DNA of 37,747 nucleotides, from NCBI GenBank assembly GCA_002790195.1, contig PFUR01000081.1:1-37747 (forward strand), given 5' to 3'. Each line of letters starts with the position of its first letter. Position 1 is the first letter of the stretch. The notes under the pieces are model-generated. The model did not search any database. It was given only the letters and a program-made list of their open reading frames with translations, and had not been told where the DNA came from. The translations under genes and the position numbers were made by a program. Of the stretch, positions 1 to 37,747 are shown in pieces. The DNA comes from Flavobacteriales bacterium CG_4_9_14_3_um_filter_40_17 (GTDB taxonomy: Bacteria > Bacteroidota > Bacteroidia > Flavobacteriales > Flavobacteriaceae).

Positions 1-980
1 TCAATCCCACTTTCAAAATTTTCGGCGGCTTTCCAACCCAATTCGGTTTCTATTTTGCTCGCATCGATGGCATACCGTAAATCGTGTCCGGCGCGATCTT
101 TTACAAAGGCGATTTGGTCTTGGTAGCTGCCGGTATTTTTTGGCTTGACACGGTCTAAAAGTGCACAAATGTGTTGTGCGATATGGAGGTTTGTCCGTTC
201 GTTTCGTCCACCTATGTTGAAGGTTTCGCCGGGTTTTCCTTTTTCAAAAACCAAGGCAATGCCCTTGCAGTGGTCTTCTACGTACAACCAGTCGCGTATG
301 TTTTGCCCGTCGCCGTAAATAGGGATGTTTTCACCCGAAAGGGCTTTGCGAATGATAGTGGGGATTAATTTTTCCGGATGTTGTTTGGAGCCGTAATTGT
401 TGGAGCAATTCGTTGTCAATACGGGCAAACCATAGGTGTGGAAATAACTGCGCACCAACAAGTCGGATGAAGCTTTAGAGGCGCTGTACGGGCTGTTTGG
501 CGCGTAAGTGGTGTTTTCTGTAAACAAACCTTTTGGTCCTAAACTCCCGTAAACTTCATCTGTCGAAATATGGTGGAAGCGACTGTTTTTAAATCCGTTT
601 TTAAATACATGCGGATTTTCCAACCAATGTTTTTTGGCAACATCAAGCAAGGTAAATGTACCGAAAATATTGGTTTGAATGAAGGTGTCCGGTTTTTCAA
701 TGGAATTGTCCACATGCGACTCGGCGGCGAAATGAATCACACCGTTTATTTGGTGTTGATCAAACAGCTTTTCAACCAAATTTCTGTCGCAAATATCACC
801 TTCCACAAATAGATGATTTTCAAGCGGAAAAACGTTTTGCAAGTTATCGAGCGTGCCGGCATAGGTCAGCTTATCCAAATTGACAAACAGCCAATCGGGA
901 TGTTGTCGAGTGTAATGTTCCAAAAAATTGGCACCTATAAAACCCGCTCCTCCGGTGATTAAAATCCGTTTTTTAAACAT
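1..980 (-). CDS. rmlB: dTDP-glucose 4,6-dehydratase, C-terminus cut off by window edge
   Basis: Converts dTDP-glucose to dTDP-4-keto-6-deoxyglucose, the second step of dTDP-rhamnose and related deoxysugar synthesis, in the cytoplasm. My own translation from the ATG at 978-980 begins MFKKRILITGGAGFIGANF, a classic Rossmann GGxGFIG dinucleotide site. It continues with FAAESHVDNS, the STDEVYG segment with the catalytic Thr-Asp-Glu, the YSASKASSD segment with the YxxxK pair, and NNYGSKQHPEKLIP. About 326 residues are present of a usual 340-360, so only the extreme C-terminus is missing. The start codon overlaps the stop of the upstream gene by 8 bases, indicating translational coupling within an operon. 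No other deoxysugar gene (rmlA, rmlC, rmlD) is visible, but they could lie beyond the left edge. Identification is firm. Confidence 0.95.
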   Translation of the reverse strand, partial: MFKKRILITGGAGFIGANFLEHYTRQHPDWLFVNLDKLTYAGTLDNLQNVFPLENHLFVEGDICDRNLVEKLFDQHQINGVIHFAAESHVDNSIEKPDTFIQTNIFGTFTLLDVAKKHWLENPHVFKNGFKNSRFHHISTDEVYGSLGPKGLFTENTTYAPNSPYSASKASSDLLVRSYFHTYGLPVLTTNCSNNYGSKQHPEKLIPTIIRKALSGENIPIYGDGQNIRDWLYVEDHCKGIALVFEKGKPGETFNIGGRNERTNLHIAQHICALLDRVKPKNTGSYQDQIAFVKDRAGHDLRYAIDASKIETELGWKAAENFESGI

Positions 981-2715
981 CTTGCGGTGTATTTATCAAT
1001 TTCTTGCGTTTATTTCTCTTTTTGATATTGAGAAATATCTGATGAAGTATTTTTTCTGTAATCAGATAGGTTGGTTTTACGCCGGTAGTACCCAATCCGC
1101 CCGATGCCAAGGTGCTTCCGGTTTCTAAAGGATTATCTGAGGCGTAGTAGGCGTAGCGAACGATTACATTTTTGGAAATACTTCGTCGAATTTTGGAAGC
1201 AGATTGGATGGCTTTTTGGTAATGTGCACCTTCCATTTCCAGACCAATCACATTCCAAGTACTTTCTTGGAAAAATTTTAGGATGTCTCTATTTTGCAGA
1301 GAAGTACCTAAAACACTGATCATAGTGCCTTCGCAAACAGGAATGCCACAACCTTCAAAATCGGCTTTACTTAAGAGATTTTGAAAGGGATAATTGTCGG
1401 CTGTCCCTTCAAAAACGTGTGCTTTGGGAATCATGATATCGCCTTTCTTTCCATCGAGTATGCCGGCTTTGCCCATGATGGAAACTGATTTTACATTTAA
1501 AAAATATTTTTTATCAGCTGTATTATATGGCTTTAACAGTTCGTCTATGGTTTCAAAAGCTTGTTCGCCAAAGGCGTAATCCATCACAATTAGCACGGGT
1601 TTTTCGGTATCATTTTCAAAAATCGAAAAGTCAAAATTTGTCTTGCTGAAATCTAGTTGAGAGGTGTCAAAAATTTGCACATCGATGTTTGTTCCCGAAG
1701 TATCCGGAATGAAAATCATGCCTTTGGATTTGGCTAACTTCTCCACTTTCATGCGCAAAGCTTGTTGATTTGGCAAACTCAATTCTTCATAAACACCGAA
1801 GGCACCTTTTTTGTCATAGAGTGCTTTGAGAGCTTCTTTGGCAAAAATGGAATTCATCACCGAGTGCATATTCGCACTGATGATGTGCAAAGGCTTGTGA
1901 AGCAATTCTTTGGATAGTAAAGTTTTCTTGATGTTGTTGGCCCAAATTTCACCGTGGATATGATGGCCGAGACGTTCGCGAAGAATCGGGCTAAAGGTGA
2001 TGGTGCGCTTTTCACCGTCATTGACTTCTTCAATTCCGAGTTTACCTAACCAATACATAATGTGTAACAAGCGATCCGGATTGGATTCAGTTGCAAACAA
2101 TTGATGGGCATTTTTCACTTCTTCAAAAGTTCTGCCCATGATGTTGGCCAAATGTGCCACGGCGATTTCGCACTCTTCCATGGTCAGTTTTTTTTTGCCT
2201 AATGCGATAGCTTCTATTTTTTGCCAATCGCGACTGGTTTGACCTTGGTCTGTTATTAATATGCGACGGGCAATCTTTTGTGATTCGATAAAGAGAAAGG
2301 TAAGATGTGTCAGGATGTCGTAAATATCCGATCGGCCTCTGGTAATTTCTATATTCATTTGATCATGGTCGATGCGATAACAATTGCGTCTTCTTTTTGG
2401 GGGTATGATAACTTGAAAGTGAGATTTATCTAAGCCTTCCGATGAGGTTAGATTGATAAAGCGGCAGGCTTCGATTCCTTCGGGTAATCTGTCTATGACA
2501 TAAAGCAATCCGTTTATTTCGGTTTTTTCTTCTGCGATGGAACCGTAAATTTCGGGAAGCAGCAGCAGCAGTGCTTCGCGTAAGGTTTCACCTGAAATTC
2601 CCATTGGCTTGTAGAAACCGCGATTAAAGAGGTGTCGCATGGTGATGTACATGCGCTCGATGGCATTTGTTGATTCCTGTGCTCGAGAACGGATATTGTA
2701 GTCTATGTGTTGCAT
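973..2715 (-). CDS. Conserved Bacteroidota protein with nucleoside-phosphorylase-like C-terminal domain (probable DUF6909)
   Basis: A 580-residue cytoplasmic protein with no signal peptide or membrane segment. The first 280 or so residues are helical and unrecognised. The last 170 resemble the purine nucleoside phosphorylase/MTA-SAH nucleosidase superfamily: a phosphate/ribose-loop-like GKAG (415-418) followed by GD and IP (425-431), an EMEG motif (493-496) like the ribose-binding Met-Glu of that family, and ASDNP with Asp527 where the catalytic Asp sits. The gap from Glu495 to Asp527 is 32 residues, longer than the roughly 23 in E. coli MTAN and PNP, so an insertion is likely. From memory this corresponds to DUF6909, which I could not check. 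I chose the ATG at 2715 because the longer reading from 2778 overlaps the GH3 gene. It lies between the GH3 gene and rmlB. Substrate is unknown; the fold assignment is inference from motifs. Confidence 0.8.
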   Translation of the reverse strand: MQHIDYNIRSRAQESTNAIERMYITMRHLFNRGFYKPMGISGETLREALLLLLPEIYGSIAEEKTEINGLLYVIDRLPEGIEACRFINLTSSEGLDKSHFQVIIPPKRRRNCYRIDHDQMNIEITRGRSDIYDILTHLTFLFIESQKIARRILITDQGQTSRDWQKIEAIALGKKKLTMEECEIAVAHLANIMGRTFEEVKNAHQLFATESNPDRLLHIMYWLGKLGIEEVNDGEKRTITFSPILRERLGHHIHGEIWANNIKKTLLSKELLHKPLHIISANMHSVMNSIFAKEALKALYDKKGAFGVYEELSLPNQQALRMKVEKLAKSKGMIFIPDTSGTNIDVQIFDTSQLDFSKTNFDFSIFENDTEKPVLIVMDYAFGEQAFETIDELLKPYNTADKKYFLNVKSVSIMGKAGILDGKKGDIMIPKAHVFEGTADNYPFQNLLSKADFEGCGIPVCEGTMISVLGTSLQNRDILKFFQESTWNVIGLEMEGAHYQKAIQSASKIRRSISKNVIVRYAYYASDNPLETGSTLASGGLGTTGVKPTYLITEKILHQIFLNIKKRNKRKKLINTPQDV

Positions 2716-2723
2716 TTTTTTTG

Positions 2724-2731
2724 CAAATTTA
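2724..2731 (-). promoter_or_regulatory. TAnnTTTG -7 box candidate, 8 nt before the start codon at 2715
   Basis: Minus-strand TAAATTTG ends eight bases before the chosen ATG and lies just downstream of the GH3 stop codon. It matches the Bacteroidota primary-sigma -7 consensus but no good -33 TTG is placed upstream. If active it would give an internal promoter with an almost leaderless transcript. Confidence 0.3.
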
Positions 2732-2750
2732 TAATTTTTATTCGATGGGT

Positions 2751-4259
2751 TTAATATGCTTTTGTACAAGTGGAGCAACCCCGGAGTTTGTCAACTATGT
2801 TTCTGTCATTGGACAATCTTGGTACTTTGTTTTGTCCTCCCAATTTTCCCTGTGATTTCATATAGTCAATAAAACCATTTTTGGCCACTTGTGTAATCAC
2901 TAAGGGGCGGAGGATGTTTCCCTGAATCAAATCAAAATAATAAGTATTTTGTTTTTGCATTTCAAGGTCAATAGCCGATGCAAAAGCGGCCAAATTTTCA
3001 GGTACATTTTCAAATTCGATAAACCATTCGTGGTATGGAAGCCCTGTTTTGGGCGTAATTTGAGGAGCGACCGTAAATTCGGTTATACGCACAGGCGTGT
3101 TTTCAGTTGCTTTTTGCAAAGCATGCTCTACTTCTTTAGCGATCACATGTTCCCCGAAAGCTGAAATAAAATGTTTGATGCGGCCGGATACGATGACTCG
3201 GTGGGGGTTTTTGGAAACAAATTGGACAGTATCACCTACGTTGTATGCCCAAAGCCCGGCGTTTGTCGATACAATCAAAACGTAGTTTACGTTCAATTCG
3301 ACTTCTTCGAGGGTCAATCTTTTTGGCTTCTCATTGAAAAAGTCTTCAGCTCGTATGAATTCGTAGAAAATACCGGCATCTAACAACAATAACATTCCCT
3401 TTTCTTTCTGCAAATCTTGAAAGGCGAAAAAACCTTCAGAGGCAGGGAAAAGCTCGATGCTGTCCACTTTTCTTCCGATAAGAGCCTCAAACTTGGCACG
3501 ATATGGCTCAAAGTTCACGCCGCCATATATGAACAAATTGAAATTCTTAAAAACTTCGCCAACTTTTTTTCCGGTTTTGACCTGAATTTTTTCAAAGTAC
3601 ATCTGTACCCACGAAGGAATCCCGCTGATGACTCGCATGTCTTCTCGAAGGGTCTCGTCAACAATGGTATCTACTTTGGTTTCCCAATCTTCAATGCAAT
3701 TGGTTTCCCAACTCGGCATTCGGTTTTTCTGTAGATAAGCAGGGACATAATGTGCGACAATTCCGGATAACCTACCTACTTGTATGCCATTTTTCTCATT
3801 CATTTTGGGGCTTCCTTGCAGGAAAATCATCTTGCCATCCACAAAACTTGAATTTCCGGTTTCTGCAATGTAGCACAAGATGGCATTTCGAGCGGCTTCG
3901 ATGTGATAGGGCATTGATTCTTTGGTAAGCGGTATGTATTTCACCCCGGAAGTGGTTCCTGAAGTTTTGGCAAAATAGAGTGGTTTGCCTTTCCATAAAA
4001 TATCCGGCTCGCCGCCGACTACTTTTTCAATCCATGGCTTGAGCTCTTCGTAGTCTCGAACGGGCACTTTTTCAGCAAAATCGCGATGGGTTTTAATGTT
4101 TGAAAAACCATGTTCTTGCCCGAATTGGGTGTGTTTTGCATCGCGGATGAGTGAGTCAAAAACGGTTTTTTGAGCAGCAAAAGGGTTAGTAGCCCAACGG
4201 TTTATTTTTCGTTTGATATGGGCTGCAAAAAGGCGCGCAACATAAGATTTGACAGACAT
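2751..4259 (-). CDS. GH3 family protein (acyl-adenylate/amide synthetase-like)
   Basis: A 502-residue cytoplasmic member of the GH3 branch of the adenylate-forming (ANL) enzymes. In plants these conjugate amino acids to jasmonate or auxin; bacterial versions have no established substrate. Visible motifs are the ATP-binding P-loop TSGTTSGVKYIP at 99-110, a PASEGFFAFQ segment matching motif 2, YNVGDTVQF, and VSGRIKHFISAFGEHV, which contains the hinge and adenine-contact region. The whole length of the family is present with no break. The gene starts two bases after the stop of the M23 peptidase gene, so the two are co-transcribed. It is followed by the nucleoside-phosphorylase-like gene and rmlB. 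Family membership is firm; the substrate is not predictable from this context. Confidence 0.9.
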   Translation of the reverse strand: MSVKSYVARLFAAHIKRKINRWATNPFAAQKTVFDSLIRDAKHTQFGQEHGFSNIKTHRDFAEKVPVRDYEELKPWIEKVVGGEPDILWKGKPLYFAKTSGTTSGVKYIPLTKESMPYHIEAARNAILCYIAETGNSSFVDGKMIFLQGSPKMNEKNGIQVGRLSGIVAHYVPAYLQKNRMPSWETNCIEDWETKVDTIVDETLREDMRVISGIPSWVQMYFEKIQVKTGKKVGEVFKNFNLFIYGGVNFEPYRAKFEALIGRKVDSIELFPASEGFFAFQDLQKEKGMLLLLDAGIFYEFIRAEDFFNEKPKRLTLEEVELNVNYVLIVSTNAGLWAYNVGDTVQFVSKNPHRVIVSGRIKHFISAFGEHVIAKEVEHALQKATENTPVRITEFTVAPQITPKTGLPYHEWFIEFENVPENLAAFASAIDLEMQKQNTYYFDLIQGNILRPLVITQVAKNGFIDYMKSQGKLGGQNKVPRLSNDRNIVDKLRGCSTCTKAY

Positions 4260-4261
4260 GG

Positions 4262-5134
4262 TTATTTAAAATCTATAAAGTTTGTTGGGTTGATGGGAAA
4301 ACCATTGATCCATAATTCGAAGTGCAGGTGAGGGCCGGTTGAAAGTTCGCCAGTCGATCCGGCAAGCGCTACTACTTCACCCGATTCAACCAAATCTCCT
4401 TGTTGTTTAGTGAGTGAACTGTTGTGTTTGTAGGCCGAGATGATGCCATTGCCGTGGTCGATAATGACCACATTGCCTGTGTCAGGGGTCCAATCTGCAA
4501 AAATCACAGTACCGTCAGCCGCAGATTTGATGGGTGCATTCTCAGGAACAATCACATCAACCGCAAAATGCTTGGTTTTGGGATTGTAACCGTCAGAAAT
4601 CGATCCGGAGACAGGAGGGGACAAAACGATTCCAATTTTGGAGCGTGTGTTGGCGAAAATATTGTATTTTTCTTCTTGTTCAACAACTCTTCTCAAAATA
4701 GAGTCTTCTCGAGAGGGGGCGAGATCAAAGTTTTCGGGATCTGTCGATATTGCATTAAAAATGGAATCCCTATTGATGCTCTCAATTTTAACAACTCCGG
4801 TCAAAGCCTTTTTAATGGAATTGAGATACAGTATATTGTTTCCGAGTTCTACTTCCAAAGAGTCTGTCAGCAACGAAAGTTCGACAGCTTTTTTCTTCAG
4901 AATGGTCGAAGAGTAACCCGGTATGTACTCTCTAAGTGGTGTGAAAGCGATTAATACAGTAGTTCCAGCAATAAGCAAAATGACAGAAACGCTGATAAGT
5001 ACAAACAAGTTGAGTTTTGTCAATTTGAATGACAACCGCTCCTCAAAGGTTTCTTCGTTGAGGATGACCAACCGATATTTATGAAGCAGCTTTTGCCTTA
5101 GCGTACTTTTTTTGAATGATTTTTTTTTCTTCAT
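4262..5134 (-). CDS. M23 family metallopeptidase, membrane-anchored (LytM-type)
   Basis: Peptidoglycan endopeptidase-like protein of 290 residues. A basic cytoplasmic N-terminus is followed by a single membrane helix at about 42-64, a coiled-coil-like linker (about 75-155), and a C-terminal LytM domain in the periplasm. Zinc-site residues are intact: HFAVD (His189, Asp193) and HLHFE (His269, His271). The ATG at 5134 is preferred over a TTG at 5146 because it directly precedes the lysine-rich MKKKKSF start. The topology is that of the M23 proteins that sit near cell-division and shape genes in this phylum. It is the first gene of a minus-strand operon with GH3, the phosphorylase-like gene and rmlB, and is divergent from tatA. 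It could act directly in wall remodelling or as an amidase activator; the intact zinc motif favours an active enzyme. Confidence 0.92.
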   Translation of the reverse strand: MKKKKSFKKSTLRQKLLHKYRLVILNEETFEERLSFKLTKLNLFVLISVSVILLIAGTTVLIAFTPLREYIPGYSSTILKKKAVELSLLTDSLEVELGNNILYLNSIKKALTGVVKIESINRDSIFNAISTDPENFDLAPSREDSILRRVVEQEEKYNIFANTRSKIGIVLSPPVSGSISDGYNPKTKHFAVDVIVPENAPIKSAADGTVIFADWTPDTGNVVIIDHGNGIISAYKHNSSLTKQQGDLVESGEVVALAGSTGELSTGPHLHFELWINGFPINPTNFIDFK

Positions 5135-5143
5135 AACGAAAAA

Positions 5144-5151
5144 CAAATATA
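5144..5151 (-). promoter_or_regulatory. TAnnTTTG -7 box for the M23-GH3-rmlB operon
   Basis: Minus-strand TATATTTG lies only nine bases ahead of the M23 start codon. A TTG sits about 24 bases upstream, slightly wider than usual. The predicted transcript would have a leader of only a few bases. Confidence 0.45.
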
Positions 5152-5225
5152 CTGATAACTATTTCGAGAATAAACCAAGAAAAAAAGATTTTTGATATAC
5201 TATGATGCTAATTGAAATTTCTTAT

Positions 5226-5233
5226 TACCTTTG
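5226..5233 (+). promoter_or_regulatory. TAnnTTTG -7 box upstream of tatA
   Basis: TACCTTTG lies 19 bases before the tatA ATG. It matches the Bacteroidota -7 element. The -33 element is not clear. Confidence 0.45.
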
Positions 5234-5252
5234 TTAGATAATTTTTTGAATC

Positions 5253-5447
5253 ATGAATCAACTATCGGTCATTCTCGGGGTTGTTGGACCACAACAAGTA
5301 ATATTGATAATTGTAATCTTATTGTTGCTATTTGGAGGCAAGAAAATACCTGAATTAATGAGAGGCCTCGGAAGTGGTATTAAAGAATTTAAGAATGCGG
5401 CCAAAGAAGATCCGGATGCAAAAAAGGATTCAGAAACAAAACCGTAA
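5253..5447 (+). CDS. tatA: Sec-independent protein translocase subunit TatA/TatE family
   Basis: A 64-residue inner-membrane protein of the twin-arginine translocase, which exports folded proteins. One hydrophobic helix (about residues 10-28) is followed by the hallmark [14 protein letters not shown] hinge and amphipathic helix, then a charged tail rich in Lys, Asp and Glu. Length is within the TatA range. It is monocistronic here, divergent from the M23 operon and closed by a hairpin terminator; no tatC is nearby. The short tail fits TatA/TatE rather than TatB. Confidence 0.93.
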
Positions 5448-5469
5448 GAATTTATACAAAAATTGTAAG

Positions 5470-5494
5470 AACCGTCCCAAAAGGCGGTTTTTTT
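5470..5494 (+). terminator. Rho-independent terminator after tatA
   Basis: AACCGTC pairs with GGCGGTT across a six-base loop and runs directly into a T tract at 5488-5494. It sits 22 bases past the tatA stop codon. Confidence 0.75.
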
Positions 5495-5515
5495 GTTGAA
5501 TATTTTGGAAGTAAG

Positions 5516-6499
5516 TTAAAGGAATTTTACCGAACGTAAAATCGATTCAAGTTCAAAGACATTGTCTCTTTTGAGTGCAGAAGGAGCAAAAACAAAACCT
5601 TCCAAAACCAGCAGTCTTTTGTTTGTTTTGTCATCGATGAGGTAGCTCACATAGGGGCCTGCCATAAAATCGCCTTTGACTTCCCAAGTACCTTTGGTTT
5701 CCCAACATGTTCTGCCGTCTAACATGTCTTTGTTGATAAATGGAGAATAGGCTTCTTCTGTTATCAAATAACTGCCGTCAGTAGGACCTGGAATCCGCTC
5801 TTTTCCGATAGAATCCCTCGTTTTGATTACAAAATTAAGGACATCTTGTTCATTTGAAAAATCGCGGTAAGGCAGTTCATAAGTGACAATGTTCATGTGC
5901 CCTTCTTGTATGGTTTTGCGAATCCAAAAAAAACTTTTCGTCTTGGTAGCATAGCGATAGGCTGTGGGTAACGGTAAATATATTCCCAACGAATCTTTTA
6001 AACTTTTGTCTGAGAGCAATGATTTATTAATTCTCCGGATGGTTTCTATGACATCACCTGATTTAAAATTATCGATGATTTTATCTGAATTTTGCCGGAT
6101 TAAATGGATTAAATCAGATTCAGTTTTCCCAACGACAAACACAACTTTTTGCGGTTTGGCATAGACATTTTCCTGCATGGAGAATTGGTTTTCATCACCC
6201 AGTTGGGCAATCAAAATGTTCCTCCCCTTGGTTGTAAATCCCGAAAAAGTTTTGGGAGGTAAATGACTGATGTTAAAAACGGGCTCGTCTTGGGGGAGAC
6301 CTTCCGTGGGTTTTGCCAGCGAATCGCGTATTGCATTTCCAACGGCTCCTTCCCAAAGATTGTTGTCAACCACCACATTGAGCGTGCTTATCCGGCCGTT
6401 TGAGTCAGGTAAAATCTTTAGGTTTGAATTTTTGTCCGTTTTCTTATCACAAGATAGGATAAATGCGGTTACTGCAAAAAATAAAAAATATTTCTTCAT
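5516..6499 (-). CDS. DUF4837 family lipoprotein
   Basis: A 327-residue predicted lipoprotein. The N-terminus MKKYFLFFAVTAFILSC is a short hydrophobic signal ending in a lipobox with Cys17, followed by a polar stretch. The body contains FWIRKTIQEGHMNIVTYELP and CWETKGTWEVKGDFMAGPYV, which match my memory of the Bacteroidota-restricted DUF4837 family. No enzymatic motif is visible and no function is known to me. It lies 22 bases downstream of the lytic transglycosylase gene and is probably co-transcribed with it, suggesting a role in the envelope. The signal is clear; the family name is recalled, not searched. Confidence 0.88.
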   Translation of the reverse strand: MKKYFLFFAVTAFILSCDKKTDKNSNLKILPDSNGRISTLNVVVDNNLWEGAVGNAIRDSLAKPTEGLPQDEPVFNISHLPPKTFSGFTTKGRNILIAQLGDENQFSMQENVYAKPQKVVFVVGKTESDLIHLIRQNSDKIIDNFKSGDVIETIRRINKSLLSDKSLKDSLGIYLPLPTAYRYATKTKSFFWIRKTIQEGHMNIVTYELPYRDFSNEQDVLNFVIKTRDSIGKERIPGPTDGSYLITEEAYSPFINKDMLDGRTCWETKGTWEVKGDFMAGPYVSYLIDDKTNKRLLVLEGFVFAPSALKRDNVFELESILRSVKFL

Positions 6500-6521
6500 A
6501 ATTTGGATACTTAGCCAGCAT

Positions 6522-8126
6522 TTAGCTTTTGAGTTTAAGCTTCATTCCGGGCTTTAGTTTATTACCGCGAATATCGTTCCACTTTTTGATATCTTCTACC
6601 GAAATTCCCGGAAATTTTTGTGAAATGCTCCACAGAGAATCCCCACTTCTCACAATATAGTGCATTTCATCGCTTATTTCTGCTGTTTTTATGTTGTCAG
6701 TTCTTGTCGAATTTTCGGTCTTAACAGTCTTCACACCGGGGTTATTCGTGTAAATCGTCAAACGTTGCCCAACTCTCAACATATTGCTTTTCAAACCATT
6801 CCATCTTTTAAGATGATTGACCGTTGTTCCATGCCTGTTTGCGATAGCACCTAAGTTATCCCCACTTCTGACTCTATAAACCGTCGATGAACTAAGCTCT
6901 GTAAATTCGGGAAGTGGCTTTTCTGTTTTTTCTGATTCTTCTTTCAAATAAGCATAAATATCTGTTTCATTATTCACAAAAAGGCCTGCATGCATTTTCG
7001 GAAGTCGTAAAGTGTATGATTTTCCTTTTATGTAAGGAATTGTTTTGATTTTATAAGAAGGATTCAAAAAAGCCAAGTCATCTTCTGAAATACCCAAAAT
7101 TTCTGATACTTTTTTTAAGGGGAGGTTTTGTTTTACGTGGATGGTGTCAGTTTCAAAGAGTTTAATTTGTTCTCTTCCCCTTTCAAAACCATGTTGTTCA
7201 GCATACTCAAAAATATACATGGTCGCCAAAAAAGCAGGAAGATAACCTTGTGTTTCCCTCGGAAGATAGAGCCTGAGATTCCAATAATTTTGATATCCAC
7301 CCGAGCGCCGGATTGCTTTATTTACGTTTCCCGGTCCCGAATTGTATGCCGCCAAAACCAAATCCCAATCGCCAAAAACCTGATACATATCGGATAAGTA
7401 ACGCGTGGCAGCAACAGTCGATTTAACAGGGTCTGAACGGTCATCCACATAAGAATTCAGTTCTAAGCCATACAATTTACCGGTTTGAAACATGAATTGC
7501 CACAAACCAGTTGCGCCAACTCTTGATCGTGCAAGCGGGTTAAGAGCCGATTCGATAATGGCTAAATATTTGATTTCCAACGGAACATTTTGAGCATCCA
7601 ATTCCTTTTCGAACAGAGGGAAATAATACTCGCTCAGATTCATTAATCGTTGGAGAGATTTTCTTCTTTTTTTCAAAAAAGTGTGAATGACTTGTTCCAA
7701 AATAGGATTGTACACCACATGAAACGGTGTCTTGGCATCCAAACGAGCCAGTCGAGCTTTAAGTGTGTCGGTGGGCAAATCTATCGGAAAGTTGAGGTCA
7801 ACATCTTTGAAGCCAACGATTGTTTGTAAACTGTCATACAAACCAGTTCCGTAGAATTTTCGCAACGTCAGACTATCGTAATAAGCAGCCAGGGGTAGAT
7901 CTTTGAGAATGAATTTTACTTTGTTGGTGCTGCTGTCCGTTTTTTTAATAAAAAAAGGAGAAGAAATGCTGTCTTCGGAAATCAAACCCGAAGCTAAGTT
8001 GTCTATCAGCGCAATAGAATCTGCCGGAATTGTGTTCTCGGTTGATGTTTCAGGCAGGGTTTTTTGCTGCGAATACGCAAGTGCATTGAGCATCAGAAGC
8101 AAAACGAGAAGCAAAACGATTTTCAT
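6522..8126 (-). CDS. Lytic transglycosylase with two C-terminal LysM domains (MltD-like)
   Basis: Secreted peptidoglycan-cleaving enzyme of 534 residues. The signal peptide MKIVLLLVLLLMLNALAYSQ supports the ATG at 8126 rather than the TTG at 8165. The transglycosylase domain spans about 175-300: the catalytic Glu192 is in AIIESALNP, followed by GATGLWQFM and AAYNSGPGNVNKAI, all diagnostic of SLT family 1. Two LysM repeats follow, beginning YRVRSGDNLGAIA (about 420-465) and YIVRSGDSLWSIS (about 490-534), which bind glycan chains. This is the MltD architecture. The gene follows pgk by 42 bases and precedes the DUF4837 lipoprotein. Its position in the periplasm or outer membrane is inferred; no lipobox Cys is present. 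Confidence 0.94.
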   Translation of the reverse strand: MKIVLLLVLLLMLNALAYSQQKTLPETSTENTIPADSIALIDNLASGLISEDSISSPFFIKKTDSSTNKVKFILKDLPLAAYYDSLTLRKFYGTGLYDSLQTIVGFKDVDLNFPIDLPTDTLKARLARLDAKTPFHVVYNPILEQVIHTFLKKRRKSLQRLMNLSEYYFPLFEKELDAQNVPLEIKYLAIIESALNPLARSRVGATGLWQFMFQTGKLYGLELNSYVDDRSDPVKSTVAATRYLSDMYQVFGDWDLVLAAYNSGPGNVNKAIRRSGGYQNYWNLRLYLPRETQGYLPAFLATMYIFEYAEQHGFERGREQIKLFETDTIHVKQNLPLKKVSEILGISEDDLAFLNPSYKIKTIPYIKGKSYTLRLPKMHAGLFVNNETDIYAYLKEESEKTEKPLPEFTELSSSTVYRVRSGDNLGAIANRHGTTVNHLKRWNGLKSNMLRVGQRLTIYTNNPGVKTVKTENSTRTDNIKTAEISDEMHYIVRSGDSLWSISQKFPGISVEDIKKWNDIRGNKLKPGMKLKLKS

Positions 8127-8147
8127 GGGCAAGGTTCTTACTTTATA

Positions 8148-8163
8148 AACGACTATTGTCGTC
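8148..8163 (-). terminator. Weak hairpin between pgk and the transglycosylase gene
   Basis: The palindrome CGACTATTGTCG (8150-8161) forms a four-base-pair stem shortly after the pgk stop, followed on the minus strand by TTTATAAAG. The stem is short and the U tract poor, so it could be an attenuator or chance. Confidence 0.2.
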
Positions 8164-8168
8164 AAAAA

Positions 8169-9356
8169 TTATTCTAAGATGGCTGCAACACCGGGCAATG
8201 TTTTACCTTCAAGCATCTCAAGCATTGCGCCACCGCCTGTTGAGACATAACTCATTTGATTTTCTAAACCAAATTGCTTCACGGCAGCAACTGAATCTCC
8301 GCCGCCCACCAACGAGAATGCACCTTTTTTAGTTGCTTCTCCTATGGCTTCACCCAAAGAGATGGTTCCTTTGGAAAAATTTTCCATTTCAAAAACACCA
8401 ACCGGCCCATTCCACAAAATGGTTCTCGATTTGGCAATTACCTCAGAGAATAGTGCCAAAGTTTTCGGGCCTGCATCGAGCCCCTGCCATCCGTCCGGTA
8501 TTTTATCTACATCAAAAATTTGCATTTTGGCATCGTTGCTAAAACTATCTGCGCCCACAACATCGACCGGCAAGTGGATTTGAACCCCTTTGGCTTTGGC
8601 TTTTTTCAGGATTTCGAGAGCCAATTCTTGCTTGTCGTCTTCACAGATGGAATTTCCGATTTTGCCGCCTTGCGCTTTTACAAAAGTGTAAGTCATACCG
8701 CCACCGATAATCAGGTGGTTGACCTTGTCGAGCATGTTTTCGATGATGGTAATCTTGGAAGACACCTTTGAACCACCCAGTATGGCAGTTACAGGTTTTT
8801 CGCCGTCTTTAAATACCTTGTTGATGCTTTCAATCTCTTTGGCCAACAAAAAGCCGAAACATTTTTTGTTTGGGAAAAATTCGGCAACAATGGTCGTCGA
8901 AGCGTGTGCGCGGTGTGCTGTGCCGAACGCATCATTTACATAAATATCTCCCAAGGAGGCCAATTGTTTGGAGAAATTCTTCTCTCCTTTTTCTTCTTCG
9001 GCATAAAAACGGAGGTTTTCAAGCAACAAGATTTCTCCAGGGTGAAGGGCATGAGCCGCGTCTTCCGCAATTTTTCCGATACAATCGGTGGCAAATTTGA
9101 CCCGAACACCCAATATTTCAGAAGTTTTATCAACGATATGACGCAACGAAAACTCGTCCTGCTTTCCTTTTGGCCTGCCTAAGTGGGACATCAGAATAGC
9201 ACATCCGCCATCTTCCAATATTTTGATGATAGTGGGTTTTGCAGCTTCAATGCGGTTGGTGTCGGTTATTTCGAATTGATCGTTGAGCGGAACGTTGAAA
9301 TCTACCCGAATCAGTGCTTTTTGGTTTTTAAAATTGAAATCTTTAACGGTTTTCAT
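8169..9356 (-). CDS. pgk: Phosphoglycerate kinase
   Basis: Glycolytic and gluconeogenic enzyme that interconverts 1,3-bisphosphoglycerate plus ADP with 3-phosphoglycerate plus ATP. The protein has 395 residues, the normal bacterial length. Motifs seen in order are [10 protein letters not shown] (the PGK signature), [36 protein letters not shown], and near the end [13 protein letters not shown] and [18 protein letters not shown] for nucleotide binding. The ATG at 9356 (MKTVKDFNF) matches the family start; an upstream in-frame ATG at 9416 would add 20 residues and overlap the DUF2652 gene. It lies 56 bases after that gene. Identification is certain. Confidence 0.97.
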
Positions 9357-9412
9357 AGAAATTAAATTAATATTTTTAAGGCTAGTGTTAGATGTTGATG
9401 GTAAATTGCAAC

Positions 9413-10501
9413 TCAAGATTCCAAAACAAAGCCAGATTCGACTAAGTTTTTTATCTCTTTCAGATTTTCCCGGATGGTTTTTTTGAAAACCCTCGTGACT
9501 GCAAATTTAAAAATTTGCCCAAAGATGGTAAAATCTGCATAAACCTCGGCTATCAAACGCGTCTTTTTTTGACCAGCTTCTTCTACTACAAAATAGATGT
9601 GCAGGTTTTTCACTAAGGGGATTTCCTTGATGCGTTCACCATAGACCAACTGTTTAGGTTCGACTTGTTTGTTGATGGTAACGGGCATTAGTTTTTTACC
9701 TCTTCCCACAATACATTGGTGTTGCGTGCCTACCCTGTTCAGCCGGCTTTCATCGTAATCGAGTTGTTTGATGTGCTTGTTCCACAATTTCCGATATTTA
9801 AAATTGCTGAGGACTTCATATAAAGAAAGGCAGTCGGTTTCAATCAATTCTTCATCATAAACCAACTTATGCTTGGGAATATCCAAGGGAATTGCCGGCA
9901 CATAAGGGACTTCTTTCTTCAACTCACCAAGCGGAAGATAGAAATAATCAATTTCGCCAAAATCATAGGTTTCATTTCCCGCGATAGCGGATTTCAAAAA
10001 ATCAAAAGCATCTTGGTGGTTATTTTCAAATGAAAACACACTTTTTGTAAACAAGACATATTCATCAATGGGTATTTTGTTTTTGAGCAACCGATGTGCT
10101 TTGATAACCTCGCTGCCAAAAGGTTTGACAGACTTTTTTACTTTGATGAATTCAACATTGCCATAATGTACGATGAATTTTAAGCTCAGATTTTCGGTCG
10201 ATGAACAGGCTCCGCAATGGCAAACGCGTTCGTATTGATAGCGTTTCAGTTGTTTTTGAAGCCCGATAAACATCACGCGGACTTGTTTAAAAATAAGATC
10301 GAGCGTGGGGATATTATGGGTTTTATAAAGGAACAAGGCATCGCCTTCTATTTCTGCCAACTCCAGTTTGAGGATATTGTTTTCCAGCAAATCTTCCAAC
10401 AATTCAGACATGATGTGTCGGCTGTGATTGATATCGGTATTGTGGACAAACTCCGAAAAACCACTAATGTCCGGAATGAAAAATAAAGCTTTCTGGCTCA
10501 T
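9413..10501 (-). CDS. DUF2652 protein: class III cyclase-like domain fused to SRPBCC domain
   Basis: A 362-residue cytoplasmic protein. The N-terminal domain (about 1-185) opens with [15 protein letters not shown], which matches the start of class III nucleotidyl cyclases. Asp11 and Asp54 (in [10 protein letters not shown]) line up with the two metal-binding aspartates at the right spacing. HYGNV and [12 protein letters not shown] match later cyclase strands, but by eye the transition-state Asn is Ile133 and the purine-selecting Asp is Lys126, while the Arg (Arg137) remains. A VCHCGAC cluster (Cys94, His95, Cys96, Cys99) is inserted. The C-terminal half (about 200-350) looks like an SRPBCC/START-like lipid-binding fold. 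The ATG at 10501 is favoured by the family start. It lies upstream of pgk. Whether it makes a cyclic nucleotide is doubtful. Confidence 0.85.
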
Positions 10502-10525
10502 AAGGCGTTGGCAAAACAATTTTAA

Positions 10526-10533
10526 CAAAGATA
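10526..10533 (-). promoter_or_regulatory. TAnnTTTG -7 box upstream of the DUF2652 gene
   Basis: Minus-strand TATCTTTG lies 24 bases before the ATG at 10501, in a gene-free 89-base spacer after comEC. Its position fits a promoter for the DUF2652-pgk set. Confidence 0.45.
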
Positions 10534-10590
10534 TTCAAATATCGTTTTTGAGTTGGATAAAAGTATGTTAATAAAAAGCATCAACCGTTG

Positions 10591-12645
10591 TCAATGCAAT
10601 CTGAAAAATCCCTTTTCGTAAGTCGAATGAAAGGTTATTTGCTCATTCTTGCAAGTATTTCTCCACAGCGATACCAAATATTTGTAATTAGATCCGTCAG
10701 CGACGATGGTTTTGGGATGCAAAGTTTGAATCAGCCGATTGAGGTTTAGCTTAGGCGATTGAGTCAGGATCACTACATCTGGGTAAAAATCCTGAATTTT
10801 GTATATCCCGGCTTGGCCTATCAACAGAATAGATTGATTCCGAAACCTAAAAACATTGCGAAGCGAATCCATTTCAACCTTTTGGAGATTCATCCCCACT
10901 TGGTAATCAATCAAACTAAGGTTTTGTTCATAAGGTTCTTCCTTAAAAAAACGGACATTCTTTCCCATTACTTCACACAAAAGTGACTTTCTAGATTGGT
11001 GAAAAATGACAAATTCGCTTTGCCGATTTTGTTTATTCGATTTGTAAATATAAATTCCTTGTAGAAGCAAAATACTAATGCCAAAAACGAAAACAACCCG
11101 GAAGTTTCTTTTCAGGATAACGTACAACAAACTTACAATCATCGCAGCATAGCCCAATAGCAGCCAGCCGTCGAAGTGAATCCCGGCAATCAGGAAATCT
11201 TCTTGTTTGGCTACCCAAGCCACAACGCCGTTCATGGAGTTTATCAAAATCTCGTAAAAGTTTTTAATCCACAAGGGTAAATTTCCCAAAAAGGAGGCAA
11301 TCAAAACGAAAATCCCCGTGCCTAATATCAATCCCAAAAACGGGATGATAAATAAGTTGGACAGAAAAAACAAGCCCGGAAACTGATGAAAATAATACAA
11401 ACTCAAAGGCATCACACCCAATTGGGCAGCAGCAGAAACGGTAATCAAATCCCATGCTTTTTGGATTATCCAAATCGGCGGTTTCCACAAAGCATTCAGG
11501 AAAGGATTAAAATAGATAATCGAAATCACCGCCAGATAGCTCAATTGAAAGCCCACTTCAAAAACGAAGTTGGGTTTGAGAAGCACTAAGATAAACATTG
11601 AGATAAAAACCACGTTGATTGTCGAGGTTGTTTGCCGAAAATGCATGGCCAGCGCGATGGCGGTAAACATACAAACCGCACGAACGACGGAAGGTGAAAG
11701 CCCGGCCAAAGCGGCATAAATCCATAGTGAAACGATTGAAATCAACAGCACCAACCATTTTCCGAGACGCAGGCGTTTGAGTGGGGATAAAACACCCAAT
11801 ACCAAAAACAAAATTACACCCACATGCAAGCCCGAAACCGCCAGCAGATGAATGGCTCCGGCGCGGATGTAGTCGTTGTTGACTTCTTCCGAGACATCCT
11901 GCCTTTGCCCGAGCAACAAGGCATTCATCACACCGTAGGTATCCGGAGAAAAATTTTGTTGTTGCAATCTATGTTGAAGTGTTTTCCTCAACTGGACGAT
12001 GGAATAGAAAATGGATTTTTTTTGAAGGCCTGTCGGCAAAAAATGGATTGAATCTGCTCGTGCCTGATAGCGTATGCCTTGATGTTTTAGGTAATTTTGA
12101 TAATCAAATTGAAAAGGATTGCGAGCTGATGATGGTAGTTGAAGTTGCGTCCGCATCACAAAAAGCTGGCCTAATCTGGGTTCAATCGAATCATTTTTCG
12201 GGATAGAGACCAACAATTTTCCAAAGCTTGAAGTGTAATCTATTTTATGAACTTCCATCACATAACGGTTTTCAAAAGCATTGGGTTTCAGCTCTTCCGC
12301 TACTTCTAAAACCAAAGTAGAGAGCGAGTCTAGTTTTACATAGTTTGCGTAATGTGGTTTTTGATTTTTAGGTTGGTGCAATTGATACACCCAAGCACCC
12401 AAAAGCATAAACAAAACCAATGAAAATATACCAAATACGCGGACTAAGGTGACGTTTTCGACATAAACTTTTCGCATCAGTATATTGAGTATAACCAACA
12501 AGAAAAAACAGCCAAAAATAAACACGGACAAAACGGTCAGCGACAAATCGAACCAATCGGACAAGAAAATCCCAGCAACCAAAGCAAGTGTCAAACCCGC
12601 CAAGGCTTCATTCGGATATTTTATGTATGAATGTGGGGCAAGCAT
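10591..12645 (-). CDS. comEC: ComEC/Rec2 family DNA-uptake channel protein
   Basis: Polytopic inner-membrane protein of 684 residues, related to the channel that passes single-stranded DNA into the cytoplasm in transformation. Two or three N-terminal helices come first, then a soluble OB-like (DUF4131) segment at about 100-205, then the Competence domain with its diagnostic AVSGLHVG at about 269-276 and many helices up to about 525. The final 150 residues correspond to the usual metallo-beta-lactamase-like domain but no HxHxDH zinc motif is present; the segment VVILTQSPKLNL is where such domains normally carry metal ligands. This reduced domain appears to be common in the phylum. It starts 15 bases after the hydroxyacid dehydrogenase stop, so the two form an operon. 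Confidence 0.92.
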   Translation of the reverse strand: MLAPHSYIKYPNEALAGLTLALVAGIFLSDWFDLSLTVLSVFIFGCFFLLVILNILMRKVYVENVTLVRVFGIFSLVLFMLLGAWVYQLHQPKNQKPHYANYVKLDSLSTLVLEVAEELKPNAFENRYVMEVHKIDYTSSFGKLLVSIPKNDSIEPRLGQLFVMRTQLQLPSSARNPFQFDYQNYLKHQGIRYQARADSIHFLPTGLQKKSIFYSIVQLRKTLQHRLQQQNFSPDTYGVMNALLLGQRQDVSEEVNNDYIRAGAIHLLAVSGLHVGVILFLVLGVLSPLKRLRLGKWLVLLISIVSLWIYAALAGLSPSVVRAVCMFTAIALAMHFRQTTSTINVVFISMFILVLLKPNFVFEVGFQLSYLAVISIIYFNPFLNALWKPPIWIIQKAWDLITVSAAAQLGVMPLSLYYFHQFPGLFFLSNLFIIPFLGLILGTGIFVLIASFLGNLPLWIKNFYEILINSMNGVVAWVAKQEDFLIAGIHFDGWLLLGYAAMIVSLLYVILKRNFRVVFVFGISILLLQGIYIYKSNKQNRQSEFVIFHQSRKSLLCEVMGKNVRFFKEEPYEQNLSLIDYQVGMNLQKVEMDSLRNVFRFRNQSILLIGQAGIYKIQDFYPDVVILTQSPKLNLNRLIQTLHPKTIVADGSNYKYLVSLWRNTCKNEQITFHSTYEKGFFRLH

Positions 12646-12660
12646 TCAGCTTAATTTTTT

Positions 12661-13602
12661 TTAAAATGGATACATTTTTCTGATTTTATCAACGATGGTT
12701 TGAGCTAATTTTTGATGAGATTCCTCCGTCCAGCCTGCAACGTGTGGTGTAAGCAACACATTTTTTGCCTGAATCAAATACTGAAGCGATTCCGAAAGTT
12801 CGCATTCATTAAACAGATTTTCAAAGGATGATTTTTCATATTCGAGTACATCCAGAGCCGCACCGCGAATCTTCCCATTTTGCAAAGCGGCAACCAAATC
12901 TGTCGTTACCACGCTTTTCCCGCGGGCGGTGTTGATAAACCAAAACGGGTTTTTAAATGATGAAATCCATTTTTTATTCACCATACATTGTGTTTCGGGG
13001 GTTTGCGGAATATGCAAACTCACTATGGTCGCCTTCGATTTCAATTTCGCTAAACCGACTTGATTCGCATTTTCATCGCCTACATTCGGCTGGATGTCGT
13101 GGCACAAAACCCTCACGTCAAAACCGCGGAGTTTTTTAGCAAATGCCTTGCCCGTATTGCCATAACCGATGATTCCAACGGTTTGCCCATCAAGCTCTAC
13201 TCCGCGATTTTCTTCCCGTAACCATTTCCCGTCGCGGACTTCACGGTCTGCCGTATGCATTTTGTTGAGCAGCGCGAGCAACATTCCCAAGGCGTGTTCG
13301 CCCACCGCGTTCCGATTGCCTTCCGGGGCAGCGATGAGCTGAATGTTTCTTTCTTTGGCGGCTTGAATATCTATGTTTTCCAAACCGGCACCCACTCGCC
13401 CGATGAATTTGAGGTTTTTGGCTGCTTCGATAAATGTCCGGTCAATCGGGAAACGACTGCGGATGATGATGCCGTCGTAACCGGATATGATTTTTTCAAT
13501 TTGTTGTTTGGTGCTATTGTAGTCTTTGTGGTTTTCGAAACCCAAAGTGGAAAGTTGTTCAATCAAAAGGGGGTGGTTGGTGTCGAGGTGAAGAATTTTC
13601 AT
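12661..13602 (-). CDS. D-isomer-specific 2-hydroxyacid dehydrogenase (SerA-like)
   Basis: NAD-dependent oxidoreductase of 313 residues. The nucleotide site is GYGNTG at 146-151 (Gly146, Gly148, Gly151). The catalytic triad of the family is visible as Arg227 (NTARGKS), Glu254 (DVLEYE) and His287 (TPHVAGW). GRVGAGLENID and EHALGMLLAL are typical of phosphoglycerate dehydrogenase-like members. No C-terminal ACT domain is present, so the enzyme resembles the short SerA forms or a general hydroxyacid dehydrogenase; the substrate could be 3-phosphoglycerate, but nothing nearby proves it. The ATG at 13602 is preferred over an upstream in-frame start at 13635. It is the first gene of a pair with comEC. 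Confidence 0.9.
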   Translation of the reverse strand: MKILHLDTNHPLLIEQLSTLGFENHKDYNSTKQQIEKIISGYDGIIIRSRFPIDRTFIEAAKNLKFIGRVGAGLENIDIQAAKERNIQLIAAPEGNRNAVGEHALGMLLALLNKMHTADREVRDGKWLREENRGVELDGQTVGIIGYGNTGKAFAKKLRGFDVRVLCHDIQPNVGDENANQVGLAKLKSKATIVSLHIPQTPETQCMVNKKWISSFKNPFWFINTARGKSVVTTDLVAALQNGKIRGAALDVLEYEKSSFENLFNECELSESLQYLIQAKNVLLTPHVAGWTEESHQKLAQTIVDKIRKMYPF

Positions 13603-13622
13603 AAAAAATGGAAAATGATAAA

Positions 13623-13630
13623 CAAATATA
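13623..13630 (-). promoter_or_regulatory. TAnnTTTG -7 box upstream of the hydroxyacid dehydrogenase
   Basis: Minus-strand TATATTTG lies 20 bases before the ATG at 13602 and downstream of the terminator hairpin that closes the isoprenoid cluster. Confidence 0.45.
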
Positions 13631-13677
13631 ATCAATCAGAAGGAGACCTCACACCGCTGAGTTTCGGAATTAAAAAC

Positions 13678-13724
13678 AAACCTCACAGGTTTTTTTCCCG
13701 ATGGCTATCCGGGCTGTGAGGCTT
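13678..13724 (-). terminator. Long hairpin terminator after the UbiA gene, containing a dispersed repeat
   Basis: The plus-strand arm AAACCTCACAGG (13678-13689) pairs with CTGTGAGGCTT (13714-13724). The enclosed loop has its own near-palindrome, CCCGATGGCTATCCGGG. Read on the minus strand the stem is followed by TTTGTTTTT. It separates the isoprenoid cluster from the dehydrogenase gene. The same AAACCTCAnAGG arm recurs at 20005-20039. Confidence 0.65.
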
Positions 13725-13728
13725 GAGT

Positions 13729-14634
13729 TTAAAAAATCTTGCGAAGCAACAAATCCACGTCAATCAGTAGAATGCTGAAAACACCCGAAACGATGATTAT
13801 TTTCAACAGATTGTGTAGCAATACATAGTGTATTTTTGATTTTGATTTCCACAGAAAAACCAACAGCAAAACGAGTATCGCCACACAGCCGTAGTAATAC
13901 AGATACATATATCCGATTGGGAATCGGTTGACGAGAATGAAGATTACGACAATCGTAACCAAAGATAAAATACTGAAGGCGGCTTTAGATATTTGTTCGC
14001 CGTAAACCACCGGTATTGTCCGATAATTTTTCACCAAATCGCCTTTGAGATTTTCGAGGTCTTTGGTTAGTTCGCGCATCAACAGAAATAAAAAAAGTAC
14101 CGTAGCATGGGCGAAAATAACCTCTTGAAAATTTTTATAATAGACAAACACCGCGAAAAAAGGTGTGATAGTCAAAAATGCAGAAACGAGGTTTCCAATT
14201 AACGTCAATTTCTTTAATCGAACGGAATAAATCCAAATCCCAAAGATATAAGCACCAAAGAAAACAGCGGCTCGAAAGGAAACTAAAACAGCTACAAAAA
14301 CGGCTAAAAAATTGAGTGAAAAATAAGTGAGCAGCCGGCTTCGTTGACTGATGAGCCTTTCCCAAGCGGTGCGGTGCGGACGGTTAATCAAATCTTTTTC
14401 GGCATCATAAAAACTGTTGATGATGTAGCCCGAAGCGATGCACAGAGAGGAGGCTACTACCAAAAGGAAAAGTTTCGGATCAAACAAGACTTGCCGGACA
14501 GATAAATCGGGTGAAAAAATATAAATTGCGGCTAAGTATTGTGCCAAAGCCAAAACCATGACATTATAGCCCCTGACGACCGCAAACAAACCGAAGATTT
14601 TCAGAAGTAACAGTTTGTTTTTTCGAGAAAGCAT
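13729..14634 (-). CDS. UbiA family prenyltransferase
   Basis: Polytopic inner-membrane protein of 301 residues with about eight or nine helices. The first magnesium-diphosphate motif is intact as NSFYDAEKD (Asn73, Asp77, Asp81), and the second is RELTKDLENLKGD. NRPHRT after the first motif is typical of the group. UbiA enzymes attach an isoprenoid chain to an aromatic ring or to a glycerol lipid. In Flavobacteriia this type is commonly annotated as geranylgeranylglycerol-phosphate geranylgeranyltransferase-like, by resemblance to archaeal lipid enzymes; a quinone role is not excluded. It starts six bases after the stop of the mevalonate-kinase-like gene, so it probably draws on that pathway. 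The exact acceptor is unknown. Confidence 0.88.
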   Translation of the reverse strand: MLSRKNKLLLLKIFGLFAVVRGYNVMVLALAQYLAAIYIFSPDLSVRQVLFDPKLFLLVVASSLCIASGYIINSFYDAEKDLINRPHRTAWERLISQRSRLLTYFSLNFLAVFVAVLVSFRAAVFFGAYIFGIWIYSVRLKKLTLIGNLVSAFLTITPFFAVFVYYKNFQEVIFAHATVLFLFLLMRELTKDLENLKGDLVKNYRTIPVVYGEQISKAAFSILSLVTIVVIFILVNRFPIGYMYLYYYGCVAILVLLLVFLWKSKSKIHYVLLHNLLKIIIVSGVFSILLIDVDLLLRKIF

Positions 14635-14640
14635 GAGGCA

Positions 14641-15579
14641 TTAAAAGTTGTAAACTACTTCCAAATGATAGTTTTTGAGTGCTTGTTTTGCGCGCGCTAA
14701 GTCCTCTGTAAAACCTAAGATATAGCCACCACCTCCCGACCCACAGAGTTTGAGGTAGTAGGCATTGGTTTCGATTCCTTGTTTCCAAAGTTGGTGAAAC
14801 TGATTGGGAATCATGGGTTTGAAATTGTCCAACACCACTTTTGACAGCTTTTTGATGTTACCAAACAGCGATTTGACGTCTGCTTTGAGGAAATCATCCA
14901 CACAGGCATTGGTGTAATGGACAAATTCTTTTTGAAGCATCTCGTTAAACGCGTCTTCTTTGCTATTTTCCATAAAAATCTGCACCATCGGAGCGGTTTC
15001 ACCCACAATGCCCGAATCCAACAAAAACACGGCTCCCTTGCCTTCTTTCTTTTGTGAAGGAATGCCAGTAGGCTCAATGTTGTCTTTGGAATTGATCAGT
15101 ATAGGCAGGCTTAGGTAACTGTTGAGCGGATCGAGGCCAGAACTTTTTCCGTGAAAAAAAGATTCCATCTCTGAAAAAATTTGTTTCAGGCGGAGCAGTT
15201 TCTCACGAGTAAGGTTTTCTAACACCGTGATTTTATCAAAAGCGTAACGGTCATATATCGCGGCGACCAAAGCACCCGAACTCCCAACGCCATATCCTTG
15301 CGGAATACTAGAATCGAAATACATACCTTCGTCCAAATCTTTTCGCAGCGCATCTAAATTGAACCGAACCATATCGGGTAGTGCGGCTTGCAGACCAGCC
15401 AAATAATGATAAAACTTCAGCAAACCTTCGGATGATTTTCTGGCAGCTTCCGATTTATTTTTACTTTTTTTTAAGGCACCTTTGTAAAAATTATAGGGAA
15501 TGGACAAACCTTTCGAATCTTTGATGATACCATACTCGCCAAAAAGCAAAATTTTTGAGTAAAACAAAGGGCCTTTCAT
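14641..15579 (-). CDS. Mevalonate kinase-like GHMP kinase
   Basis: A 312-residue soluble kinase of the GHMP superfamily. The ATP-binding signature PQGYGVGSSGALVAA is at about 93-107, and HGKSSGLDPLNSY carries the second conserved region with the catalytic Asp. The C-terminal LCGSGGGGYILGF loop is the third GHMP motif. Position between diphosphomevalonate decarboxylase and a prenyltransferase supports phosphorylation of mevalonate in isoprenoid synthesis. The N-terminal KILLFGEYGI is a variant of the usual GEHAVVYG of mevalonate kinases, and a phosphomevalonate kinase role cannot be excluded from sequence alone. Length is normal and all three motifs are intact. Confidence 0.87.
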   Translation of the reverse strand: MKGPLFYSKILLFGEYGIIKDSKGLSIPYNFYKGALKKSKNKSEAARKSSEGLLKFYHYLAGLQAALPDMVRFNLDALRKDLDEGMYFDSSIPQGYGVGSSGALVAAIYDRYAFDKITVLENLTREKLLRLKQIFSEMESFFHGKSSGLDPLNSYLSLPILINSKDNIEPTGIPSQKKEGKGAVFLLDSGIVGETAPMVQIFMENSKEDAFNEMLQKEFVHYTNACVDDFLKADVKSLFGNIKKLSKVVLDNFKPMIPNQFHQLWKQGIETNAYYLKLCGSGGGGYILGFTEDLARAKQALKNYHLEVVYNF

Positions 15580-15601
15580 AAATTATTTTTTAAGTCACAA
15601 T

Positions 15602-15609
15602 CAAAAGTA
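15602..15609 (-). promoter_or_regulatory. TAnnTTTG -7 box upstream of the mevalonate kinase-like gene
   Basis: Minus-strand TACTTTTG lies 22 bases before the ATG at 15579, inside the 58-base spacer after mvaD. It could supply an internal promoter. Confidence 0.35.
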
Positions 15610-15637
15610 ACAAATTCATTCTTAATAAAATGCAAAA

Positions 15638-16723
15638 TTATAACAATTTTGCCCCGCTTCCAACCTCATCATCTATAAAAGCATTGTTTCTGCAAAAAAT
15701 CAACAATTCTTTTTGGATAAAATCCATGACTGATTTCTTGTTTGCCTTTGGGTAAAGCATATGTACATTGGCTCCGGCATCGAGCGTGAAGCAAAGCGGC
15801 ACAGTAGATTGTTTTCTAAAAGCCCATACTTTTTCAATGACTTGAAGCGTTTCGGGTTTCATCAAAATAAAATAGGGTTGCGATGTCATCATCATAGCGT
15901 GTAAAGTCAGTGCTTCGCTTTCGGTTATTTTGATAAATTGATCTAAATCGCCGGTTTCCATGGCGATAAGCAATTTGAGTAGATTTTCATTTGCTTGAGT
16001 GAACCGTTTTTCGGCAAACGGATGCCCTTGCATCAATTGATGGCCTTGCGAACTCGAAACGGTTTTTTCACCAATGTCTATCAGTAAAATGGTGTCTTGA
16101 TAATCTAAAAAAACGGGATGAATTTCTATTTCGGGTTTGACACCAAACAAGTCTGAACTCTCTTTAATATACGCGTGTTTCCCCCAAACAACCAAAGGGC
16201 CTTCGATGCTTCGACAAGCACTTCCCGAACCCAAACGTGCCAGAAAGGAGGCTTTTTGATTCAAAAAAGATTCGGATAATTGGGGGTTGAGCTTTTTCTC
16301 CAACTGCATCAAGCCAAAAGCCAAAGCACCCATGCCACTCGCAGAGGAAGCAATGCCTGAACTGTGCGGAAAGGTATTGTGGGTGTGAATCTCGAAATGG
16401 TAGTGTTTGACAAACGGCACATAGGCCTCGGCCAACTCAAAAAACTTCTGAATTTTCGGTTTAAAAGCTTCATTGGGGTTGCCTTCAAAAATCAAATCGA
16501 AAGAAACTTTGGGCGAAGGATTCTCGATAAATCTGTAATAGAGCGTGGTGACTGTTTTGGAATGTCTGAGCGTAAAACTCACAGACGGATTGGCGGGAAT
16601 TTGTACATCGGTTTTTCCCCAATATTTCACCAACGCGATGTTGCTCGGAGCCTCGCAATTGATCACGCCCGAATCGGCGTTTGTTGGAGAATCGGCAGCT
16701 ATAAAATCTTCAGCTTGCATCAT
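15638..16723 (-). CDS. mvaD: Diphosphomevalonate decarboxylase
   Basis: Cytoplasmic GHMP-fold enzyme that converts mevalonate diphosphate to isopentenyl diphosphate with ATP, the last step of the mevalonate pathway. The substrate-site segment SNIALVKYWGK is at about 26-36, the ATP loop PHSSGIASSASGMGAL follows the HTHNTF segment, and LGSGSACRS is the third diagnostic motif. Length is about 361 residues. Two adjacent ATG codons (16723 and 16720) fit the family start; a TTG at 16789 would add an unlike extension. It heads a cluster with the mevalonate-kinase-like gene and a UbiA prenyltransferase. The pathway is the non-MEP route usual in Flavobacteriia. Confidence 0.95.
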   Translation of the reverse strand: MMQAEDFIAADSPTNADSGVINCEAPSNIALVKYWGKTDVQIPANPSVSFTLRHSKTVTTLYYRFIENPSPKVSFDLIFEGNPNEAFKPKIQKFFELAEAYVPFVKHYHFEIHTHNTFPHSSGIASSASGMGALAFGLMQLEKKLNPQLSESFLNQKASFLARLGSGSACRSIEGPLVVWGKHAYIKESSDLFGVKPEIEIHPVFLDYQDTILLIDIGEKTVSSSQGHQLMQGHPFAEKRFTQANENLLKLLIAMETGDLDQFIKITESEALTLHAMMMTSQPYFILMKPETLQVIEKVWAFRKQSTVPLCFTLDAGANVHMLYPKANKKSVMDFIQKELLIFCRNNAFIDDEVGSGAKLL

Positions 16724-16740
16724 GCGTGAAAGTTTTCGGG

Positions 16741-16748
16741 CAAAGATA
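16741..16748 (-). promoter_or_regulatory. TAnnTTTG -7 box upstream of mvaD
   Basis: Minus-strand TATCTTTG lies 17 bases before the ATG at 16723. It supports that start over the upstream TTG, which would lie ahead of the promoter. Confidence 0.5.
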
Positions 16749-16908
16749 GGGGATTGGGGCGGAAAACTCCGTTTAATTTTGATAAGCAATTCGTACCATT
16801 AATTTAGAAACAGATGCAGTTTTTGATGAATAAACCCTCTACAATACCTAAACAAGTTTAGGCCGCCGATAAAGGTGGAAAATGTAAAAAATGAATAGTT
16901 TCATAAAA

Positions 16909-17295
16909 CGTTTGGGTTTGGTGATATATTAGATGTTTCTCATGCCCACGTGTTGAAATGGCTGTAACTTGATAATCCGTTTATAGGCTGTCAATAAACC
17001 GGCTCATTTCGAAAGTGGAACCGAACAGCTCATCGAACAAGACTACAATGGGTTTTCCTGTGCCATATACTTCATAATAGATAGCGGCATCATCCGATTT
17101 CACACAGTTCCCCTTTACCGGATTATTGACTTAGGGTATGGAATTGGGAGGTGTTGCGGATGTTTGCATGAAATGCCTCAACGCTTTTGGGCTATTCGTT
17201 TGATTATATGCATCCACAAAAAACAATGCAAAAACAAGCAAAAATAAAAGCGTCAAAATCCTATATTTTAATTCATATATCTGCTTATTAGGCAT
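16909..17295 (-). pseudogene. Decayed alpha/beta hydrolase gene with in-frame stops
   Basis: My minus-strand translation from the ATG at 17293-17295 stays in one frame but meets TAA stops at 17131-17133 and 16981-16983. The first 54 codons read MPNKQIYELKYRILTLLFLL and onward, with one N-terminal membrane helix or signal. After the first stop the frame continues with DDAAIYYEVYGTGKPIVVLF, then FGSTFEMSRFIDSL, and after the second stop TDYQVTAISTRGHEKH. These match the N-terminal third of alpha/beta hydrolases: the GxGxPxVxLHGxxGS oxyanion region (here the HGG is changed) and the xIAxSxRGHGKS strand. The nucleophile elbow and C-terminal two thirds are absent. It is therefore a truncated remnant. 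It lies directly upstream of the beta-helix gene, which is on the same strand. Confidence 0.75.
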
Positions 17296-17333
17296 GGTTT
17301 CTTTAAAAGAACGTTTATCATGGTAGAAAAAAT

Positions 17334-18467
17334 TTAATTCATAAATAGCCCGGCACCAAGTTCCGACCCAAGCGTTCCAGGTTTAAGGTGCAAGTAATAT
17401 TTGCTGGTAGGGTCTTTCACAATTTCTACTTTCCCCTCTTTTTTAATGATGACATCTTTTCCGTATTTCAAAAGTTTTGGATTGGCAGGTGTTCCAAAGC
17501 CTGATGCGCCGCCACCTTCATTCACAAAGTGGTTGTACCCAATGACCATGGAGTTTGAAAGATTGAACGTTTTATTGGAATTCTTTTCTTTGTCTAAAAC
17601 CCAAAAAATCTCGGCATCAGCCACTACATTGTTATAATATCTGAAATCCTTATCTACAGACCATGACCACACCGCCGCTCCATAGATGTTCACAATCAGG
17701 TTGTGATGCATTTCAGAATTTTCGGAAGGCGTATCCGAAAACCAAAACACCACAGCATCTTTCACCCCGTAAAACACACAATGATCTACCACCACACCTT
17801 GGCCGCTAGCCAAAATAGCCAAATGGTTGGGGGTGGCATGAATATCTCCAATAAATAAGCATTGGGTAACCCTTAGATCATCCAAGTTTAATCCTTCACG
17901 GACTATGGGGTAATTTCGCTTCACCATGCCGTCCTTGGGGCGTTCATGTAAGGGTGAACCCAAAACTCTAAGGCCTTGAATAGTTACATGGCTGGTTTCT
18001 ATCTGAATTCCATAAGAGGTGCCACCAAGGCCATCTTCATTCCCATAAGGCTTAAAATTCAGTGGCATCGTGGAAATAATTACCGGCATCTTCCCCGGAT
18101 CCCAACCGGCATCATCGGGCAGAATTTCAGCACGGATGGTAAGTCGCCCTTCTCTGGTAAAGTGCCAGTTAGCCGGATGAAAAGTTACCGTAGCACCTAA
18201 GCCATATAAACCTTCGGAAAGAAAAATAGTGATGACTCCTTTACCATTGGCTTGGTTCAAACGGCGTGCTGCCTCAAACAAAGATTTCAGTGGATTTCCC
18301 TTTGTTCCGCTGTTATGGTCATTGCCCAACTCCGGGTTTAAATAAATGTTGCCGTCTTTTGGAATGGTATTTTCTTGATACTGTTGTGCAAAAGAAAAAT
18401 GAGTAATCAATAGCAGCACTAAGCAAACCAATAGCAGCTTGCTTTTAAAGGTTTTGTTCTTTTTCAT
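17334..18467 (-). CDS. Secreted right-handed parallel beta-helix protein
   Basis: A 377-residue exported protein. Residues 1-27 form a signal peptide (basic start, long hydrophobic core, then SFAQQ). The mature start has IYLNPELGNDHNSGTKGNPL, the usual opening of beta-helix proteins of the pectate-lyase-like fold, followed by repeating short strands such as VTIQGLRVLGSP, RVTQCLFIG, VVDHCVFYG and EMHHNLIVNIYG. Such proteins bind or cleave polysaccharides, or are only structural; no catalytic triad can be assigned by eye. No type IX C-terminal sorting domain is visible. It is monocistronic, with the hydrolase remnant downstream and a Crp/Fnr gene upstream on the same strand. Confidence 0.85.
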   Translation of the reverse strand: MKKNKTFKSKLLLVCLVLLLITHFSFAQQYQENTIPKDGNIYLNPELGNDHNSGTKGNPLKSLFEAARRLNQANGKGVITIFLSEGLYGLGATVTFHPANWHFTREGRLTIRAEILPDDAGWDPGKMPVIISTMPLNFKPYGNEDGLGGTSYGIQIETSHVTIQGLRVLGSPLHERPKDGMVKRNYPIVREGLNLDDLRVTQCLFIGDIHATPNHLAILASGQGVVVDHCVFYGVKDAVVFWFSDTPSENSEMHHNLIVNIYGAAVWSWSVDKDFRYYNNVVADAEIFWVLDKEKNSNKTFNLSNSMVIGYNHFVNEGGGASGFGTPANPKLLKYGKDVIIKKEGKVEIVKDPTSKYYLHLKPGTLGSELGAGLFMN

Positions 18468-18582
18468 TTGATGTGATTAAGGTTTTTAATACCTTTCTTT
18501 TCTTAATTTTTGATACGGCAAAGTTGCATCGGAAAAGAGATGCGTTCCAATAAACTACATTAAGAAATACTGTTGATGTAGG

Positions 18583-19194
18583 TTAAGCGTTTGGGTTGGC
18601 TTGACGATTGCGCAAGCGGCTTAAAAATTCAGGGGTGATGCCCAAATAAGAGGCTATTTGGGTTTGTGGCAAGCGATTGGTGAGGTGTGGATAGGTTTCC
18701 ATAAAGGACAAATACCTATTCTCGGCTGTAGAACTGATGTTTTGCAACAACCTAGTTTGGAGCGACACAAAACTGTTTTCAATAAGCACCCTAAAAATAC
18801 GGTCGAACTTGGGAACATCCGTATAGAGTGCAATAAGATTGTCATAGCTAATTTGCAATACTGTGCTGTCTTCAAGCGCATCGATATTTAATTCGGAAGG
18901 TGTTTTTCCGTGAAAACTGCCGAGGTCTAACATCCAACCATTTTCGGCGGCAAACTGAAGGATATGAAAGTTGCCCTTTTCGTCCACTTTATACATCCTT
19001 AGGCAACCACTGACCACAAAATTAAACTGCGTACAGACATCACCATTCTGCAACACATACTGCCGTTTTAGGTAAAGCCGTGGTTTGAAAAAATTGATTG
19101 CCAACTGTTTTTCCGCAATGCTCAGAGGCATCATCTTTTGGAAGTAATCCAATAATGTTTCCACAGCGTTATGAAATGATTGGTCTTGACTCAT
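18583..19194 (-). CDS. Crp/Fnr family transcriptional regulator
   Basis: A 203-residue cytoplasmic DNA-binding protein. The N-terminal cyclic-nucleotide-binding-like beta barrel runs from about 20 to 125, with YVLQNGDVCTQFNFVVSGCL and WMLDLGSF. A dimerisation helix follows, then a helix-turn-helix at about 170-197 with TQIASYLGITPEFLSRLR. The effector-binding Glu and Arg of true CRP are not evident, so cAMP binding is doubtful; no Fnr cysteine cluster is present. The ATG at 19194 is preferred to a GTG at 19215. A 22-base near-palindrome lies 45 bases upstream and may be its operator. The beta-helix gene 115 bases downstream is a possible target or operon partner. Confidence 0.9.
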   Translation of the reverse strand: MSQDQSFHNAVETLLDYFQKMMPLSIAEKQLAINFFKPRLYLKRQYVLQNGDVCTQFNFVVSGCLRMYKVDEKGNFHILQFAAENGWMLDLGSFHGKTPSELNIDALEDSTVLQISYDNLIALYTDVPKFDRIFRVLIENSFVSLQTRLLQNISSTAENRYLSFMETYPHLTNRLPQTQIASYLGITPEFLSRLRNRQANPNA

Positions 19195-19238
19195 TTTTAT
19201 CACTAAATCTGACACGTTTTGATGAATTGATCGGTAAC

Positions 19239-19260
19239 GTTTTCAATACGTACTGAAAAC
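19239..19260. promoter_or_regulatory. 22-bp near-palindrome upstream of the Crp/Fnr gene, operator candidate
   Basis: GTTTTCAATACGTACTGAAA continued by AC reads as a dyad: arms GTTTTCA and TGAAAAC enclose TACGTA, with only the A/C pair at positions 8 and 15 breaking symmetry. Crp/Fnr proteins bind 22-bp dyads and often control their own genes. It also lies 36 bases downstream of the rpe stop codon, so a weak terminator role is an alternative, though no U tract follows. Confidence 0.45.
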
Positions 19261-19296
19261 ATTTTTAATTGATTGGAAATACTTTGCCTTATTCTT

Positions 19297-19956
19297 TTAA
19301 ACAAAAAGGCCGTGTAAATCTTCGATGGTCTGTGTCGGATTTTCTGAGCTGAAGACAAAATTTCCCGTTACCAACACATCTGCTCCAGCGTTTACAAGTG
19401 CCCGGGCGTTTTCCGCATTTACACCGCCATCAATTTCTATCTTCGTCGTGGCGTGATTCCTGTCGATTATTTTATGCAATTTTTCTATTTTCCGATAGGT
19501 GTTTTCGATAAATTTTTGGCCGCCAAAACCGGGATTTACGCTCATCAGGCAAACCAAATCGATGTCTTGAATCACGTCCTCCAATAACTCAACCGCAGTG
19601 TGCGGATTGATGGCGACACCCGCTTGCATACCCAATCCGTGGATACCTTGCAAAGTCCGGTGCAGGTGTGGGCAGGCTTCGTAATGAACCGACAAAACGC
19701 TTGCTCCCAAATCGGCAAACGTTTTCAAATATCTATCCGGATCGACAATCATCAGATGCACGTCGAGCGGTTTTTTGGCATGTTTGGCAATAGATTTGAT
19801 GACTGGCATTCCGAAGGAAATGTTGGGCACAAAAACGCCGTCCATCACGTCGAGGTGAAACCAATCGGCTTGGCTTTGGTTGACCATTTCGATATCGCGC
19901 TGCAAGTTGGCAAAATCAGCCGCCAAGAGGGAGGGTGCCACTAAAATCTTAGACAT
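19297..19956 (-). CDS. rpe: Ribulose-phosphate 3-epimerase
   Basis: Cytoplasmic enzyme of the pentose phosphate pathway that interconverts ribulose 5-phosphate and xylulose 5-phosphate. The 219-residue TIM-barrel protein has the normal family length. Diagnostic segments are APSLLAADFANL at the N-terminus, HLDVMDGVFVPNISFGMPV with catalytic Asp and metal-site His, DVHLMI, LMSVNPGFGGQKFI, and IEIDGGVNAENA with the second catalytic Asp. The start is set by MSKILVAPSLLAAD and a -7 box 16 bases upstream. It stands as a single-gene unit between the Crp/Fnr gene and rpoD. Confidence 0.97.
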   Translation of the reverse strand: MSKILVAPSLLAADFANLQRDIEMVNQSQADWFHLDVMDGVFVPNISFGMPVIKSIAKHAKKPLDVHLMIVDPDRYLKTFADLGASVLSVHYEACPHLHRTLQGIHGLGMQAGVAINPHTAVELLEDVIQDIDLVCLMSVNPGFGGQKFIENTYRKIEKLHKIIDRNHATTKIEIDGGVNAENARALVNAGADVLVTGNFVFSSENPTQTIEDLHGLFV

Positions 19957-19972
19957 AAACTAGAAATTTAAG

Positions 19973-19980
19973 CAAAGGTA
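19973..19980 (-). promoter_or_regulatory. TAnnTTTG -7 box upstream of rpe
   Basis: Minus-strand TACCTTTG lies 16 bases before the rpe ATG. Confidence 0.45.
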
Positions 19981-20004
19981 ACATATTGATTTAATATGAT
20001 TCCT

Positions 20005-20039
20005 AAACCTCATAGGTGTTTTAGAAACCTGTGAGGTTT
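20005..20039. repeat. Inverted repeat of the AAACCTCACAGG family
   Basis: AAACCTCATAGGT pairs with ACCTGTGAGGTTT around a nine-base loop; only one position is a G-T wobble. The same arm is found in the terminator at 13678-13724. It lies between rpoD and rpe and may serve as a second terminator for rpoD or be a mobile palindromic unit. Confidence 0.6.
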
Positions 20040-20085
20040 CTATCGAGTTTATCAACAAAACCGGAGATATTTTCAATATATAACA

Positions 20086-20118
20086 AGACCCGAAAGGTTT
20101 TTAAAACCTTTCGGGTCT
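20086..20118 (-). terminator. Perfect 16-bp hairpin downstream of rpoD
   Basis: AGACCCGAAAGGTTTT and AAAACCTTTCGGGTCT are exact complements around a single base. It begins about 29 bases past the rpoD stop codon on the minus strand. The A/T-rich loop side gives no long U tract after the stem, so it may act as a bidirectional barrier or be a dispersed repeat; similar GACCCGAAAGG hairpins are, from memory, widespread in Flavobacteriia. Confidence 0.6.
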
Positions 20119-20146
20119 AAATGGATTTATATAATTTCCAGAAATA

Positions 20147-21010
20147 TTATCCCAAATACGTTTTCAGGATTTTGCTTCGCGAAGTGTGTTTCAATCTGCG
20201 GATGGCTTTTTCTTTGATTTGACGGACGCGTTCGCGGGTCAAATCAAAAGTTTCGCCGATTTCTTCCAAGGTCATCGGGTGTTGGTCTCCCAAACCGAAA
20301 TAAAGGCGGATAACATCTGCCTCTCGCGGTGTCAAAGTTTCCAAAGCGCGTTCTATTTCTACACGCAAGGATTCATGCAACAACTGCCTATCCGGGTTTG
20401 GCGATTCGCCACTGCGGAGTACGTCGTACAGATTGGAATCTTCTCCTTCCACCAAAGGTGCATCCATCGACACGTGACGGCCGGAATTTTTCATGGATTC
20501 TTTCACGTCGTTGACGGTCATATCCAATTCTTTGGCAATCTCTTCTGCACTTGGCGGACGCTCGTGAGACTGCTCAAGGAAAGCAAACATTTTGTTGATT
20601 TTGTTGATCGAGCCAATTTTGTTGAGCGGCAAACGAACGATACGGGATTGTTCGGCTAAGGCTTGCAATATAGATTGACGAATCCACCACACCGCATATG
20701 AAATAAACTTAAAACCACGGGTTTCATCGAATCTTTGGGCTGCTTTGATAAGGCCTAAGTTTCCTTCATTGATCAAATCGGGAAGCGTCAAACCTTGATT
20801 TTGGTATTGTTTAGCCACAGACACCACAAAACGGAGGTTGGCTTTGGTTAATTTTTCGAGTGCGCGTTGGTCGCCCGCTTTAATGCGTTGGGCCAATTCT
20901 ACCTCTTCGTCAGCTGTAATCAAATCTACTTTTCCGATTTCTTGAAGATACTTGTCTAAGGAAGCGGTTTCGCGATTGGTTACCTGCTTGGTGATTTTTA
21001 ATTGTCTCAT
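20147..21010 (-). CDS. rpoD: RNA polymerase primary sigma factor, short Bacteroidota RpoD
   Basis: The 287-residue housekeeping sigma factor. It lacks region 1.1 and begins almost directly at region 1.2 ([20 protein letters not shown]). Region 2 follows with [20 protein letters not shown] and the strongly conserved [15 protein letters not shown], region 3 with [14 protein letters not shown], and region 4 with the helix-turn-helix [20 protein letters not shown]. This short form is the primary sigma of the phylum and is known to read TAnnTTTG rather than TATAAT; many such boxes occur in this window. No -7 box of that type is evident ahead of the gene itself. Two hairpins lie downstream. Confidence 0.97.
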
Positions 21011-21195
21011 GGAATTAAAAAAACATTTTTTGTGTTCATTAGGTTTTACGTAAAGCGGTTTCTAAATGTTACAAAATGTTTTATAAAAAGTTGAAAATAT
21101 TTTTTTTGTTATTGTCAGGTAAATTTTAAATCAATTTTTTGAATCCCCTTAATCGCTTGATTTGCATAATATATTGCCTTGACGAGAGCCACTCA
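21011..21195. other. rpoD upstream region, no gene recognised
   Basis: AT-rich spacer with long T and A runs ahead of the rpoD start. No coding sequence and no consensus TAnnTTTG box could be supported. It presumably holds the rpoD promoter. Confidence 0.4.
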
Positions 21196-21333
21196 ATTTG
21201 GCTAAAGCCGAGATGTTCACCATTCTATTTTGGTTGGCTAAAGCCAACCGCAATTGAATCAGTACGGTATTAATTGCAGTTGCTTTTAAGCAACTGATAT
21301 AGGCTACAATGGAGTAGCTAGCTTTAGCCAAAT
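21196..21333. repeat. Composite palindromic element with 13-bp terminal inverted repeats
   Basis: ATTTGGCTAAAGC (21196-21208) is exactly complementary to GCTTTAGCCAAAT (21321-21333). Inside are two further hairpins: GGTTGGCT-aa-AGCCAACC (21232-21249) and CAGTTGCTT-tt-AAGCAACTG (21277-21296). The core GGCTAAAGCC occurs twice and its complement once. The layout resembles REP/BIME-like intergenic units that are mobilised in trans by REP-associated transposases. No transposase is in the window. The flanks at 21334-21550 hold nothing recognisable. Confidence 0.65.
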
Positions 21334-21554
21334 ATAAGCTTGCTGTTTGAAAATATAAATTAGTTGACAGTCTTTTTTGGCATCGGAAATCAAAAATTAA
21401 TTGAGCTATTGAAAATGAAATTCCCAGTTAATTATTTTCACCGGACAGCGATGTAATTTTTTAGAAAAAGGCCTCATATCTCCAGCACTTTGGGGTTGAA
21501 GTCCTTTTAGGCCCGACCGTTCAAGAAAAAAATAGCATTCTTCAAATATCAACT

Positions 21555-21562
21555 TATCTTTG
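21555..21562 (+). promoter_or_regulatory. TAnnTTTG -7 box upstream of the MFS gene
   Basis: TATCTTTG lies 14 bases before the ATG at 21577, followed by an A-rich leader. Confidence 0.5.
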
Positions 21563-21576
21563 CAAAAAAAAAGAAT

Positions 21577-22785
21577 ATGCGCCATCTTTTGGCTTTGATC
21601 AGGCAAAACGGAAACTTGCTTTTGTTCGGATTCCTGCTTACCTGTTTTTCCGGTTTCGGACAGACGTTTTTTGTGTCGTTGTTCGTCCCATATATCCAAA
21701 AATATTTTCAACTTTCCGACAGCTTGTTCAGTTCTTTTTACGCGATTGCCACTTTGATGAGTGCAGCCATGCTTACGTGGGCAGGCCGGTTTATCGACAC
21801 AGTCCGACTGCCAAAATTTACCATCCGCGTGATGACAGGGCTTGCCTTTTCATTAATTTTCTTGTCGCAAGCCTATTTTTTCCCGATGCTGATTGTCGGA
21901 TTGTTCGGGATACGTCTTTTCGGACAGGGTTTGATGACACATACTTCACTGACATCCATGGGTAAGTTTTTTGATTTCGACCGCGGGAAAGCTATTAGTA
22001 TTGCAGCTTTGGGGCATCCAGCTGGAGAAGCCGTCTTCCCGATTGTTTTTGTGTCGTTGATAGGCGCGATTGGCTGGCGGTATAGTTTGGTGGTCGCAGG
22101 ATTGCTGGTTTTTATGTTGATTCCTTTGGTCTTATATTTTTTATTTAAGGAGAATCAATATGCAAAGCTTAAATTATTTTTGCCTTCACCGAAAAAAAGT
22201 CAGGCTGAAGTAAACGCTTCCAAACCCTGGAATGTTTTTAAATCAAGGGCGTTTTTGATTTTGGCTCCAAGCAATTTTGCTTCGGCGAGCATCGGGACTG
22301 CTTTCATCTTTTTTCAACTCAAAATTGGTGCGGAAAGAGGTTGGTCGCCTACTTGGATGGCGGGAAGTTTTGCCGCTTATGCTATAGCCGGCGCCACCGG
22401 GTCAATCGTTGGCGGTTTGCTGACCGACCGGTTTTCAGCCAAAAAAATGTATCCAATCATCTTATTGCCTTTTCTCACAGGTTTGACTGCTTTTTATTTC
22501 ATCGACTCGCCTTGGGTTTATCCGTTGTTTTTGGCGGGTATCGGTATGACCAACGGATTTAGCAACACGGTGAAAAACTCAGCTTTGGCTGAAATGTACG
22601 GAATTGCCTTTTTGGGTTCGGTGCGGAGTGTTTTTATCACAGTGATGATATTTTCAACTGCCATCGGACCGGTTTTGTTCGGATTTTTGTTTGATCTCGG
22701 CTTCACCTTTCATCAATTGATTTTATTTTCTATGGTTGCTATGGTTTTAAGTTCGATAAATTCATTGCGTATCTTTCGCATTTAA
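21577..22785 (+). CDS. Major facilitator superfamily transporter
   Basis: A 402-residue inner-membrane carrier with about twelve helices in two halves joined by a hydrophilic loop near 190-215 (KLFLPSPKKSQAEV). A degenerate motif A appears in each half: TWAGRFIDTVRLPKF after helix 2 and GGLLTDRFSAKKMYP after helix 8. The sequence resembles the monocarboxylate/oxalate (OxlT-like) group of the family, but the substrate cannot be assigned. Its stop is followed nine bases later by the rluF start, so the two may share a transcript from the -7 box at 21555. Confidence 0.88.
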   Translation: MRHLLALIRQNGNLLLFGFLLTCFSGFGQTFFVSLFVPYIQKYFQLSDSLFSSFYAIATLMSAAMLTWAGRFIDTVRLPKFTIRVMTGLAFSLIFLSQAYFFPMLIVGLFGIRLFGQGLMTHTSLTSMGKFFDFDRGKAISIAALGHPAGEAVFPIVFVSLIGAIGWRYSLVVAGLLVFMLIPLVLYFLFKENQYAKLKLFLPSPKKSQAEVNASKPWNVFKSRAFLILAPSNFASASIGTAFIFFQLKIGAERGWSPTWMAGSFAAYAIAGATGSIVGGLLTDRFSAKKMYPIILLPFLTGLTAFYFIDSPWVYPLFLAGIGMTNGFSNTVKNSALAEMYGIAFLGSVRSVFITVMIFSTAIGPVLFGFLFDLGFTFHQLILFSMVAMVLSSINSLRIFRI

Positions 22786-22794
22786 TTTCTTCTC

Positions 22795-23490
22795 ATGGAT
22801 GATTCTTTGACACGCCTCAATAAATTTTTAAGTGTATCAGGCTTTTGCTCCAGGCGGCAGGCGGATAAGCTCATAGAAGAAAAACGAATCACCGTCAATG
22901 GGAAACTACCTGAATTAGGCACGAAAGTAAGCGTGGCTGACCTTGTTGCCGTGGACGGAAAACCAATCGCCCAACAAAAGAAAGAAAACATCTATTTGGC
23001 ATTCAACAAACCTGTAGGGATAGAATGTACAACCAATGAAAAAGTAAAAAATAACATCATCTCTTTTATCAATTACCCAAAAAGAATTTTTCCGATTGGC
23101 AGATTAGATAAAAACAGCGAAGGGCTTATTTTATTGACAGATGATGGTGATATCGTCAATAAAATATCACGTGCTGCAAACTTTCACGAGAAAGAATACC
23201 TTGTGACAGTCAACAAAATGGTTACGCCGGATTTCATTCAAAAAATGAGCCAAGGAGTACCGATTCTCAATACGGTAACCCGAAAATGCAAGGTTGAAAA
23301 AGTAAACGACTACAGCTTCAAAATCGTTTTGACGCAAGGATTGAATAGGCAAATTCGCCGGATGTGCGAATATTTCGATTACGAAGTCATCAAATTAAGG
23401 CGCATACGTATTATGAATATTCTTCTTGACGTGCCGTTAGGTAAATACCGCTTGCTTCGGGAAGAAGAAATCGAGCTGTTGAATCGTTGA
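22795..23490 (+). CDS. rluF: 23S rRNA pseudouridine synthase, RluF type
   Basis: A 231-residue RNA-modifying enzyme that isomerises uridine in 23S rRNA; RluF acts on U2604. The N-terminal S4 RNA-binding domain is RLNKFLSVSGFCSRRQAD (about 7-25) to about residue 60. The catalytic domain has IFPIGRLDKNSEGLILLT, with the nucleophile Asp105. HEKEYLVTV and LTQGLNRQIRRMCEYF are diagnostic of the RluB/RluE/RluF clade, and the CTTNEKVKNNIISFINYP stretch fits RluF rather than RluB. Length is slightly shorter than the E. coli protein (290) because the C-terminal extension is missing. It follows the MFS gene closely and converges on the acyltransferase gene. Confidence 0.92.
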   Translation: MDDSLTRLNKFLSVSGFCSRRQADKLIEEKRITVNGKLPELGTKVSVADLVAVDGKPIAQQKKENIYLAFNKPVGIECTTNEKVKNNIISFINYPKRIFPIGRLDKNSEGLILLTDDGDIVNKISRAANFHEKEYLVTVNKMVTPDFIQKMSQGVPILNTVTRKCKVEKVNDYSFKIVLTQGLNRQIRRMCEYFDYEVIKLRRIRIMNILLDVPLGKYRLLREEEIELLNR

Positions 23491-23572
23491 GTGATTTTGC
23501 TTTGTTGATTAAGCAACCTATTATCCTACATTTAAGATGCGGGCTTTGAGCAAAGTTTTCAACATCAGTTTA

Positions 23573-25396
23573 TTAGTCATTTTCCTCTAATGCCTCTCCC
23601 CCATGTTGTTCGGCTAATTTTCGTTCTAACTCAGCTTGAAACTCTTCCATCACCGGTTTGACGGTTTCTTCAGGCAAATCAGCGATTCTTAAATACATCA
23701 ATCCGTCAACCGAGTTGTTAAACAAGGGATCTACATTGAAAGCAACCAATTTGGCGTTTTGTTTGACATATTTCTTCAAAAGAACGGGAAGGCGGAGTGT
23801 GCCGGGCTCGAGTTCATCAATCAAACGGTCAAATTTGTTGAGATCGGCTTCCGTTTCGTCAAACACAAAATCTTTATCTGCGTCTTCCAAATTGACTTTA
23901 AATTCTTTTTTCGGGTGGACGTATTGTGCGATATACGGATCGTAGTAATGCGATTTCATAAACTGTATCATCAACGATTTTGAAAAGTTTGAAAAACGGT
24001 TGCTGATGCTCACACCCCCCATCAAAAATTTGTGTTCGGGATTGCGAAGTGCTGTATGAATGATGCCACGCCAAAGCAAAAACAAAGGCATGGGTTTCTG
24101 TTGGTATTCGGAAATGATAAACGCGCGCCCCATCTCTATGGTTTGTCTCATCATACCGTAGAGTTCGGGTTCAAAACGAAACAAATCTTGGCAATAAAAC
24201 CCGTTGATGCCATATTTGGCAAATATCTCGCTACCCAATCCCATCCGATAGGCACCAACTATTTTTTGGGTTTCATTATCCCACAAAAACAAATGATGAT
24301 AGTAGGTGTCAAACGCGTCTAAATCGATGGCTTGGTTAGTTCCCTCACCAATTTCCCGGAAGGTAATTTCGCGCAGGCGGCCAATTTCCCTCAAAATTTT
24401 CGGGATTTGAATTGCCTCAGCAAGAAAAACTTCATAATTCTTACTCGCCAACAATCTTGTACCCAAAGCCCGGATCAAATCGACTTCCTGAATGATGCTT
24501 TTTTGGTCGATGGGTTTGATGATTTTTTTGGGTGGTTTGGGTATTTTGAGTTTGTTTTTCAGATTGAAACGCTCTTTTTCAAATGGTTTTGCTAACAAGT
24601 AGGTTTTTCTTCTCAAAAAGCCCGAATAAGCACCAATTGAATCGATTTCATCTTGACTGTCAACACCAATTGGTCTTCCGATGCGAACGTGAATAACCCT
24701 GTTTTTTTGTGAAAGCAATTCTGAAGGTAGTTTGGCCGTACGAAGCAGGTCGCTGATTTGTGACAAAAAGTAAAATGTCTTGCTGTTTTTGGCATGAAAA
24801 TAAATTGGCACCACCGGAACTCTGGCTTTTTTTATCAGTTTGATGGCTGTTTCTTCCCAAGGTTTGTCGACCAATAATTTTCCATCGCGATAGGTTGAGA
24901 CCTCGCCGGCAGGGAATATACCCAACGGTTTGCCGTCTTGCAGGTGTTGCAAAGCAGTCTTAAAGCCCATGAAACTCGATTTGGCATCTTTCCGGTCTTC
25001 AAATGGGTTGACCGGCAGTATTTTATCTTTAAGGGGTTCAATCCGTTGCAACAAAAAATTTCCGATGATTTTAAAGTCGCTTCTTTTTTCGAGCATCAAA
25101 TGCAGGAGCAAAATTCCGTCGATACCGCCGAGCGGATGGTTAGAAACCGTGATAAAAGGGCCTTCTTTTGGGAGCCGTTTGAAATCTTCTTCCGGAATAT
25201 CAAAATTGATTTGAAATTCATTCATCAAACTCTGCAAACACGCTTCGGCATCCAAATGCTTGTTGCGGTTGTATATTTTGTTGAGGGTCGATATTTTCAA
25301 TATTTTCATCAAAACCCATCCCAAGAAAGTTCCGATAAACCTGTATTTATCTACCTTGATGGCTTTGGCAATTTCTTTGGGTGTGACTAAGGACAT
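23573..25396 (-). CDS. Bifunctional acyltransferase of aminolipid synthesis, OlsF/GlsF type
   Basis: A 607-residue fusion. The N-terminal half (about 60-290) is a PlsC-like O-acyltransferase: SNHPLGGID at 85-93 (His87, Asp93, spacing HX5D instead of HX4D) and FPAGEVSTYR at 161-170. The C-terminal half (about 325-560) is the OlsB/GlsB-like GNAT N-acyltransferase, with ITFREIGEGT, DLDAFDTYYHHLFLWD and KIVGAYRMGLG. Published work describes such fusions (OlsF of Serratia and Flavobacterium johnsoniae) that acylate ornithine, and GlsA/GlsB in Bacteroides that make glycine lipids. The ATG at 25396 is preferred to an upstream start at 25426. The amino-acid headgroup used here cannot be read from sequence. 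Confidence 0.88.
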   Translation of the reverse strand: MSLVTPKEIAKAIKVDKYRFIGTFLGWVLMKILKISTLNKIYNRNKHLDAEACLQSLMNEFQINFDIPEEDFKRLPKEGPFITVSNHPLGGIDGILLLHLMLEKRSDFKIIGNFLLQRIEPLKDKILPVNPFEDRKDAKSSFMGFKTALQHLQDGKPLGIFPAGEVSTYRDGKLLVDKPWEETAIKLIKKARVPVVPIYFHAKNSKTFYFLSQISDLLRTAKLPSELLSQKNRVIHVRIGRPIGVDSQDEIDSIGAYSGFLRRKTYLLAKPFEKERFNLKNKLKIPKPPKKIIKPIDQKSIIQEVDLIRALGTRLLASKNYEVFLAEAIQIPKILREIGRLREITFREIGEGTNQAIDLDAFDTYYHHLFLWDNETQKIVGAYRMGLGSEIFAKYGINGFYCQDLFRFEPELYGMMRQTIEMGRAFIISEYQQKPMPLFLLWRGIIHTALRNPEHKFLMGGVSISNRFSNFSKSLMIQFMKSHYYDPYIAQYVHPKKEFKVNLEDADKDFVFDETEADLNKFDRLIDELEPGTLRLPVLLKKYVKQNAKLVAFNVDPLFNNSVDGLMYLRIADLPEETVKPVMEEFQAELERKLAEQHGGEALEEND

Positions 25397-25415
25397 GGTT
25401 GGTTTGAGGTTTATA

Positions 25416-25433
25416 CAAAAATACACAAAAATA
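25416..25433 (-). promoter_or_regulatory. Two TAnnTTTG -7 boxes upstream of the OlsF-type gene
   Basis: Minus-strand TATTTTTG occurs at 25416-25423 and 25426-25433, 19 and 29 bases ahead of the ATG at 25396. Either could be the -7 element. Confidence 0.4.
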
Positions 25434-25522
25434 AAGCGCGTTGATTCATCCTGCTAAAAGTTTGACGCAACCCGCAACAAAACCAATCTTCCGGAGGCCA
25501 GAAAACGCACCTTATAAATAAC

Positions 25523-26782
25523 TCAATCACCGTTTTGCACAACCATTTGCATGGTTTCCGCCGTCAGCTGTTTGAGCAACACATTGTGTCCGTTGTCTAA
25601 ACTCTTGATGCTCTTTTCATCATAGTGTCGAATGGTGTAAAGTGAAACATTGTCGTAGCAAGTGACCTTAAATTTGCCTCTCAACCGCGCCAATAATTCT
25701 TCCAAATGATTGAATTTGTTGTCCACACACACCGAAAAACTGATGGCAGAGTTTTGAATCACATCTACTTTCATTTTATAATCTGCCAGTAAGCCAAAAA
25801 TTTCGCGGATGTTGTCTTCTACAATAAAAGAAAAATCGAGAGAAGAAAGGGAAATAAGCACTTGGCTTTTTTTGACGATAAAACAAGGCACGTTGGGAAT
25901 CAACGTCTGGCCTTTTCTCACCGAGGTCCCTTCATTTTCGGGGTTGATAAACGATTTCACAAAAAGTGGGATTTCTTTTCGCTGAAGCGGTTGCAAAGTC
26001 TTTGGATGGATAACGGACGCGCCGTAAAAAGCCAATTCGATGGCTTCCTGATAGGAAATTTGATGCAATAGGGTTGCGTTCTCAAAATACCTCGGGTCGG
26101 CATTGAGCACACCGGGTACGTCTTTCCATATGGTCACGCCTTCGGCATTTAAGCAATAAGCGAAAATGGCCGCGGTATAATCCGAACCTTCCCTGCCCAA
26201 ACTCGTGGTAAAAGAATTTGAATCGGAACCTAAGAATCCTTGAGTGATATAGAGTTTGTTTTTTTGTATTGATTTTGATACATTTTGTTGGGTCAATTCC
26301 CAGTTTACGTTGGCATCTCTGAAATTGCTGTCAGTTTTGATTAATTCCCGGACATCGACCCAATCATTTGACAACCCGGCATGATTGAGGTAATAACTGA
26401 CAATGGTGGTAGAAACTAATTCCCCATAACCAATCACTTGATCGTAAACAAAGCTGTGCTCGGGAGACTTATTTCTTTCCAACAAACCTTTGAGCTCGTC
26501 GAACAACTGGTAAATCCTACCAAAAACTGGATGCCCGTCGTCCTCAAAAAGATCCAAGGCAACTTGGTTGTGATATTTTACAACATCCTGAATGCTGCTT
26601 TGAAGCTCCTCAGTTTTATGAAAATAATTATGAATAATGATTTCCAGCGCATTGGTTGTTTTTCCCATGGCAGAAATGACCAAAAGGGTGTTTTCATGCC
26701 CAGTTTTATGCAAAACCGAGTGCAGATTGCGAACGCCTGCTGCATCTTTGACAGAGGCTCCGCCAAACTTGAATATTCTCAT
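25523..26782 (-). CDS. lysC: Aspartate kinase, monofunctional
   Basis: Phosphorylates aspartate, the first step to lysine, threonine, methionine and diaminopimelate. The protein has 419 residues. KFGGASV at residues 5-11 is the kinase signature; TSLGREGSDYTAAIFAYCL and IWKDVPGVLNADPRYF complete the catalytic domain. The last 130 residues are ACT-like regulatory repeats (VLISLSSLDFSFIVEDN and onward), implying feedback control by an end product. No fused homoserine dehydrogenase is present. The gene begins three bases after the GNAT stop codon, so the two are co-transcribed. The lysC symbol is given by analogy; which end product regulates it is not known. Confidence 0.92.
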   Translation of the reverse strand: MRIFKFGGASVKDAAGVRNLHSVLHKTGHENTLLVISAMGKTTNALEIIIHNYFHKTEELQSSIQDVVKYHNQVALDLFEDDGHPVFGRIYQLFDELKGLLERNKSPEHSFVYDQVIGYGELVSTTIVSYYLNHAGLSNDWVDVRELIKTDSNFRDANVNWELTQQNVSKSIQKNKLYITQGFLGSDSNSFTTSLGREGSDYTAAIFAYCLNAEGVTIWKDVPGVLNADPRYFENATLLHQISYQEAIELAFYGASVIHPKTLQPLQRKEIPLFVKSFINPENEGTSVRKGQTLIPNVPCFIVKKSQVLISLSSLDFSFIVEDNIREIFGLLADYKMKVDVIQNSAISFSVCVDNKFNHLEELLARLRGKFKVTCYDNVSLYTIRHYDEKSIKSLDNGHNVLLKQLTAETMQMVVQNGD

Positions 26783-26785
26783 TTT

Positions 26786-27259
26786 CTATTTTGAATTTTT
26801 CATAATGGTTTGGTTATCTATTTGTACCAAGTGCCAGTCTCTCAAAATAGACGCACCATATTTTTCGTAAAAATCAATCGCGTTTTGATTCCAGTCTAGA
26901 ACAACCCATTCGGCACGGCGGACACCTTGTTTTTTCACTTCTTCCAAAAAAGATTCGAAAAGTAATTTGCCAATTCCCGTTCCCCTATTTGCTTGTTTGA
27001 CAATCAAATCTTCGAGGTGGATGGTTTTCCCTTTCCAAGTAGAATAGCGATAGTAATAAAGAGCCATGCCCACAATGCCGTTTTTGGTTTCGGCGACAAG
27101 TGCTTCAAAAGCCGGGTTTTCACCAAAACCATCTTGAAGTAATTCTTCCTCAGTGACTTCAACGGCATGCGGTTCGCGTTCAAACACTGCCAATTCGCGA
27201 ATGAGATTGAGTATCTCCGGTACATCTTTGGTGGTTGCTTTTCTTATTTTTACAAACAT
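26786..27259 (-). CDS. GNAT family N-acetyltransferase
   Basis: A 157-residue acetyl-CoA-dependent acetyltransferase. IRKATTKDVPEILNLIREL opens the fold, ALYYYRYSTWKGKTIHLEDL forms the central sheet, and the acetyl-CoA loop is ANRGTGIGKLLFE. DWNQNAIDFYEKYGA is the usual last motif. Overall it resembles the diamine (spermidine/spermine-type) N-acetyltransferases, but the substrate is not certain. The ATG at 27259 (MFVKIRKAT) is preferred over an upstream start at 27280. It is the first gene of a unit with aspartate kinase and is divergent from fbp. Confidence 0.9.
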   Translation of the reverse strand: MFVKIRKATTKDVPEILNLIRELAVFEREPHAVEVTEEELLQDGFGENPAFEALVAETKNGIVGMALYYYRYSTWKGKTIHLEDLIVKQANRGTGIGKLLFESFLEEVKKQGVRRAEWVVLDWNQNAIDFYEKYGASILRDWHLVQIDNQTIMKNSK

Positions 27260-27277
27260 TTTTTTACAAATAAAACA

Positions 27278-27285
27278 CAAAGTTA
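27278..27285 (-). promoter_or_regulatory. TAnnTTTG -7 box upstream of the GNAT-lysC unit
   Basis: Minus-strand TAACTTTG lies 18 bases before the ATG at 27259. Confidence 0.4.
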
Positions 27286-27362
27286 AATTACAATATACAA
27301 TCGACCATAAATTTTAAATATTATAACAAATTATCCGATATTTGTAATCAAATTTACAATCT

Positions 27363-28361
27363 ATGGCGTTTCAAAATCAAACTTTGGGTGAGTTTATCAT
27401 TGAAAATCAATCTGCTTTCTCTTTTTCGACCGGAGAACTCTCGCGGCTCATTAATTCCATCCGCCTAGCTGCAAAAGTAGTTAATCATGAAGTAAATAAA
27501 GCGGGCCTTGTGGATATTATCGGGAGTTCGGGGAATATAAATGTACAAGGAGAGAGCCAGCAGAAACTCGATGTGTTTGCCAATGAAATTTTCATCAAAA
27601 CGCTGACCCATCGTGAAATTGTCTGTGGGATAGCTTCTGAAGAGTGCGATGATTTCCTTCGGGTGGAAGGCAACACGGAATCTTCAAATAACCACTACGT
27701 GGTGTTGATGGATCCGTTGGATGGCTCGTCCAACATTGATGTAAATGTATCGGTGGGAACTATTTTCTCCATTTACAGACGCGTTTCTTCTGCGGGAACA
27801 CCGGTTGTTTTGGAAGATTTTTTGCAACCGGGAAATCGCCAAGTTGCTGCCGGATATGTTATTTACGGGACTTCGACCATGTTGGTTTACACCACCGGCC
27901 ACGGCGTGAACGGGTTTACACTCAATCCGGCCATCGGAACTTTTTATCTTTCACACCCCAACATCCGCATTCCTGAAAACGGCCAGATTTATTCAGTGAA
28001 TGAAGGCAATTACATACACTTCCCTCAGGGTGTAAAAAACTACATCAAATATTGCCAAGAGGAAAAAGAAAACAGACCTTATACTTCGCGTTACATCGGT
28101 TCTTTGGTGTCGGACATTCACCGAAACATGATCAAAGGCGGTATTTATTTGTATCCGCAAACGTCTGCTTCGCCAAACGGGAAATTGCGTTTGCTCTACG
28201 AATGCAACCCGATGGCATTTGTGGTGGAACAAGCCGGTGGAGAAGCTTCTGACGGAGGGCAACGCATTTTGGACATCATCCCGGGCGAATTGCACCAACG
28301 GACTCCGTTTTATTGTGGGAGCAAAAACATGGTCGCCAAACTTTTGGAATATGTTGCGTAA
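27363..28361 (+). CDS. fbp: Class 1 fructose-1,6-bisphosphatase
   Basis: Gluconeogenic enzyme that hydrolyses fructose 1,6-bisphosphate to fructose 6-phosphate in the cytoplasm. The 332-residue protein has the normal length. Metal-site residues are visible: Glu93-Glu94 in ASEECDD and Asp117/Asp120 in [31 protein letters not shown] binds substrate, and [20 protein letters not shown] is the diagnostic C-terminal segment. Together with pgk in this window it covers central carbon flux. The upstream sequence has GATATTTG, one position away from a perfect -7 box. Confidence 0.97.
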
Positions 28362-28392
28362 GCTGGCAATCTGTTTTTCTTTTACAATTTAG

Positions 28393-28400
28393 TACCTTTG
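28393..28400 (+). promoter_or_regulatory. TAnnTTTG -7 box upstream of the yqaE-lipB unit
   Basis: TACCTTTG lies 19 bases ahead of the ATG at 28420. Confidence 0.5.
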
Positions 28401-28419
28401 CCTAAACCACTTAATTTAT

Positions 28420-28578
28420 ATGAGCTTTTGGCGTGTTCTGTTAGCCATTTTTTTTCCGCCTCTCTCGGTCATCGATAAGGGCTGTGGATCGGTTTTGATT
28501 GTTTTTATATTAACAATTGCCGGGTGGATTCCGGGTGTAATCGCCGCGCTCATCATCCTGAACAATCCGAACCGATGA
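28420..28578 (+). CDS. YqaE/Pmp3 family small membrane protein
   Basis: A 52-residue proteolipid. My translation starts MSFWRVLLAIFFPPLSVIDK and continues with GCGSVLIVFILTIAGWIPGV and IAALIILNNPNR. Two membrane helices flank a short loop, and the FFPPLSV and GWIPGVIAAL segments are the family hallmarks. Yeast Pmp3 and its relatives influence membrane potential and are linked to salt and cold stress; the bacterial role is unclear. The stop TGA overlaps the lipB start as ATGA at 28575-28578, so lipB is translationally coupled. The gene is easily missed because it is so short, but the family match, a -7 box and the coupling all support it. Confidence 0.88.
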   Translation: MSFWRVLLAIFFPPLSVIDKGCGSVLIVFILTIAGWIPGVIAALIILNNPNR

Positions 28579-29312
28579 AAAATACGAATATACAATTTGC
28601 AGACCTCGGATTAAAATCTTATCAATCCGCTTGGGATATTCAAGAAAGTTTGTTTAAAAAAACGGTAGATATCAAAATTTCCAATCGAAGAAATCAGACC
28701 GGGCACACCACGCCTAACTATCTTCTTTTTGTGTCACATCCGCACGTTTACACCTTAGGGAAAAGCGGTGACCAAGCAAACTTATTGGTCAATATGCAGC
28801 AGCTTGAAAAAATGGAGGCTACTTTTTTCAAAACCAATCGCGGTGGCGACATCACTTACCACGGACCAGGACAAATCGTTGGTTACCCAATATTGGATTT
28901 AGACAATTTTTTTACGGACATCCATAAATATCTCCGATACCTCGAAGAGGTTATTATTTTAACATTAAACGATTACGGGCTGAAAGGTGAGCGAAGCCCC
29001 GGTGAAACAGGCGTTTGGTTGGATGTAGGCACTCCTTTTGCCAGAAAAATTTGCGCGATGGGCGTACGTGCTTCCCGTTGGGTAACCATGCATGGTTTTG
29101 CGCTGAACGTCAATACCGACCTCAGCTATTTCAGCGCCATTATCCCGTGCGGAATAAAAGGAAAGGGCGTAACTTCTTTGGTGAAAGAACTAAAAAAAGA
29201 AGTACCGGTTGAAGAAGTCAAAGAGAAACTTTTAAAGCATTTTACGAAGGTTTTTGAAGCAGAATTAACAGAGTTTTCCGAAGAAATCTTATTTTCAGAA
29301 ATCGAAAACTAA
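28575..29312 (+). CDS. lipB: Lipoyl(octanoyl) transferase
   Basis: Transfers octanoate from acyl carrier protein to the lipoyl domains of dehydrogenase complexes, the first step of lipoate assembly. The protein has 245 residues from the ATG at 28575. The substrate site RGGDITYHGPGQ is at 89-100. The catalytic pair is visible as Lys158 (ARKICAMGVRASRW) and Cys192 (IIPCGIKGKGVTSL). The in-frame upstream reading from 28524 lies within yqaE and is not the real start. Its 3' end overlaps the convergent rnhB gene by 18 bases. Confidence 0.96.
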   Translation: MKNTNIQFADLGLKSYQSAWDIQESLFKKTVDIKISNRRNQTGHTTPNYLLFVSHPHVYTLGKSGDQANLLVNMQQLEKMEATFFKTNRGGDITYHGPGQIVGYPILDLDNFFTDIHKYLRYLEEVIILTLNDYGLKGERSPGETGVWLDVGTPFARKICAMGVRASRWVTMHGFALNVNTDLSYFSAIIPCGIKGKGVTSLVKELKKEVPVEEVKEKLLKHFTKVFEAELTEFSEEILFSEIEN

Positions 29313-29894
29313 TTGTTCTGGCAGCAATCGAAAAGATTTTCTGTGATGTGGCGTGACGCCATATTTTCGGATAGCATCGCGGTGCGCTTGGGTCGGATAG
29401 CCTTTGTTTTGCGCCCAATGGTAAACCGGAAAATCTTTGTGTAGTTTTTCCATCAACTCATCCCGGTAGGTTTTGGCCAAGACAGAAGCTGCGGCTATGT
29501 TCAAATATTTTGCATCTCCCCTGATGAAACATTCATGTTCAATGTCTTGATAAGGCTTGAACCGGTTGCCATCCACCATGATGAATCCGGGTTGTGGGAT
29601 CAATTGGGCAATACTGAGATGCATCCCCAAAATGGAGGCATTTAGTATGTTGATTTCATCTATTTTTTCGGGAGAAACTTCTGCAATTCCATAGCTGACA
29701 GCTTCCTTGAGAATGATGTCCCGCAACAGCAACCTGTTTTTCTGCGTCATTTGTTTGGAGTCATTTAGTATTTTATTGGAGAAATTATCGGGCAAAATCA
29801 CCGCAGTAGCAACCACCGGCCCGGCCAAACACCCTCTTCCGGCTTCATCGGTACCGCAGGTGAGCAAATTTGTTAAGTAGTTATTTGTTAACAT
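29295..29894 (-). CDS. rnhB: Ribonuclease HII
   Basis: Cleaves the RNA strand of RNA-DNA hybrids and removes misincorporated ribonucleotides. The protein has 199 residues, the normal length. The catalytic residues Asp16 and Glu17 are in GTDEAGRGCLAGP; the later acidic residues are in MVDGNRF and FIRGDAKYLNIAAASVLAKT. HRKSFRL near the C-terminus is also typical. It is transcribed against lipB and overlaps its 3' end by 18 bases. Confidence 0.96.
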   Translation of the reverse strand: MLTNNYLTNLLTCGTDEAGRGCLAGPVVATAVILPDNFSNKILNDSKQMTQKNRLLLRDIILKEAVSYGIAEVSPEKIDEINILNASILGMHLSIAQLIPQPGFIMVDGNRFKPYQDIEHECFIRGDAKYLNIAAASVLAKTYRDELMEKLHKDFPVYHWAQNKGYPTQAHRDAIRKYGVTPHHRKSFRLLPEQLVFDF

Positions 29895-30030
29895 AATAAA
29901 AAGTTAAACTAAAAAAAATAAGTCTAAACAAAAAACCATATGTTATTTATTATCAACATAATATAAAATAACATGAACTAATACATGTTTATAAATTAAC
30001 ATTTAACAGTAAAATTATTGTAAAATTATT
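29895..30030. other. AT-rich divergent spacer between rnhB and susC
   Basis: Very AT-rich sequence with repeated TAAAATTATT-like runs. It contains the start regions of two divergent genes; no coding sequence or strong dyad is evident. Confidence 0.3.
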
Positions 30031-30038
30031 TAAGTTTG
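30031..30038 (+). promoter_or_regulatory. TAnnTTTG -7 box upstream of susC
   Basis: TAAGTTTG lies 28 bases ahead of the susC ATG at 30067. Confidence 0.45.
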
Positions 30039-30066
30039 CTCGAGTTTAACTAAAAACAAATTTAAA

Positions 30067-33000
30067 ATGATTGTAAAATTTACCAAACTGTCGTTGGTTT
30101 TGCTGTTTACTTTATCGTTGTCAGCATTTTCTCAACAAAAGACCGTTTCGGGAAAAGTTGTCGATAACATAGGAGCACCTCTACCAGGTGTAAGTGTGTT
30201 AGTTAAAGGCACTAATACCGGAACACAAACTGATTTTGACGGGAACTATTCGATCAATGTTTCTCAGGGTCAGGTTTTAATATTTAGGTACATTGGGTTT
30301 AAAACCCAAGAAATTAGTATTGGGGAATCAAACACTGTTAATCTGCGATTAGAGGAGGATACCCAAGCTCTTTCTGAAGTTGTGGTAATCGGTTTTGGTG
30401 AAAAATCGAGAAAATCCCTTACAACATCTGTTTCGTCTGCCAAGATGGAAGACATAAAAGGGATTGCAACTTCAACCGTTACCGGTGCTTTGCAGGGTTC
30501 AGTGACAGGTCTTCAAGTGAACCAAAATTCAGGAACTCCTGGCGCAGGTTTTTCAGTAAGGGTTCGCGGGTCGAGTTCTATTGCGGGTTCAAACGAGCCG
30601 CTTTACGTTGTTGACGGTATTCCAATTTTTTCAGGTGCAATTGGGGACAACGGTTTCGGTGGACAAGATAATGACGTACTTTCATCTATCAACTTTGCCG
30701 ATGTTTCTTCTATTGAGGTACTAAAAGACGCATCAGCTTCTGCCATTTATGGTTCACGAGGTGCTAATGGTGTTGTATTGATTACTACCAAACGTGGTAA
30801 ATCTGGTAAAGTATCGGTCGAAGTGAATTCCTATTATGGATTTCAGGAAGAAATTGATCGTTATAATATAATGACAACGGGAGAATACTTTCGTTTTGCA
30901 GATACTGCGTTAGCAGGTAGTTTTCCTACCATTCCAGCATTTGCATCTCGAGGTGCCTTTACTGGAATTAATCAATTTGCAGCTCAAGGATTTACAGATC
31001 CTACCGATCAAGCACAACTGGAAGCTTTTTATGCTCTTTCTTTTGGTGATAATTTCGTTAATGAAATACATAAACCGGGAAATATTGAAGTTAAGCAAAC
31101 TGATGTTAGTGTTTCGGGTGGAAATGAGAAAGCAACGTTCTATGCAAACTTTACTGATTTTAAGCAAGAGGGTGTTATCTATGGTCAAGAATTTGACAGA
31201 AGATCTTTACGCTTGAATGTTGATTTTAAACCAACTGATAAATTTAACTTAGATGCCGGCATCAGTATCACAGAAGCTGACAACTCTCGAATCAATAGTG
31301 ATAACAATATATTCGGTGCATTTGCAACCTCCGTATTGGAAACTCCGGGAGCTACGTTAAGAGACGAATTAGGAAATTTTACGCCTCCGACCGATTTTTC
31401 ATTTTCAAATCCACTACAAAACGCTTTAGAGGATGATTCAGACGAACGTACATTCAGGGTTTTGACAAATATGGGTATGCGATACTTCATCAATGATCAC
31501 TTTAATGTATATGGTAGATTATCACTTGACCGTTTGGATTTTAAATCAACTCGACGTTTTTCTCCAAATTCCGCGCAAGGACTAGGGGCTAATGGTGAAA
31601 TATTCAAGGAAATCCTTTTGGTTAACAACTGGAATGGACTGGGAACTATTAACTATCGCCAAAAATTTGGCGAATTCGATGTCACAGCTTTAGCCGGTTT
31701 CTCATTTGAAGGTGTCAATACCGATCAAACAGAAGTAGATAGACAAAATTTCCCTTTTGGGTTTAAATCTGTTTTAAATGGCGCAACTGTTATTCAAGGG
31801 GACAATTTTATAACTGAAAACAAACTGTTTTCTTACTTTGGCCGTGCCGGTGTAAGCTATAAAGACAAATTATTCTTTGAAGGTACACTTAGAGCTGATG
31901 CGTCATCCAGATTTGGAAATGGCAATCAAACTGGATATTTCCCTGCAGTTTCAGGTGCTTACGTTCTCTCTGAAGACAGTTGGTTTAAAAATAATATTGT
32001 TACCAGCATGAAAACAAGAGTTTCGTGGGGTCAAACTGGAAACCAGTCAGGTATTGGAAACTTTGATTCATTCTTTTTGACAGGTTCAGTTGATTTCGCA
32101 GGAACACCTGGAAATGCAATAGTCCAGTTGGCTAATCCCGATTTGAAATGGGAGACGACAACTCAAACAGATTTTGGTGTCGATTTAACTTTATTTGGTA
32201 AAATCGATATAACTTATGATTACTATAGAAAAGACACCGAAGATTTGCTTCTTAATAGACCTTTGAGAAACTCATCAGGTTTCACTACCATTACTGAAAA
32301 CGTAGGCGAAATGGAGAATAGAGGTCATGAGCTTAGTATCAATGCAAGAATTTTTGAAGGTCAATTCAAGTGGAATAGCCAATTTCAAATTTCGTGGAAC
32401 TCTAATGAGGTCACTAAGTTAACCAGAGATGCCAATGGTGAGTTTATCCCAATTGACTCAGGATTTGCATCCAGAACTGCTGTGGGTCAAGCCTTGGGTG
32501 CATTCTTTGGACTGAAAGCGGATGGTTTATATCAAACTTTAGATGAAATTCCTGCTGCTGTTCAAGCAAGAGGTATTCGACCAGGTGATATTAAATTTAT
32601 CGATATTAATGGCGACGGGAATATCACTGCAGATGACAGGACTTTTATTGGAAATCCAAATCCAGGTGCAATAGGTAACTTCAGAAATTCGTTTTCTTGG
32701 AAAGGATTTGATTTATCTGCTAATTTTCAATTCGAAATTCAAAAAGATATATTTAATGCAACAAGACAATTTGCCGGAGCGACAGGTAGTGCTGGTTTCA
32801 ACAAATTCAAAAGTGAAACCAACTTCTGGACACCAACAAACACCAATACAAATGTTCCTGCGCCGCGATTTGGCTCCGCCCAATCATTTAACAATCAAGA
32901 CTCTGACTTTTTTGTCGAAGAAGGAGATTACTTGAGACTTAAAGAAATTGTAATCGGGTACACACTCCCAAAAGATTGGACAGGTGACAAATATTCACTT

Positions 33001-33162
33001 CGTGTATACGTTGGTGGAGACAACCTTTACACCGAAACTGACTATAGTGGGTTAGATCCTGAAATAAATACCTTTGGTTCTGCTAATGTATCAAGAGGTA
33101 CTGATTTCTTTACTCAAGGATTAAACAAAACTGTAAAGATTGGTTTTAACCTTAAATTTTAA
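30067..33162 (+). CDS. SusC/RagA family TonB-linked outer membrane transporter
   Basis: A 1031-residue outer-membrane import channel. Residues 1-22 are a signal peptide ending SAFSQQ. A carboxypeptidase-D-regulatory-like domain follows (about 25-105, VSGKVVDNIGAPLPGVSVLV), then the TonB plug (about 105-240) with SSIAGSNEPLYVVDGIPIF and the SusC signature ASASAIYGSRGANGVVLITT, and then the barrel. DINGDGNITADD near 850 is an EF-hand-like calcium loop common in the family. The protein ends in Lys-Phe with an aromatic last residue, as expected for barrel assembly. It pairs with the SusD-like gene 11 bases downstream. No glycoside hydrolase, peptidase or regulator is adjacent, so the substrate is unknown. 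Confidence 0.96.
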   Translation: MIVKFTKLSLVLLFTLSLSAFSQQKTVSGKVVDNIGAPLPGVSVLVKGTNTGTQTDFDGNYSINVSQGQVLIFRYIGFKTQEISIGESNTVNLRLEEDTQALSEVVVIGFGEKSRKSLTTSVSSAKMEDIKGIATSTVTGALQGSVTGLQVNQNSGTPGAGFSVRVRGSSSIAGSNEPLYVVDGIPIFSGAIGDNGFGGQDNDVLSSINFADVSSIEVLKDASASAIYGSRGANGVVLITTKRGKSGKVSVEVNSYYGFQEEIDRYNIMTTGEYFRFADTALAGSFPTIPAFASRGAFTGINQFAAQGFTDPTDQAQLEAFYALSFGDNFVNEIHKPGNIEVKQTDVSVSGGNEKATFYANFTDFKQEGVIYGQEFDRRSLRLNVDFKPTDKFNLDAGISITEADNSRINSDNNIFGAFATSVLETPGATLRDELGNFTPPTDFSFSNPLQNALEDDSDERTFRVLTNMGMRYFINDHFNVYGRLSLDRLDFKSTRRFSPNSAQGLGANGEIFKEILLVNNWNGLGTINYRQKFGEFDVTALAGFSFEGVNTDQTEVDRQNFPFGFKSVLNGATVIQGDNFITENKLFSYFGRAGVSYKDKLFFEGTLRADASSRFGNGNQTGYFPAVSGAYVLSEDSWFKNNIVTSMKTRVSWGQTGNQSGIGNFDSFFLTGSVDFAGTPGNAIVQLANPDLKWETTTQTDFGVDLTLFGKIDITYDYYRKDTEDLLLNRPLRNSSGFTTITENVGEMENRGHELSINARIFEGQFKWNSQFQISWNSNEVTKLTRDANGEFIPIDSGFASRTAVGQALGAFFGLKADGLYQTLDEIPAAVQARGIRPGDIKFIDINGDGNITADDRTFIGNPNPGAIGNFRNSFSWKGFDLSANFQFEIQKDIFNATRQFAGATGSAGFNKFKSETNFWTPTNTNTNVPAPRFGSAQSFNNQDSDFFVEEGDYLRLKEIVIGYTLPKDWTGDKYSLRVYVGGDNLYTETDYSGLDPEINTFGSANVSRGTDFFTQGLNKTVKIGFNLKF

Positions 33163-33173
33163 AATAACACACG

Positions 33174-34547
33174 ATGAAAAAATTTAATAAATTAAGTTTA
33201 ATATTTCTTTCAGTACTTGTTTTTTCTTGTGCTGATGAATTTGTAGACACCGAACCCCAACTAAACCTTCCTGGTGAGCAGCAAATAACTAACATCAACA
33301 CTGCTACCGATGCTCTAAACGGTCTTTACGGAGGTTTGCAATCAGCTTCTATATATTCTGGTGATTATATCTTTTTGACAGGTTTATTCGCCGACGAATA
33401 CAGACACTCTGGCTCATTCCCTTCTTTTGCTGAGGTTGGATCAAATGACCCTAGTATAAACAACATAGATGTCCAACAAATTTGGACTGCTCACTATAGT
33501 GCAATTTTTAGGGCAAATCGAATTATAGAACTAGTACCCGGTTTAACCAATATAGATCAATCAGATAGAGATATCATAACTGGACAAGCTTTGGGTATTA
33601 GAGCTCAACTCTACTTCAATTTAGTTCGTATGTATGGTGGCGTGCCACTTGTTACTAAAGCTCCGCTTTCTTCCTCAGAAATTGTGAGTACTGATGCTCC
33701 TAGGGAGACAACTCAAGTGATTTTTACGCAAATAAATTCAGATCTCAATCAAGCAATTTCTTTAATGAATGGTTTTGATCAATCTACTTATGCATTTAAT
33801 AACTCGGCAGCCAAAACGCTTAAGGCACATGTCTTATTTGAGCAAGGTCAATATCCACAAGCAAAACCTTTTATCGAAGATGTTTTAAATAGTGGAAATT
33901 TTGATTTGGCTACTTCTTACGCCAGCCTTTTTGGAGACCCTGCTAACGGAACGGTTGCAAATTCTACTGAGACCATTTTTGCAATTAAATTTACTGCAAC
34001 AGATGGTAATGGAATGGGATTCTTCTTCAACAATTCTAGGGGTGGACGATTTGAGGTTGCTCCATCAAGCTTTTTATTAAGTGCCTTTGAGCCAGGTGAC
34101 CAAAGAAGAGGATTAATTGTTCCAACCGGTACAAATTTTCAAATAGAAAAATACAGTCGCCCAGGAGATGGAGCAGATGATACATACGTGTACCGCTTCG
34201 CTGATGTTGTATTGCTTTACGCAGAAGTTTTGGCTCGTGAAAACAATTTTATAGATGCTAGTTTTGTCTTAAATATAGTAAGACAACGTGCAGGTTTAAG
34301 TGATGTGACACTTAATGCGAGCAATTTTATTGATATAATAGCTCATGAACGATTTGTTGAGTTATATGCTGAAGGTAGTTCAGATCGATACAACACAACC
34401 AAAAGATTAGGTTTATTGGATAACATCATTCAATTAAAACCTAATGCTGTATTTAATCCTGTAAGACAAAACTTGTTTCCAATTCCTCAACAAGAAATTG
34501 AAAGAAACCCAGCAATTTCATCTGCTGATCAAAATCCAGGTTACTAA
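33174..34547 (+). CDS. RagB/SusD family nutrient-binding outer membrane lipoprotein
   Basis: A 457-residue lipoprotein that forms the lid over a SusC channel. The signal MKKFNKLSLIFLSVLVFSC ends in a lipobox with Cys19. AADALNGLYGG-like (here ATDALNGLYGGLQSA), RANRIIELVPGL, QALGIRAQLYFNLVRMYGGV and the C-terminal DVVLLYAEVLAREN and LNIVRQRAGL are the helical TPR-like segments typical of the family. IAHERFVELYAEGSSDR and LFPIPQQEIERNP close it. The gene is 11 bases after susC and ends in a strong terminator, so the two genes form a complete transcription unit. Confidence 0.95.
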   Translation: MKKFNKLSLIFLSVLVFSCADEFVDTEPQLNLPGEQQITNINTATDALNGLYGGLQSASIYSGDYIFLTGLFADEYRHSGSFPSFAEVGSNDPSINNIDVQQIWTAHYSAIFRANRIIELVPGLTNIDQSDRDIITGQALGIRAQLYFNLVRMYGGVPLVTKAPLSSSEIVSTDAPRETTQVIFTQINSDLNQAISLMNGFDQSTYAFNNSAAKTLKAHVLFEQGQYPQAKPFIEDVLNSGNFDLATSYASLFGDPANGTVANSTETIFAIKFTATDGNGMGFFFNNSRGGRFEVAPSSFLLSAFEPGDQRRGLIVPTGTNFQIEKYSRPGDGADDTYVYRFADVVLLYAEVLARENNFIDASFVLNIVRQRAGLSDVTLNASNFIDIIAHERFVELYAEGSSDRYNTTKRLGLLDNIIQLKPNAVFNPVRQNLFPIPQQEIERNPAISSADQNPGY

Positions 34548-34567
34548 AGTTAATTACTTTTAATATA

Positions 34568-34601
34568 AAGGCTGTTTGATTTTTCAAGCAGCCTTTTTTT
34601 T
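34568..34601 (+). terminator. Rho-independent terminator after the susD-like gene
   Basis: AAGGCTGTTTGA pairs with TCAAGCAGCCTT (one G-T wobble) around four bases, followed by an eight-T run. The clearest intrinsic terminator in the window. Confidence 0.85.
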
Positions 34602-34636
34602 AGCTTTCAAAGATTATATTATACATCCAAATAATG

Positions 34637-34644
34637 TATTTTTG
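34637..34644 (+). promoter_or_regulatory. TAnnTTTG -7 box upstream of the porin gene
   Basis: TATTTTTG lies 38 bases before the ATG at 34683. Confidence 0.4.
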
Positions 34645-34682
34645 CTGTTATTCTCAACTCAAGTGAAAGTCAGCTCAACCGC

Positions 34683-36650
34683 ATGAAAGTAAATAGCCTG
34701 AAATATATTTTGACAGTTATAGTACTATGTTTAGCAACTGTTGATGTGTATTCACAACTTCCCGGTTTAGGCAACCGCCGATTTGGAGGAAACACCGGGC
34801 AACAAACCGAAACCAAGCGCGGTGAATTGAGAAAACAAAAGATGGCGCTCGAAAAACCGGATATTACACTTTACAAGATTATTTCGCACGGCTACGACAC
34901 CACTTACGTCGATACAAGTTTGACAATCTTGAAAGATTACAAACTCAACTACAAACGAAAAGACAATTTTGAACTTTTGGAATTCCCAAACATCGGGCAG
35001 CCCTACAACGAATTGGCATACGACTTCAGCCACGCGGATGCTTTTCCGAGCATGGGTTTCAGAACAAAACACCAAAATTATCTGGAAGTAGAAGACATCA
35101 ATTATTATGAGGTGCCCACCCCTTTTTCCGATTTGATGTACAAATCAGTATTCGAACAGGGTCAAATCTTGGACGCACTCATCACGCTCAACACCTCACG
35201 CCGGTTCAATTTTTCAATTGCCTACAAAGGTTTGCGCTCTCTGGGTAATTTTCAGCACATCGAAACCAGCAACGGGCTGTTCCGTTTCACGTTTAATTAC
35301 CGGACGAAAAGCAACCGGTACAAGGCGCGGTTTCATTTGGTGGCGCACGATTTCAAATCGGATGAAAACGGTGGGCTCACACCCCAAGGACTGTTGGATT
35401 TTGAAGGTGACACACCCCAGTTTCAAGACCGTGGCAGGTTGCCGGTCAACTTTCAAGATGCCGAGAGTTTTATCGACGGGAAACGGGGATATTTGGAACA
35501 GGAGTACGCGCTTTTTAACGTCAAAAAAGATAGTTTAAAAGTCGGCGGTTTCAAAATTGGGCATGTGTTTAAGGCAGAAGGTAAGTTTTATAAGTTTGAT
35601 CAAGATCAAGCCAATGCTTTTTTTGGTGATTCTTTCACGCCGGTTGTCAAAGACCGCGTCGATCAAAATGAAGTAGTTAACCAATTTTCAATTGCTTACG
35701 ATCATCCCAAATACGGTTATCTAAAAGGAAAAATCAGTCATACCAATTATTTCTACGGATACAACTCCGTTGTGTTTTTTGAGGATAGGACTATCAAAAA
35801 CGAACTAAAAGGCGACATCATTTCAGCCGGTGGCGAATGGAAAAAAAGATTTGGTAAAATCGACATGAAAGCCGATGCCTTGCTGAATATTACAGGCGAT
35901 TACGACGGTAATTATCTGAAAGCCGAAGCAGCTTATGCAATTGACAGCCTCTCTGTTGTGAAAGTTTCCTTTTTGACAAACTCGAAAGCACCGGATTTCA
36001 CAGCCCAACTTTTCCAGAGTGACTATATGTTTTATAACTGGGAAAATAATTTTTCTAATACCAAAACGCAAAATATTAGCTTAAACCTGACTTCAAAAAA
36101 ATGGGCAGATGTTAGCGTGAGTGCCACACGAATTCAAGATTATATATATTACGCCAATACTACCAATGAAGAAAACGTGCAGTTGGTTCGCCCGTTTCAA
36201 GCCGGTGAAGACATCAGTTATATCAAAATCAAAGCGTTTAAAGAATTTAAATATTGGAAATTAGCCTTGGCCAACACCCTGCTCTATCAAAATGTATCGC
36301 AAGGGGAACAATTTCTTCGGGTTCCGGATTTTATTTCCAGAAATACATTTTATTATACTGACAAAGTCTTTAAAAAAGCCTTGTTTATTCAAACCGGATT
36401 TACAATCAACTATTTTTCAGACTATTTAGCCAACGAATACAATCCTGTCCTAGGCGAGTTTTTTATTCAAGATAAAAAAGAAATAGGATTCCCACGCCTC
36501 GACTTCTTCATCAACTTCAAAGTCCGCCAAGCACGCATTTTCTTCAAATACGAAAATATCAGCCCGAGTACGGACGGCTTTTCTTCTCCTACCAATCCTT
36601 ATCGCGACACCAAACTCAGATTTGGCATCGTGTGGAATTTCTTCTCGTAA
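34683..36650 (+). CDS. Putative outer membrane porin (Porin_10-like)
   Basis: A 655-residue exported protein. The signal peptide covers about 1-24 and ends VDVYSQ. A short Gly- and charge-rich segment follows, then a long run of alternating amphipathic strands with frequent Tyr and Phe, such as RRFNFSIAYKGLRSLGNFQH and FRFTFNYRTKSNRYKARFHL, ending RFGIVWNFFS with an aromatic terminus typical of barrel proteins. The segment DITLYKIISHGYDTTYVDTS is characteristic of the Bacteroidota putative porin family (PF14121 as I recall). The substrate is unknown. The gene uses more GC-rich codons than the susCD pair just upstream. It is convergent with the membrane glycosyltransferase gene, with only 12 bases between the stops. 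Confidence 0.85.
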   Translation: MKVNSLKYILTVIVLCLATVDVYSQLPGLGNRRFGGNTGQQTETKRGELRKQKMALEKPDITLYKIISHGYDTTYVDTSLTILKDYKLNYKRKDNFELLEFPNIGQPYNELAYDFSHADAFPSMGFRTKHQNYLEVEDINYYEVPTPFSDLMYKSVFEQGQILDALITLNTSRRFNFSIAYKGLRSLGNFQHIETSNGLFRFTFNYRTKSNRYKARFHLVAHDFKSDENGGLTPQGLLDFEGDTPQFQDRGRLPVNFQDAESFIDGKRGYLEQEYALFNVKKDSLKVGGFKIGHVFKAEGKFYKFDQDQANAFFGDSFTPVVKDRVDQNEVVNQFSIAYDHPKYGYLKGKISHTNYFYGYNSVVFFEDRTIKNELKGDIISAGGEWKKRFGKIDMKADALLNITGDYDGNYLKAEAAYAIDSLSVVKVSFLTNSKAPDFTAQLFQSDYMFYNWENNFSNTKTQNISLNLTSKKWADVSVSATRIQDYIYYANTTNEENVQLVRPFQAGEDISYIKIKAFKEFKYWKLALANTLLYQNVSQGEQFLRVPDFISRNTFYYTDKVFKKALFIQTGFTINYFSDYLANEYNPVLGEFFIQDKKEIGFPRLDFFINFKVRQARIFFKYENISPSTDGFSSPTNPYRDTKLRFGIVWNFFS

Positions 36651-36662
36651 TTTGTTGATTAA

Positions 36663-37747
36663 TTAAAGAACTTTAAGTGATTTATCCATTTGGATAAACG
36701 AACGCTCTTTTCGAACAAAAAACAATTCATAAATAAACCAACTGTAAACCATTCCATACTCGATTGCCAACAACCAAAAATTCTCTTTAAAATCCGGATT
36801 CGAATAGGCAAAATAGCTAAACATGACGACAAGTGTCCAAACCAACGGATAGCGAAAACGTGTAAAAATTGAAAGAATCAAGAGCACTGCCACATACCAT
36901 GGGTGCACAACCGTCGCAGTAAAATAATAGACAGATATGGCCAACAACATCGAAACAACAACTTGCTGAAACGTCTTGTTTTTTCTGAAAAAAGCAATCG
37001 CCAAAACAATTCCAAGCACGACAAAAGGCGCAATCATCCCAAACGTGCGGATGATGTTGTATCCCTTTGACTGATAGCCTATCCAACGGATAATATAGAA
37101 AATGCTTGCGTTGAACTCGAAGTTATTGAAATACATGGTCAGACTGGTAAAATAAAATGTCAATAATTCGCCAGACAAAAATGGAAGGTATAGCAGCCCG
37201 AAACTAAGCCCTGCCAAACTACCAAATACAAGAAACTTTTTCCAACCTAAATAATTGAATATTATTGGGATAAAAATCAATGAAATCAATTTGACCGAGG
37301 CCGAAAAACCAAACAACACGGCAGCAGCCTTCCATTTTCCGGAGAGGATCAGGTAAAACCCCCACAGCAACAGACAAATCATCATGCCTTCGAAATGTAA
37401 ATTTCCGGTCATTTCGATGATGATAAACGGATTGATTAAAAACCAAAAGATGTGATGCGTAGGAAGTTGTAGGCGCTCGAGAATTTTTTTGCCAAAATAC
37501 AGCGTTCCCAAATCGGCGAAAATGAGGATAAACCGCATCCACGCAACGGCTCCAAAGATACTGTTTGAAAGCAGGCTCGATAGCAGAAATACAAATTGAT
37601 TGAGTGGTGGATAAACCGTATAGTGGCTACCGTTGAGTTCGCCCATTCCCCTGTACAATTCCTCTGCCTGAGCGATCGGATAAATGCTCGACCGAATGAA
37701 ATTTTGGGGTAAAGTCAAATACGGATTCAAGCCTTCAGCAACCATAC
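36663..37747 (-). CDS. Polytopic membrane glycosyltransferase-like protein (GT87/DUF2029-like), N-terminus cut off
   Basis: At least 360 residues of an inner-membrane protein with about nine or ten helices visible. GLNPYLTLP and HYTVYPPLNQFVFLLS fit the GT-C glycosyltransferase pattern in which a periplasmic loop follows helix 1 (NPY and YPP motifs). GNLHFEGMMICLLLWGFYL and VVHPWYVAVLLIL are typical of the prenyl-phosphate-sugar-dependent mannosyltransferase-like group. The sequence stays open to the right edge and homologues have about 60 more residues before GxNPY, including the catalytic Asp segment, so the start lies outside the window. The sugar and acceptor are unknown. Confidence 0.8.
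   Translation of the reverse strand, partial: MVAEGLNPYLTLPQNFIRSSIYPIAQAEELYRGMGELNGSHYTVYPPLNQFVFLLSSLLSNSIFGAVAWMRFILIFADLGTLYFGKKILERLQLPTHHIFWFLINPFIIIEMTGNLHFEGMMICLLLWGFYLILSGKWKAAAVLFGFSASVKLISLIFIPIIFNYLGWKKFLVFGSLAGLSFGLLYLPFLSGELLTFYFTSLTMYFNNFEFNASIFYIIRWIGYQSKGYNIIRTFGMIAPFVVLGIVLAIAFFRKNKTFQQVVVSMLLAISVYYFTATVVHPWYVAVLLILSIFTRFRYPLVWTLVVMFSYFAYSNPDFKENFWLLAIEYGMVYSWFIYELFFVRKERSFIQMDKSLKVL

Follow-up and report, generated by a model that had tools for sequence, protein, structure and literature searches.

A DUF2652 protein of a Flavobacteriales genome with a cyclase-like domain, a predicted Cys3His site and a fused SRPBCC/START-like domain

Introduction

What does a protein do that keeps the metal-binding aspartates of class III nucleotidyl cyclases and carries unusual residues elsewhere in the active site? 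This question is raised by a gene found in a stretch of 37,747 nucleotides (hereafter the window; contig PFUR01000081.1, forward strand) from Flavobacteriales bacterium CG_4_9_14_3_um_filter_40_17, a member of the Flavobacteriaceae. A preliminary description of the window, made by eye, recognised a cyclase-like domain in the encoded protein, with isoleucine (Ile133) in place of the catalytic asparagine and lysine (Lys126) at the purine-selecting position, and took these two replacements to suggest either a nucleotide sensor that no longer cyclises or an enzyme with altered chemistry.

The protein belongs to DUF2652, a family predicted to be class III cyclases by Ramakrishnan et al. in 2016 (PMC4886424). 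For the Bacteroidetes members, which in Table 1 of that paper include proteins of 354–383 amino acids, the metal aspartates, a Glu-Lys pair, a His and an Arg (or Gln and others) are reported; the Glu-Lys pair was already read as GTP-selecting and guanylyl cyclase activity was predicted, while Ile in place of Asn was noted for mycobacterial members (PMC4886424). The family assignment and the odd residues are known already. In the open-access literature searched we found no measured activity or experimental study of any DUF2652 protein.

Methods

DUF2652 proteins were sampled in four overlapping draws of genomes, each of which contains the window's own genome: from the phylum (30 of 395 genomes with a match), the class (21 of 395), the family (70 of 299) and a set of relatives (13 of 60). 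The resulting 132 loci gave 132 DUF2652 matches, which became 124 distinct rows once near-copies had been merged; a fragment in G274, another in G408 and a complete match in G686, all listed by the genome searches, are not among these loci, and the start codons of the aligned proteins were picked by script. A length of at least 300 amino acids, found in 82 proteins, was used as a proxy for the presence of the fused C-terminal domain. The register of the active site was taken from 15 canonical cyclases of the same bacterial family, which carry the motifs KTIGDAYM and YDIWGDTVNxASRM.

In the screen for a fourth metal ligand we used columns 1–199, excluding 90–103. The tree was built without the columns of the Cys cluster and of His26; it is of a quick kind, made from few columns, and 47 of its 121 inner branches are left open. 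Two rows, L164 and L031, were left out when column/residue states were compared on this tree, and for the test of independent pairs the gap in L031 was scored as absence of His. For the genomic neighbourhood, pgk was matched in 36 genomes, and 30 pgk loci were retrieved from these.

Results

The protein is encoded on the minus strand (coding sequence 9416–10501, stop codon 9413–9415; Table 1), and its residues 31–148 match DUF2652 (PF10851) with an E of 1.3e-38 and 132 bits, against a gathering cut-off of 22.1. The Pfam scan gave no match of the protein to PF00211, and no NCBIfam model matched it above a cut-off. A single DUF2652 gene is present in the host genome, in which a scan found zero PF00211 cyclases. 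A contig search with the single sequence gave four relatives in total, and these are the closest named ones: three records from Psychroserpens and one from Flavobacteriales, with 51% identity; a relative with 69% identity is present in another genome of the window's genus. Phage records contain zero DUF2652 matches at E 0.01. Among plasmid records there are two matches, both from Rhodobacterales and outside the 124-row set. On these plasmids (L188, where the protein has 377 amino acids, and L189) a gene for a formylglycine-generating enzyme family protein lies near the DUF2652 gene; the sulfatase-related genes nearby also comprise sulfatase-like hydrolases in L188, and in L189 a Crp/Fnr regulator is encoded upstream of the DUF2652 gene on the same strand.

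Table 1 Coordinates in the window of the DUF2652 protein, its domains and key residues, and the adjoining pgk gene.
Feature	Position	Strand	Basis or conservation
DUF2652 + SRPBCC protein, 362 aa, stop included	9413..10501	-	
Class III cyclase-like domain, residues 1-196	9914..10501	-	AlphaFold2 model and structure matches
Asp11, metal ligand 1	10469..10471	-	120 Asp, 1 Asn, 3 gaps of 124
His26, predicted fourth ligand of Cys3His site	10424..10426	-	co-occurrence with CxCxxC
Glu50, base-selecting (Lys in adenylyl, Glu in guanylyl cyclases)	10352..10354	-	119/124 Glu, 3 Lys, 1 Ser, 1 Asn
Asp54, metal ligand 2	10340..10342	-	124/124
Cys94-x-Cys96-x2-Cys99, predicted zinc ligands	10205..10222	-	CxCxxC in 89/124
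Lys126, partner base-selecting position	10124..10126	-	117/124 Lys, 5 Glu, 1 Gln, 1 Met
Ile133, catalytic Asn position	10103..10105	-	110 Ile, 10 Val, 2 Thr, 2 Asn of 124
His136-Arg137-Leu-Leu-Lys140-Asn141	10079..10096	-	His136 and Lys140 124/124, Asn141 120
SRPBCC/START-like domain, residues 210-357	9431..9874	-	fold and profile match
His261-x-Cys263, SRPBCC domain	9713..9721	-	His 75/82, Cys 79/82 long proteins
pgk, next gene downstream	8169..9356	-	PF00162, E 4.6e-158

The AlphaFold2 model of the protein (56 sequences) has a mean pLDDT of 93.0 and a pTM of 0.83. Its residues 1–192 superpose on the CyaC adenylyl cyclase (1wc1_C) with Z 18.7 and an rmsd of 2.4 over 177 aligned residues, the other structure matches extending to residue 196, and Foldseek likewise recovered both the cyclase and the SRPBCC groups. 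By structure comparison, the N-terminal domain thus has the cyclase homology-domain fold of class III nucleotidyl cyclases, as the preliminary description had proposed, and no contrary fold was seen. We also modelled a short relative, L037 (198 amino acids, 13 sequences, pLDDT 91.8), which has neither the Cys cluster nor the C-terminal domain. This model matches the Cya2 guanylyl cyclase 2w01_B with Z 18.2 (rmsd 2.5, 175 aligned) and CyaC 1wc1_A with Z 18.1, so that in the modelled protein the cyclase fold is kept despite the missing Cys cluster. Comparison of the DUF2652 profile with the 15 canonical cyclases by hhalign was not significant (E 0.1, probability 0.56%), and we therefore base the kinship with cyclases on the fold match; in the hhalign alignment the metal aspartates and the arginine are in register. 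A profile search of solved structures returned no cyclase, its best rows being only SRPBCC proteins.

Judged against the translation of the reading frame, the earlier placements of Asp11, Asp54, Lys126, Ile133 and Arg137 are correct, and the by-eye alignment from which they came was accurate. The two metal aspartates of class III cyclases correspond to Asp11, which is Asp in 120 of the 121 relatives with a residue there, and Asp54, which has no exception; poor conservation, which would have spoken against this role, was not seen. In the register of the 15 canonical cyclases Ile133 stands at the catalytic Asn, Arg137 follows four residues later at the transition-state Arg, and Lys126 lies seven residues before Ile133, where those cyclases have Asp. 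The transition-state Asn-Arg pair, usual in these enzymes but not universal, is thus broken, as Arg is present and Asn is replaced by Ile. Counts over the 124 relatives, the check that the preliminary description had proposed, indicate that Lys126 and Ile133 are both family-wide traits and not oddities of one protein. Arg137 is Arg in 100 of the 124, Lys in 12 and another residue in 12. Besides His136 and Lys140, the residues Gly53, Lys108, Gly129 and Tyr148 are identical in all 124 proteins and His112 in 123, the remaining one having an X.

In the canonical cyclase alignment Glu50, which the preliminary description had passed over and which stands four residues before Asp54, occupies the Lys/Glu position that pairs with position 126. 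The pair is Glu/Lys in 117 of the 124 proteins and Lys/Glu in three (L038, L041 and L046), which form one clade of the tree, while Glu/Gln, Glu/Met, Ser/Glu and Asn/Glu occur once each. Two of the three reversed proteins, L041 and L046, are short, retain only two cysteines of the cluster and carry Lys or Arg at position 26. Glu50 fits guanylyl cyclases, and Lys126 falls outside the partner residues (C, S, T, H, A and G) listed for them in PMC4215837. As a putative base-reading pair, Glu50/Lys126 suits a guanine or a uracil pocket; contacts of Glu with N1/N2 of guanine and of Lys with O6 are sound chemistry. Two proteins from two genomes of the same phylum, L042 and L163, carry the canonical Asn at position 133, and DUF2652 proteins are therefore not uniformly devoid of it. 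Read by eye, a Rhodobacterales relative outside the 124-row set (P0002) carries Gly, Glu and Phe at positions 50, 126 and 136, which shows that beyond the phylum His136 can be replaced; the same protein keeps both His26 and the Cys cluster.

The preliminary description had pointed to an inserted C-H-C-x2-C cluster. Its cysteines (Cys94-His95-Cys96-x2-Cys99 in the window protein) proved to be widespread, occurring in 80 of the 82 proteins of at least 300 amino acids and in 9 of the 42 shorter ones, but His95 is His in only 11 of the 89 cluster rows. The histidine that varies with the cluster is instead His26, present in 88 of the 88 cluster rows that have a residue there and in 1 of 35 rows without the cluster (phi 0.98; next best column 0.80). 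The cluster row with a gap at position 26 is L031, and the single non-cluster row with His26, L164, retains a partial motif. With these two set aside, the cluster and His26 each change four times on the tree; out of 626 column/residue states His26 alone shares all four changes of the cluster and has none extra, and four states share three. A test of independent pairs on the starred branches gave three pairs, of which two changed in the same direction, none in the opposite direction and one showed no difference. As these are too few for significance, we place the weight on the co-occurrence and the shared changes on the tree.

The model places His26 close to the beginning of helix 24–40 and the cysteines after helix 67–90; in such a fold, the start of the former and the end of the latter presumably share the end that bears the metal aspartates. 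A set of three cysteines and one histidine is typical of structural zinc. From the sequences, we predict that His26, Cys94, Cys96 and Cys99 form a Cys3His zinc site. We had also considered whether His261 and Cys263 of the C-terminal domain complete the cluster in an inter-domain metal site, and dropped this idea because His26 explains the cluster far better; L026 and L027 lack the Cys cluster and both of these residues, but the two are sisters and their joint loss counts as one event.

The preliminary description had also proposed a START-like (SRPBCC) domain behind the cyclase-like one, and here too the structure comparison agrees. In the model, residues 210–356 have the helix-grip fold of the SRPBCC/START superfamily, matching SMU.440 (3ijt_A) with Z 17.1 (rmsd 2.6, 139 aligned) and PYR1/PYL chains with Z 16.3–16.7. 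The C-terminal half of the window protein gave no convincing Pfam match; its profile matches a solved SRPBCC protein, 7tmu_A, with an E of 6.3e-4, and a scan of 56 relatives, five of them short proteins that lack a C-terminal half, found Polyketide_cyc2 in 30 at an E of 0.1 or better. Tyr287 and Glu289 are conserved among the 82 long proteins, in addition to His261 and Cys263. The domain probably binds a small hydrophobic molecule.

In the window the gene is surrounded by housekeeping genes, among them pgk, comEC and mltD. As first described, pgk is adjacent, 56 bp downstream, and comEC lies upstream, all on the same strand. We found pgk in the fetched flank of 21 of the 23 other members of the window's clade (the exceptions are L152 and L076), and by tblastn in none of the examined loci outside the clade, where most flanks span about 1 to 1.5 kb. 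A comparison of 23 regions included 17 from outside the clade, all of them without pgk and mostly with different neighbours; L086, L087 and L091 share genes among themselves. As for the pgk loci fetched, mltD is in the flank of 17 of the 30. No DUF2652 gene is seen in 13 of the 17, one of which (L195) is cut within pgk by the end of its contig and so allows no verdict. Since the pgk-mltD order occurs without the DUF2652 gene, we rejected pgk as a functional clue, and the neighbourhood says little on function; the adjacency looks like the inherited gene order of one clade. Predicted promoters (8, against 6.6 in shuffles) and terminators (5, against 3.1) gave no signal.

The phosphate-cassette Arg is a trait of cAMP and cGMP receptors. 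The host genome encodes five cNMP_binding proteins, none of which has it, and no cNMP receiver is therefore evident there. One cNMP_binding protein, CRP-like and likewise without the cassette Arg, is encoded in the window at 18586–19215 (minus strand, E 2.8e-12), about 8 kb from the cyclase-like gene. Elsewhere on the minus strand lie adjoining genes for a UbiA prenyltransferase, a GHMP kinase and a diphosphomevalonate decarboxylase (13732–16723), which we infer to be part of the mevalonate pathway, a reading frame of 377 aa that no Pfam model matches at E 0.001 (17337–18467) and a 617-aa protein with an acyltransferase (Acyltransf_2) and a GNAT acetyltransferase (Acetyltransf_5) domain (23576–25426).

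Discussion

Our results add to the record a predicted fourth ligand that joins the cysteines, the wide occurrence of the SRPBCC fusion, and Glu50 as the partner of Lys126 in a pair that is reversed in one clade. The common C-terminal domain and the co-occurrence of His26 with the cluster appear to be new: the 2016 paper describes all but one protein as single-domain, does not use the words 'zinc' and 'SRPBCC', and discusses cysteine and histidine at other positions (PMC4886424). The window protein shares its fold (2w01_D, Z 17.9; 1wc1_C, Z 18.7) and the two metal aspartates with Cya2 and CyaC, and Cya2 also has Glu at the guanine position, as Glu50 here (PMC4886424). It differs from both in Lys126, in Ile133, in a Cys cluster between helix and strand and in the trailing SRPBCC domain. 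This domain has the fold of SMU.440 (3ijt), the PYR1/PYL abscisic acid receptors and BexL (4xrw), at Z 16–17; unlike these proteins, it is fused behind a cyclase-like domain and has the conserved His261, Cys263, Tyr287 and Glu289. A parallel for the metal site is AnPycC, a Pycsar uridylate cyclase of clade D, which has a class III fold and a Cys3His zinc site that matters for activity, since no product was formed by a mutant in three of its Cys residues (PMC11224242). The zinc ligands of AnPycC (C221, C223, C260 and H263) are on a C-terminal ribbon, in contrast to the predicted site here, its setting is defence, and the excerpted text mentions no SRPBCC domain (PMC11224242).

From the predicted folds, the conservation and the co-occurrence of His26 with the cluster we infer a soluble, homodimeric class III-type nucleotidyl cyclase, likely using GTP, with a zinc site and with control by a ligand of the SRPBCC domain, a reading to which we give even chances. 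In such an enzyme Asp11 and Asp54 would hold two metal ions, and Glu50 and Lys126 would read the base, most likely guanine, through the contacts described above. Arg137, with His136 and Lys140, may deal with the triphosphate, a task that usually falls to the Asn and a C-terminal Lys. The zinc site would pin the start of helix 24–40 to the loop after helix 67–90, both at the active-site end of the cyclase domain, and the C-terminal SRPBCC domain would bind a hydrophobic ligand and thereby set the output of the cyclase.

Whether the protein is active at all is what divides this model from a pseudo-cyclase that would bind GTP or another nucleotide and metal without cyclisation and relay the binding to the SRPBCC domain, which we regard as unlikely. 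Such a receptor would account for the replacement of Asn in 122 of the 124 relatives, for a residue other than Arg at position 137 in 24 of them, a point that speaks against activity, as does the Phe at position 136 of P0002, and for the lack of a canonical cNMP receiver in the host genome. It sits less well with the near-invariant metal aspartates and polar residues, which would be unusual under relaxed constraint; that they are kept across diverged proteins is a pattern to be expected of a working site. Nor need the loss of Asn mean inactivity, as Ma1120 is an active class III cyclase with Ala at that position (PMC4215837) and Rv1900c, as told in PMC4886424, is active without the Asn; for this reason we do not treat Asn as a defining residue. 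Lys126 is no sign of inactivity either, being half of a pair that is chemically sensible for GTP. The original argument from the lost Asn and Asp to a protein that no longer cyclises or has altered chemistry is therefore weak, and from its sequence we predict an active cyclase with a probability of about one half.

If the protein is active, its substrate could also be UTP, in a chemistry like that of Pycsar, with Glu50/Lys126 reading N3-H and O4 of uracil. In BcPycC, UTP recognition is ascribed to an acidic residue, Asp94 (PMC11224242), which may correspond to Glu50, the predicted Cys3His zinc site has its counterpart in AnPycC, and five PycC models of PADLOC matched weakly among the 56 relatives, none of them in more than three members and with a best E of 0.0063. 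The window protein itself is matched by zero PADLOC families at E 0.1, PycC models included, and none of the ten neighbouring genes scanned in the window resembles an effector, so that we find a pyrimidine cyclase distinctly improbable. A further alternative concerns only the metal site and is compatible with either activity: the three close cysteines, with His26, could bind an Fe-S cluster or serve as a redox switch, and a table in PMC12828279 associates DUF2652 with electron transport, with glutathione metabolism and with the biogenesis of Fe-S clusters. As His26 completes a four-ligand set of the structural-zinc type, this is very improbable.

A bolder proposal, and an unlikely one, is that DUF2652-SRPBCC proteins form a new subclass of ligand-gated guanylyl or uridylyl cyclases, which would have a base-reading Glu/Lys pair open to reversal in evolution, Asn-free catalysis by His136, Arg137 and Lys140 and a Cys3His brace, and would produce a messenger in the host. 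Identification of His26 as the candidate fourth ligand makes the predicted metal site testable, and together with the common SRPBCC fusion it poses a concrete question: which ligand, and which nucleotide? If the cyclase model is true, the phylum would have an unrecognised, ligand-controlled cyclic-nucleotide pathway; if it proves to be a sensor, the protein would offer a clear example of a receptor derived from a cyclase fold.
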